47,872 bases of DNA from Sphaerochaetaceae bacterium (GTDB taxonomy: Bacteria > Spirochaetota > Spirochaetia > Sphaerochaetales > Sphaerochaetaceae), in contig JAQQAR010000037.1 of NCBI GenBank assembly GCA_028532765.1, positions 1 to 47,872 on the forward strand, in the 5' to 3' direction. The position numbers were made by a program, and so were the translations under genes. How positions within the stretch are numbered: position 1 is the stretch's first letter; each line of letters starts with the position of its first letter. Shown piece by piece: positions 1 to 47,872 of the stretch. The notes under the pieces were generated by a model. That model saw nothing but the letters and a program-made list of their open reading frames with translations, was not told the DNA's origin and made no database searches.

Positions 1-813
1 AAGGCTCGTTGGGCCACAGGGGAGGTGATCGATCTCATCCCCCGAAACTATGGGGATACCACCTTCAGTGCTGAGCGATTTCTCACCTTGATGGATCAGA
101 ACAATGTTGAAAAGGCCGTTCTATTACAAGGAGGCTTCCTTGGTTTTGCCAATGACTATCTTTCTCAGGTGGTATCTACATACCCTACTCGCTTCGCTGC
201 TTCGGCAACCTTCGATCCATTCTGCCGCAATGCACAGAAAATTCTGGATAATCTAATCCAGACGTATCGAATCTTCAAATTCGAGATGTCCACAGGGTGT
301 GGCATCATGGGAAGCCATCCCGATTTTCCCCTCGATAATCCAAGTATGATGCAGTTTTATGAGCAGATAGCATCAAAGAAAGGCGTCCTGGTGTTTGACT
401 TGGGAAGTCCTGGAGATGGGAGCAACCAGCCTGGGGCTATCAAAAATATCGCTGATGCATTTCCACATATGCCCATTGTCATCTGCCACCTCATGAGTCC
501 AAGACGTCAACACAGGAGAGAATTGGAAAACGGTTTGGAGACAATGAAACGGGAGAATATTTACTTTGACCTTGCCGCCCTACACCACAAGGTACGTCCT
601 GAAGATTATCCGTTTCCAACCGCACAGGAATTCATCTCGCTCGCGAAAAACTTGGTTGGACCAGACCACCTGATGTGGGGCACCGATGTCCCTTCCACCT
701 TGGTACAATACAGTTACAGGCAGCTACTGGACTACCAGTGGGAGTTGTTTACAGAGGAAGAGCGTAAGATGGTCTTTCACGATACAGCTGAAAGGATCCA
801 TTTCTCCACGTAG
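1..813 (+). CDS. Amidohydrolase family protein (5' end outside window)
   Basis: The reading frame is open to the first base of the window, so the GTG at 25 is probably internal and the true start lies upstream. The product resembles the Amidohydrolase_2 family, metal-dependent TIM-barrel hydrolases or decarboxylases of the cytoplasm. Visible are an internal VICHLMSP strand with a candidate metal-ligand His, and the C-terminal MWGTDVPST segment, which matches the family's late GSD/GTD motif with a catalytic Asp. The N-terminal HxH metal motif would be in the missing part. Substrate cannot be told. It is followed by a 106-base gap to the next gene on the same strand. Confidence 0.75.
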   Translation, partial: KARWATGEVIDLIPRNYGDTTFSAERFLTLMDQNNVEKAVLLQGGFLGFANDYLSQVVSTYPTRFAASATFDPFCRNAQKILDNLIQTYRIFKFEMSTGCGIMGSHPDFPLDNPSMMQFYEQIASKKGVLVFDLGSPGDGSNQPGAIKNIADAFPHMPIVICHLMSPRRQHRRELENGLETMKRENIYFDLAALHHKVRPEDYPFPTAQEFISLAKNLVGPDHLMWGTDVPSTLVQYSYRQLLDYQWELFTEEERKMVFHDTAERIHFST

Positions 814-919
814 CAAAAACGACCATCCTTTCATTTCTTGCTTTCGGCTATCTTTACGAATCCCTAAACCCGCAGGTATACTTATTACCTACTATTTTAC
901 TAGGTATAAGGGGATAACC

Positions 920-1291
920 ATGCATATATTTCAATCATATCTTGAGGAAATTGCTGATGAGAACCACCGCAAGAAGATGGATGCATTGCTTACTTGGGTG
1001 CATGAGACGTTTCCAACACTCGGGATGAGAGTTGCCTGGAACCAACCAATATTCACTGACCATGAGACCTTCATCATCGGTTTCAGCAGGGCAAAAGCAC
1101 ACATCAGTGTTGCACCTGAAAGCAAAACGATCGATAAATTCTCAGATGATCTTTCAAAGGCAAAATTGTCAGCCACCAAAGAACTGTTCAGGATCACTTG
1201 GGAGCAGGAAATTCCCTTCTCCATTCTTGAAAGGATCATCCTCTTCAATATCGAGGACAAGAAGGAGTGTTCAAGTTTTTGGAGGAAGTAG
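920..1291 (+). CDS. DUF1801 / YdhG-like protein
   Basis: A 123-residue protein resembling the DUF1801 fold (YdhG/frataxin-like, sometimes annotated as an iron chaperone). The motif around MRVAWNQPIF and the later FSRAKAHISVAPE segment fit this family. The ATG at 920 is chosen because it is preceded by an AAGGGG ribosome site six bases upstream and gives the normal family length; an open frame continues further upstream but runs into the preceding gene. The last 47 bases overlap, tail to tail, the end of the minus-strand YibE/F gene. The role is not established for this family. Confidence 0.75.
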   Translation: MHIFQSYLEEIADENHRKKMDALLTWVHETFPTLGMRVAWNQPIFTDHETFIIGFSRAKAHISVAPESKTIDKFSDDLSKAKLSATKELFRITWEQEIPFSILERIILFNIEDKKECSSFWRK

Positions 1292-2468
1292 CTCCAGTGA
1301 TTTGCTTTTCTGTACATGATTGTGGAGCTAGTTGCATTGTTATATCCTCTCTCTCATACAGATACCCACAGGTAACGGAAGTAATGGGAGCAACCAAAAC
1401 TAGTGCGATACAGCCCACCATGGTATGGAGAATTTCTGCTGCAACGCTTGGAGAATTGAGAATACTCATAACCGGGGTGCCCTGTGCCATGTACACCATC
1501 ATGATGGTAAGATAGCTCCCAATATACGCGAGCAGGAGGGTTGTTGTTTGGCTCCCTACCACGGATCTCCCGATATTCAATCCGCTCTGTATAAGCGCCG
1601 TGCGAGTAATGGCTGGGTGGTGCCTCTGCACCTCCTCCAGTGCGGAGCTGATATCGATCGCCAAGTCAAGCACTGCCCCTAAACAAGAGAGATAAATTGC
1701 CGCTTGGAAGACTTTGGTAAGGTGCATACTCTCGTACCCTGCAAACAACAAAGACTCCGACCATGGCATCACAGCACCATGCAATTTCAAATACCATGTC
1801 CCCCACATCGAGAACAGTACCGTAAAGATAGAGCAAATAATGGTCCCGATAATTGCTGCATAGGCTTTCTTTGTCAGTCCGGCTACCAGCAGCAAGCAAG
1901 CCACGGCAAGAAAGGAGCCAACCAATAGGGAAACCAGCATGGGCTCATAGCCCTTGAGTGTAAGAGGAATAAGTACTTTCCAAATGAGTAAAAAGGCCAA
2001 GGCAAATGAGATGATCGTCCTAACTCCCGTCTTCCCAGAGAAAACAATAAGTCCCAAGGCGAAGAATGCAATGAGCAACAGTTCCTTTGAGAAACGATAA
2101 TAACTGACCATGTTGGTAAAGAGTATCTCTTGGTTTGTGTCTTGTTCTACCAATACCCAGGCAATATCACCTTCTTCATAGACAGTATCAAATTCGAGTT
2201 TTCCATTGAGAAGGTTTATAGCCTCAGTCTGCTTGCCTGTATGAGGTCCTGAGAGTATCTCTATTGTGCAGATTTGTTCTCCCATACGAACAACCCCGGT
2301 CTGGTACATATTGGAATTATCCAAAGCAATTACCCTTGCCCTACTTCCTATTGCATTTATATATATCTCTCGCTCAAAACCGGTTGGGATCATTATCAGG
2401 AGGAGTACCACACCTAGCAGGACAGCCAACAATGACCACTCTCGATAGCTACGTTCCGCTTTCTTCAT
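1245..2468 (-). CDS. YibE/F family membrane protein
   Basis: A 407-residue polytopic membrane protein of the YibE/F family, function unknown. An N-terminal membrane segment (about residues 11-28) is followed by an extracytoplasmic domain to about residue 125. Six or seven hydrophobic segments then run to about residue 370. The motif VACLLLVAGLTKKAYAAIIG and the ISSALEEVQRHHP loop are typical. The start is ATG with AAGGA eight bases upstream. The gene lies 65 bases after the alkaline phosphatase stop on the same strand, separated by a perfect hairpin, so read-through may be limited. Its 3' end overlaps the DUF1801 gene by 47 bp. Confidence 0.85.
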   Translation of the reverse strand: MKKAERSYREWSLLAVLLGVVLLLIMIPTGFEREIYINAIGSRARVIALDNSNMYQTGVVRMGEQICTIEILSGPHTGKQTEAINLLNGKLEFDTVYEEGDIAWVLVEQDTNQEILFTNMVSYYRFSKELLLIAFFALGLIVFSGKTGVRTIISFALAFLLIWKVLIPLTLKGYEPMLVSLLVGSFLAVACLLLVAGLTKKAYAAIIGTIICSIFTVLFSMWGTWYLKLHGAVMPWSESLLFAGYESMHLTKVFQAAIYLSCLGAVLDLAIDISSALEEVQRHHPAITRTALIQSGLNIGRSVVGSQTTTLLLAYIGSYLTIMMVYMAQGTPVMSILNSPSVAAEILHTMVGCIALVLVAPITSVTCGYLYEREDITMQLAPQSCTEKQITGATSSKNLNTPSCPRY

Positions 2469-2490
2469 ACCACTATTCCTTTTCAGACAG

Positions 2491-2515
2491 CTTCCCCCTC
2501 ATGGAGAGGGGGAAG
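2491..2515 (-). terminator. Hairpin after phoA
   Basis: A perfect 10-bp stem (2491-2500 with 2506-2515, arm CTTCCCCCTC) closes a 5-base loop between the phosphatase stop and the YibE/F start. There is no clear T-tract on either strand, so it may be a partial terminator or a processing/stability element rather than a strong stop. Confidence 0.5.
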
Positions 2516-2533
2516 GTTTGATCTGATTGTCTG

Positions 2534-4024
2534 TTATACAACTTCTACAAGTGATTTCAACTTGGCGAATATATCAGTGTTATCATAGGAGCCAGCAAAC
2601 ATCTCTGAGCCAACCCCGTAGGCGAATACTCCTACAGGGGTTCCTGTATGGGAGTAACTCGTCCAACCTATACCTGCCTTGTTGTTCAGGATATGAGTCA
2701 GGGTGATGGAGAATGGATTGTAGCTTCCATAGAGTTGATAACTCAATTGGTCATTCGCACGACTGCCCTTTGGCAGCATTGCCTGGCGGAATGCCTCCTC
2801 CAGTCTTGAGTATTCAAGACTGGTCAATGTCAGCACCTCCGAGGAAGCTTTTCTTTCGGGAGGGACCAAGCCGAAATACTCTTCCACCAATACCAGTACT
2901 TCCTGAAAACTCAGATCTGGATTATTTGCAATGGCCTCCTGCATAATTCCATCGAATGCTACGTAGGAGACACTCTGGTTCTCAAGGATGTTGAATGCTG
3001 TATTGTACCCAGTAGATGCAAATCCGATGGTCATACCACCGGTTTCATGGTCTCCGGTTACTACGATCAACGTCTCATCAGGATGAGCTTCAGCAAATGT
3101 GACTGCTTCCTGAATTGCCTCATCGAAGGCAAGCAAGTCCCTGATTTCCGAGGCAGCATCATTGGCATGACAGGCCCAGTCTATCTTCCCAGACTCTACC
3201 ATCATGAAGAAGCCGTTCTCATTATCAAGCACCTCAATTCCCTTCTTGACGAACTGAGCCAGCGTGACATCATCTGCATCCATATCGATTGCGTAGGGCA
3301 TCGCCCCACCATCCTGTAGTCGTGGGCTTTGAGCATAGACCTTTCCGCTCTTGCTTGAGAGTGAGAGTATTTCGCTCTTGTCATCTGTGACCAGATACCC
3401 TTCATCTTCCAACAAGGTATAGATACTCTTCTTTCCCCCATCTTCTGCCTTGTTGATCGAACCACCTGCAAAGTAGTCAAAACCACTATTTGCCATCTGT
3501 ATACCGATGTCATAGTAGTTATTCCTGGAAGGTACATGGGCGTAGTAGGCTGCAGGAGTAGCATGGTTGATGGTTACCGTTGAGACGATTCCCACTTTCC
3601 AGTCCTTCTGCTCCTTGAGCCGTTCAGCAATGTTCTTTCCCACATACTGTTTGTCTATTCCCAATCCGAGAACACCACTGTGGGTTTTATACCCTGAGGA
3701 CAAGCTGGTTGCTGTGGAAGCTGAATCAGGGCAGAAGGAGGTTGCATCATAGGTTGTCTGTAACCCAGAGACCGGGAACTCTGTGAATGTGAGTTTCTCC
3801 AAGGAGACAGAACCCTTGGTGTTGTTTCCTTTCAATACCTGGGCAGCATTGATCTGTACGTGACTCATACCGTCACCGATGAACATAAAAATATACTTGG
3901 GAGCTTTTGCAGTCTGTTGCTCTGTGACTTCCCAAGTAGGTGTACTCTCTCCTGCAGGCTGTGCTGCAAGACCCAAAGTTACTGCTGCCAACAGCAATAA
4001 TACCAGAATCAGTCTTTTCTTCAT
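2534..4024 (-). CDS. phoA: Secreted alkaline phosphatase
   Basis: A 496-residue alkaline phosphatase that releases phosphate from monoesters outside the cytoplasmic membrane. A signal peptide spans about residues 1-21 (MKKRL then a Leu-rich core ending GLAA). The metal motif FIGDGMSH follows. The nucleophile is Ser101 in CPDSASTAT (E. coli PhoA has Ser102), and the late metal motif is VTGDHETGG with Asp325/His326. An in-frame ATG lies 12 bases upstream, but a GGGGGAAG ribosome site sits between the two ATGs, so 4024 is the better start. It may be co-transcribed with the YibE/F gene downstream. No Pho box was recognised. Confidence 0.92.
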   Translation of the reverse strand: MKKRLILVLLLLAAVTLGLAAQPAGESTPTWEVTEQQTAKAPKYIFMFIGDGMSHVQINAAQVLKGNNTKGSVSLEKLTFTEFPVSGLQTTYDATSFCPDSASTATSLSSGYKTHSGVLGLGIDKQYVGKNIAERLKEQKDWKVGIVSTVTINHATPAAYYAHVPSRNNYYDIGIQMANSGFDYFAGGSINKAEDGGKKSIYTLLEDEGYLVTDDKSEILSLSSKSGKVYAQSPRLQDGGAMPYAIDMDADDVTLAQFVKKGIEVLDNENGFFMMVESGKIDWACHANDAASEIRDLLAFDEAIQEAVTFAEAHPDETLIVVTGDHETGGMTIGFASTGYNTAFNILENQSVSYVAFDGIMQEAIANNPDLSFQEVLVLVEEYFGLVPPERKASSEVLTLTSLEYSRLEEAFRQAMLPKGSRANDQLSYQLYGSYNPFSITLTHILNNKAGIGWTSYSHTGTPVGVFAYGVGSEMFAGSYDNTDIFAKLKSLVEVV

Positions 4025-4178
4025 GACTTCCCCCATAAGGAATATTGAGATGGCTCAACTATGGGGAATGCTTGTAAGCAAACAATGTAGAAACCATGAG
4101 AAAGACTTAAGAAAAGTGTTATAACAAAGACAAAGGAGGAAATATGTTCAACAAGGATGGCCTAAGGAATAAATACAC

Positions 4179-4523
4179 TCACTTCCCAATTAACAGCATC
4201 AACAAATCCTTGACACCATCGACCACTGAAGCATCGGCAGTCTCCTTAAAAGAAGCATTTCTTGCTTTCCAATCGAGGCTTCGTATCTGGTCAGCAAGGA
4301 CAACACCTGAGGTGAAGCCGTCACTGCTGGATAGAGAAATCTCGAATGGATACCCTTTTTGCTTACTTGTGATCGGACAAATTAACGCTAACCCTATCCT
4401 GTTGTATTTCTTGGGGCTTATCACCAATCCAGGTCTTCTTCCCTCTTGCTCATGACCGGGCGGAGGAGTGAAGTCCAACCACACAATATCGCCCTCCTCA
4501 GGGATATATGCATCAATTACCAT
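4179..4523 (-). CDS. mazF: MazF/PemK-type mRNA interferase toxin
   Basis: A 114-residue MazF-family endoribonuclease toxin. The N-terminal GDIVWLDFTPPPGHEQEGRR segment carries the conserved residues of the PemK/MazF barrel, followed by RPGLVISP and CPITSKQKGYPFEI, all family landmarks. The length is standard. The ATG overlaps the antitoxin stop by 7 bp, with a GGGGGGAAG ribosome site just upstream, so translation is probably coupled. Target sequence cannot be predicted from this alone. Confidence 0.93.
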   Translation of the reverse strand: MVIDAYIPEEGDIVWLDFTPPPGHEQEGRRPGLVISPKKYNRIGLALICPITSKQKGYPFEISLSSSDGFTSGVVLADQIRSLDWKARNASFKETADASVVDGVKDLLMLLIGK

Positions 4524-4762
4524 GCTTCCCCCCCTACCTCGTCTCCAAAAAGTTCAGGACCATGCATATTTTCTGGACTTATTCTTTCCAAGAGGAGATC
4601 TAATGTTTCTTCACGTGTTGGTCTTCTGGGATACATCATTATTCCGTCCCCAACCCTCTCGAGTTCCACCTCAGTGCCATTATCCAGATGCAATTCCTGC
4701 AACAAGGGTTTCGGAAGGCGAATACCTGAACTGTTTCCCCATTTCTGGATGGTTGTCTTCAT
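4517..4762 (-). CDS. mazE: MazE-type antitoxin
   Basis: An 81-residue antitoxin with the AbrB/MazE swapped-hairpin DNA-binding domain (KTTIQKWGNSSGIRLPK at the N-terminus) and an acidic C-terminal tail that would wrap around MazF. ATG at 4762 is chosen because GGAGAAG lies just upstream and it gives the typical MazE start. The frame is open further upstream: ATG 4774 and a TTG at 4807 behind AGGAGG are alternatives that would add 4 or 15 residues. It is the first gene of the pair and should repress the promoter described at 4827-4855. Confidence 0.9.
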   Translation of the reverse strand: MKTTIQKWGNSSGIRLPKPLLQELHLDNGTEVELERVGDGIMMYPRRPTREETLDLLLERISPENMHGPELFGDEVGGEAW

Positions 4763-4826
4763 ATACTTCTCCATGTAAAAAATGTCCCATTGATATTGCT
4801 GATTCAATGCCAAGTCCTCCTGTACA

Positions 4827-4855
4827 AGTATATACTCATGTATATACATCGTCAA
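4827..4855 (-). promoter_or_regulatory. mazEF promoter with two operator palindromes
   Basis: On the minus strand a TTGACG -35 (4850-4855) and a TATACT -10 (4827-4832) are separated by exactly 17 bases. Two copies of the self-complementary octamer GTATATAC (4828-4835 and 4840-4847), four bases apart, fill the space between them. This arrangement fits autorepression by the MazEF complex. Binding itself is inference. Confidence 0.65.
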
Positions 4856-4973
4856 TGTAAGTGGAACAGACAGAAATAGTTCAGCAATACGGACTCAATA
4901 TATACACCAATGCTCTCTAAGATTGGTTGCATGGCATTTCACTTCAGTGGAGGTATCAAGAAAGGCTAAGCGT

Positions 4974-5435
4974 TTACAGGATTTTCTTTAGCTCCTGCTG
5001 TACACGAGGAAGGAGATGAGGATTGAGGTCAACCAACCTTTTAAGTTGCCAGGAAAGCTCCTTCTCTGCATCCCTATTGAGCAGAACAAGCATCTTCCTT
5101 CCATACCATACCGGACCAAGTGCATGGTCTGCCATATGGGCGGTAGCGACTGCCTGGCCGACTGCCCGGCAGTAGAACTGAGAAGGCTTGTCTTCTACAG
5201 TACGAGCAAAAGCATGTACTGCTCTGCTGGCATTCATCGCCTCCCCAGTCATTGCTTTCCCCTCACTCCACCTATAGCCTATTTCAAATGCTGAGATGAT
5301 TACTTCTTCCTGTGGTAATACATGGTACTCCCCAAGATGCTCCGTGCAGAGAAGTGCCCACTTCATGAGGGAGCGATGGTCAGATAGGGAAAGCAAGCCA
5401 CCCCGATGCTCTGCTACAAATAACCTATTTCTCAA
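4974..5435 (-). CDS. Imm-5-like putative immunity protein
   Basis: A 153-residue alpha-helical protein resembling the Imm-5-like group of putative immunity proteins. The conserved run AVGQAVATAHMADHALGPVW is the strongest family mark. The chosen start is TTG at 5435, placed seven bases after a perfect GGAGGT ribosome site; it overlaps the upstream gene by 11 bp. An ATG at 5480 in the same frame would give a 56-bp overlap and has no comparable ribosome site. No toxin gene is adjacent, so a role in toxin immunity is unproven. Confidence 0.65.
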   Translation of the reverse strand: MRNRLFVAEHRGGLLSLSDHRSLMKWALLCTEHLGEYHVLPQEEVIISAFEIGYRWSEGKAMTGEAMNASRAVHAFARTVEDKPSQFYCRAVGQAVATAHMADHALGPVWYGRKMLVLLNRDAEKELSWQLKRLVDLNPHLLPRVQQELKKIL

Positions 5436-5811
5436 TTGGTTTACCTCCACTGAATGTAATATCGAGCACTGACAGAACACTGTTTGTTAAGGACGTCTCC
5501 TCCCATATCTCCAAGTGGTGCATATACCAGTCTTCTTGAATCTTGGTTACCTCTTTCCAGGGCACTGTCTCATCATGATAAGAAAGAGGAATGCTGAGAA
5601 CCAAGGGCGCCATTGATTTGCCTTTGAGATAGCGACCAGGAATCCAGAAATAGGCGAAGGCCGATTGTCCAATGAGAGAAATCTGGCTCTTACTGGTCTT
5701 CAGCTGTATAGGCCCCAAGGGGAAAATCTTTTTCATAATCTCAGTAAAGAGAGTTTTTGCTTGGGGATATCCGCCAAAGAAATCATCTGCTTCCATGGTC
5801 CCAGCATACAC
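5425..5811 (-). CDS. DUF5655-like small protein
   Basis: A 128-residue protein resembling DUF5655-type domains: an FFGGYPQAKTLFTEIMKKI helix, an IQLKTSKSQISL strand, then FAYFWIPGRYLKG and a C-terminal WYMHHLEIWEET stretch. Function is unknown. The start is GTG at 5811 or ATG at 5796; neither has a strong ribosome site. Its end overlaps the Imm-5-like gene by 11 bp, so the two are very likely co-translated. It diverges from the DUF523 gene with only 45 bases between the starts. Confidence 0.6.
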   Translation of the reverse strand: MYAGTMEADDFFGGYPQAKTLFTEIMKKIFPLGPIQLKTSKSQISLIGQSAFAYFWIPGRYLKGKSMAPLVLSIPLSYHDETVPWKEVTKIQEDWYMHHLEIWEETSLTNSVLSVLDITFSGGKPIEK

Positions 5812-5856
5812 CTTCGACCTGCACCTGTCGATTTTTGTTTCCCATCCTTGGAGCCG

Positions 5857-6867
5857 ATGCTACAATTCCATCAAGAGAGTCCAACAATTGAACACACCCC
5901 GATAATCCTGACTGAGAAAATTCCCATCGGAATAAGCTTGTGTGCGATGGGAGGTCCTGTACGCTACAACGGCAAGGGGATCGATGTACTCACTCCCCTT
6001 GGGAGAGAAAAGAACGACTTCGTATTCACTCCCGTTTGTCCTGAGTGCCAGGCAGGCCTTGGTATTACCCGTGACCCTGTGCACCTCTCTGGGGGAACAG
6101 GGGAGCAGGTCTGGAAAGGAGAAGCTGAGGTAAAGAATCGCTCTGGGAAGCTGGTGACTGCTGAGATGAAGCAAGGCTCCTTGGAATGTCTTGAGGTCTT
6201 GAGACGTAGTGGAGCCACTGCATACATCTACATGGATGGAAGCCCTTCTTGTGGAGTCTATCGCACTACCCTGAAGAATACCCGGCGCGGTAATCCCCCA
6301 GGGGTATTTGGCTCTCTCTTGCTGGATGAAGGTTTCTTCCTTATCCCTTCCAGTGACCTCCAAAGCCCACTCAAGTGGTGGGACTGGAGAAGAAGACTTC
6401 TCGCCTTCCACTGGTTCAGTACCTATGAACTCTCATCAATGCAAGAACTCTATGAGGTTTGGTACCGTCTTAAGTTCCTTTGCCAGGAACTGGATAACAC
6501 ATGGGCAAGAGAGATGGGAAGAACGCTCGCAGGGTTAAAAAAGACTGACTTTGCTGCATTTGAACCACAGTTCAGAAAGGAAGTTCTCGACCTCTTGAGA
6601 AAACCTTCAACGACGGCAAAGATGACCAACAGCCTCTGGAAGCATTACTCTCACTACAGAAAGAGTCGAGGGAAAACGGTCCAGGAGATAAACAGCCCAA
6701 CCTTTAGGAGAAACGTCACTACCATCGCCAAGGAGCTGGTGAAGATGGAACGCACTGCTGTGGAGGACTCCTTCCTCTTTGGTGCCAGTCCGGTAATCTA
6801 CCGGGATATGCACCGGCTGAAGGCTTTGGAAGAGAAACGAGCTAGTGAGGAAGAAACACAAGAGTAA
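5857..6867 (+). CDS. DUF523-DUF1722 (YbgA-like) protein
   Basis: A 336-residue two-domain protein. The N-terminal DUF523 part has Cys29 in ISLCAMGGPVRYNG, Cys61 and Cys64 in PVCPECQAGLG, and a later GSPSCG, a cysteine pattern that suggests metal or Fe-S binding. The C-terminal DUF1722/YbgA part (about 195-336) carries the expected LWKHYSHYRK-type region. ATG 5857 follows GGAG by a normal distance; the open frame further upstream overlaps the divergent gene and is not homologous. Some members of this family have been linked to 2-thiouracil desulfidation, but the substrate here is unknown. It converges on catalase. Confidence 0.85.
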   Translation: MLQFHQESPTIEHTPIILTEKIPIGISLCAMGGPVRYNGKGIDVLTPLGREKNDFVFTPVCPECQAGLGITRDPVHLSGGTGEQVWKGEAEVKNRSGKLVTAEMKQGSLECLEVLRRSGATAYIYMDGSPSCGVYRTTLKNTRRGNPPGVFGSLLLDEGFFLIPSSDLQSPLKWWDWRRRLLAFHWFSTYELSSMQELYEVWYRLKFLCQELDNTWAREMGRTLAGLKKTDFAAFEPQFRKEVLDLLRKPSTTAKMTNSLWKHYSHYRKSRGKTVQEINSPTFRRNVTTIAKELVKMERTAVEDSFLFGASPVIYRDMHRLKALEEKRASEEETQE

Positions 6868-6871
6868 AGAT

Positions 6872-6896
6872 CGGGGCTGGAATCTCTCCAGCCCCG
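6872..6896. terminator. Bidirectional hairpin between DUF523 gene and katA
   Basis: A perfect 10-bp GC-rich stem (6872-6881 with 6887-6896; arm CGGGGCTGGA) with a 5-base loop fills the 36-base space between the two convergent stops. T-tracts are weak on both sides, but the position fits a shared terminator. Confidence 0.7.
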
Positions 6897-6903
6897 TCTA
6901 CCA

Positions 6904-8412
6904 TTAAGCTCTTGCCCCGTAGGGATCATCCATATCAATTTCCTTGATGGAGATACCCAAGGCCTTGGCAACACCCTCCCCATAGGCAGGGTCTGCAAGA
7001 TAACAGTGCCTGATATGCCGCTTTTTGACCAGGATGGTGGTCCCTTGCATGTTTCTTGCGGTATTCTCAAACAACCGTTGCTTTTCATCATCCTTCATGA
7101 TGGAGAACAACTTTCCAACCTGCTCATAATAGTTATCATCATCTTCCCTGAAGTCATAATGATCGACAGGACCATCTCCGTCGTAAGGAGGTTCTGTGAG
7201 CTTGTTCTGGTCCTTCCACATACCATATGAGTTGGGGTTGTAGTGAACACTGCCACCAAAGTTGCCATCACTACGCATGAATCCATCACGGTGGAAGTGG
7301 TTGGTTTCAACCTTGCTCCTGTTTACCGGAATTTGATAGTAATTCACCCCAAGGCGATACCGTTGTGCGTCCCCGTAGCTGAACAGTCTGCCCTGCAGCA
7401 TTCTATCTGGGGAGTATCCAATACCGGGGACCTTGTTTGCTGGGTTGAATGCAGCCTGCTCAACATCCTGGAAGTAGTTGTCCGGGTTGCGATTCAGCTC
7501 AACCACTCCAACCTCATGCAGTGGATACTCATCATGGAACCAGACCTTGGTAAGATCAAAGGGATTATCTGGATGCTTCCTTGCCTGTTCCTCAGTCATG
7601 ATCTGTACATACATCTTCCATTTGGGGAAGTCTCCCTTCTCGATTGACTCAAACAAGTCTTTCTGGTGACTCTCTCGGTCGTTTGCTACAATTTCTGCTG
7701 CTTCTTGGTCGGTGAGGTTCTCAATTCCTTGCTGAGTCTTCAATGTGAACTTGACCCACACTCTCTCATTCTCTGCATTGATAAATGAGTAGGTATGGGA
7801 ACCATAACCGTTCATATGGCGGTAGCTCTTCGGGATTCCCCTGTCTCCCATCGTAATCGTTACCTGATGAAGAGCCTCCGGAAGTGAAGCCCAGAAATCC
7901 CAGTTGTTCTGTGCTGAACGCATATTGGTTCTTGGGTCACGCTTTACCGCATGATTGAGATCGGGGAACAACATGGGGTCACGGAAGAAGAACACCGGTG
8001 TGTTATTGCCTACCAAATCCCAGTTTCCCTCATCAGTGTAGAACTTCATGGCAAATCCACGGATATCACGTTCTGCATCTGCAGCGCCTCGTTCTCCTGC
8101 AACAGTGGAGAAGCGAATGAACATTTCGGTTTTCTTCCCTACCTCTGAGAAAATGCTTGCCTTGGTCCATTTGGTAATGTCCTTGGTGACCGTGAACGTA
8201 CCAAAAGCACCACTTCCTTTTGCATGCATTCGGCGCTCTGGGATAACTTCCCTGTCAAAATGGGCCATTTTCTCCAGATACCAAGTATCTTGCAATGTAA
8301 CCGGGCCACGTTTTCCTGCAGTCTGAATGTTTTCATTCTGAGCTATCGGCCTTCCATTGATCGAAGTCAAAGGTTTTTTGGGAGTATTATCCCTTCCATC
8401 TCGGTCTGCCAT
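6904..8412 (-). CDS. katA: Monofunctional haem catalase
   Basis: A 502-residue small-subunit haem catalase that converts hydrogen peroxide to water and oxygen in the cytoplasm. The distal His63 lies in [14 protein letters not shown], the distal Asn in [11 protein letters not shown], and the proximal haem-ligand Tyr in [14 protein letters not shown]. The C-terminal helical domain is complete. ATG 8412 is preceded by AAGGAG. A close-to-consensus promoter is present upstream (8446-8474). No PerR or OxyR site was convincing. Catalase implies regular exposure to peroxide or air. Confidence 0.96.
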
Positions 8413-8445
8413 TGTTGGGCTCCTTAAAAAAGTCTACTCACCACT

Positions 8446-8474
8446 AGTATAAGGGCTGGGCAATTCACATGCAA
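8446..8474 (-). promoter_or_regulatory. Candidate katA promoter
   Basis: On the minus strand, TTGCAT (8469-8474) and TATACT (8446-8451) are spaced by exactly 17 bases. Transcription would start near 8438 and leave a leader of about 25 bases carrying the AAGGAG ribosome site. Confidence 0.6.
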
Positions 8475-8614
8475 GAAAGAAAATATATGCTCGATTTGTC
8501 CTATAATTGCGCAGTTCAGTAGCATGAATACCATAAAAAACAAATGCAATAAGCGATAATTCTCTACATTTATTTATCTCTTCATGTGGTACAATCATGG
8601 TAAGGAGCAATGCA

Positions 8615-9562
8615 GTGACGATACGGTATGAGCGAGCATTGGGATCCCTGCTTGGAAGTTTTATAGGGGATGCCCTGGGCGCACAGACAGAGTTCAAGCG
8701 TGAGAAATTGGTGCGCCAAGCCTTCCCTGATGGCATCCGGGATATGGGTGTAAGTTCTCGGTATGTTGGCTTGGCAGGTCAGATTACTGACGACAGTGAA
8801 ATGGCAATCATGATGATCCAGAGCATCTTGGAACATGGTCGCTACCAAAAAGAAGCAGCGAGAAAAGCATACATCCGTTGGCGGGATGCAGGCCCCTTGG
8901 ATATTGGGGTTACTATCTATGGCGCTTTGGATGGTTCTTTTAATCCTCAGAGCCAGGCAAATGGAGCCCTGATGCGTATCACACCCATAGGGATTCTGGG
9001 AAGCAATTATTCAACATCAGCCCTCATGCATGTCGCAGACGAGGACTGCTCCATCACCCATACCCATACAGTCTGTAGGGATTGTAATCGCATCTATGCA
9101 TTCGCTCTCTCGCTTGCCATCAGCAAGGGGTGGGATGCCCAGGAAATTTATACATATCTTTTAAAGTCAGCCCCTTCAATGACGAAGGAACCATCGGTAC
9201 TGGAAGCACTCTCTAAGGCTGCACATGAACCACCCCAGGGTATCGATGGACCGTATAAAGGTTGGGTATTGGTTGCTTTCCAACTTGCCTTCTATACTCT
9301 GTTACACCAGGATTCATTCGAGCAAGGAATGGTAGACCTCATTATGCGTGCTGGTGATGCCGACACCAATGCTGTTATCTATGGAGCCTTGGCTGGAGCT
9401 ATTGCCACCAGGGAACATATGCCCGAGCGTTGGATCTCTGCGCTGAAGATATCGAATTGCCTGCAAGGCTTGATCGAGTATCCTCATAAAAGACTGGAAC
9501 GTCTTTCAGAGGAGTGGGTTGAAGAATTGATCAACCTTCCGGTGGTGCAGAAACTTTCTTGA
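8615..9562 (+). CDS. ADP-ribosylglycohydrolase family protein
   Basis: A 315-residue DraG/ARH-family enzyme, expected to remove ADP-ribose from proteins or a related glycosidic substrate, using two Mg ions. The motifs are GDALG (residues 18-22), TDDSEM with Thr58-Asp59-Asp60, ANGALMRI, and GDADTNA with Asp248 and Asp250. All metal ligands expected of the family appear present. GTG 8615 is preferred because AAGGAG ends seven bases upstream; the ATG at 8597 lies before that ribosome site. The 3' end overlaps the methyltransferase gene by 32 bp tail to tail. No partner ADP-ribosyltransferase is in the window. Confidence 0.9.
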   Translation: MTIRYERALGSLLGSFIGDALGAQTEFKREKLVRQAFPDGIRDMGVSSRYVGLAGQITDDSEMAIMMIQSILEHGRYQKEAARKAYIRWRDAGPLDIGVTIYGALDGSFNPQSQANGALMRITPIGILGSNYSTSALMHVADEDCSITHTHTVCRDCNRIYAFALSLAISKGWDAQEIYTYLLKSAPSMTKEPSVLEALSKAAHEPPQGIDGPYKGWVLVAFQLAFYTLLHQDSFEQGMVDLIMRAGDADTNAVIYGALAGAIATREHMPERWISALKISNCLQGLIEYPHKRLERLSEEWVEELINLPVVQKLS

Positions 9563-10136
9563 GTATGGCATTGATCCAATACTCCTCTGCCCTCCCCGGG
9601 CGGAGGTCCCGGGTTTGCACAAGATCAACAAGGGAGAACCATGGCAATTCATCAACAAACTGCCTAAATGCATCTGTGGTAAAACAGGTGAAGTGTCTTC
9701 CCTCTCTCTGAAAGTCCTCTTCTTGCAGTTTGAATGAGCAGTAGACTGCTCCATTCTCTTTGAGAGCATCAGCCATTTTCTGAAATACTGAAGGCAGTTG
9801 CATCAGAGGAACATGCAGCAGTGAAGCGCAGGCCCAAATCCCATCGAATGTGTTCTTGTAATCCATTTGCTGGAAAGAGAGTTGCCGTACTGGCAGCCCT
9901 GTGAGTTCACAGGCAGCCTTTACCATTGACTCGCTCAGATCAAAGGCCTCTACCTGGTATCCACAGTCAAGGAAGTATCGTGAATCACGTCCACTACCAC
10001 AGCCTGCATCAAGAATACGACCATCAGAAGGGATATACGGGAGGAACAAGGCATAGTGGGAGGTCATATCGACATCTCGGGTTGTAGATAAGTACTGCTT
10101 GGCATGCAGGTCATAGTATTTTGATGAATCAATCAC
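9531..10136 (-). CDS. Class I SAM-dependent methyltransferase
   Basis: A 201-residue Rossmann-fold methyltransferase. The SAM-binding motif I is LDAGCGSGRDSRYF (Asp43 to Gly49 core), the acidic end of strand 2 is VEAFDLS, and motif IV lies around IWACASLLHVP. Substrate is unknown; the compact size fits the tellurite-resistance/ubiE-like small methyltransferases. The start is GTG with GGGAGG eight bases upstream. The start overlaps the stop of a 31-codon ORF by 8 bp, suggesting coupling. The end overlaps the ADP-ribosylglycohydrolase gene. Confidence 0.85.
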   Translation of the reverse strand: MIDSSKYYDLHAKQYLSTTRDVDMTSHYALFLPYIPSDGRILDAGCGSGRDSRYFLDCGYQVEAFDLSESMVKAACELTGLPVRQLSFQQMDYKNTFDGIWACASLLHVPLMQLPSVFQKMADALKENGAVYCSFKLQEEDFQREGRHFTCFTTDAFRQFVDELPWFSLVDLVQTRDLRPGRAEEYWINAILKKVSAPPEG

Positions 10137-10224
10137 GAACCAATCCTCCCAGATCCTGATAGTACTCCTCTAGATGGGTATGCATCAGCTCTACGATACC
10201 GTGTAAATCACTATAGGACAACAC
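10129..10224 (-). CDS. Short ORF (31 codons) coupled to methyltransferase
   Basis: A 31-residue ORF starting with GTG, six bases after a GGAGG ribosome site, and ending in TGA that overlaps the methyltransferase start by 8 bp. The peptide (start LSYSDLHGIVELMHTHLEE, then YYQDLGGLVRD) reads like an amphipathic helix with ordinary codon use. The open frame extends back another 12 codons to a TAA, with coding-like residues (CPLPEWRRA), so it could also be the remnant of a longer gene. The ribosome site lies inside the hairpin at 10223-10253, which could gate translation of this ORF and the methyltransferase. Confidence 0.45.
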   Translation of the reverse strand: MLSYSDLHGIVELMHTHLEEYYQDLGGLVRD

Positions 10225-10253
10225 TGCCCGCCTCCATTCAGGAAGCGGGCAGT
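10223..10253 (-). terminator. tkt terminator hairpin
   Basis: A 9-bp perfect stem (10223-10231 with 10245-10253; arm ACTGCCCGC) extended inside by a 3-bp TCC/GGA stem, 26 bases after the transketolase stop. A moderately U-rich stretch follows on the minus strand. It also covers the ribosome site of the 31-codon ORF. Confidence 0.65.
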
Positions 10254-10278
10254 ATAATTCTTATGTTTTTAGAATAGC

Positions 10279-12273
10279 TTAGATCAGTTCCTTGGCAGCC
10301 TCGTAGACTGCTTCAGTAGTGATGCCGAAGAGCTTGTACAGCTCACCAGCAGGTGCTGATTCACCAAAGGAACGCATGCCGATGATCTTTCCGTTCAGTC
10401 CAACGTACTTGTACCAGTAGTCAGCCCATGCGGCTTCAACAGCGACTCTAGCGGTAACTGCAGAGGGAAGTACAGCTTCCTTGTAGGCCGCATCCTGCTT
10501 GTCGAATACCTCAGGAGAAGGCATGGAGACTACACGAACAGCGACCTTTTCCTCAGCAAGCTTCTTCGCAGCACTGACTGCGAGTTCGACTTCACTGCCG
10601 GTTCCAATCAGGATTACCTCTGGCTTATCCCCTGATTCATAGAGTACGTAAGCACCCTGTGCAATCTGGGAGAGCTGCTCATCACTGCGATCCTGTGGTG
10701 CTAGGTTCTGGCGGCTCAACAGAAGAGCAGAAGGACCATCAGTCCTCTTGATCGCACTCTTCCAAGCAACACCAGTTTCCACTGCATCACAAGGTCTCCA
10801 GGTAACCATGTTGGGAGTCATGCGAAGATTTGCAATCTGCTCAACAGGCTGGTGGGTAGGTCCATCTTCACCAAGACCAATGGAGTCATGGGTAAATACA
10901 TAGACGTTTCTGATACCCATCAAGGCAGCCATGCGTAGTGCATTACGAGCATACTCCATGAACATAAGGAATGTAGCACCGAAGGAGAGGAATCCACCAT
11001 GGAGTGCAACACCGTTGAGGATTGCAGCCATACCGAACTCACGAACTCCAAAGTGGAGGTAATTGCCCTTTCCTGTCTTGGGATCGAAGGCTTCAGAGCC
11101 CTTCCACTCAGTCAAGTTGGAAGGAGCGAGGTCTGCTGATCCACCAAGGAGTTCAGGGAACAAGGAACCCAATACATCAAGGGCCATCTGGCTTGCCTTT
11201 CTGCTTGCTACCTTGACCTTGTCATTCTGCCAGCTCTCGATTGCTTTGTCGAACTCAGCTTCCCAGTCAGTGGGGAACTGGCCTGAGAGTCTTCTCTCGA
11301 GCTCAGCTGCCTCAGCAGGGTATTCCTTCTTGTAGGAGGCAAAGAGGTCATTCCACTTACCTTCAAGCTTGGCACCCCGTTCACTCTGATCCCATGCATT
11401 GTAGATTTCCTGAGGTACAAAAAACTTTTCATCATACTCCCAGCCTAACTTCTTGCGGGAGAGTTCAACCTCGGCTTCCCCAAGGGCTGCTCCATGACAG
11501 GACTCTGTTCCTTCCTTGTTGGGAGATCCATAGCCAATAGTCGTCTTGCACATGATCAGGGATGGTCTGGAAGTGTCATATCTTGCAGCAGAAAGTGCCT
11601 TCTGAATTGCATCAGAATCGTGGCCGTCAACATTTCTGAATACCTGCCACCCATATGACTCGAAGCGCTTGGCAGTATCATCAGTAAACCAACCACCAAC
11701 TTCACCATCGATGGAGATACCGTTATCGTCGTAGAAGGCAATAAGCTTGCCCAATTTCCAGGTTCCAGCCAAGGAAGCTACTTCGTGGCTGATTCCTTCC
11801 ATCATACAACCATCACCAAGGAACGCATAGGTATAGTGGTCAACGACGGGGAACCCATCCTTGTTGAATTTGGCAGCAAGGTTCTTTTCTGCAAGAGCCA
11901 TACCTACTGCATTCGCAATACCCTGTCCAAGAGGACCGGTGGTAGTCTCTACTCCAGGGGTAAGTTTATATTCTGGGTGTCCAGCTGTGCGGGAGTGGAG
12001 CTGTCTAAACTGCTTCAGATCCTCAATTCCCAAGTCATAACCACTTAGGTGCAACAATGAGTAAATCAGCATTGAAGCATGACCGTTGGAAAGCACAAAA
12101 CGGTCACGGTTGACCCATTGTGGATTCTTAGGATTATGTGCCATGGTCTTGCGCCACAAGACCTCAGCAATATCTGCCATGCCCATTGGGGCACCTGGGT
12201 GACCAGAGTTGGCCTTCTGCACGCCATCCATGCTCAAAATGCGGATTGCATCAGCAAGTTTATTCGTTTTCAT
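10279..12273 (-). CDS. tkt: Transketolase
   Basis: A 664-residue thiamine-diphosphate enzyme of the pentose phosphate pathway, moving two-carbon units between sugar phosphates in the cytoplasm. Full length for the family. His25 in [13 protein letters not shown], the cofactor motif starting GDG at 153-155 and ending near DDNG, and the pyrimidine-domain [10 protein letters not shown] segment are visible. ATG 12273 follows GGAGGG; a TTG four codons earlier overlaps that ribosome site. A candidate promoter and a hairpin leader lie upstream, and a hairpin terminator downstream, so it is probably transcribed alone. Confidence 0.97.
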
Positions 12274-12310
12274 CCATCCCTCCAAAAAATCTCTAACACT
12301 AATGTATGAA

Positions 12311-12341
12311 ACACCCCGGATCTGAAAGAAGCCGGGGGTGT
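12311..12341 (-). terminator. Hairpin between omp gene and tkt
   Basis: The arms ACACCCCGG (12311-12319) and CCGGGGGTGT (12332-12341) pair with one bulged G around a 12-base loop. It follows the stop of the barrel-protein gene by about 58 bases and likely terminates it. If the promoter at 12355-12383 is used, this hairpin would instead lie in the tkt leader. Confidence 0.55.
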
Positions 12342-12354
12342 GATCCTAACACTA

Positions 12355-12383
12355 AAGATACCGTGTTCTTGACAAATAGTCAA
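12355..12383 (-). promoter_or_regulatory. Candidate tkt promoter with palindrome
   Basis: On the minus strand, TTGACT (12378-12383) and TATCTT (12355-12360) are 17 bases apart. The -35 is part of a perfect inverted repeat TTGAC-N5-GTCAA (12369-12383), which could be an operator. Confidence 0.5.
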
Positions 12384-12398
12384 AACCGTCAACGTTCT

Positions 12399-13250
12399 CT
12401 ATAAAGCATAGGTAAGAATTAGCGCTATCCTCTTGAATGCGGCATCGCCTTTGGTAATAACACGGTTGTCATCCTTGGAGTAGTTGGTGAACTGGATTGC
12501 AGTCAAGAGAGAAAGGTCTTCAGTAAATTGGGTGTTGGCAATAAGACTCAAGTCCCCGACCATGTCAGTGGCATCATCAAACACATTGAAGGAGTAGGTT
12601 TCCAGCTGCAAGCCAACTAGGTTAACCATCAGGGGCATCTGGTAGCCAAGGATGTACTCACCTTTATAGTTGAACCCATTGACCATGGCCCCTCCATTCT
12701 CATACTCCCAAGCTTGGTTGGAAGAAGCATTGCTATATCCCTTGTAGTTCAACTCATGGTAGGTTCGAATGACTACGCTCATCCAATCTCCAGAAAAGAT
12801 GGCACCTGTGTCAAACTGGAAGGCAGCTCCTGCCCTACCCAAGTAATAGAGGCCATTCAAACTGTCAGATGCGAGAGGAGCTCCTACGGTTGTACCGAGT
12901 TTCAGACCATTGAGGTCCATCAGATCAAAATCCCAACCGGTTCCCAGGCCTCCTCCCAAACTTATCTCAGCTACGGCAATCGGGGTAAGAATTGCATCGA
13001 GGGTCACTGTCCCAGCAATGGGAGAAAGACCGAGGTTTGCCTTTACTTTGACATTGTTTCCACTGAACAGAGGACCTTCCCCTGCCAATACAGGAATCTT
13101 TGCCTGGTATGCTGCATCGAGTTTTGCCTCAATGCCAGTTCCATATGCACCGGTAAGCTTCAGGGTACCGCTGGTGGTTGTCTGGGCAAACAAGAGGCCT
13201 GCTGCCATGAGTATAACCAGGAGTGCGAGTAATCGTTTATTCTGTTTCAC
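12399..13250 (-). CDS. Putative outer-membrane beta-barrel protein
   Basis: A 283-residue exported protein of no recognised family. A signal peptide (KQNKRLLALLVILMAAGLLFA, cut before Gln) is followed by alternating hydrophobic/polar strands typical of a small outer-membrane barrel (for example GTLKLTGAYGTGIEAKLDA, VTLDAILTPIAVAEISL). It ends in a hydrophobic strand, KRIALILTYAL. The start is GTG 13250, six bases after GGAGGA; an ATG just upstream overlaps that ribosome site. It has its own candidate promoter and a downstream hairpin. Gln at the mature N-terminus and the strand pattern recall spirochaete barrel proteins. Confidence 0.65.
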   Translation of the reverse strand: MKQNKRLLALLVILMAAGLLFAQTTTSGTLKLTGAYGTGIEAKLDAAYQAKIPVLAGEGPLFSGNNVKVKANLGLSPIAGTVTLDAILTPIAVAEISLGGGLGTGWDFDLMDLNGLKLGTTVGAPLASDSLNGLYYLGRAGAAFQFDTGAIFSGDWMSVVIRTYHELNYKGYSNASSNQAWEYENGGAMVNGFNYKGEYILGYQMPLMVNLVGLQLETYSFNVFDDATDMVGDLSLIANTQFTEDLSLLTAIQFTNYSKDDNRVITKGDAAFKRIALILTYAL

Positions 13251-13279
13251 AGTAATTCCTCCAAACATAACGTAGGTAC

Positions 13280-13307
13280 AGCATATCATAGGCAGTGGCG
13301 TAACCAA
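13280..13307 (-). promoter_or_regulatory. Candidate promoter of barrel-protein gene
   Basis: On the minus strand, TTGGTT (13302-13307) and TATGCT (13280-13285) are separated by 16 bases, placing a start about 23 bases before the GTG. Confidence 0.45.
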
Positions 13308-13486
13308 ATACTTTATTATGGTGAATAAGAGGGATACTTATTAGTTATGCACCTACTCTGATTACGGAGCAAGATGAAACTAGTTGTCCTTAAAGGGAAT
13401 CGTTTTCCCCTAACAAAGAATCAGTATTTACTAATTGTAACGAACTCCTCCCTTGTTTGTCTTATTGATTACCAAGGGGGATACAA

Positions 13487-13567
13487 ATGGTCAGAAAAGG
13501 ATATTTATTTGCAGCAATCCTACTTACACTGTTCTTATTCTTCATGGCCCTGAATACCGGGTTCTAA
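13487..13567 (+). CDS. 26-residue hydrophobic peptide
   Basis: A 27-codon ORF in the 450-base stretch between the barrel-protein gene and the tocopherol-cyclase-like gene. It starts with ATG seven bases after AGGGGG. The peptide has a short basic start (MVRKGY) followed by one membrane-length hydrophobic run (LFAAILLTLFLFFMAL) and a short polar end (NTGF). This is the layout of a small single-pass membrane protein. No relatives can be named. The rest of the stretch (13308-13486 and 13568-13701) shows only a weak hairpin and no other convincing signal. Confidence 0.5.
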   Translation: MVRKGYLFAAILLTLFLFFMALNTGF

Positions 13568-13701
13568 AGGACACGCTCCCACCTGCTTCAAGCTCATGGG
13601 TTCTCTTCCAGTGAAACAACCTCTGCCATCTTTTCCTAGGAATCCCATGCATCCTACGGTACAATTGGAACAACCAACGCTGTACGATTAAGGATGTATG
13701 T

Positions 13702-14679
13702 GTGAGCCTATACTCCCTCTTTCACCCGGAAATCTTTCAAGGTAGACATAAAAAGTCCCATTACTTTGAAGGCTGGTACTTCAAGATGGCACTTCCAGGC
13801 AGAGAGCCTGAAGTACTCTCCATTATTCCTGGTGTCGCCTTGGGCGCATCAGAAGAAGAGCGGCATGCCTTTATCCAAGTAATCAGCAGCAGCGAAGGGA
13901 GAAGCTGGAACATACATTTTCCCTTTGAGTCATTCAAGGCGGATGAGAAGAAGCTTCTTGTAGAGATTGCCGGTAATCGTTTTTCAACGGAAAAAATTAT
14001 TCTAAACATCAATCATGAAGATCTAATATTATCAGGAAGCGTGAAAAACAGAGGAACACATCCATTCCCTGTTACACTCGCCTCTCCAGGAATCATGGGA
14101 TGGTATGCCTACGTTCCCTTCATGGAGTGCTTCCATGGAGTGGTATCCATCTCGCATACCCTCTGGGGGTCTCTTACGCTGAATGGCAACAAAATCAATA
14201 TGAATGAAGGGATCGGATATATCGAGAAGGACTGGGGAACCTCATTTCCCGAAGCTTGGATATGGATGCAGTCAAACTGCTTTCCCTCAACAAACATCTC
14301 TTGTATGCTCTCTGTTGCCAAGATTCCATTTCTTGGACATGTGTTTCCTGGGTTCCTTGGGTTTGTAAAGCATGGAGACGAGTTGATAAGGTTCGGCACC
14401 TACACTGGTGCAAAGATCACGCACCTGGAAAGCAATGAGACCCAGGCGTCTGTTCAGATACAGACCAAAGAGCATCAGATCATCTTTTTTGCTGAGCTTG
14501 GACCAGCCTCAAAACTGGTTGCTCCCAGGCAAGGCAAGATGGAGAGACCATTGCTGGAAAGCATCATGGGAACCATTACACTCACCATCAAAGACAAGGA
14601 TGGTGCCCTTCTCCTTGAAGAGACAGGCACCATGGCTGGGATAGAACTATCAGAAGCAGGGAACTTGAAGGTGGATTAA
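13702..14679 (+). CDS. Tocopherol-cyclase-like family protein
   Basis: A 325-residue protein resembling the tocopherol cyclase family (PF14249-type lipocalin-like double domain). The opening HPEIFQGRHKKSHYFEGWYFK is the family signature, followed by LSIIPGVAL, the central GWYAYVPFMECFHGVVSI and the IGYIEKDWGTSFPEAWIWMQ motif. In plants the enzyme closes the chromanol ring of vitamin E. Bacterial relatives outside phototrophs have no proven substrate, and tocopherol synthesis is not expected here. The start is GTG behind AAGGAT. It converges on the next gene with 18 bases between the stops. Confidence 0.75.
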   Translation: MSLYSLFHPEIFQGRHKKSHYFEGWYFKMALPGREPEVLSIIPGVALGASEEERHAFIQVISSSEGRSWNIHFPFESFKADEKKLLVEIAGNRFSTEKIILNINHEDLILSGSVKNRGTHPFPVTLASPGIMGWYAYVPFMECFHGVVSISHTLWGSLTLNGNKINMNEGIGYIEKDWGTSFPEAWIWMQSNCFPSTNISCMLSVAKIPFLGHVFPGFLGFVKHGDELIRFGTYTGAKITHLESNETQASVQIQTKEHQIIFFAELGPASKLVAPRQGKMERPLLESIMGTITLTIKDKDGALLLEETGTMAGIELSEAGNLKVD

Positions 14680-14697
14680 GCCACTCTGGTCTTATTC

Positions 14698-15783
14698 TCA
14701 GTCCTCCCACTGAGTATTGCAGTTATAGAAGGTAAAGCGGTATCCGATGGAAAGATTTCCAAGCTCAGCGACTCCAAGAGGTCTATCAAAATTTGAGAGG
14801 GAGAAAATATTACCTTCCATACCGAAAGCCCTCCCACTGCCTCTACTTCTGAGCATATACGTACCAGAATTCTCTTCTTCTACATGAATATCCATATAGA
14901 AGGAGGATTCTTCAATAAGCGATGCTATAGGTGACTCCGCTGTAATCGGATACTTGGTCACTCCGTCCAGCTCATAATAGAACCAGTTCATATCAATACG
15001 GTCCACTAGGCTTGGATCATCTTCTTTGACGACATAGGTAGGATCGATGCAGGGAATGATGGGATTCCCTTCATCGTCCATAACCAATGCAACCGAAAGA
15101 TCAAAGGCTGCCAGCTGTGTTTCATCTTCAGTCTTCAATGTCCAGATATTTTCCTTCGTAGCAAGCTGGAGAAATTCGGATAGAGAAAGCCGGGCTGACC
15201 ATTGCACAGAACTATTCACCCCGTATCCGATACCGTAACTACTAGATATCATAGTACCATCGGGGTCAAAGAGAGCTGCGATACTCTCATGATCGTCACT
15301 ATACACCAGAACCCCAATAGTCCCCCAGTTCACATCTCTTGCATCATCTCTTGAATATGAGAAAGATAAAGATGGTGCATAGAAGTGTTCCTCATGCGTA
15401 TTACCAAGAATATTCAAAGCCATAAGTGCGAAGTTATTGGCAATCGCATTTTGCTGAAGGGCAAGATAGGTTGCCTCTGAAAAACTATCTCCATTTTCAT
15501 CAAGAGAATACTGAGATGTCGCAATATATGAGTCAGCAGAAACAGTTACAACCCCAAAAGAAACATCGCTTATCATCACTTCGCTCGAAGGAAATTCTAT
15601 TACTTGGGTTGTCTCATCAATTTTCAAAGAAAGAAACCCAACTAGTTCTTGGGAGTTGTCAGGGGATACTTGCATGATGAACACCACCGATGAGCAGTAG
15701 TTGGGAAATTCAGTGATTGAGATATGGTAGCTTCCATCTCCCATAGCCTGAAATTTCTTCAAACCAGACACATTTTCATGCAT
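14698..15783 (-). CDS. Hypothetical protein, probably 5'-truncated
   Basis: About 361 residues of unknown family, rich in Ser, Asp and Glu with many short beta-strand-like runs. No signal peptide is seen although the composition looks extracytoplasmic. ATG 15783 has no ribosome site. Beyond it the frame stays open for 31 codons, but only as the antisense of the adjacent GGDEF coding sequence. The N-terminal residues (VSGLKKFQAMGDGSYHI) read like the inside of a protein. It therefore looks like a gene that has lost its 5' end at the junction near 15,782. Confidence 0.5.
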   Translation of the reverse strand: MHENVSGLKKFQAMGDGSYHISITEFPNYCSSVVFIMQVSPDNSQELVGFLSLKIDETTQVIEFPSSEVMISDVSFGVVTVSADSYIATSQYSLDENGDSFSEATYLALQQNAIANNFALMALNILGNTHEEHFYAPSLSFSYSRDDARDVNWGTIGVLVYSDDHESIAALFDPDGTMISSSYGIGYGVNSSVQWSARLSLSEFLQLATKENIWTLKTEDETQLAAFDLSVALVMDDEGNPIIPCIDPTYVVKEDDPSLVDRIDMNWFYYELDGVTKYPITAESPIASLIEESSFYMDIHVEEENSGTYMLRSRGSGRAFGMEGNIFSLSNFDRPLGVAELGNLSIGYRFTFYNCNTQWED

Positions 15784-16378
15784 GATTGGTTCAGCTGAGG
15801 ATATCTCAGCACAGAAACGATTGGAGGATAAGCTGGCATTCTTGGCAACACAGGATATCCTTACTGGCCTTCCCAATCGAAACTTCTTCCATGACCAAGC
15901 GAAGTTAACCGTCAGTCAAGCCCGTTACTCAGATGATTTGGTTGCCTTTCTGGTCATCGATATCGATCATTTCACGACCATCAATGAGAACCACGGATTC
16001 AAAATGGGTGACAAGGTTCTCCAGATTGTAGCCTCCCGGGTAAAAGCACAGCTCAGAAAAAGCGATCTGGTAAGCCGCCTTGGAAGCGATAAGTTCATTG
16101 TACTGCTCAATGGTATCCGTATGAGAAGAGACGCCCTGGCCGTTGCAAAGAAGATCCAGACTGCCTTTGCCACTCCTTTTGAATTACCAAATACCACCAT
16201 TGAAGTATCGGCAAGCTTTGGTATCAGCCTCTATCCAGAGCATGGTGATGACATCAACACGCTTATCAAACGAGCAGAGATTGCAACCTATGCAGTCAAG
16301 GACCGGGAACGTGGAGGATATATGATCTATTCAGATATACTCTACAACGATGAAAACTCTTCCAAAAATGAGGTCTAG
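15782..16378 (+). pseudogene. 5'-truncated PAS/GGDEF protein fragment
   Basis: 198 codons encoding the end of a PAS-associated linker (GSAEDISAQKRLEDKLAFLA) and a complete GGDEF-domain stretch (QDILTGLPNRNFFHDQ to the YAVKDRERGGYMIY end). The active-site loop reads G101-S-D-K-F105 instead of GGDEF or GGEEF, so cyclase activity is doubtful. The PAS sensor that such linkers follow is missing: an in-frame TGA lies at 15749 and homology starts abruptly at about 15782. No ribosome site precedes the ATG. It is most likely the surviving 3' part of a larger gene. Its stop is immediately followed by the lipoprotein start. Confidence 0.65.
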
Positions 16379-16379
16379 C

Positions 16380-16964
16380 ATGCAAATAAACAGATGGTCA
16401 GGCCTGGCAGGAGTATTTTTCGTGGTTGTTCTCTCTCTTGTTTTATCTGGATGCACTACCACTGGCAGCAAGATCCCGAAGAAAGAGGCCTACACAATAG
16501 GCAGCCAGGGACCAGCTGGTGGACTGGTGTTCTTTGATAAGGGAGATGCATCCGGTGGTTGGCAATACATGGAAGCAGCCCCAGCAGATACCGAGATGTT
16601 GGCAAGGTGGGGAACAACCGATCTCGAGGTGGACACAAGTGTCAACCTTGGAAGTGGAGAAGCCAACACACAAGAGCTCGTGGAGCAGGACCCTGCCTGG
16701 AACGAAACAGCAGCTGTGTACTGTACGAATCTCATGGCCGGTGGCTACAACGACTGGTTCCTCCCCTCAAGGGATGAGCTGGCCCTCCTGTTCTCTGCGC
16801 TAGCAAGAACCAATAAGGACACCTTCCGCGGGGAGGGTTTTTCCTACTGGAGTTCTTCCTCCTATGATGGGGAACGAGCTTGGGCACAAGGGTTCTCCAA
16901 TGGCGTACAGGGTAAAGTCGAAAAAGAAGAATTATTGGTTGTACGTGCCATACGAGTCTTCTAG
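16380..16964 (+). CDS. Lcl/DUF1566-domain lipoprotein
   Basis: A 194-residue lipoprotein. The signal peptide ends in the lipobox LSGC with Cys25. The mature part starts at about residue 40 with YTIGSQGPAGGLVFFDKG, a sequence common in spirochaete repeats of this kind. It continues with GGYNDWFLPSRDELALLF, the hallmark of the DUF1566/Lcl C-terminal domain, and SYWSSSSYDG. Lcl domains are linked to surface adhesion in Legionella; a role here is inference. ATG 16380 is preferred over the one at 16350 because it gives a clean signal peptide and follows GAGGT. Confidence 0.8.
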   Translation: MQINRWSGLAGVFFVVVLSLVLSGCTTTGSKIPKKEAYTIGSQGPAGGLVFFDKGDASGGWQYMEAAPADTEMLARWGTTDLEVDTSVNLGSGEANTQELVEQDPAWNETAAVYCTNLMAGGYNDWFLPSRDELALLFSALARTNKDTFRGEGFSYWSSSSYDGERAWAQGFSNGVQGKVEKEELLVVRAIRVF

Positions 16965-18274
16965 GTAAGCGGAAATTTTTCCTTATCCTCTACAGAGATA
17001 TCAATTCCATGTTGTACCTCGATCAAGGTGAGTTCCGTCTCGGCGGTGATGGTATGCTTGACCCCTCTCTTGATGGAGATCACATCAGAAGCTTTTACTG
17101 CTCTCCTCTCACCGTCCAGGACTACAATGCCTCTCCCACCAATGACAGTCCACACCTCATCACGTTGTCTGTGACTGTGGTAGTGCATCTGCCCTCCCGC
17201 CTGAAGGATTGCCTTGATGGTTAGACTCTCCTTCCCCACATCGAGGATGCGAAAGCTTCCCCAGGATTTCTCTGCGAACATGATCGGTTGCTTGAAGGAT
17301 TCTACATACTGCTTGATCTGGCTCGAACGCTCCTTATCAGAGACCAGCACACCTTCTGCACTGGCACAGATAATGACATCATGCAGACCCATTGCAAGAA
17401 TGGGGATGTCGAGCTCATTGATGATCTGCACATCAGTGCAAGATTCGTCCATCTCACCGATGCCGACAATAGGCTCGCTCATCGATTCGCTGAGCGTATT
17501 CCAGGTACCGAGGTCCTTCCAGATTCCTTCATACCGCATCACCTGGATTTCCGATTCATTCTCAACCACAGCATAGTCAAAGCTGATTTTCGTAAGGGTT
17601 TCGTACTTTGCGAACAGATCATGGTAATCAGTAAAATCAATGAACCTGTGGGCTGTTTCCAGCAGATAGCCCAAACGGAACGCGAAGACCCCTGCGTTCC
17701 AGAGAGCCCCAGAGGAGATATAGGTCTCTGCGGTTGCAGCATCTGGTTTTTCCTTGAAGGTAGAGACCCTGCTTACAGAATTGCCATCAGAGGGAATGAT
17801 GTACCCATACTTCTCACTTGGATAGGTAGGTTCAATACCCAAGAGAACCAAATTCGACTCACCCTTCTCTGCTTGCTTTCCCACTTGCTCGAGCATGGAG
17901 AAATACGCATCGTCCACGAACGGGTCCACAGGACAGACAACCACAGCCTCCTTCTCCCCTACATTCTGCACATCGTGCATATAGGCAGCAGCAAGCGCAA
18001 TGGCAGGAAAGGTATCACGACGGCAGGGTTCTACGGAAATACCAATATCCTTTCCAAGCTGGTTATGGATTGCTGAGACCTGTGTCTTGGAAGTTGCAAT
18101 GGTAATGGTGGCGTTTGGATCGACCTCCCTGATCTGGCGATGAACCCGCTGTACCATGGATTCATAGCTACCATCCTTTTTCTTGAAGAATTTGATGAAT
18201 TGCTTCGATCTCACCTCATTTTACAGTGGCCAAAGCCGTTTTCCCGATCCTCCAGACAGTAGTACGATATGCAT
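16961..18274 (-). pseudogene. manC: Mannose-1-phosphate guanylyltransferase with in-frame stop
   Basis: A ManC-type enzyme (GDP-mannose from mannose 1-phosphate and GTP) with a nucleotidyltransferase domain and a C-terminal cupin (QMHYHSHRQRDEVWTVIGG). Reading from ATG 18274, which has AAGGAG eight bases upstream, the first codons give the GTP-binding motif LLSGGSGKRLWPL. Codon 18, normally Ser, is TAA (18221-18223), and the frame then continues normally as NEVRSKQFIKFF. The rest of the gene (417 codons from GTG 18214) has no other damage. A product restarted at GTG 18214 would lack the GTP-binding loop and should be inactive. One base change would restore the gene, so recent mutation and sequence error are both possible. 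Confidence 0.85.
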
Positions 18275-18589
18275 CCAGGACTCTCCTTACCTTTTTCTCG
18301 AAGCACTCATTGGTACTTAAGGTGTATGATGTCTCCATGATAGGACAGCTTCCCCTTATTGGAAAGCAACAATTATCAATTTTCATGCTTTTCATATGAC
18401 AAGTAGAAGAGAGAAAAACAAACGGTATTTTTGCAGGATTTTATTCCATGCCGTGGTAGAAAACTCGTGTTGTCGATAAACCTCATGTACACTCAGAGGC
18501 AGTAATTCAGAAATTTCTACAACGGCTCATCATGAAACTGATTGATCGATGCACCACAGTGCATGATGCAATATACATGGAGTGTAGCT
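18275..18589. other. 315-base divergent intergenic region
   Basis: This stretch separates the divergent manC and the secreted repeat-protein gene. It holds an ATGCAC-N4-GTGCAT inverted repeat near 18549-18564, just before the plus-strand gene, and AT-rich DNA around 18370-18440. No promoter with good spacing, RNA gene or credible short ORF was found. Confidence 0.5.
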
Positions 18590-20359
18590 ATGAAACAATT
18601 GAGACAAGGCTTTCTTTTTTTTATTTTCATTATCCTGACAGCAAGTCTATCGGCCGGGGCTTTGGAGATGGTGGAATCTGCCATTGAATCCTCAAAAACC
18701 AGTTACTATGAATTAGCCTTTCCTGGACCTGTTTTTCAGGAAATATCTTCTGCAACCGTGTATGCAGGTTCAATTGAATTACTACTCCATGATGGGAGCG
18801 TTGCCTTAGAATCATCTGCCCTGTTCGTACCAGAGGGAAATTCCATTCAATCCTTTGGGGATGCCGAAGATTACCTAACCTCTCCTTCGTTCATAGAATC
18901 CCTACGCCCAAGTTACCTGCTGAGATCTGATGAGGATGCTGAGCTGTTCCAGTCATTCCTCTATCTCATTGATGGCAATTATTTCTCCGAAGGTTACTGC
19001 AATATCGGCAATATATGGTATTTTGTACGTGATGAGTTCTTTGGAGATGTTGATGTTTGGATTGTTGAAACCAACGAAACCGGGAATATCATTTCAGCCA
19101 CCCATGAGTATGATTTTCAAATGGAACTTCCGGAACTGAGAGGAAGCATGACACCCCTGCACGAAGTCGACCAGTATGAGAGGTGCCAGACAACCGAATC
19201 AATAATGCACTACATGGAGCAAACCCTCATAGAGGAACTCTCCTACACATTGGAAGTGCAATCTCTTGAGAACTCCATCCTCCAACAGGTATGGAATGGC
19301 TCCTGGACCAAGGCATGGATTACTACAGAGGAGATGGATTCTGATGGATATCAATACTCATCCACCCTGACCATCTACGCTTATAAAACAGAAGAAGAGG
19401 TTTACCTGTTTGGAAGCATTGAAGCAGCCCTTGGAGAACCAGTGGTAATTGGAGATATGAATCCTTCATTCACTCTCTCAGGTGATAAACAGGCCTCACT
19501 GTTTGAACAAGCCTTGGACATACTGCTCAATGACAATGCACCAGAGAAATATCATACAGGACAGGGAAATACTTGGCTCTTCATTCGTCAAGAGTGGTTT
19601 GAGGAGGGTATGGGATTTATTGTCAGGACTCATGAGCAGGGAAAAATACACTCTCTTGAGTACAGTTACAGTATCCCTCTGGGAGAAGAGATTGTTGAGG
19701 AAGAGCCACCTTTTGACCCAAGTAGTGTCGATTGGACTCTCACCAGGGTAGAGCCTGAGAAGGATTCCTTCCGGGTCATGGAAGGAGAAGGTATCCCAGT
19801 TACCCTGGAGTTTGATGCCTACGCAGCAAACCGGATGGGATCTTGGATGCTCACCCAGCTTGATGATGAGTTCTATGGAATGAGTTACGACTCAGCAGGG
19901 CTCTCTTCACCCTATTATGACTGGATTTCCACGGATGAACTTCCGGTAGGAGAGCATACCTTCTCCTATAGCCTGATGGAACCAGGAGACATTCCCTTAG
20001 ATACGATTACATTCACGGTCACGGTTGAACCTTTCGATGCTTCTGGAGTTGATTGGAACCTAAGACTGGTAGCTCCATCATCAACATCTCTTAATTCACC
20101 ACAAGGGGAATCAATTCCCCTTATCGTGACATTCAATGATGAAGCTACTGCACAATACAGAGTCAATTTGGCTCTTAGACACCAAGGAGAAATTGTGGGC
20201 GGAGAGAACAGCAGAAACCTTAGATCTCCCTTTGAGACAATGATACCTGGATCGATCCTGACTCCTGGATTCCATATTGTTGATATATTCCTGCTTCCCC
20301 CTGGGGGAGCTGATAAAGCTCCTCTTGCTTTGAAGAGCATTACCATACGCGTGTTCTGA
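18590..20359 (+). CDS. Secreted protein with two duplicated domain types
   Basis: A 589-residue exported protein of no recognised family. A signal peptide covers about residues 1-24. Two internal duplications are visible. The first pair is at about 114-180 and 298-365 (ELFQSFLYLIDGN...NIWYFVRDEFF against SLFEQALDILLND...NTWLFIRQEWF). The second pair starts at 374 and 481 (PFDPSSVDWTLTRVEPEK against PFDASGVDWNLRLVAPSS). The last two look like Ig-like beta domains. The product is very acidic. ATG 18590 follows GGAG; an in-frame TTG at 18542 would only add a non-signal leader. It converges on the UxaA-type gene with a 20-base gap. Confidence 0.7.
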   Translation: MKQLRQGFLFFIFIILTASLSAGALEMVESAIESSKTSYYELAFPGPVFQEISSATVYAGSIELLLHDGSVALESSALFVPEGNSIQSFGDAEDYLTSPSFIESLRPSYLLRSDEDAELFQSFLYLIDGNYFSEGYCNIGNIWYFVRDEFFGDVDVWIVETNETGNIISATHEYDFQMELPELRGSMTPLHEVDQYERCQTTESIMHYMEQTLIEELSYTLEVQSLENSILQQVWNGSWTKAWITTEEMDSDGYQYSSTLTIYAYKTEEEVYLFGSIEAALGEPVVIGDMNPSFTLSGDKQASLFEQALDILLNDNAPEKYHTGQGNTWLFIRQEWFEEGMGFIVRTHEQGKIHSLEYSYSIPLGEEIVEEEPPFDPSSVDWTLTRVEPEKDSFRVMEGEGIPVTLEFDAYAANRMGSWMLTQLDDEFYGMSYDSAGLSSPYYDWISTDELPVGEHTFSYSLMEPGDIPLDTITFTVTVEPFDASGVDWNLRLVAPSSTSLNSPQGESIPLIVTFNDEATAQYRVNLALRHQGEIVGGENSRNLRSPFETMIPGSILTPGFHIVDIFLLPPGGADKAPLALKSITIRVF

Positions 20360-20379
20360 TGAGAGAAAGAGGAATTGTA

Positions 20380-21540
20380 TCACACGAACCTGCAGATATG
20401 ATCTATACAGATATCGCTGAATCCATAGACTTCAGCTTTGGTCATTCTGCCGTTTACGCTCTTTACAATTGCATTGAATATCTGCTCAGCGCCATCAGAG
20501 ATGGAGTATTCACCCTCGGTAATGCCACTCACATCGACATCCATATTGTCTTCCATGTGGTGGAAGGTCTCACGGTTTCCGGTAATCTTCAGGACAGGAG
20601 CCAATGCTATACCAGTGGGAGTTCCTCGCCCGGTAGTGAAGGCTACCAGCTGGCAACCACCTGCAACCATCATGGTTACCGATGCTACATCATAACCCGG
20701 GGTATCCATGATCAGGGAGCCGCTCTTGGTTGGCCGTACCCCTTCCTGGAGCACTTCCACGATAGGACGGGTTCCGCCCTTCTTGATGCACCCAAGGCTT
20801 TTCTCTTCCAAGGTGGAGAGACCACCTTCCTTATTGCCAGGGGTAGGTTGTCCAGCCCGGCAATCCTGACCGGCAGCAGAGAGGTGCTCCTCATAGTCTC
20901 GACAGATCTGAATGATTTGGTTATGCACTTCCTTATTGATAGCCCGATTTGCAAGTATATGCTCTGCACCTATGAACTCAATGGTTTCCGAGAGCATCGT
21001 TGAAGCTCCCAGGTCAATCAATTTGTCACAGACTTCACCGAGTGCGGGATTGGCGGAAATACCACTGGTGGCATCACTTCCACCACACTCAAGACCAAGA
21101 AGCAAGTCACTCATGGGACAGGGAACACGAGATTGTGCGCTTGCTTCGCTGACAAGAGTCCTTGCCGCAGGGACCGCTTTTGCAATGGTCTTTGCTGTAC
21201 CACCTTCCTCCTGGATGCCAAAGGATACAATGGGTTTACTTGTCTCTGTCTCCAATTTCGCACAAAGCTCTTCATGTCCGACTGTCTCACAACCAAGCCC
21301 AATGATAACCACAGCATACACGTTTGGGTGGAGTGCAAATCCACTTAGGACTCGTTGGGTCAGCTCAGTATTGGCTTCTACATCAGCACAGCCGGTATTG
21401 ATGATCACATTGATGCTTCCCTGTACTTGGCTTGCCACAATACGGGCAGTCTCACTGCTGCATCCACAGGTAGAAAGGATCAGGACATGGTTGCGTACCC
21501 CTGCTCTGCCTTCTGCTCGCTTATATCCTAAAAATTCCAT
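20380..21540 (-). CDS. UxaA-family dehydratase/lyase, large subunit
   Basis: A 386-residue protein matching the C-terminal part of altronate/galactarate dehydratases (UxaA family, also SuyB of sulfolactate lyase). Landmarks are the opening GYKRAEGRAGVRNHVLIL, the Cys-bearing STCGCSS and IGLGCETVGHEEL, GLECGGSDATSGISANP, and MDTPGYDVASVTMMVAGGCQ. The cysteines fit an iron-dependent dehydratase. ATG 21540 follows AAAGGTAAAGAG; an in-frame GTG at 21558 would overlap the small-subunit stop by 4 bp. Substrate is probably a sugar acid, given the acetylesterase upstream, but altronate is not proven. Confidence 0.85.
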   Translation of the reverse strand: MEFLGYKRAEGRAGVRNHVLILSTCGCSSETARIVASQVQGSINVIINTGCADVEANTELTQRVLSGFALHPNVYAVVIIGLGCETVGHEELCAKLETETSKPIVSFGIQEEGGTAKTIAKAVPAARTLVSEASAQSRVPCPMSDLLLGLECGGSDATSGISANPALGEVCDKLIDLGASTMLSETIEFIGAEHILANRAINKEVHNQIIQICRDYEEHLSAAGQDCRAGQPTPGNKEGGLSTLEEKSLGCIKKGGTRPIVEVLQEGVRPTKSGSLIMDTPGYDVASVTMMVAGGCQLVAFTTGRGTPTGIALAPVLKITGNRETFHHMEDNMDVDVSGITEGEYSISDGAEQIFNAIVKSVNGRMTKAEVYGFSDICIDHICRFV

Positions 21541-21554
21541 CTCTTTACCTTTTC

Positions 21555-21857
21555 TCACAGTAGCTCAGTCTCATAATCCCTGCTGGCACCCCGAATATTG
21601 GCATCTGACACCCAAGCACCTTGCCTGATGTCTTCCGTAGCCAAACCAATGACTTCCCCGTATTTATAGACTGGGTGTCCCTTGGAGATAGCATACAGGG
21701 CAATCTTATGATAGGGGGGAATATCCTGGACGCAGGTAACGATTTGCTCACAAATTCCCAGACAAGAGACACGCTGCCCTGCTCTGGCGCCTCGCATACA
21801 GGTTGCTACGTTATCCTTTCGGTCGAGTACAATTGCTTTGGATTCCAAACGACTCAC
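21555..21857 (-). CDS. UxaA-family SAF-domain small subunit
   Basis: A 100-residue SAF-domain protein, the partner of the large subunit immediately downstream (altronate dehydratase N-terminal part or SuyA-like). The segment DIPPYHKIALYAISKGHPVYKYGEVIGLAT is characteristic of the family. In most bacteria it is fused to or encoded beside the large chain. It is separated from the acetylesterase gene by 71 bases on the same strand and probably belongs to the same long transcript. Confidence 0.85.
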   Translation of the reverse strand: MSRLESKAIVLDRKDNVATCMRGARAGQRVSCLGICEQIVTCVQDIPPYHKIALYAISKGHPVYKYGEVIGLATEDIRQGAWVSDANIRGASRDYETELL

Positions 21858-21928
21858 TCCTCTGCTTCAATATTCGCTCTATCGTAGAAGAAAATGGGCA
21901 ATGAGAAAAGTATAGAGGGTTAATTTTC

Positions 21929-22603
21929 CTATCTCAAACCAAGAAAGGGGAATTCGGGGTATTTTTCTTTCAACAGTGAGATGATCAAGGAGCAGACCAC
22001 CCTTGCCCCTTTTTCATTCAGATGGGTATCGTCAGCGACACCCTCCGGATAGTTTGGATGCTCGCCTGCCTTGAGGTGGAGAAACAACTCCTTGGAATCT
22101 TCGTCTCCCATCTGCTCAAGCAGAGAGAATGTTGTCTTATGCATATCAATACAGGCATAGCCCCTTGCCTGGCAGAGGGAAATCATCGCGTGTGGGTACT
22201 CACCATGGGTGTACTCAAGGCTACCATCTGGAAGAAATCTTCTTCGAGCAATAGGGGTAAGGAAGACGGGAGTTGAATGCTTTGAGAGTACCGACTCAGC
22301 CATGCAGGCAAGATTACCCTGAAAGGTGGACCAAGGCTCGGTGAATCGTTCCTTGTCCTTCTTGCTGTCATTATGACCAAACTGGATGAATACAAAATCA
22401 CCCGATTCCAACGCTCCAAGGCATCGTTCAAAGACTCCTTCCTCAAGGAAGGACTTGGTACTCCGTCCATTCAGGGCAAGATTGGTCACACCCCAGAAAG
22501 AATCGATATAGCTCTCAATGTACATTCCCCACCCAGTTTCAGGACGTTTGTCATCCTCCTTGGGGGCACAGGTGGAATCTCCCAGGAGAAATAGTGTATT
22601 CAT
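21929..22603 (-). CDS. SGNH hydrolase, rhamnogalacturonan acetylesterase-like
   Basis: A 224-residue SGNH esterase resembling rhamnogalacturonan acetylesterases, which remove acetyl groups from pectin side chains. Catalytic Ser10 is in LLGDSTCAPK, the block III motif is FGHND (75-79), and the Asp-His pair is Asp191/His194 in DDTHLNEKG. No signal peptide is visible, so it likely acts on imported oligosaccharides. The ATG overlaps the stop of the 59-residue membrane protein by 4 bp, so it is translationally tied to the two-component genes upstream. The dehydratase pair follows. Confidence 0.85.
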   Translation of the reverse strand: MNTLFLLGDSTCAPKEDDKRPETGWGMYIESYIDSFWGVTNLALNGRSTKSFLEEGVFERCLGALESGDFVFIQFGHNDSKKDKERFTEPWSTFQGNLACMAESVLSKHSTPVFLTPIARRRFLPDGSLEYTHGEYPHAMISLCQARGYACIDMHKTTFSLLEQMGDEDSKELFLHLKAGEHPNYPEGVADDTHLNEKGARVVCSLIISLLKEKYPEFPFLGLR

Positions 22604-22779
22604 CTTCGCTTTTCCTCTTCCTCTTTCCCCCATCCATAGAGCATATCTTCACTGGATACCTTTTCCTGGATAGGTTTCTTTTCATCTGGTGTATGATGCT
22701 TGAGAAGCCCGAGAATCCCCACAATCGCTAAGACCGCTGCCACCAGATAGACAGCAACCAAGATAATGATATCGCGCAT
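22600..22779 (-). CDS. 59-residue single-pass membrane protein
   Basis: A small protein with one N-terminal membrane span (DIIILVAVYLVAAVLAIVGILGLL) and a charged cytoplasmic tail ending in a Glu/Lys-rich stretch. The start is ATG 22779, four bases after a strong GGGGAGG site and one base after the response-regulator stop. A longer reading to 22836 is antisense-free but lies inside the regulator gene and is unlikely. No family is recognised. Its position between the regulator and the esterase, with overlaps on both sides, points to a role with the signalling or ABC system. Confidence 0.75.
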   Translation of the reverse strand: MRDIIILVAVYLVAAVLAIVGILGLLKHHTPDEKKPIQEKVSSEDMLYGWGKEEEEKRR

Positions 22780-22780
22780 C

Positions 22781-23392
22781 TTACCTCCCCTCGCTCTTTC
22801 GTTGCCAATAATAGATGGCAAGTTGGGTACGGTCACGCAATCCCAACTTCTCCAACATCACTGATATACAGTTTCGAACTGTCCCCTCACTTAAACAGAG
22901 CCTATCGGCAATTTCCTTGTTGCTAAGCCCTTGGGCAACTTGCAAGAGCACCTCGTTCTCCCGATTACTGAGAGAGGAGAACATTTGTTGCTCTGAGAAC
23001 TGCTTAAGAGCCTGCTCGCTGATCACAGGCAGCCCCTGATATACTGCCTTGATCGTCATGATCTGCTTCTCAGTATCATCACTTTTTAGGAGAAACCCAC
23101 TGGCACCGGCTTCCAGACAGCGGTGAAGCGTCCGATAATCTGCAAAGGTGGTAAGCATCAATATCTTGACCTTTGGGTACTTGCTTCGGATCCTCTGTGC
23201 TGCCTCGATACCATCCATTACCGGCATCTGGATATCAAGTAAGATTACATCTACCTGGGTATGCTCAAGGAAGGAGAGTGCTTCTGCCCCATGGGAAAGG
23301 GATCCAACAATCTGCAGCTGTGCATCACCAGAGAGCAAAATCTCCAAGCTCTCCAGTACCAATGCATCATCATCGACCAACAGAATTCTCAT
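22781..23392 (-). CDS. NarL/LuxR-family response regulator
   Basis: A 203-residue response regulator. The receiver domain has the acidic pair in LLVDDDA and phospho-acceptor Asp53 in ILLDIQMP, with Thr and Lys in MLTTF and LLKSD. The LuxR-type helix-turn-helix spans about residues 138-198 (LSNRENEVLLQVAQGLSNKEIA). The ATG overlaps the kinase stop by 4 bp. It most likely controls its own gene cluster, for which a palindrome at 26881-26894 is a candidate site. Confidence 0.93.
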   Translation of the reverse strand: MRILLVDDDALVLESLEILLSGDAQLQIVGSLSHGAEALSFLEHTQVDVILLDIQMPVMDGIEAAQRIRSKYPKVKILMLTTFADYRTLHRCLEAGASGFLLKSDDTEKQIMTIKAVYQGLPVISEQALKQFSEQQMFSSLSNRENEVLLQVAQGLSNKEIADRLCLSEGTVRNCISVMLEKLGLRDRTQLAIYYWQRKSEGR

Positions 23393-24483
23393 AACCCCAT
23401 CTCTCCCCTGACCGGAATGGATATCCGCAATTTGAACTGTTCTCCTTTTTGAATCGACATACTTCCTCCAAGGCGTTCCACTCTCCGCCTCAAATAGCGT
23501 AGGCCATTTCCTGTACTTGAGTTTTTCTGTCCCATAATCCCATCATTCTCCATGGCCAGTTGCACCAAGGTAGCATTGACTTCGAGGGAAGCAGAAACCT
23601 TTGTAGGATTTGCATGCTTTGCTACATTGGTAAGCGCTTCCTTGATTGCAGAATGCAGTATCTGTTGCAAAGCGGGAGGAACGAGCGCAACATCCCCACG
23701 AATCGTATACTGGACTGGGTAGACAAACTCCTCAAAGAGCCTGGCAATGGACCGCTCTACTTGCTTTTCATCCGGTTCCAGTTGCCTGACCGCAAGCTTG
23801 AGTTGCGCCAATGCAGAGGAGAGTCGCTGTTCAATCTTCTCTTGGCTCACTTTAGCCTTCTCAACATCACCCCGCTCAAGGAGCATATCGAGGGCTTTAA
23901 CACTCAGGTGGGCTGCAGTCAACTCATGCCCCAAGCTGTCATGCAGGATCTGGGCAATTTGCTCCCGCTCCTGAAGGCGGGAGAGATACTGGGCATCGGC
24001 ATAATCCAAGAGTAGGTGCTCAGTCTCTGCTTCCAGATGGTGGGTTCTTATCCGATACTCGTCAGCTTCTCTTATCAGTTGCATCCGCTCCAGCTCCCAT
24101 ACTCCCACGAGGGCTCCAAGGAGCAGTGAGAAGAGCGGTACAAGCAGCTCAAGCCCCTGAAGGACTACTACCAGATATACAGCAAAGGGAATACAGAAAA
24201 GCAAATTCCTATGTGATGCAAAATAGAAAAGATAGAGCGAGAGCAAGAGGGTTGCCTCAGGCAAGGAGAGAGAAAGCATCGACAACAAGGAGGCATCAAT
24301 GAGCATCCACGCAGGAGAAAACGAAAATCGCCAGCGAAGCATCAACGAGAAGACTACCAAGAGGAAGACCAGAAGCAATGGGGGATCCATCGTACGATAA
24401 CGCAGGAAGAACACAAGAGAAAACAACACACCCAGGACAATCCGAAAGAGGTGCTTGCTCTCTATGCTTATACTTCTATCCAC
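23389..24483 (-). CDS. NarL-type sensor histidine kinase
   Basis: A 364-residue membrane sensor kinase. The first 130 residues form four to five hydrophobic segments with hardly any external loop, a layout common in intramembrane-sensing or lipid-sensing kinases (DesK- and LiaS-like). A coiled coil precedes the HisKA_3 domain with phospho-acceptor His181 in AQILHDSLGHELTAAH. The ATPase part has EALTNVAKHA (N box) and GNGLRYLRRRVERLGG (G box). The start is GTG six bases after the permease stop. With the ABC genes upstream it resembles stress-sensing ABC/two-component modules. Confidence 0.92.
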   Translation of the reverse strand: MDRSISIESKHLFRIVLGVLFSLVFFLRYRTMDPPLLLVFLLVVFSLMLRWRFSFSPAWMLIDASLLSMLSLSLPEATLLLSLYLFYFASHRNLLFCIPFAVYLVVVLQGLELLVPLFSLLLGALVGVWELERMQLIREADEYRIRTHHLEAETEHLLLDYADAQYLSRLQEREQIAQILHDSLGHELTAAHLSVKALDMLLERGDVEKAKVSQEKIEQRLSSALAQLKLAVRQLEPDEKQVERSIARLFEEFVYPVQYTIRGDVALVPPALQQILHSAIKEALTNVAKHANPTKVSASLEVNATLVQLAMENDGIMGQKNSSTGNGLRYLRRRVERLGGSMSIQKGEQFKLRISIPVRGEMGL

Positions 24484-24489
24484 CAGACC

Positions 24490-25167
24490 CTACAGCCTCC
24501 TTCTACTTCCTACCAAGAGAAATATCCCTGCAAATATCAAGAGTATCACAACAGCGAGCAGCAGAGAAGCACCCGCTTGCTCATAGAGGGCCTCTAGACC
24601 ATGGGCAAGCCAATAGGTAGGCAGTACCCGGACCATCCGTTGCATGGAGGGAGGAAGGAAGCGAAGAGGAAACGTAAGTCCACTGACAAGGCAGAGAATG
24701 GAACCTACACCACTGAAGAGGGCGAAGCTGGTGGTATAAGAGTGGAACATGGTATTCCACGCCAAAGAAAAGGAAAGGGTCATGACGCTGTAGGAACAAT
24801 AGAGAATAAAGAGCAACAGGTAGTTGGTTGTACCGCTCCCGTGCACAATGAAGGATGCAACAAGCAGGACCAAGCTCTGGAGGATCAGCAACAGAGAACC
24901 GGCTGCTAGATGACTGGTAAGATAGTGCGCATGACTGATGGGAGAAGAAGCAATTCTCACCAGCACTCCCCGCATCCTGTCTTCAGCAACGGTACGTACC
25001 AAGAGGAACGCTGAGTAGAAGTTGAGCAACCCAAAAAGACTGAAAGCCATCGGCAAGGAACCTGGCATACTGGGAACCAGAAGGAGGACCAGAGGGAAGA
25101 GCAACAGCAAAGGGAGTGTTAATTTCTGACGAAGGTTCTCCCTTAGGGCGAAGGTGAAAATACTCAT
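24490..25167 (-). CDS. ABC-2 type transporter permease (second)
   Basis: A 225-residue membrane protein with about six spans, of the ABC-2 permease type. A conserved feature is the RTVAEDRMRGVLVRIASSPIS segment after the second span, the usual ABC-2 cytoplasmic element. Its ATG overlaps the stop of the first permease by 4 bp. It most likely pairs with that permease and the ATPase to form an exporter for a drug, lipid or peptide. The cargo is unknown. Confidence 0.88.
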   Translation of the reverse strand: MSIFTFALRENLRQKLTLPLLLLFPLVLLLVPSMPGSLPMAFSLFGLLNFYSAFLLVRTVAEDRMRGVLVRIASSPISHAHYLTSHLAAGSLLLILQSLVLLVASFIVHGSGTTNYLLLFILYCSYSVMTLSFSLAWNTMFHSYTTSFALFSGVGSILCLVSGLTFPLRFLPPSMQRMVRVLPTYWLAHGLEALYEQAGASLLLAVVILLIFAGIFLLVGSRRRL

Positions 25168-25895
25168 CTGCTTATCCTCCTTACCAAAGGTCTGAGGCAG
25201 AAAAACAATAAAACAATCAGGATAACCAATACAGCGAAGCAGATAAGAAAGAGCCTATGCTGCCCCTCCATAACTGCTAAACTTGCAGTATTTGCTAGGC
25301 CCATCGGGGTTCCGTATAACCGGAGGATACGGAAGAACTCCGTCTGCGGAAGTGGGAAATAGAGCCCAACAGTCATGGGTACAATCGAGCCATAGATGGT
25401 GGTAACCATATTCGCAGTCTTGACCCCACCGGTAAGCAACAAAAGTACCGTTCCAAGAAGTTGGTTGAATACCACAGAGACCAATAAAACCAGTAAAACC
25501 AAGGGAAGAGAGGGAAATGAAGCCCCAAGGATGATGCTGGAAAATACAAGCAGGATGGAAGTCTGCAGGAAACTCAGTACTGTGGAGCTGACAAGGATGG
25601 AGAGTATGATGGACCGTATCTCGACTGGGGAAGAGAAGATCCTGTCATGCATCGGAGAGTAGAGATCCTCAGCCAGTGTTTCAAAACTAATAGCCGATCC
25701 GTAGATCTGGAAGGTCAAGGCAAACCCAATTGCCAATGCCGTTATACGCGACTGTCCTCCCATTCCCATCCCGGTCTCGATGCTGATGTTCTTATAGAGG
25801 TAGTCGAAAAAGAAAATCAGAATCAGGGGGAAGAGAATCAGGACGGCATGGCCTACTAGATCCCTGCTGCTGCGTTTCAATTGGAAGGCAATCAT
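25164..25895 (-). CDS. ABC-2 type transporter permease (first)
   Basis: A 243-residue six-span ABC-2 permease. FETLAEDLYSPMHDRIFSSPV is the counterpart of the conserved cytoplasmic segment in the second permease, so the two are diverged partners. Its ATG overlaps the ATPase stop by 4 bp and its stop overlaps the next permease, so the three are translated together. Confidence 0.88.
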   Translation of the reverse strand: MIAFQLKRSSRDLVGHAVLILFPLILIFFFDYLYKNISIETGMGMGGQSRITALAIGFALTFQIYGSAISFETLAEDLYSPMHDRIFSSPVEIRSIILSILVSSTVLSFLQTSILLVFSSIILGASFPSLPLVLLVLLVSVVFNQLLGTVLLLLTGGVKTANMVTTIYGSIVPMTVGLYFPLPQTEFFRILRLYGTPMGLANTASLAVMEGQHRLFLICFAVLVILIVLLFFCLRPLVRRISR

Positions 25896-26830
25896 GATTG
25901 AACCTCATCACGAAGTTGTTTGCCTGTAAGCGTCAAGAAGACATCCTCAAGATTTGGTTGCTTGGTGTTTATGGTTACTAGGCCCTGCTCACTGAGGATC
26001 ATGACAACCTTGTCCAGTACAGGAATACCACCTGGCACTACTATCCTGTAGCGAGTTCCCTCCAGAGCTACCTCTTTTACATCAGGCAGACGTAAGAGCT
26101 GCTGTTTCTTCTCCTCGCTTGCAATTCGGACCTCTATCTCTATGAAGTGATCTCCCTGGATCCGTGCAATTAGCTCTGGAAGCGTACCTTGGGCAATCAT
26201 ATGACCACTGTCCATGATGTAGATACGTGAGGCTACCGCTTCCACTTCCTCAATATAGTGAGAGGTGTAGATAATGGTGCTGCCTTCCCTGGCAAGTTGT
26301 TTGACAAAGCTGAGGATGAAAGAACGTGACTGGGGATCGATACCAACCGTCGGTTCATCCATGATGATCAGGCTCGGTCGATGCATCAAGGCACAACCAA
26401 TATTGAGCCTACGCTTCATTCCACCACTATAGTGCTTGGGCTTTTCATCAAGACGGCCTTCCAGTCCGATGACCTGAGCTACCTCTTCAATACGTCTTGC
26501 AATGGATTGCTTATCCATCCCATAGAGTGACGCGAAAAAGGCGAGATTGTCTCTGCCGCTCATCTGCTCGTAGATGGTTATTTCCTGGGTAACATACCCG
26601 ATATTGCGCCGGATTTCCCGGTTTTTCCCATCTTGGTTTCTTGCGAAAACCGTGATGGTTCCCTCATCTATGGGAATCAAGCCAATGATGGAGCGGATAC
26701 ACGTAGTTTTCCCCGCTCCATTGGGGCCAAGCAGGCCCACGACCTCACCCTCTTCCACCTGCATGGAACAACAATCCAAGGCAAGGGTAGACCCAAACCG
26801 TTTAATGACTTCATCAACCTGTAACAGCAT
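25892..26830 (-). CDS. ABC transporter ATP-binding protein
   Basis: A 312-residue ATPase of the CcmA/DrrA group. Walker A is GPNGAGKT (35-42), the signature reads YSGGMKRR (134-141, Tyr instead of the usual Leu), and Walker B is LIIMDEP (154-160). The switch His is in IIYTSHYIEEVE. The C-terminal 80 residues form the extra domain found in ABC-2 exporters. ATG 26830 follows GAGGT; a longer reading to 26887 lacks a ribosome site and overlaps the promoter region. It is first of the ABC/two-component/esterase cluster. Confidence 0.93.
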   Translation of the reverse strand: MLLQVDEVIKRFGSTLALDCCSMQVEEGEVVGLLGPNGAGKTTCIRSIIGLIPIDEGTITVFARNQDGKNREIRRNIGYVTQEITIYEQMSGRDNLAFFASLYGMDKQSIARRIEEVAQVIGLEGRLDEKPKHYSGGMKRRLNIGCALMHRPSLIIMDEPTVGIDPQSRSFILSFVKQLAREGSTIIYTSHYIEEVEAVASRIYIMDSGHMIAQGTLPELIARIQGDHFIEIEVRIASEEKKQQLLRLPDVKEVALEGTRYRIVVPGGIPVLDKVVMILSEQGLVTINTKQPNLEDVFLTLTGKQLRDEVQS

Positions 26831-26850
26831 AATTTTATACCTCTTGCTCG

Positions 26851-26894
26851 AGTATACAGGTAGGAGGCACTTACTGTTCAGTGACAAATGTCAC
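26851..26894 (-). promoter_or_regulatory. Candidate promoter and palindromic operator of ABC/two-component operon
   Basis: On the minus strand, TGAACA (26875-26880) and TATACT (26851-26856) are 18 bases apart, and TATACT lies 21 bases before the ATPase ATG. Directly upstream of the -35 is a perfect inverted repeat GTGAC-N4-GTCAC (26881-26894). Placement next to the -35 fits binding by an activator, for which the NarL-type regulator of the operon is the obvious candidate. Confidence 0.5.
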
Positions 26895-26902
26895 AATACG
26901 TA

Positions 26903-27337
26903 CTACTTGATCAAGACATTCGGTTCAATAGTTACTTCTGTTTTCATTGAATTGGAGATGAGGCAGTACTTCTCCGCTTTCTCAAGCAAAGTGAGAGTCT
27001 TCTCTTTAAGCTTTTCATCAGCAATGACCACCGTTGGCTTAATATTGATACGGGTCATGAGAAAACCCTTCTCGGCCTTTTCCAAGGTCCCAGAAGCTTC
27101 ACTCTTATAGCTCAAGAATGCAAGCTTGGTTTTCTCTGCAAGGGAGAGAAAGGTGGTCATCAAGCAGATCTCTGCAGCTGCAGTATAGAGATGCTCAGGG
27201 GACCATATACCTTCATGGCCTCCAGGGAAATTGGCAGGTGTAGCAACTTCAATGGTGGGCAAGGCAGGGGATGAGAGAGCTGCCCGTCTCTCTTTTGTCC
27301 ACTCAACGTGGGTTGTATAGGTATGACTATCGCTCAT
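26903..27337 (-). CDS. OsmC family protein
   Basis: A 144-residue OsmC/Ohr-fold protein. The second conserved region, SPEHLYTAAAEICLMTTFL, carries a Cys in the expected place. The central helix region that usually carries the other Cys has none that I can see, so peroxidase activity is uncertain. The end EKYCLISNSMKTEVTIEP is typical. ATG 27337 is six bases after GAGGAG. It is the first minus-strand gene before the ABC cluster, separated by 72 bases containing the candidate operator, and it diverges from the polysaccharide operon. Confidence 0.88.
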   Translation of the reverse strand: MSDSHTYTTHVEWTKERRAALSSPALPTIEVATPANFPGGHEGIWSPEHLYTAAAEICLMTTFLSLAEKTKLAFLSYKSEASGTLEKAEKGFLMTRINIKPTVVIADEKLKEKTLTLLEKAEKYCLISNSMKTEVTIEPNVLIK

Positions 27338-27453
27338 AAGGTACTCCTCGTAGTTGATACGAAATGTACTCAAAGAACAGTATATCGGCTACTGGGGGTA
27401 TATTCAGGAACTTTTCCTTTTGTTTACCCATACCTGAGCGTATACTAACACTG

Positions 27454-30400
27454 ATGAAACCAAGAAAAAAACGAAGAAAACCAGGAAAGGCAAACCCATG
27501 GGTCCTGATGGCAATACTTGCCCTCCTCCTATTTTTGCTTACCCTCCCCTATTTCCTTCACCGAGCACAACCTACGAAAGAACTAATAGTTTCTGTGTAT
27601 AACAAAACAGTACCTCAAAAGCCAGCACTCCAGCATGAAGGTCTTGCTTGGTTTCTTACCCATCACTCATATCCCACCAGTGAGGGAACCATTTTCGATG
27701 CACAAGAGCGTTATCTTGGATATCATCCAGATCGCGAACAACCGGTTATTGATCTCTCCAATCTGGATACAGAAACCGATCTTCTCTACATCACCGATAC
27801 CTATGGCATCTACAAGTCCGGGGAAGGGTTTAGCCGAACTGAACAGCCCCAAGGTGAGAGCAATCTCATTTGGGGAGGCTCCAGTGACCTGGATGCGAAA
27901 GAGATCAGAAAGTTCCTGAACAGGGAAGAGAGCAGCACGGTCATAGCAGAATACAACACCTTTGCTACTCCTACCCCGTCATATGTACAAGCACAGATGT
28001 ATGAACTACTGGGAACAAGGTGGACCGGCTGGACCGGCATGTACGTGCATGACCTCTCGAGCAAGGGAGAAACCCCCTCTTGGATCCGTGAGATGCATGC
28101 TGATGCTTGGGACTATACAGGGAGCGGGATCATCCTCTACAACATCCATGATGAGGTGATTGTACTACCTAGCAAACAGTTGTTGGGGCCAGATGAGATG
28201 CAATTCACCTATACAGAGGATGGTATAAGGACATTGGGCCTTTCCGGCTCAATTCCCTACGAAATGGTCTTTGATATAACTGAACCACTGGAGGGAACTG
28301 ATATCCTCGCAACCTATACACTCGATCTTACAGAAGAGGGGGAAGCCTTGCTTCGATCTTATGGGTTGGAGGATTCGTTCCCTGGAATCCAGCTGAAAGA
28401 GACTGCAAACCACAGGGCATATTATTTCAGTGGTAACTGGGCCTACAGCAGCAGGGAACTTCGCTTTTCCCAGTTAAAAGGTATGCAGTGGTTCATGGAA
28501 AGAACAGCCAATGAGGATGAGCTCTTCTACTGGAGATACTACCTTCCCCTGCTCTCCTCCATCTTCCAGGAAGCAGAAGAGCGAAAGGCATTACAGATGC
28601 CGCAACTAACACAAGATACTACTACCATTGACCAGACAAATGTTGTGGCAAGAGCAACCTCCAATGAGTTGCAGCTCTACATCAATGGAAGTTGGCAGCC
28701 CTTCTTTGTCTATGGTATGAATCTGGGTACAGCCACCCCGGGCAAATGGTTCACCGAATTTCCCAAGGACAAGAGCCTGTATTATCGATATCTGATGCAA
28801 ATGGGGGAGCTGGGAATCAACACACTACGTATCTATACCTTGCTCGACCCAGAATTCTATGACGCATTCTCACTGTATAACAGGCTCCATCCAGACATGC
28901 CTATCTACCTGATGCAGGAGGTATGGCCGGAAGAAGAACCTCCTGGGCATGACTATCTGAGGGAGGCCTATCAACAAGCCTTTGAAGAGGAGATCAGAAA
29001 TGTGGTTGATGCCGTCCACGGTAATGCTGACATCAGTGAACGCAGAGGCAGGGCATACGGTACCTATGACAAGGATATTTCCTCATATGTCATTGGATAT
29101 CTGGTAGGTCGTGAACTTGAACCACATGAGGTGGAAGAGACCGACCACCAACATAAAGGATATCGTTTCATCGGTTCCTACATCAGTACAACCGAAGATG
29201 CTACACCCACGGAGTCCTGGCTGGCCCAGAGTTGTGATTACCTCCTTGAATACGAGGAGGATACCTACGGCTGGCAACATCCTGTGTCCGTCGTCAACTG
29301 GCCTACCCTGGACTATCTCACCCATGAATCGGAAAGGGATGAGTTTGGGGTGAAAAAGAATGAGTACAATGATCGGACCACGGTGGATATCAATCATCTG
29401 GTATTGGGTGAGAAGAACAAGACAGGGCTCTTCGGCTCGTACCATATCTACCCCAACTATCCAGACTTCATGAACAATGACCCTTCATACAATGCATATG
29501 AAGATGAAGAGGGCCGCTTTCGCTATGGGGGATACCTGAAATCATTCATGGAGGGGCACCAGAGGTATCCGGCAGTGGTTGCAGAATTTGGTATAGCTAC
29601 CGGTATGGGCAATGCCCATTACAGCCCAGATGGTTACCATCATGGGGGACTGAGTGAACAGGACCAAGGGGAGATGATCATCCGCATGTTTGAAACCATG
29701 GAGAGAGAGGGCTATAGCGGGGGAATTATCTTCGCATGGATGGATGAGTGGGCAAAAAAGACCTGGACTACCGAGCCGTATATGATTCCCTATGACCGCC
29801 AGATACTCTGGCATAATGCAGTAGACCCAGAGCAGAACTATGGGATCCTGGCAAATGAGGCAGTGAAACCCAAACGGAGCATGGTTGCCTATGGAAGCGA
29901 GGACCTTCTTGAAACCATGGAGGTTCGCTCTGATGCTTCCTTCCTCTGGTTTGACTTCACCTTTTCGCGTCCTATCCATCTTGAAAATGAACAACTGATT
30001 ATCGGAATTGATACCCTCTATCGCGATAGAGGTGAGCTCAGATATACCCCGAATCTCCCCTATGTGGCATCATCTGGGATGGAATACGTAGTGATGATCA
30101 ACACAGAGCAGGATTCCCAGCTTCTTGCCTTGGATGAAGCAAACTATACTCTTTATCACTTCTCGACATCCCCTGGGCTGAGGAGCGAAGGACAGTTCAC
30201 TCCGTTGGTAAAATTGATCAATAGAAAGCGAGCACTTGAGGATGGGACCATCATTGAGCCCCACTACGAGGACGCAAGCCATTTACGGTATGGAAACCTT
30301 CTAGGATCAACCAACCATTGGTACAAAGAAGGAAATATGCTTACCGTGAGAATCCCGTGGACACGGATCAATATCAGCGACCCTTCTTCTCTGCAAGTAT

Positions 30401-30639
30401 TGGATGATGAGCGAGTCTACTACAGTGACCCACTCAGGGATGTAATAACCACTTCTGCAACCGACAGTCTGGTGCTCAGCGCCTTGGTCATAGATAAAGC
30501 GAGTGGAACGATGACTGACAGCATCCCAGGTATTTCATTCACCTGGAATCCTTGGAACCAGCCTGTCTACCAACAACGATTGAAACAAAGCTATGAAATA
30601 CTACAGACGTATTTCCACGAAAAGAGGAGCGACCAATGA
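27454..30639 (+). CDS. Membrane-anchored clan-A glycosidase-like protein
   Basis: A 1061-residue protein with a very basic N-terminus (KPRKKRRKPGK), one membrane anchor (about 15-36) and a large external part. A beta-rich region (about 60-400) precedes a TIM-barrel-like region starting at GMNLG (421). Strand signatures of clan GH-A enzymes can be followed: INTLRIYTLLDP, YLMQEVW, GYLVGRELEP with candidate acid/base Glu554, VVAEFGIATG with candidate nucleophile Glu711, and IIFAWMDEW. A C-terminal beta domain follows. The family cannot be named. The next gene overlaps by 4 bp. The ATG has only a weak ribosome site; a TATACT lies 8 bases upstream of it. It probably trims, transfers or guides the polymer made by the glycosyltransferase. 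Confidence 0.7.
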   Translation: MKPRKKRRKPGKANPWVLMAILALLLFLLTLPYFLHRAQPTKELIVSVYNKTVPQKPALQHEGLAWFLTHHSYPTSEGTIFDAQERYLGYHPDREQPVIDLSNLDTETDLLYITDTYGIYKSGEGFSRTEQPQGESNLIWGGSSDLDAKEIRKFLNREESSTVIAEYNTFATPTPSYVQAQMYELLGTRWTGWTGMYVHDLSSKGETPSWIREMHADAWDYTGSGIILYNIHDEVIVLPSKQLLGPDEMQFTYTEDGIRTLGLSGSIPYEMVFDITEPLEGTDILATYTLDLTEEGEALLRSYGLEDSFPGIQLKETANHRAYYFSGNWAYSSRELRFSQLKGMQWFMERTANEDELFYWRYYLPLLSSIFQEAEERKALQMPQLTQDTTTIDQTNVVARATSNELQLYINGSWQPFFVYGMNLGTATPGKWFTEFPKDKSLYYRYLMQMGELGINTLRIYTLLDPEFYDAFSLYNRLHPDMPIYLMQEVWPEEEPPGHDYLREAYQQAFEEEIRNVVDAVHGNADISERRGRAYGTYDKDISSYVIGYLVGRELEPHEVEETDHQHKGYRFIGSYISTTEDATPTESWLAQSCDYLLEYEEDTYGWQHPVSVVNWPTLDYLTHESERDEFGVKKNEYNDRTTVDINHLVLGEKNKTGLFGSYHIYPNYPDFMNNDPSYNAYEDEEGRFRYGGYLKSFMEGHQRYPAVVAEFGIATGMGNAHYSPDGYHHGGLSEQDQGEMIIRMFETMEREGYSGGIIFAWMDEWAKKTWTTEPYMIPYDRQILWHNAVDPEQNYGILANEAVKPKRSMVAYGSEDLLETMEVRSDASFLWFDFTFSRPIHLENEQLIIGIDTLYRDRGELRYTPNLPYVASSGMEYVVMINTEQDSQLLALDEANYTLYHFSTSPGLRSEGQFTPLVKLINRKRALEDGTIIEPHYEDASHLRYGNLLGSTNHWYKEGNMLTVRIPWTRINISDPSSLQVLDDERVYYSDPLRDVITTSATDSLVLSALVIDKASGTMTDSIPGISFTWNPWNQPVYQQRLKQSYEILQTYFHEKRSDQ

Positions 30640-32639
30640 ATGACCTCTCCAAACCTGTGGAAATTGCAGATAATCTTTTTTGGGTTGGTTCAGAGAACAC
30701 CCACAAGTACCTGCAATGCAACCCATATCTCTATATCAGTGGAGAGACAGGGATCTTGTTTGATCCTGGATCAGCCTTGGATGGAGAGATTGTCATCGAG
30801 AAAGTGAAAAGCATTATCCCCATCTCACATCTAGAGGCAATCGTCTGTAGTCACCAGGATCCTGATCTTTGTATGGCCATCCCGCTCTTTGAACAAGCAG
30901 GATTCAAAGGCGTCATTTGTTGCCATGAGAGAGCGACACTCTTAATCCAATACTATGGACTCAAGAGCCCTTTCTACCAAGTAAATTACCATCAGTTCTC
31001 CTATACCATGAAAAGCGGAACAACGATTGGTTTTCTCTTCACTCCCTACCTTCACTTTCCCGGGGCAATCATGAGCTACCTTCCCAAGCAGAAGGTCTTG
31101 GTCAGTGGGGACCTGTTCGGTTCTGTCACTGCAGATTGGCATCTATATGCCGATGAGGACTATCTGGATGGGATGATTGCCTTCCATGAAGTCTATATGC
31201 CAAGCAATGATATTCTTGCCTCAGCGATGAATCTTCTTGACAGCTATCAGCTGGAAATGATCTGTCCGCAGCATGGCTCAATTCTTCGTGGAACCTTGAT
31301 TAATGAGGCTATCAGTACACTCAAGACGACACCGTGTGGGCTCTTCCTGGAAACACCGGTAAAAAATCTGAACGAAGAAGGAGGAATCAAGGGCTTGCTC
31401 GAACAGATTCTCACCCGCCTGATCACCATGCATGGAGCAGCGGAAATCAAGGCGATGTTTAAGAAAAGCCCATTCAACATCGATACTAAACTCCGTAAGA
31501 TAACAAAAAGCACAATCGGAGAAGACTCAATATGGGATGCTTTTTTTGATTTCCTTAGCGAGCAGAGAGCAGGAACACAATACCTTGCTTCCATCTCCAG
31601 TATGGTTGAACTACTATGTAAGGGATATGAATTACCAATTCCCAAATCACTGGCATCAGTACTGTTTCATTCTCAATCAGAATCTGAGGAGAACAGAAGA
31701 CAAGTCCAGGTGCTCCAAACGCAACTCAGGGAATTCGAAGAGAACTTGCATCGCGATCCGATTACAAAGCTTCACAACCAGGAATTCTATCTGGCATGGC
31801 TGGAGAAGGAGCTCTCTGGAATATCTAATCAGAAGAAGACCATCACCTCATGTGTAATGAATATCGACAATCTGGACCGGATCAATCTCGATTTCGGAAG
31901 TACCGAAGGAGACAAGACACTTCGTCTGCTTGCAGACTTGGCAACCGGATATGTTGAACCTCAGGTACAGGTCTGTCGTATTGGGGGGAGTGCCTTTGCA
32001 CTCCTGTATGCATCCCTTGGGAAGGAGGAAGTCATTACACGGGCCACACAGTTAAGAAATGCCATCCATGAAGATGATCGATTCATCGTCCCCATCAATG
32101 TCTCCATGGGTATTTTTCACTCTTCTGAAATCCCCGAGACATTGCACCAAGATCCTGAGCAAATGGCACTTCTGGTTAATCAGGTTACCTTGTTCAGGGT
32201 CCGCCTGGCAAAGAAACAGGGAGGGGGAATCGTCTCTACATCAACGAGTGTTGCAAGCAGCAGCGCAATATTCACCATTCTTCTTGTTGATAAGCCAGGT
32301 TTTTCGCGTGACCTTATCAAGCAGACCCTGGAGAAAAACTCATTTAGAGTCCTCACCGCGGCGAACGGATTGGAAGCGAAGGAACAAGTACTCTCAGAAC
32401 CAGTCGACCTTATTCTCTCTGAATTGCTCATTCCAAAACTCAGTGCTCTTACATTGAGAAAGCAACTACTGGACACTCCCTCTGCAGGAAAGATTCCCTT
32501 TATCCTTATGTCAGTGAACAAGCAAGAGCAGACTGTAAAGAGAGCTCATAGTTTGGGTATCATGCACTTTTTTTCCCGCCCTGTTCCACTGTATGAGCTC
32601 GTTGGCTTGATCGATATACTCGCAAAAAAGGGGGCTTGA
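30636..32639 (+). CDS. Di-iron metallo-beta-lactamase / GGDEF / receiver fusion
   Basis: A 667-residue cytoplasmic three-domain protein. Residues 1-230 are a metallo-beta-lactamase fold with flavodiiron-type ligands: His73, Asp75 and Asp77 in SHQDPD, His140, Asp159 in SGDLFG, and His213 in PQHGS. This resembles oxygen-binding di-iron (ODP) sensors known from spirochaetes. A GGDEF-like domain (about 370-520) follows with the loop G450-G-S-A-F454, so it probably does not make c-di-GMP. The receiver-like C-terminus (546-667) has Ser595 in DLILSELL where the phospho-acceptor Asp belongs. It is coupled to the preceding gene by a 4-bp overlap and sits one base before the next. Confidence 0.8.
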   Translation: MNDLSKPVEIADNLFWVGSENTHKYLQCNPYLYISGETGILFDPGSALDGEIVIEKVKSIIPISHLEAIVCSHQDPDLCMAIPLFEQAGFKGVICCHERATLLIQYYGLKSPFYQVNYHQFSYTMKSGTTIGFLFTPYLHFPGAIMSYLPKQKVLVSGDLFGSVTADWHLYADEDYLDGMIAFHEVYMPSNDILASAMNLLDSYQLEMICPQHGSILRGTLINEAISTLKTTPCGLFLETPVKNLNEEGGIKGLLEQILTRLITMHGAAEIKAMFKKSPFNIDTKLRKITKSTIGEDSIWDAFFDFLSEQRAGTQYLASISSMVELLCKGYELPIPKSLASVLFHSQSESEENRRQVQVLQTQLREFEENLHRDPITKLHNQEFYLAWLEKELSGISNQKKTITSCVMNIDNLDRINLDFGSTEGDKTLRLLADLATGYVEPQVQVCRIGGSAFALLYASLGKEEVITRATQLRNAIHEDDRFIVPINVSMGIFHSSEIPETLHQDPEQMALLVNQVTLFRVRLAKKQGGGIVSTSTSVASSSAIFTILLVDKPGFSRDLIKQTLEKNSFRVLTAANGLEAKEQVLSEPVDLILSELLIPKLSALTLRKQLLDTPSAGKIPFILMSVNKQEQTVKRAHSLGIMHFFSRPVPLYELVGLIDILAKKGA

Positions 32640-32640
32640 G

Positions 32641-35490
32641 GTGTCCAACTCACTAGCTATACTCTTGACACTTATCGTCCTTTCCATCGATTTGTTTCTC
32701 TTGATTGCCACCCTGGTGGTACGCTTGGCACGGAATGCTCAGAACCTAAAAGACCGCGTTCTGGAGGATCAGTTGCTTGAGCAACTGGAGAGTGAGACAC
32801 TGCAACTGACGATATTCAAGACAAGAGCATTGCTGAGACTCTTCAATAAACTTTCCCCCGCTCTATGTTTCAGCGAAATGGTGGAAAATCAGTTTTATGA
32901 TCATCTCACCTCCACCAACTATGTCCAAAATATCTGCAAACGCCTGCAAGGGCGTTCGGTATTAGGTAGAATTGAAGCAGCTGCAAAGCTCAGAAATCTT
33001 GCAAAGGATCCCCAAATCAGAGAGACCATGCTTGATGCACTCAGGAAAGAAACAAACCAGGTGGTTATTCTCTATCTGTTCCAAGGTCTTGCACGGCGAG
33101 GAGAAAAGAAGGCAATGGGCATCATGCTCACAAAACTGCATCGATCCACGTTCTGGATGGCTGGTCGATACCGTTCACTTCTCTTGGGCTACAAGAGCCA
33201 GCTACTTCCCTATCTTCTGAAACGGCTGGACCGAAAAAGTCCTTCGATGCGCCTCCTTATTTGTGAATACGCACTGCTCTACTCGACTGAAGTACTCAAG
33301 GAGTACCTGGCCAGCCAAGCACAGACTTCCAACAAGCAGGTAAGAATCACTGCCCTCAGAGCACTCTGCAGACATTTCCCGAAGCGTCTACTTGTCTCTG
33401 AATTCCAGAAACCCCACTATCAGGACACGCTTCCCTTCGTCATCAAGGCGTATGCCAACCTGCAGGATAAACGACTGATTCATGAGATGCTTGGTTACTC
33501 CAACCACACAAGGTTGCATGATCACCTGGTTCAAGGGCTCACAGAGATGAGCGAACGCGATCCTTCCCTTATCTCCCTCTTGCTTACACGATTTGAAAAA
33601 CACAGATCGGTACCACAACGCAAGATTCTTGCAAAGGTATTGGATAACCGACTTTCCTATATATTGGAATCAAAGGAAGGTCCTCTAACACCACAACTCT
33701 CTGATTTGATCTCTTCCTTGGTCGATCAACTACATATAAGTGGTCTGATACAGTACCTCAATACCACCAGAGACAATGAGAAACAGGAAGCAATTCTGGC
33801 TCTCGTGAAGCAACGGGCAAGAAAGCAAAAAAAACTGAGGGAGTTGCTCATTACCTATCTCGATGCTGATATCCTTGAGAAAATGCAACTGAAAGCTTCC
33901 AGTGCGAAAGGACCTGTTGCGGTCCCTCACCAAGAAACTCCCCAGAGGATGATGCTCATTCTCCTGTTATCAGCTACGCTCTTGATCATCCCTTTACTTA
34001 TCCTTGCTACAGAGCTCCCAAACCTTGTTGATCTCACTGCCCGAGAGATATTTGACTTGTACGTAGTACGGTTCAATTACCTGCTTGTGTATTACTCGGT
34101 TACCATAAACATCATCTATCTTGCAGTGCTGACGGTCTCATTCCGTGCAGCCAATGTCCAGAACCGACTCTGGAGAGCCAAGGATGGCCAGATGCTCTTC
34201 CAGAAAGGTCTCCTGCCTTCAGTATCCATCATTGCTCCAGCCTATAATGAAGCAAGCAACATCATTGAGAGTACCAACAGCTTGCTGAACCAACAGTATC
34301 CTGACTATGAGCTGATTGTGGTCAACGATGGCTCCAAGGATGCAACCCTGAAAACCTTGATCGATTACTACAACTTGGAAAAACAGGACAAGATGGTCTC
34401 CAGAAGACTTTCAACCCGTCCACTACGTGGAATATACATGAACAAAAGCCTCCCCAATCTTATCGTGGTCGACAAAGTAAATGGGGGAAAGGCTGATAGC
34501 CTGAACCTTGGCTTGAATGTATCAACTAAGGAGTTTTTCTGCGGTATTGATGCCGACTCTCTCCTTGAGCCCGATGCGCTCCTGAAGGCAGTCTCCGTTA
34601 TGCTTGATACACCTATTGAGAGTATCGCCACAGGGGGGAACATCTGCCCGGTAAATGGATGCACCGTTGAGCTGGGCGCACTGGACAATGTGCGCCTTCC
34701 TGATAACTTCCTAGCCAGATTACAAAGCCTGGAATACATCCGTTCCTTCATGACTGGACGTGTTGGGTGGGCAAGTATGAACCTGTTGCTCATTATCAGC
34801 GGGGCTTTCGGTATTTTTCATCGGGAAAGAACCATCGCCACCGGAGGATACCTTACCAAGAGCGGCAAGTTTCATAAGGATACCGTGGGAGAGGATATGG
34901 AATTGGTGGTCCGTCTCTCCCGGTACATGAGGGAGAAACACAAGCCCTACCGTGTTCAGTATGCATGCAATGCAAACTGCTGGACTGAGGTTCCTGAAAA
35001 ATGGAAGGTGCTTCGTCGCCAGAGAAATCGTTGGCATCGCGGCCTGATAGACATCATGCTCTTCCACAGTTCCATGATTGGTAATCCTAGGTATGGACGT
35101 CTTGGTATGGTGGGGATGCTCTACTACTTCATCTTCGAACTACTTGGCCCATTCGTTGAAGCACAGGGGTTGTTGTTTGTGATACTGGGGGCCGTCCTTG
35201 GATTGCTCAATCTCCCCATTGCCCTGATGCTCTTCACTGCTACCATTGGTTTGGGAATCATGGTTTCCCTCTCAGCCGTGTTCATCAGTGAGTATGATAG
35301 ACCACTCTACTCAGGGAGAGATATCTCCAGATTGCTTGCAATGGCCGTTGTTGAGAACTTCGGGGTACGGCAGGTGATCAGCTTACTTCGTGTTTCGGCC
35401 TATTTCAGTGCCATGAGGAAGAATCGCGGTTGGGGTGCACAGGTCAGGGTGGGATTCAAGGCTTCCACTTCTCAAACAAAAACGAAGTAA
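32641..35490 (+). CDS. HEAT-repeat / family 2 processive glycosyltransferase
   Basis: A 949-residue membrane protein. One N-terminal span (about 4-29) is followed by some 380 residues of helical pairs typical of HEAT-like repeats (for example GRIEAAAKLRNLAKDP, ITALRALCRHFP). Two spans follow at about 438-500. The GT2 catalytic domain begins near 527 with SIIAPAYNE, then IVVNDGSKD, the metal motif Asp637-Ala-Asp639, the base region GED (751-752), and the acceptor motif Gln794-Arg-Asn-Arg-Trp798, as in processive synthases of cellulose, hyaluronan and poly-GlcNAc type. Several C-terminal spans complete the channel. The start is GTG one base after the upstream stop. Product sugar unknown. Confidence 0.88.
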   Translation: MSNSLAILLTLIVLSIDLFLLIATLVVRLARNAQNLKDRVLEDQLLEQLESETLQLTIFKTRALLRLFNKLSPALCFSEMVENQFYDHLTSTNYVQNICKRLQGRSVLGRIEAAAKLRNLAKDPQIRETMLDALRKETNQVVILYLFQGLARRGEKKAMGIMLTKLHRSTFWMAGRYRSLLLGYKSQLLPYLLKRLDRKSPSMRLLICEYALLYSTEVLKEYLASQAQTSNKQVRITALRALCRHFPKRLLVSEFQKPHYQDTLPFVIKAYANLQDKRLIHEMLGYSNHTRLHDHLVQGLTEMSERDPSLISLLLTRFEKHRSVPQRKILAKVLDNRLSYILESKEGPLTPQLSDLISSLVDQLHISGLIQYLNTTRDNEKQEAILALVKQRARKQKKLRELLITYLDADILEKMQLKASSAKGPVAVPHQETPQRMMLILLLSATLLIIPLLILATELPNLVDLTAREIFDLYVVRFNYLLVYYSVTINIIYLAVLTVSFRAANVQNRLWRAKDGQMLFQKGLLPSVSIIAPAYNEASNIIESTNSLLNQQYPDYELIVVNDGSKDATLKTLIDYYNLEKQDKMVSRRLSTRPLRGIYMNKSLPNLIVVDKVNGGKADSLNLGLNVSTKEFFCGIDADSLLEPDALLKAVSVMLDTPIESIATGGNICPVNGCTVELGALDNVRLPDNFLARLQSLEYIRSFMTGRVGWASMNLLLIISGAFGIFHRERTIATGGYLTKSGKFHKDTVGEDMELVVRLSRYMREKHKPYRVQYACNANCWTEVPEKWKVLRRQRNRWHRGLIDIMLFHSSMIGNPRYGRLGMVGMLYYFIFELLGPFVEAQGLLFVILGAVLGLLNLPIALMLFTATIGLGIMVSLSAVFISEYDRPLYSGRDISRLLAMAVVENFGVRQVISLLRVSAYFSAMRKNRGWGAQVRVGFKASTSQTKTK

Positions 35491-36205
35491 CAACCAGATG
35501 GACTGGCGATGAAGGTGCTTTACCCTGATAGAGCCAGAGGTTGATCCGAAATCGTACCTTTCCTTCACTTGGACTCTCTGGATAGCTCCATCTGTTGATA
35601 AGCATACGCTCACTCTCTATATCATCGGGATCAACAGCCCCATGATAGGAAGCAAAAGAGACATCCTGTGGCGTCCAGACTATGCGATGGGTGGTAAGAT
35701 TTCCATTCAGTTCTGGATCAAACACCTCAATCCTATTTGGATCAGTATAGGGCTGAACGACATACTGAAAGTTTGTACCGTCCGGTGATCCCCAGGCCGC
35801 AAACTCAATATCGATCTCCCTGTTGTACTCCTCAGGGGAGGTATCCCAAGTGAAAAATCCTGCAACAACATATGGGTCATATGATGCAGCATCTGTTTCC
35901 ACGGTGAAGGTGTAAGTTCCATACCCTAAGCGCTCCCGGGTAAAGATTTCAGTAGCCCACCACTTCTCATCATGTTGTTTGAGTGTAAGATGAAGACCCC
36001 AGTCATCAACCCAGACAGCGGAAGGATCAGCTCTGAAATAGTTTGGCCCAGGACTGGTCGGAGTGATGCTGCTCTTGGTCCTCCAGTGCAGTCCTCCAAA
36101 GGCAAGCTCCTTTGGCCTTGTTTTCATCAAGGTGGTTTCCTCTGCAAAAAGCGCACAAGAGACGAAGAGAAAACTCAGAAAGAGCACAGATAGTGTTTTT
36201 TTCAT
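35456..36205 (-). CDS. Secreted glycoside hydrolase family 16-like protein
   Basis: A 249-residue exported beta-glucanase-like protein. A signal peptide covers about 1-21 and contains SC, so lipidation at Cys17 is possible. The GH16 active-site motif is visible as EIDIE, with Glu130 nucleophile, Asp132 and acid/base Glu134, preceded by GTYTFTVETD and followed by the strand pattern of the jelly-roll. Members cut beta-1,3/1,4-glucans or galactans. Its ATG overlaps the deacetylase stop by 4 bp. Its last 35 bases overlap the glycosyltransferase gene tail to tail, so it may act on that enzyme's product. Confidence 0.85.
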   Translation of the reverse strand: MKKTLSVLFLSFLFVSCALFAEETTLMKTRPKELAFGGLHWRTKSSITPTSPGPNYFRADPSAVWVDDWGLHLTLKQHDEKWWATEIFTRERLGYGTYTFTVETDAASYDPYVVAGFFTWDTSPEEYNREIDIEFAAWGSPDGTNFQYVVQPYTDPNRIEVFDPELNGNLTTHRIVWTPQDVSFASYHGAVDPDDIESERMLINRWSYPESPSEGKVRFRINLWLYQGKAPSSPVHLVVTSFLFEKWKP

Positions 36206-37053
36206 TTCCGTTTTCCCATCAGTGTGAGTACGTTCTGTACCAATACGTCACTGCTGTAGTTCTCGACATTCATGGCACCAATCATCCAGGGATTAATCTT
36301 GGTTAGGAGTCGGGCTTCAGGCTTTGATGTCCTGATCGCTTGGTACCCAAGATCATAGGCTGCACTGATAATTCTCTCATCTCCCGCACCACTGCCAAAA
36401 GGAAGTGCCAAGACAGTAACCGGCTCTCCAACTTCTTCCTCAATAATCTGCTTCGATTGCTGCAACTCCCTCCTGATTTCTTCCTCACCCAAATCACCCA
36501 TCATCCGATGGGTCTGAGAGTGCGATTCAAAGTAAAACAGCTTCCGACCATCCCCGGTTCGGTAATCACTCATTTCCCTTACCTGATCCCAACTCATGTA
36601 CCCCACCTCACCTATGAATGAAGGAACCAGGAAGATGGTCGCTTCCAATTCATACGCCTTGAACAGGGGGAATACGATTGCATACAGGGAGAGGTCTCCA
36701 TCATCGAACGTGATGATGGCTTGATCAGTCTTGGAATCTATTGGGTTGGTAAGCAACTGCTTGAAGTTGGTGAGCGCAAAGTTCCTTTTCACAAACAAAA
36801 GGTCATTCTCAAAATTGTATAGGTCACGGTTGTAGACATTACCGGTACGGCCAAAAACCACATTATGGTAGAGCAAAACTAATAGCTTAGGCTCAGAGCG
36901 GAGAGGGATTGTTGGCTGCGAAGTAAGAGTTGAGTCTTGTCCTTCACTCCAGTAGCGAACACTTGGGGCATAGGGGGACTCTCCCTGCGGCTCTGCAAAC
37001 AGGGATCCCATGCTCAGGAGAAAGACCATAACACACACAATTTTAATTCTCAT
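36202..37053 (-). CDS. Secreted polysaccharide deacetylase (CE4)
   Basis: A 283-residue NodB-homology deacetylase with a signal peptide (about 1-20). Motif 1 is TFDDGD with Asp117 and Asp118, and motif 2 is HSQTH with metal ligands His178 and His182. The later strand motifs are VLALPFGSG and the C-terminal part around NPWMIGAMN. It would remove N- or O-acetyl groups from an extracytoplasmic polysaccharide. ATG 37053 overlaps the CruF-like gene stop by 4 bp, so it is translated from the carotenoid transcript; a longer frame upstream is antisense-like and lacks a signal peptide start. Confidence 0.88.
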   Translation of the reverse strand: MRIKIVCVMVFLLSMGSLFAEPQGESPYAPSVRYWSEGQDSTLTSQPTIPLRSEPKLLVLLYHNVVFGRTGNVYNRDLYNFENDLLFVKRNFALTNFKQLLTNPIDSKTDQAIITFDDGDLSLYAIVFPLFKAYELEATIFLVPSFIGEVGYMSWDQVREMSDYRTGDGRKLFYFESHSQTHRMMGDLGEEEIRRELQQSKQIIEEEVGEPVTVLALPFGSGAGDERIISAAYDLGYQAIRTSKPEARLLTKINPWMIGAMNVENYSSDVLVQNVLTLMGKRK

Positions 37054-37694
37054 ATCGCAAATATCCTTAAGGAGAGAAAGAAAATGAACTGTATCACAAC
37101 TATGATTGTAGGGACCTTGCTTGCACTCTGCAAGCCATTCCTGAAATACAGATAGGAGAAGAGAAATGCAATCACGAACCACGCAATATAGTTCTGCAAG
37201 GGAATAGGACCGGCTGTCCAATTCCAGTAATCAAATGCAATGGCAACCGGCTCCATGACATAATCAAACAAGACGGTCAGGGAAGCGGTAATCAGAGCAG
37301 CAAGTGTATTGTTCGTGACGTTCTGTCTCACGACATCGGCAATTCCCAGGATAATGATGGTCCAGTTTATCCCGATGAGCAACGGAACGCCGAGCAACTT
37401 CAGGCCAAGGGTACTCCCATAGGTATAGGCACCAAAGACAAGCGAGGTAGCCACCCCCACGATCTCAAGGAACAATGTTACAAGAAAGGTAACAAGAGCC
37501 CACGATAAGAGAGGCATGTTCTTCTCTCGTATATCAAAAAAGAAACCAATGACGGAGGTCAGGAGGATTGAGTATGGGGTGAGGAGCAACATAAGTGGAA
37601 GCGTGGCATCCGCGATGTGGGCAATTGTTCCTACAAGATAAAAGGGACCTAAGAGATATATGATTAATCTTTCTTCTTTCCTTAGATGGGACAT
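37050..37694 (-). CDS. cruF: CruF-like carotenoid hydratase
   Basis: A 214-residue seven-span membrane protein of the CruF / DUF422 carotenoid family, which adds water across the terminal double bond of acyclic carotenoids. The family signature is clear: EIVGVATSLVFGAYTYG, then LLGVPLLIGINW, LFDYVMEPVAIAFDYWNW and NYIAWFVIA. It overlaps the phytoene synthase gene by 13 bp and the deacetylase gene by 4 bp. The reaction would give a 1-hydroxy end group that may later be glycosylated or oxidised. Confidence 0.88.
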   Translation of the reverse strand: MSHLRKEERLIIYLLGPFYLVGTIAHIADATLPLMLLLTPYSILLTSVIGFFFDIREKNMPLLSWALVTFLVTLFLEIVGVATSLVFGAYTYGSTLGLKLLGVPLLIGINWTIIILGIADVVRQNVTNNTLAALITASLTVLFDYVMEPVAIAFDYWNWTAGPIPLQNYIAWFVIAFLFSYLYFRNGLQSASKVPTIIVVIQFIFFLSLRIFAI

Positions 37695-38518
37695 GGCAGG
37701 GCTACTCCTAGCATATGGGCAATCCCCTTTCGTAAGATTCTACCTTTCGGCGGTTTGACTTGTCTTTCAAAGACAACGAGTGGGTCCTTGGCAATCTGGC
37801 TGGCGGTCCAGCAATACATATCTGCTGCGGTCATGATAGGAATCCTGTATCGGCGTGGGATATAGGCATAGCCTTTTTCTGCTTCTCTCTGCCACCCCTG
37901 ATAACGCTCAATCTCTCTTCTGATAAATGCAGAGAAAATCTCAGGATTCTTTTTTGCTTCCCCCTCCTTCAGCGATACAAGAGAGGTATCCAATAAGGGG
38001 AGATATCGTCTTCCCAGTTCATTGTCCTCTGCAATATCACGGATAAAGTTTATATACTGCATTGCACGGCCAAGCATGGCAGCATAAGGAAAGGAAGCTT
38101 CATCAAGATCCATGATCCGTGCCATGAACAGGCCGATCACCTCTGCTGAACCATAGATATAGGTCAGTACATCCTCAAGCGTCTCACAGGTTGATTCACT
38201 CAAGTCATGTTCCATGGAATCGAGGAAGGCTTCTGTCCAAGAAGGGTCGAATCTTTTTCGTTTCTGTAGCTCGATAAAGGCATCAATGACCTCATCCCCA
38301 CTGGGATCCCCACTCGTAAGAGCCTTCATGTAAAGAGAGCGAAAATGATGAAACTGCTGGGGATCCACCGGTTGGTCATCCACCAGGTTATCAGCTACAC
38401 GAACAAACCCGTAGAGCGCATAGACGTCCCTACGAACTTGCGGAGGGAAGAAGCGGGAGCTGAAGTAATAGGTATTACTTCCGTTCCTAAAGATATGTTC
38501 ATGTCGGTCAGCTACCAT
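37682..38518 (-). CDS. crtB: Phytoene/squalene synthase
   Basis: A 278-residue head-to-head prenyl synthase. The first Asp-rich motif is DNLVDD (43-48), and the second is in FIRDIAEDNELGRRYLP; YIYGSAEVIG is also typical. It condenses two prenyl diphosphates, probably geranylgeranyl diphosphate to phytoene, although a C30 product cannot be excluded. ATG 38518 follows AAGGA and overlaps the crtI stop by 11 bp; a longer frame to 38542 begins deeper inside crtI. No prenyl synthase gene (crtE) is in the window. Confidence 0.92.
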   Translation of the reverse strand: MVADRHEHIFRNGSNTYYFSSRFFPPQVRRDVYALYGFVRVADNLVDDQPVDPQQFHHFRSLYMKALTSGDPSGDEVIDAFIELQKRKRFDPSWTEAFLDSMEHDLSESTCETLEDVLTYIYGSAEVIGLFMARIMDLDEASFPYAAMLGRAMQYINFIRDIAEDNELGRRYLPLLDTSLVSLKEGEAKKNPEIFSAFIRREIERYQGWQREAEKGYAYIPRRYRIPIMTAADMYCWTASQIAKDPLVVFERQVKPPKGRILRKGIAHMLGVALPCPI

Positions 38519-39983
38519 AGGTTTCCTTAATTTCCTTTGCAATCAATTCACTGGCGATAAGCACCATGGGTACCCCTACCCCCGGATGCGTGTATTGCCC
38601 GGTGTAATAGAGATTCTTTACAGTCTTGTTCTGGTGACGGGGACGGAAGACGGCAGTCTGCATCAGCGTATGGCTCAGTCCAAGAGCTGTTCCCTTATAT
38701 GCATGATAGTCAGAGATGAAGTCCCGATGGGAGTACAACCGTTTTACCAAGAGATCCTTTCGGAGATCTTCTCCTGTCACGTTCTGCACATGATCGGCTA
38801 TATGCTCGAAATAGGCATTTCTCTGCTCCTCAGTATCAACAAGTCCTGGGGCAACCGGTACCAGCAAGAACACATTCTCACACCCTTCGGGTGCTGAAGA
38901 GGGGTCTGTCTTGCTGATACAACTAAGGTAGAAGCAGGGGTCTTTCGGCCAGTCAGGATTCTTGAAAATTGCATCAAAATGCGTATTCCAGTTCTTCGCA
39001 AAATAGAGATTGTGGTGCTCCAATCCTTTCAATTCCCTCCCAATTCCCAGATAGGCAATGAACATCGAGGGGGCAACCACCCGCTTCTCCCAATATGAGT
39101 CAGAATACGTGCGATGCTTATCCTCAAGGAGGTTTGTATCACTGTGGTGGTAATCGGCAGAGGAGACAACCACATCTGCCAGGAATGTTCCTTTATTGGT
39201 TTCAACCCCAACTGCCCGATTTCCTTCAGTCAGCACTTTCAGCACTTCTGCACCGGTAACCAGCTCAACCCCCAGTTCCTTGCACAGCGAGGCAAACCCT
39301 GTTGCAGCTCCAGCCATTCCTTTCTGGGGGAAAAATACACCAAGATTAAGATCAACATGCGTCATGATGGAGTAAATTGCAGGGGCCTGGGCGGGATTGG
39401 TGCCCAGAAACACCATGGCATATTCCAGGATCTGCTTTGCCCGATAATCTTTTACGTAGTTTGAGACGAAGGAGTCAAGTTTTCCCAGCACTCCCAGGCG
39501 CAATCCCTCTGTCATCAATCGTCTATTGAAGAACTGCCCGATGTGTTTATAATCACGATAGAGAAAATCCTCCATAGCTACATCATACTTATAGGTCGAC
39601 TGCTGCATGTAGGCTTTCAGGGCTTTTCCACCACCCTTCTCGAATGACTCAAAGAGTTTTTGGTTCTCATCAAAACGTGGGGTGAGACAGGCCGTTTCCC
39701 CACCTTCAAAGAAGACCTTATAATATGGATCAATGGGACTAAGATCGTAGTAGTCTTCCCGCTGTTTACCAAAGAGAGAGAAGTAATGCTCGAACACTTC
39801 AGGCATGAGATACCACGACGGTCCCATGTCAAAGGTAAATCCGTCTTTTTCCCAATATCTAGCTCTTCCCCCAAGTTGGGCATTCTTCTCGACCAAGGTC
39901 ACATTCCAGCCATCACGGGCCAGGAGTGCCGCTGTACTGAGGCCACCGAAGCCTCCGCCTATGACTACTGCTTTCTTGTTCAT
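38508..39983 (-). CDS. crtI: Phytoene desaturase
   Basis: A 491-residue FAD-dependent carotenoid desaturase. The dinucleotide-binding motif is VVIGGGFGGLSTAALLA (7-23) and the second FAD region is VEKNAQLGGRARYWEKDGFTFDMG. The C-terminal signature reads LYYTGQYTHPGVGVPMVLIA. The length is normal. It heads a five-gene minus-strand operon (crtI, crtB, cruF, deacetylase, GH16) in which every junction overlaps. The number of desaturation steps cannot be judged from sequence. Confidence 0.95.
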   Translation of the reverse strand: MNKKAVVIGGGFGGLSTAALLARDGWNVTLVEKNAQLGGRARYWEKDGFTFDMGPSWYLMPEVFEHYFSLFGKQREDYYDLSPIDPYYKVFFEGGETACLTPRFDENQKLFESFEKGGGKALKAYMQQSTYKYDVAMEDFLYRDYKHIGQFFNRRLMTEGLRLGVLGKLDSFVSNYVKDYRAKQILEYAMVFLGTNPAQAPAIYSIMTHVDLNLGVFFPQKGMAGAATGFASLCKELGVELVTGAEVLKVLTEGNRAVGVETNKGTFLADVVVSSADYHHSDTNLLEDKHRTYSDSYWEKRVVAPSMFIAYLGIGRELKGLEHHNLYFAKNWNTHFDAIFKNPDWPKDPCFYLSCISKTDPSSAPEGCENVFLLVPVAPGLVDTEEQRNAYFEHIADHVQNVTGEDLRKDLLVKRLYSHRDFISDYHAYKGTALGLSHTLMQTAVFRPRHQNKTVKNLYYTGQYTHPGVGVPMVLIASELIAKEIKETYGS

Positions 39984-40038
39984 GAAAAAATCCTATGTGG
40001 TTTGATAGAGAAAAGCAAGAAGAAAATATGGTTTAGTT

Positions 40039-40067
40039 ATTAAAAAAGAATCAATCTTATTAAGCAA
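40039..40067 (-). promoter_or_regulatory. Candidate carotenoid-operon promoter
   Basis: On the minus strand, TTGCTT (40062-40067) and TTTAAT (40039-40044) are spaced by exactly 17 bases in a strongly AT-rich stretch, about 55 bases before the crtI ATG. No operator was recognised. Confidence 0.45.
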
Positions 40068-40143
40068 TATTTGAAATTTCACTGTTTGTATCCTGCTTCT
40101 CTCTTTTTTCGTAATCTTGTATGCTGGGCGCGAGGAGAATCCC

Positions 40144-40596
40144 ATGATAATTGATCAGATCAACAACCTAGAACGTTACATCCCCAGCCTACCAGCCCTT
40201 CAGACAGTTCGCGAAATTCTGGAAAGCGGCAAACTACCAAGCATGGAGTATGGCAGTTACCCTACTGACAATCCCAAGGTACGCTACAACTTGTTTACCT
40301 ATACAACTACAACACCTGAGAATCTGACGTTTGAGATACATAAAAAGGAAGTGGATGTACAGATTCTCCTTTCTGGATTTGAAACGATGGTAATTGCTGA
40401 TAGATCATCACTAAAGGAGACCATCGGGTATGATGCCAGCAAGGATGCTTCGTTTGCAGAAGGCAAGCAACTACTTACCTACCAAGCAACTCCCTCTACC
40501 TTTGCCCTGTTCTTCCCAGGGGAAGGACATGCATGCAATCTCATCGATGGGCATTCCACTGATGTGGTGAAGGTTGTCTTTAAGATTCTTGTATAA
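40144..40596 (+). CDS. YhcH/YjgK/YiaL family protein
   Basis: A 150-residue DUF386 cupin-like protein, often found in sialic-acid and other sugar-acid operons and thought to be a sugar-anomer or isomer-handling enzyme. Characteristic are FEIHKKEVDVQILLSGFETM with conserved His and Glu/Asp metal ligands, FALFFPGEGHACNL and a C-terminal VVKVVFKI. ATG 40144 lies six bases after GAGGAG. It is followed by a strong terminator, so it is transcribed apart from the TRAP operon, but its function fits that operon. Confidence 0.9.
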   Translation: MIIDQINNLERYIPSLPALQTVREILESGKLPSMEYGSYPTDNPKVRYNLFTYTTTTPENLTFEIHKKEVDVQILLSGFETMVIADRSSLKETIGYDASKDASFAEGKQLLTYQATPSTFALFFPGEGHACNLIDGHSTDVVKVVFKILV

Positions 40597-40617
40597 CGCA
40601 TATGGACGATAATTCTG

Positions 40618-40651
40618 GACTGTTGGGTTTCCAACAGTCTATTTTTTTTCC
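40618..40651 (+). terminator. Rho-independent terminator after yhcH-type gene
   Basis: A perfect 9-bp stem GACTGTTGG/CCAACAGTC (40618-40626 with 40631-40639) with a GTTT loop, followed directly by a run of eight T after TA. It is the clearest terminator in the window. Confidence 0.92.
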
Positions 40652-40723
40652 TTTTTTTCGATTTGCTGAAATTTCCATTTGACAGATCCGGAAAGTCATG
40701 CAACGATTAACCTGTAAGACAGC

Positions 40724-40765
40724 TTTACAAGTTTACAGATTTTACAAGGCTTGGCATGTGCCAAG
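40724..40765 (+). promoter_or_regulatory. Repeat array and palindrome upstream of TRAP operon
   Basis: Three copies of TTTACA (40724-40729, 40732-40737, 40741-40746) at 8-9 base steps are followed by an inverted repeat CTTGGCA-TG-TGCCAAG (40750-40765), 49 bases before the dctP ATG. The palindrome could bind the GntR/FCD regulator encoded at the operon end. No -10 element with good spacing was found. Confidence 0.45.
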
Positions 40766-40813
40766 CAAGAAAGAAACATTGTTACACCGCACAGCGGTCC
40801 ACAGGAGGAAACA

Positions 40814-41812
40814 ATGAAAAAAAGTATTATCGCACTGTTGTTGGTAGCCCTGGTACTTCCCATGGCTTTTGCTCAGGGAACATCTGAGGCAAAGCCCGTT
40901 GAATTGGTCTACACCATGACAGCGGTTCCCACTGATGCTCATGCTGGAGCAATGCGCGTCTTCAAGGAGACCGTTGAACGTGTTTCTGATGGTCAGATCA
41001 AAGTATTGACCTACGATTCAGCTTCTTTGTTCAAGCAGGAACAGGAAGTCTCAGCTGTGAAGAGTGGTCAGGCAGACATGACTGCAACCGCTGCATCATG
41101 GCTTACTGATGGAAGTCCCTGGGTAGGTATGTTCACTGCTGGTTATATCTTCAAGACCTATGACCACATGACCAGCGTACTCAATGGCCCTATCGGTCAG
41201 GAAGTATTTGACCGTATTGCAAAAGAGCAGGGAATTCGTCCTCTCGGCGCTCAGTACCTGGGAACTCGTCAGATTAACCTAGTAGAAGATCGCCCCATCA
41301 AGACTCCTGCTGATCTCAAAGGTGTTAACCTGAGAATGCCGAACTCCGATTCCTGGATCTTCCTTGGCAAGGCAATTGGTGCAAATCCAACCCCGATCTC
41401 CTTCAGCGAATTGTACATGGCTCTCCAGACCAAGACCGTCGATGGCCAGGACAACCCACTTCCAACCAACAAGAACGCCAAGTTCTATGAGGTTACCAAG
41501 TCAATCAGTATCACCAACCACTTGGTTGACTCTGTCTGGCCTGCAATCAACGAGGCAAAATGGCAGTCCTTGACCGAAGAGCAGAAAGGCTGGGTCATGG
41601 AAGGTGTAAAGGCTGGTATTGAATTCTGTGATACCACCAACCTCAAGGCAGAGGCAGAATTGGTTGAGTTCTTCAAGAGTGAAGGTCTCAGTATCTACCA
41701 GGCTGATCTTGATGCATTTGCAGAGCACGTACTGGCACAGTATCTTGACAGCCCCTATTCCGATAGCTGGGATATGGAGATGTTCAATAAAATCCAGGCT
41801 GCTGGAAACTAA
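40814..41812 (+). CDS. dctP: TRAP transporter substrate-binding protein
   Basis: A 332-residue periplasmic DctP-family binding protein with a signal peptide of about 20 residues (KKSIIALLLVALVLPMAFA). The family signature region is TPADLKGVNLRMPNSDSWI, where the Arg binds the substrate carboxylate; SELYMALQTKTVDGQDNPLP follows. The ligand is probably a sugar acid such as a uronate or its derivative, judged from the aldolases downstream. ATG 40814 follows AGGAGG. A hairpin after the stop probably makes this the most abundant product of the operon. Confidence 0.95.
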   Translation: MKKSIIALLLVALVLPMAFAQGTSEAKPVELVYTMTAVPTDAHAGAMRVFKETVERVSDGQIKVLTYDSASLFKQEQEVSAVKSGQADMTATAASWLTDGSPWVGMFTAGYIFKTYDHMTSVLNGPIGQEVFDRIAKEQGIRPLGAQYLGTRQINLVEDRPIKTPADLKGVNLRMPNSDSWIFLGKAIGANPTPISFSELYMALQTKTVDGQDNPLPTNKNAKFYEVTKSISITNHLVDSVWPAINEAKWQSLTEEQKGWVMEGVKAGIEFCDTTNLKAEAELVEFFKSEGLSIYQADLDAFAEHVLAQYLDSPYSDSWDMEMFNKIQAAGN

Positions 41813-41824
41813 GCACCACCTTAC

Positions 41825-41848
41825 GACCCGGGGCAGGTGCTCCGGGTC
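41825..41848 (+). terminator. Attenuating hairpin between dctP and dctQ
   Basis: The arms GACCCGG (41825-41831) and CCGGGTC (41842-41848), extendable by a wobble pair, are followed by a T-rich TCTTCTTTT. Such hairpins after binding-protein genes commonly lower transcription of the membrane components. Confidence 0.7.
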
Positions 41849-41877
41849 TCTTCTTTTGTTCAATGGAGGCCGACTAC

Positions 41878-42405
41878 GTGAAAAAAATTGCGTTGTTTCT
41901 TAGGGATGTCATGGAAGTCTACATTCCCATCCTCTCGTTTATATTCTTATTCTTGGCTTTCATCCTGCAGGTCTTCTTTAGATATGTGGTTAACCACCCA
42001 TTGACCTGGACACAGGATGTTATCGTCATTGGTTTTTGCTGGTCAGTAATCCTGGGTGCATGTTATACAATGCGCAGGAAGGGACACGTCCAGTTCACCA
42101 TGCTCTACGATGCCTATAGCCCGAAAGTAGCAGCCTGGACAAGGATGATCGGGAACCTCCTGATTATTCTCACATTTGCTGTCATGGTAATTCCTTCATT
42201 CAAGTATGCATTTTTCCTTGGCTTCCAGAAAACTCCTGTACTCAGGGTCTCTTACACATGGATCTTCCTCCCCTTTACCTACTTCCTGCTCTCCATCATC
42301 GGATACACGATCAATCCGGTCATAGAAGACTGGAAAGTGATTACCGGGAAGCTTGAGGACAGTCTCGATCATCGTTTTGATCCTTTGCTTGGGGAGGTAA
42401 ACTAA
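41878..42405 (+). CDS. dctQ: TRAP transporter small permease
   Basis: A 175-residue four-span DctQ-type subunit. The conserved RYVVNHPLTWTQDVIVIGFCW segment and the following MRRKGHVQFTMLYD are diagnostic. GTG 41878 is preferred because the GGAGG ribosome site lies between it and an in-frame ATG at 41863. Its TAA overlaps the large permease ATG by one base. Confidence 0.92.
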   Translation: MKKIALFLRDVMEVYIPILSFIFLFLAFILQVFFRYVVNHPLTWTQDVIVIGFCWSVILGACYTMRRKGHVQFTMLYDAYSPKVAAWTRMIGNLLIILTFAVMVIPSFKYAFFLGFQKTPVLRVSYTWIFLPFTYFLLSIIGYTINPVIEDWKVITGKLEDSLDHRFDPLLGEVN

Positions 42406-43694
42406 TGAGTTTTCCACTATTTGTAACCTTATTGGTTTTTATCCTGATCTTCTTCCTCCGTATGCCGATTGCCTTCGGTATGCTCGCTTCAGCAGCTTGT
42501 TACCTATTGGTAAAGGGTGCTGACCTGAGCTTGGTGGTTAATCAGGTAATGAATACCTACTATACCAACTACGTCATAATCGCCGTCCCACTCTTCATCT
42601 TCACTGCAAACGTCATGAACACCGGAAAGGTCACTGATATGATCTTCAAATTCGCCGGTGGTATCACAGGACGGATGAGAGGTGCGCTGGGACACGTAAA
42701 TATCATTGCTTCCCTGATTTTTAGTGGCATGACTGGTTCTGCAATCGCTGATGCCGCAGGACTTGGAAAAATTGAGATCGAGGCCATGAAGGATGATGGA
42801 TATGACCCGGAGTTCTCTTGCGCAATAACCGCAGCCTCCGCAACCATTGGTCCTATCTTTCCTCCATCCATCCCCTTGGTTATCTATGCTATGCTTTCCA
42901 GCACCTCAGTTGGAGCACTCTTCATGGGAGGCATGGTTCCAGCTGTCCTCCTCTCGCTTTTCTTGATGGTGTATGTCGCAATTGTTGCTAAAAAGCGTAA
43001 CTATCCCAGAGGGGAGAAAGTCGTCTGGAAAACCTTCCTTGCCTTCACTGTACGGGCTATTCCAGCACTCCTTACCCCGATCATTCTTTTGGTGGGTATC
43101 TACACCGGTGTTACGACCCCCACAGAAGCTGGAGCAATTGCAGGGCTCTATGCCATGATCGTCTCGATCTTCGCCTACAGAGCCATGGGATTCAAGGATT
43201 TGATGAATGTTATCCGTGACACCATCAAGGATGTCGGGGCGACCAGTATCATGATCGGTGCGGCAGCTATCATCAGCTATATCGTTGCTCGTGAACAGCT
43301 TGCAGCAAATATCGGAAACTGGATCCTGGGCTTCACTGCGAACAAGTATACGTTCCTCTTCTTGGTGAACATAGTTATCCTCATCCTGGGAATGTTCATG
43401 GATACCTCGACAATCCAGCTGGTGTTTGTACCCATCATGATCCCCGTCGCTTCAGCCTTGGGAATCGATATGATTCACTTTGGCCTGGTAGTAACGTTCA
43501 ATATGATGGTGGGTCTCTCCACCCCGCCCTTTGGAATGCTGCTGTTCATAACCAGCGGAATTTCCGGGACACCTCTCAAGGGTGTCATGAAGGAGATACT
43601 CTGGCCACTGACTGTAATGTTGATTGTCTTGGTGATTATCACCTACTTCCCCGAAGTCACTCTATTCCTGCCGAAAGCAACCGGCCTCATGTAA
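42405..43694 (+). CDS. dctM: TRAP transporter large permease
   Basis: A 429-residue DctM-type permease with about 12 membrane segments. SLIFSGMTGSAIADAAGLGKIEIEAM is the conserved Na-coupled elevator-motif region, followed by SATIGPIFPPSIPLVIYA. The late repeat is GMFMDTSTIQLVFVPIMIP and VGLSTPPFGMLLF. With DctP and DctQ it forms a Na-driven uptake system for an acidic solute. The next gene starts 12 bases later. Confidence 0.95.
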   Translation: MSFPLFVTLLVFILIFFLRMPIAFGMLASAACYLLVKGADLSLVVNQVMNTYYTNYVIIAVPLFIFTANVMNTGKVTDMIFKFAGGITGRMRGALGHVNIIASLIFSGMTGSAIADAAGLGKIEIEAMKDDGYDPEFSCAITAASATIGPIFPPSIPLVIYAMLSSTSVGALFMGGMVPAVLLSLFLMVYVAIVAKKRNYPRGEKVVWKTFLAFTVRAIPALLTPIILLVGIYTGVTTPTEAGAIAGLYAMIVSIFAYRAMGFKDLMNVIRDTIKDVGATSIMIGAAAIISYIVAREQLAANIGNWILGFTANKYTFLFLVNIVILILGMFMDTSTIQLVFVPIMIPVASALGIDMIHFGLVVTFNMMVGLSTPPFGMLLFITSGISGTPLKGVMKEILWPLTVMLIVLVIITYFPEVTLFLPKATGLM

Positions 43695-43706
43695 GGAGAA
43701 TTTGTA

Positions 43707-44630
43707 ATGCAAGAACAATATAATGGTTGCTGGCCAACCATGATCACCCCATTCACAGAAGACAACAAGGTAGACTTCCAGGGTGTCAAGAATCTCACAG
43801 ACTGGTACATAGACCGGGGATGTGATGGCATCTTTGCAGTTTGCCAGTCCAGTGAGATGTTCTTCCTCACTCCTCAGGAAAAGCTCGATATTGCAAAGGC
43901 AGTGGTCGAAGCAGCAGAGGGCAGAGTCAAGGTTATCGCAAGTGGACATACCGCTGATGACCACCAAGCACAAATCCAGGAGCTCGGAGCAATGGCTGAG
44001 ACGGGTGTGGATGCTGTGGTACTGGTATCGAACAGGATGGCCAAGGAAGAGGAAGGAGAAGATGTCTTCAGAAAGAATGCTGAAGATATCTTTACCCAGC
44101 TTCCTTCCGTCACTTTTGGATTGTACGAATGCCCCTACCCCTATCTCAGGCTATTGAGTGATGACTTTCTTCATTGGGCTGCGCATGAGGACAAGTTGGT
44201 CTTCCTTAAGGATGTTTCCTGCTCCCTTGAGATCGAGAAGCGACGTGTTGAACTGGTAAAAGGGACCAAGCTTGCGCTCTTCAATGCCAATACCGCTACC
44301 GTGCTCGATTCATGGATTGCCGGATATGACGGGTACAATGGAGTAATGGCAAACTTCCATATCGATATTTATAAGTGGTTGTATGAGCATTTCCGGGAGG
44401 ATGAAGCGTTAGCTAGACGTGTGAGCGATTTCCTTACGGTAACAGCGATCACCGAAGCAAGGGCCTACCCCATCAATGCAAAATATCACTATGCACAGAC
44501 GGACATCCCCATGAGTCTGGTGACCCGTTCAAAGCCAGTCTCCTTACTCAATGAGAATGCACGACTTGAAATCGCCAGCTTGATCCGGATGGAGAGAGCA
44601 ATGCGAACTGAATTGGGATTGAAGCAATGA
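43707..44630 (+). CDS. DapA-family aldolase
   Basis: A 307-residue TIM-barrel lyase of the dihydrodipicolinate synthase / N-acetylneuraminate lyase family. The Schiff-base lysine is Lys168 in FLKDVSCS and the catalytic Tyr is Tyr140 in GLYECPYP. The usual GTTGE-like loop is replaced by CQSSEMFFL, which argues against DapA itself and for a 2-keto-3-deoxy sugar-acid or related aldolase. ATG 43707 follows AAGGAG. It overlaps the next aldolase by 4 bp. Confidence 0.88.
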   Translation: MQEQYNGCWPTMITPFTEDNKVDFQGVKNLTDWYIDRGCDGIFAVCQSSEMFFLTPQEKLDIAKAVVEAAEGRVKVIASGHTADDHQAQIQELGAMAETGVDAVVLVSNRMAKEEEGEDVFRKNAEDIFTQLPSVTFGLYECPYPYLRLLSDDFLHWAAHEDKLVFLKDVSCSLEIEKRRVELVKGTKLALFNANTATVLDSWIAGYDGYNGVMANFHIDIYKWLYEHFREDEALARRVSDFLTVTAITEARAYPINAKYHYAQTDIPMSLVTRSKPVSLLNENARLEIASLIRMERAMRTELGLKQ

Positions 44631-45391
44631 ACCGTGGAAACGAGTTTCGAAAGAGATTGCTGGAAGGCACGGCCCTTGGGGGCCATGTCTTCCTCAATGA
44701 TCCTGCAATTACTGAAGCACTTGCCCGACATGGCTACGATTTCATCTGGATTGATGCTGAGCATGGACCATTTGACAAGCAGAACCTATTGATGCACATC
44801 ATGGCAGCAAATGCAGGTGGTGCAGGAGCCTTTGTACGAGTAGCCAGCCAAGAAATGGATATCATCAAGCCCGTTCTTGAAATGGGTATTGATGGGATCA
44901 TCATTCCCATGGTCCTTGATGAGGTAGAAGCAAAGCGAGTGCTTGATCTCTGCCTGTATCCTCCCAAAGGCACGCGGGGTTTTGGCCCCAGACGTGCGAT
45001 AGGATACAACAGCCAGAACCTCAAAACCTACCTGGAACAAAGTGAAGAGAGTTTTATCAGGATCATCCAGATAGAGCATGTGGAGGCCGTACACCATGTG
45101 GAAGCCATCCTCTCTTTGCCTGCACTGGACGCAATCATTATTGGCCCGAATGATCTCTCTGGATCCATCGGTCATTTGGGAAATCCTTTACATCCAGATG
45201 TACTTGCCTTGGCTGAAATTGCGATCAAGGCGGCAAAGGAAGCAAAGAAACCTGTGGGTGTTTCCATCGGTTTTGATGCAAAGACGATTGAGATATACAA
45301 GGCACTGGGAGTGGATTTTTTCAGCTGTGGGGATGATATTTCCTTCTTACAGCAAGGTGCAAGACAGACCATTTCCATGGTGCGTAAGTAG
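44627..45391 (+). CDS. HpcH/HpaI-family aldolase
   Basis: A 254-residue metal-dependent class II aldolase resembling YfaU/GarL/HpaI enzymes, which split 2-keto-3-deoxy acids into pyruvate and an aldehyde. The catalytic base is His46 in WIDAEHGPFD, the metal Glu lies in IIQIEHVEAV, and the metal Asp in the IIIGPNDLSGS region. YPPKGTRGFGPRRA is the family loop. It starts with a 4-bp overlap to the other aldolase, so the two lyases are made together. It is probably the final cleavage step for the imported sugar acid. Confidence 0.92.
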   Translation: MNRGNEFRKRLLEGTALGGHVFLNDPAITEALARHGYDFIWIDAEHGPFDKQNLLMHIMAANAGGAGAFVRVASQEMDIIKPVLEMGIDGIIIPMVLDEVEAKRVLDLCLYPPKGTRGFGPRRAIGYNSQNLKTYLEQSEESFIRIIQIEHVEAVHHVEAILSLPALDAIIIGPNDLSGSIGHLGNPLHPDVLALAEIAIKAAKEAKKPVGVSIGFDAKTIEIYKALGVDFFSCGDDISFLQQGARQTISMVRK

Positions 45392-45443
45392 CTGTAGAAA
45401 GAATTGAGAAGAATCGATATGCTGTATTGAGACGGAGGTTAGC

Positions 45444-46172
45444 ATGGATATTTCGAACATTTCGCTTACTCGGACAAATCTAAGTTCGCAGGTTGCTGAC
45501 CATCTGGAAGAATACATACTCTCCTCCCCAAAAAGCAAGGTCTCCGAGAAACTCCCTTCAGAAATGAAACTTGCAAAACAGTACAACGTAAGCCGCCCAG
45601 TAATCAGGGAAGCTATGAAACTATTGCAGGAGAGAGGTCTTATCTCATTGAAGAATGGTAGTGGTGCATATATCACTCGTCCTGAAACCGATACGGTGAT
45701 GAATGCCATCAACCGTATCATGCAGGTAGACCATATTAAATCTGAGGATTTGACTCAGGTACGCGAGATTCTTGAACTCTCCTCAGCCGATCTTGCAGTA
45801 CAGAAAATTACAGATGAAGATCTCCAGAAGATGGATCTAATCCTTTCCAAGTTTGAGGATAAAACGCTCCCATTGAAGGAACGTGTCAAGCTGGATGAAC
45901 AGTTTCATTTGACCATTGCACAGGCTGGTGGCAATGAGTTGCTATGTATGTTTATCGGCGTTCTGACATCCCTCCTCCGCGATTACATGGGAAAGGGGAT
46001 CCTTGTAGAAGGCGGTATTGAAGATGCAATCTCCCGCCACCGGGAAATCTACCAAGCCTTCTGCAATAGAGATAGGCAAGCTGTGCATCATGCAATGGCT
46101 GAACACCTCAAGGTATCTAGTCTCAACGTACAATTCTTTGACAAGAAAGGTGCAACCGCTAAAACGAAGTAA
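45444..46172 (+). CDS. GntR/FadR-family transcriptional regulator
   Basis: A 242-residue regulator. The winged helix (about 10-75) contains KLPSEMKLAKQYNVSRPVIREA and a wing with LKNGSGAYI. The C-terminal FCD domain (about 95-225) has the metal/ligand residues Asp and His in LDEQFHLTIAQAGGN, and His in ISRHREIYQAF and HHAMAEHL. ATG 45444 follows CGGAGG. At the end of the TRAP operon it likely represses it and responds to a sugar acid. Confidence 0.93.
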   Translation: MDISNISLTRTNLSSQVADHLEEYILSSPKSKVSEKLPSEMKLAKQYNVSRPVIREAMKLLQERGLISLKNGSGAYITRPETDTVMNAINRIMQVDHIKSEDLTQVREILELSSADLAVQKITDEDLQKMDLILSKFEDKTLPLKERVKLDEQFHLTIAQAGGNELLCMFIGVLTSLLRDYMGKGILVEGGIEDAISRHREIYQAFCNRDRQAVHHAMAEHLKVSSLNVQFFDKKGATAKTK

Positions 46173-46194
46173 CGTACTAAAACACCTTTTCCTT

Positions 46195-46223
46195 ATGACA
46201 AACCTCCCATACCCTGTTATGCT
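46195..46223 (+). promoter_or_regulatory. Candidate promoter of B12-binding/GGDEF genes
   Basis: ATGACA (46195-46200) and TATGCT (46218-46223) are separated by exactly 17 bases. The start would fall near 46230, about 30 bases before the ATG of the cobalamin-binding protein. Confidence 0.45.
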
Positions 46224-46261
46224 ATTGGTATATCACGCACTTTTTGGTAGGGAGGTCTTGC

Positions 46262-47332
46262 ATGAGTTTATTACTACCGGACATAGACCCAAGACGTATC
46301 AGTCTCGCGCAAAAGATCTTTGACCAACAGTTCGAACAAGACCCCAGACTTGAGCGAGAGATGGATGATCGACGGAAACGTCTCATGTTCCAGGACATAC
46401 TCTACAATTTCGACTTTCTTTCAACTGCGGTACAGATCGGAGATGAGAAACTCTTCACGAACTATGCAGTCTGGCTTTATGAGTTGCTCTGCAACCTGAT
46501 GAAAGATATTGACCGTGATCGCATCAAGGACCAGATGGTGCATCACTACGAAATTCTGAAGACATTCAGTGACAAGCTCTTTGAAGAAGAGACAATGGTT
46601 GCTTCAGCAAAAACCATCCTCGATGCAGCTATTGATGCAACTGAAGATGCAATGGACAACTACCAGGTATCAGAAGCCTTTCTCGAAGGTCCCCATCTTC
46701 CCATCCGAAGAGCATTTCTTAACGCACTTCTTAGGAGTGAAACCCAGAAGGCGATACAAATCATTGAAGATGCAAGAAAAGACGGACTAAGTCTGGAAGA
46801 GCTCTATGAAGATGTTATACGTCTCAGCATGCAGGAAGTCGGAGAACTCTGGTACCAGAACAAGATAACAGTGGACAAGGAACATTACGCTACCTCCACC
46901 ACCCAGATGATTCTTGCTCGCTTCTATCCATACATTTTCAACCAGAAGCCAGTAGATAAGAAAATCCTTACCTGTTGCATTGGCAGCGAGCTTCATGAGA
47001 TGGGAGGAAGAATGGTAGCTGACCTTTTTGAATATCATGGATGGGAAAGCGTCTACCTTGGGGCAGCGGTCCCTATTCCTTCTTTAGTAAGCGCAGTAGC
47101 GGAGCATCAACCCAATCTTGTTGCACTTTCGGTCACCATGCCCCAACACCTCCAAACCTGCTATCTTGCGGTAAAGACATTGAAAGAGAAATACCCTTCC
47201 CTGCTCGTTGCAGTTGGGGGGAGAGCATTCAAAACGAGTGGAGGCATCTATAAGACATGGCCCATCGATGTGTATACAGACCTTGCAACAGAGTTGGTCC
47301 TTTGGGCTGATAAGGTGGCTGCCAAATCATGA
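46262..47332 (+). CDS. Cobalamin-binding photoreceptor-like protein
   Basis: A 356-residue soluble protein. Residues 1-130 are helical with no recognised family and no DNA-binding helix-turn-helix. Residues about 140-225 match the four-helix cap domain that sits over B12, with Trp197-x9-Glu207-His208, the signature of CarH-type light sensors. The C-terminal Rossmann-like B12 domain reads Glu243-Leu-His245-Glu-Met-Gly248, then 41 residues, S290-V-T292, then 26 residues and Gly-Gly. This is base-off/His-on cobalamin spacing with Glu in place of the usual first Asp. ATG 46262 follows GGGAGG. Its stop overlaps the next GGDEF gene by 4 bp. Confidence 0.85.
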   Translation: MSLLLPDIDPRRISLAQKIFDQQFEQDPRLEREMDDRRKRLMFQDILYNFDFLSTAVQIGDEKLFTNYAVWLYELLCNLMKDIDRDRIKDQMVHHYEILKTFSDKLFEEETMVASAKTILDAAIDATEDAMDNYQVSEAFLEGPHLPIRRAFLNALLRSETQKAIQIIEDARKDGLSLEELYEDVIRLSMQEVGELWYQNKITVDKEHYATSTTQMILARFYPYIFNQKPVDKKILTCCIGSELHEMGGRMVADLFEYHGWESVYLGAAVPIPSLVSAVAEHQPNLVALSVTMPQHLQTCYLAVKTLKEKYPSLLVAVGGRAFKTSGGIYKTWPIDVYTDLATELVLWADKVAAKS

Positions 47333-47872
47333 ACCACTCATTCTTCGTCCGCACTGATACAAAAAAAGTAGTGCAAGAGACCTACTGGTCGAAACCCATA
47401 TCATTGGCCATGCCCTTCAAGACCACCTTGGAGTCTCTGTTTCAACAAGATGATAAAGATCGTTTCAACACGATCTTCTCCAACGCATTAGACCATGAGA
47501 CTGAAGTTTTTTGTGCTCATATACCTATTATTGAGGAACAGGAGCAACTCTGTTTCTTCATTGCCAGTGCTAAAAAATTTGTGTATGTATTGGCATTGGA
47601 TTATCTTGCTAATCTTCCTTCCTCTATCCAGGAAGCACACAACCAGGTCATCTTTGCCATGATCAAGCAATTTGCTGTGTTGCGCGGTGAACAACTGATG
47701 CACGCCTCGGAAGAAGTGTACAACCACTTTGAAGAGATCCAAAAACTCAACAATGATTTGGTCAATACACAACGCCAGTTGCAACGGGCAAACCGAAAAT
47801 TGGAACAGCTGAACCTGGAGCTGAATAACCGCCTTGTCAAGGATGCATTGACCGGCTTGATAAGTCGCTATC
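47329..47872 (+). CDS. Diguanylate cyclase-like protein (3' end outside window)
   Basis: 181 codons visible; the frame runs off the window. The first 110 residues may form a degenerate PAS-like sensor (a region around EQLCFFIASAKKFVYVLALD). Residues about 120-170 form a coiled coil (NNDLVNTQRQLQRANRKLEQ). The beginning of a GGDEF domain follows (KDALTGLISRY). The catalytic loop is not in view, so activity cannot be judged. ATG 47329 overlaps the stop of the cobalamin-binding protein, so the two are almost certainly co-translated partners. Confidence 0.85.
   Translation, partial: MNHSFFVRTDTKKVVQETYWSKPISLAMPFKTTLESLFQQDDKDRFNTIFSNALDHETEVFCAHIPIIEEQEQLCFFIASAKKFVYVLALDYLANLPSSIQEAHNQVIFAMIKQFAVLRGEQLMHASEEVYNHFEEIQKLNNDLVNTQRQLQRANRKLEQLNLELNNRLVKDALTGLISRY

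Follow-up and report, generated by a model that had tools for sequence, protein, structure and literature searches.

The closest described relatives of the sensor reported here are photocobilins (PMC10979010). SasPcob of Saccharothrix syringae (PDB 8j2w/8j2x) joins an adenosylcobalamin (AdoCbl) module and a bilin-type globin in one stand-alone protein, in which Asp270 interacts with rings A-C of biliverdin and Trp296 touches both ring D and the corrin (PMC10979010). AbDPcob of an Acidimicrobiaceae bacterium (PDB 8j2y) has the same pairing of inputs in a single fused chain with an N-terminal diguanylate cyclase (DGC). Dark AdoCbl lowers and light raises the activity of this fused DGC, by >10-fold, and a swap of the upper ligand without light failed to activate it; SasPcob without bilin behaves with the opposite sign (PMC10979010). 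Isolated photocobilins also act in trans in vitro on a DGC that is not fused to them, altering its activity in dependence on light and bilin, although such action was shown only with non-cognate or dissected proteins (PMC10979010). A photocobilin group with a C-terminal AdoCbl domain was noted in the same work, and a reversed domain order alone is therefore known. Also related are the CarH/LitR regulators (TtCarH, CtMerR), among which TtCarH needed oxygen for effective monomerisation, and the photoglobins or bilin-biosynthesis-associated globins, which are non-heme globins with a CXQD motif, coupled to a B12-binding protein (PMC10151467).

The window, i.e. the whole stretch of 47,872 nucleotides that we analysed, is contig C37 of a 3.16-Mb assembly of 93 contigs from a Sphaerochaetaceae bacterium. 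On its forward strand it harbours a gene for a 356-residue, photocobilin-type sensor with the globin ahead of the B12 domain (46262..47332). The ATG start codon lies downstream of a ribosome-binding site read as gggaggt (46250..46256, + strand), and GGAGGT is kept at this position in most Sphaerochaeta loci. Further upstream, the sequence ATGACA-N17-TATGCT (46195..46223, + strand) is a likely promoter of the two-gene unit. This promoter-like stretch is conserved in the Sphaerochaeta loci L035, L036 and L043 despite differing upstream genes, and the sensor and cyclase genes thus probably form a transcription unit of their own. The relatives at 97% and 90% at the protein level are from Sphaerochaeta, and the order of the genes that surround the pair is likewise that of Sphaerochaeta.

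The stop codon of the sensor gene and the start codon of its partner share 4 bp (ATGA, 47329-47332), in agreement with the original prediction. The partner DGC (47329..47872, + strand) is cut by the end of the window after 181 residues; its complete form has 344 residues and an AGDEF motif. Contig C22 of the same assembly, probably a strain variant, overlaps the end of C37 by 458 bp at 95% identity and completes the GGDEF frame, with an intact MRIAGDEF. The join is confirmed by a single-contig complete genome of the same species, which has the identical gene order and a 344-residue DGC in one frame. The GGDEF loop, whose degeneracy had been named beforehand as an argument against the predicted signalling pair, is therefore intact in Sphaerochaeta (contig C22, the complete genome and the relatives). 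The identity of only 95% over the 458-bp overlap also suggests that the assembly contains mixed strains.

Pfam analyses of the sensor identified B12-binding_2 at residues 149-220 (E 2.8e-13) and B12-binding at residues 234-324 (E 1.1e-15). Together with the fold match, and with the model in the case of the cap, they delineate a four-helix cap at residues 146-226, with G194xxW197 and E207H208 (46697..46939, + strand), and a Rossmann B12-binding domain at residues 231-356, with the lower-ligand motif E243xH245xxG, S290xT292 and GG319-320 (46952..47329, + strand). All motifs are at the predicted spacing, namely W197-x9-E207-H208, then E243-x-H245-x-x-G248 followed by 41 residues to S290-x-T292 and by 26 to G319-G320, and the motif residues, W, EH and ExH included, are invariant in 23 homologues. 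A phmmer search of the PDB ranked SasPcob at the top (E 1.9e-19); CtMerR, AbDPcob and CarH followed, CarH with an E-value of about 1e-6. The fold comparison of the full-length sensor covered residues 143-356, and the model of the B12 module (residues 143-353) superimposes on SasPcob with a Z of 26.4 and an rmsd of 1.9 over 207 aligned residues. W197 aligns with Trp61 of SasPcob, E207-H208 with Glu71-His72 and H245 with His108; the SasPcob numbering was checked in that the HMMER chain index plus 6 correctly yields His108 and Trp61. The geometry of the AdoCbl pocket should thus be conserved between the two proteins, and we infer that the sensor binds AdoCbl.

The published photoreceptor signature (SignatureFinder) comprises GxxW, EH, GxxH and GxxxP (PMC11796333). 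Three of these four elements are present in the sensor; GxxH strictly fails, with S242-x-x-H245 (SxxH) at this site, and its Gly is present in the L037, L038, Azospirillum and Skermanella relatives. A strict search with this signature would thus miss the clade. The residue that follows W197 is Tyr198, at the position of CarH His132, the upper ligand after light. This position is occupied by His in most relatives of the sensor, as in CarH, and by Tyr in AbDPcob.

No Pfam family was detected for the first 140 residues, and the original prediction had described them as a novel helical domain. They are helical in the model but not novel, and form a globin of the photoglobin/phycobiliprotein type (residues 9-133; 46286..46660, + strand), as indicated by a VIA-align fold match and a profile search. 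The N-terminus, which was modelled separately (pLDDT 88), has as its best VIA-align match the globin of SasPcob (residues 235-345; Z 13.5, rmsd 2.5, 111 aligned residues), and among the remaining 49 of the first 50 entries almost all are bilin-binding proteins, namely phycobiliproteins, smURFP and relatives of these. When a profile of 14 N-termini was compared with the PDB, it matched the globin of AbDPcob (E 0.0025) and ApcF (0.015), and more weakly allophycocyanin beta (0.25), SasPcob (0.33) and CpcA (0.69). The designed repeat protein 7rdr, in the first row and the sole further match of that search, was discarded as an artefact of eight tiny repeats. In the phmmer search, residues 29-77 gave a weak second stretch against the globin of SasPcob. 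Foldseek is weak by itself (best E 0.042) and a Z near 13 can be reached by chance among helical proteins, so that the case for a globin lies in the agreement between profile, fold and residues. As to the latter, D45 (46394..46396, + strand) aligns with Asp270 of SasPcob and with the Asp of the phycobiliprotein CxRD motif, and W71 (46472..46474, + strand) aligns with SasPcob Trp296; both are invariant in 14 aligned homologues.

The CXQD motif of photoglobins reads M42-F-Q44-D45 in the sensor, with Q and D retained and Cys replaced by Met42. Met stands at this position in the anaerobe clade to which the sensor belongs, whereas the Azospirillum and Skermanella relatives have kept the Cys, as CVED. 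Heme oxygenase (PF01126) was found in none of 13 genomes, and HutW gave no match above the cut-off; IsdG and HugZ types were outside that search, and bilin might be taken up. With Met42 at the site of the photoglobin Cys and heme oxygenase missing from the 13 genomes searched, binding of a bilin by the globin of the sensor is doubtful. The clade raises the question of what a bilin-type globin holds in an anaerobe seemingly unable to make biliverdin.

Based on sequence and modelling, the sensor appears not to be a CarH protein minus its helix-turn-helix but a photocobilin that stands alone and has its domains in the reverse order. With SasPcob it shares the pocket W, EH and ExH residues, as well as the Asp and Trp of the globin; it differs in that the globin comes first, a cognate GGDEF partner is encoded alongside and no known bilin-making gene was found in its genome. 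AbDPcob resembles it in its combination of inputs with a DGC output and in the Tyr after the pocket Trp. Nevertheless, AbDPcob is a single chain whereas sensor and cyclase are separate proteins here, and the bilin Asp that the sensor retains is a His in the globin of AbDPcob. CarH/LitR proteins have in common with it the AdoCbl-binding module, W-x9-EH and the lower-ligand His, but the sensor has a globin and no MerR DNA-binding domain, and its output is a separate enzyme. Photoglobins differ from it by the Cys that is Met in its clade. The sensor would thus represent a photocobilin variant that is split from its output, has lost the Cys and occurs in an organism without recognized heme oxygenase. 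The prediction of a CarH-type sensor is borne out for the pocket, by sequence and fold, and its lack of a MerR helix-turn-helix agrees with the Pfam result; however, the nearest relatives belong to the photocobilin class.

The partner protein is predicted to begin with an input module, which a coiled-coil-like linker connects to a diguanylate cyclase domain of the GGDEF type. In the close relative L004, this domain matches PF00990 with an E-value of 1.6e-30 and its AGDEF motif is intact. The D205, N213 and D222 columns, expected around the GGDEF active site, are all invariant, and no canonical RxxD inhibition site (I-site) was found in the partner DGC. The conserved linker FEEIQxLNNxLVNTxRxLxxANxKLxxLN (47710..47826, + strand) is common to the histidine-kinase and EAL partners described below. 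A profile of the first 166 residues of the partner matched the histidine kinase of the spirochaete L038 (E 4e-9) and the EAL protein of C. asparagiforme (E 8.6e-9), and no other GGDEF protein of the window or of the loci. The match of the Azospirillum kinases is confined to the linker, and that of the Ilyobacter partner is weak (E 0.0016). The window contains two further GGDEF domains, at 15845-16312 and 31749-32129.

The distribution of the pair was investigated with 12 relatives collected in one scan of bacterial genomes, from Sphaerochaeta, other spirochaetes, Alkalibacter, Clostridia, Erysipelotrichaceae, Peloplasma, Bacilli, Mollicutes and Tenericutes MAGs, and C. asparagiforme; outside Spirochaetota, the sampling consists of that scan and a plasmid collection. 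An intact GGDEF protein is encoded directly downstream on the same strand in 11 of these 12 relatives, usually with a 4-bp overlap or a few bases apart. In the twelfth, C. asparagiforme, a degenerate GGDEF domain precedes an EAL domain that is read in a different frame. This partner (L012, 6029-7960), in which ARADTF replaces the GGDEF motif and the EAL domain looks complete, might reflect a pseudogene, a sequencing error or a true frameshift. The pair was found at all Sphaerochaetaceae loci with a close homologue of the sensor, and on a plasmid of Ilyobacter polytropus the sensor gene (WP_013388897) overlaps that of a GGDEF protein (WP_013388898). A histidine kinase takes the place of the GGDEF protein in Azospirillum and in L038, a distantly related spirochaete. 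On the Azospirillum plasmids (L053, 3938-6282; L050, 3974-6268), the kinase lies beside the globin-B12 protein with the CVED motif and has an LNNEL linker as in the cyclase partner. There are exceptions, since Skermanella has a sensor without an adjacent partner, and the neighbour in G237 is a divergent GGDEF protein without the partner input module. A conserved linkage, which the original prediction had named as a check, is supported.

The trees of sensors and partners are nearly congruent, with a Spearman correlation of 0.91 between pairwise distances. The genome of the window has about 31 GGDEF matches, and it is therefore unlikely that sensor and GGDEF genes came to be adjacent by chance in so many lineages. 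With motifs invariant in 23 homologues, conservation across several bacterial phyla and nearly congruent trees, the pairing is not due to chance.

We consider it probable that the two proteins form a unit in which a stand-alone photocobilin-type sensor controls its dedicated GGDEF partner by contact, through light-read AdoCbl. In the dark, a dimer of the sensor would hold AdoCbl base-off/His-on through H245, and W197 and E207-H208 would lie beneath the adenosyl group. Green light would break the Co-C bond and the adenosyl group would depart, with a shift of the cap helix that carries E207-H208. The altered sensor would grip the input module of the partner differently, and the linker might then allow the GGDEF domains to pair and produce c-di-GMP. 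For this locus, we infer AdoCbl binding, light as the stimulus, physical contact and the sign of regulation alike. Light sensing is likely. Protein contact, as originally proposed, is the most likely route of the signal, because the sensor and the linker are constant ahead of exchanged outputs (GGDEF, EAL, histidine kinase) and photocobilins act on a DGC in trans in vitro (PMC10979010). The light-on sign is borrowed from AbDPcob, and with the opposite behaviour of SasPcob without bilin it is uncertain for this pair. Points that speak against this reading are the SxxH element, Tyr198 at the position of CarH His132, the Skermanella sensor that lacks an adjacent partner and the negative adenosyltransferase result for Alkalibacter. 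As the two genes are naturally linked, contact-based control becomes testable with matched proteins.

The main competing explanation is that the two proteins form the same unit but respond to the supply of cobalamin or to the redox/oxygen state (AdoCbl as opposed to aquo/Co(II) cobalamin), with a structural, non-chromophore globin as in RsbR; it is possible but unlikely. Sphaerochaeta and Ilyobacter, both among the members, are strict anaerobes. We know of no lit habitat for the sensor clade, which counts against light as the stimulus. The loss of the photoglobin Cys to Met42 and the results for heme oxygenase (13 genomes) and HutW (none above cut-off) also favour a cobalamin or redox signal. 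Conversely, the W, EH and ExH residues are invariant and match those of proven photoreceptors, D45 and W71 are retained despite a seemingly absent bilin supply, the swap of the upper ligand left the DGC of AbDPcob unactivated without light (PMC10979010), and the sensor co-occurs with the carotenoid gene product CrtB in the family.

The latter observation relates to the crtI/crtB genes, located 6.3 kb from the sensor gene on the minus strand (39983-37682). The sensor is present in 14 of 139 Sphaerochaetaceae genomes, and CrtB was found in 13 of these 14 compared with 20 of the 139 overall, as raw counts that ignore shared ancestry. Within the genus, the equally raw counts, again with shared ancestry ignored, are 11/11 genomes with the sensor vs 14/26 overall. 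Ten genomes within this genus, that of the window among them, encode CrtB 3-18 kb from the pair, shared ancestry likewise being ignored. The carotenoid link put forward in the original prediction is therefore present, but it holds only within the genus and the family. As regards the cofactor, a BtuR-type adenosyltransferase is present in all 10 Sphaerochaetaceae genomes tested, and Alkalibacter (G287) yielded no match to either of two adenosyltransferase families searched. As regards c-di-GMP, the genome of the window has ten EAL matches and none to PilZ; a search of eight Sphaerochaeta genomes detected no PilZ receptor.

The unit might also be an anaerobe photocobilin whose globin, with Asp and Trp kept but the Cys lost, uses a linear tetrapyrrole formed without oxygen, or no tetrapyrrole at all, and which reports light plus oxygen to c-di-GMP through a plug-in partner with exchangeable output. 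This is a tentative proposal that we regard as rather improbable. Oxygen may be required if the photolysis of AdoCbl is to last, as suggested by the monomerisation of TtCarH, and the sensor would then report light and oxygen together.

That the sensor is a corrinoid carrier for a methyltransferase, with the GGDEF gene as an unrelated neighbour, is largely refuted. The two kinds of proteins have the fold of the Rossmann module in common, and there are matches to NCBIfam models of methyltransferase corrinoid proteins, but all score far below the curated cut-offs (at best 47.7 bits vs 215.3). Furthermore, no methyltransferase gene was recognized near the pair in the window, on contig C22 or at the Sphaerochaetaceae loci, and the globin domain and the pairing with signalling proteins across phyla do not fit a carrier. 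A CarH/LitR-like regulator acting at the DNA level on the carotenoid operon, through an unrecognized DNA-binding N-terminus, would account for the crtI/crtB genes 6 kb away and for their co-occurrence with the sensor in the family, yet it is very improbable given that the N-terminus matches a globin by fold and profile, Pfam detects no helix-turn-helix, the NCBIfam CarH model scores 57 bits, far from its cut-off (400), and other neighbours flank the pair elsewhere.

Two other genes were observed around related loci. In Peloplasma, a second, stand-alone B12-binding protein without a globin is encoded beside ABC transporter genes (L010, 9383-10030). In several Sphaerochaeta species, the stop codon of the cyclase gene overlaps by 4 bp a gene for a 264-residue MerR-type regulator (L004, 7099-7893; L003, 5268-6062), which is absent in others.
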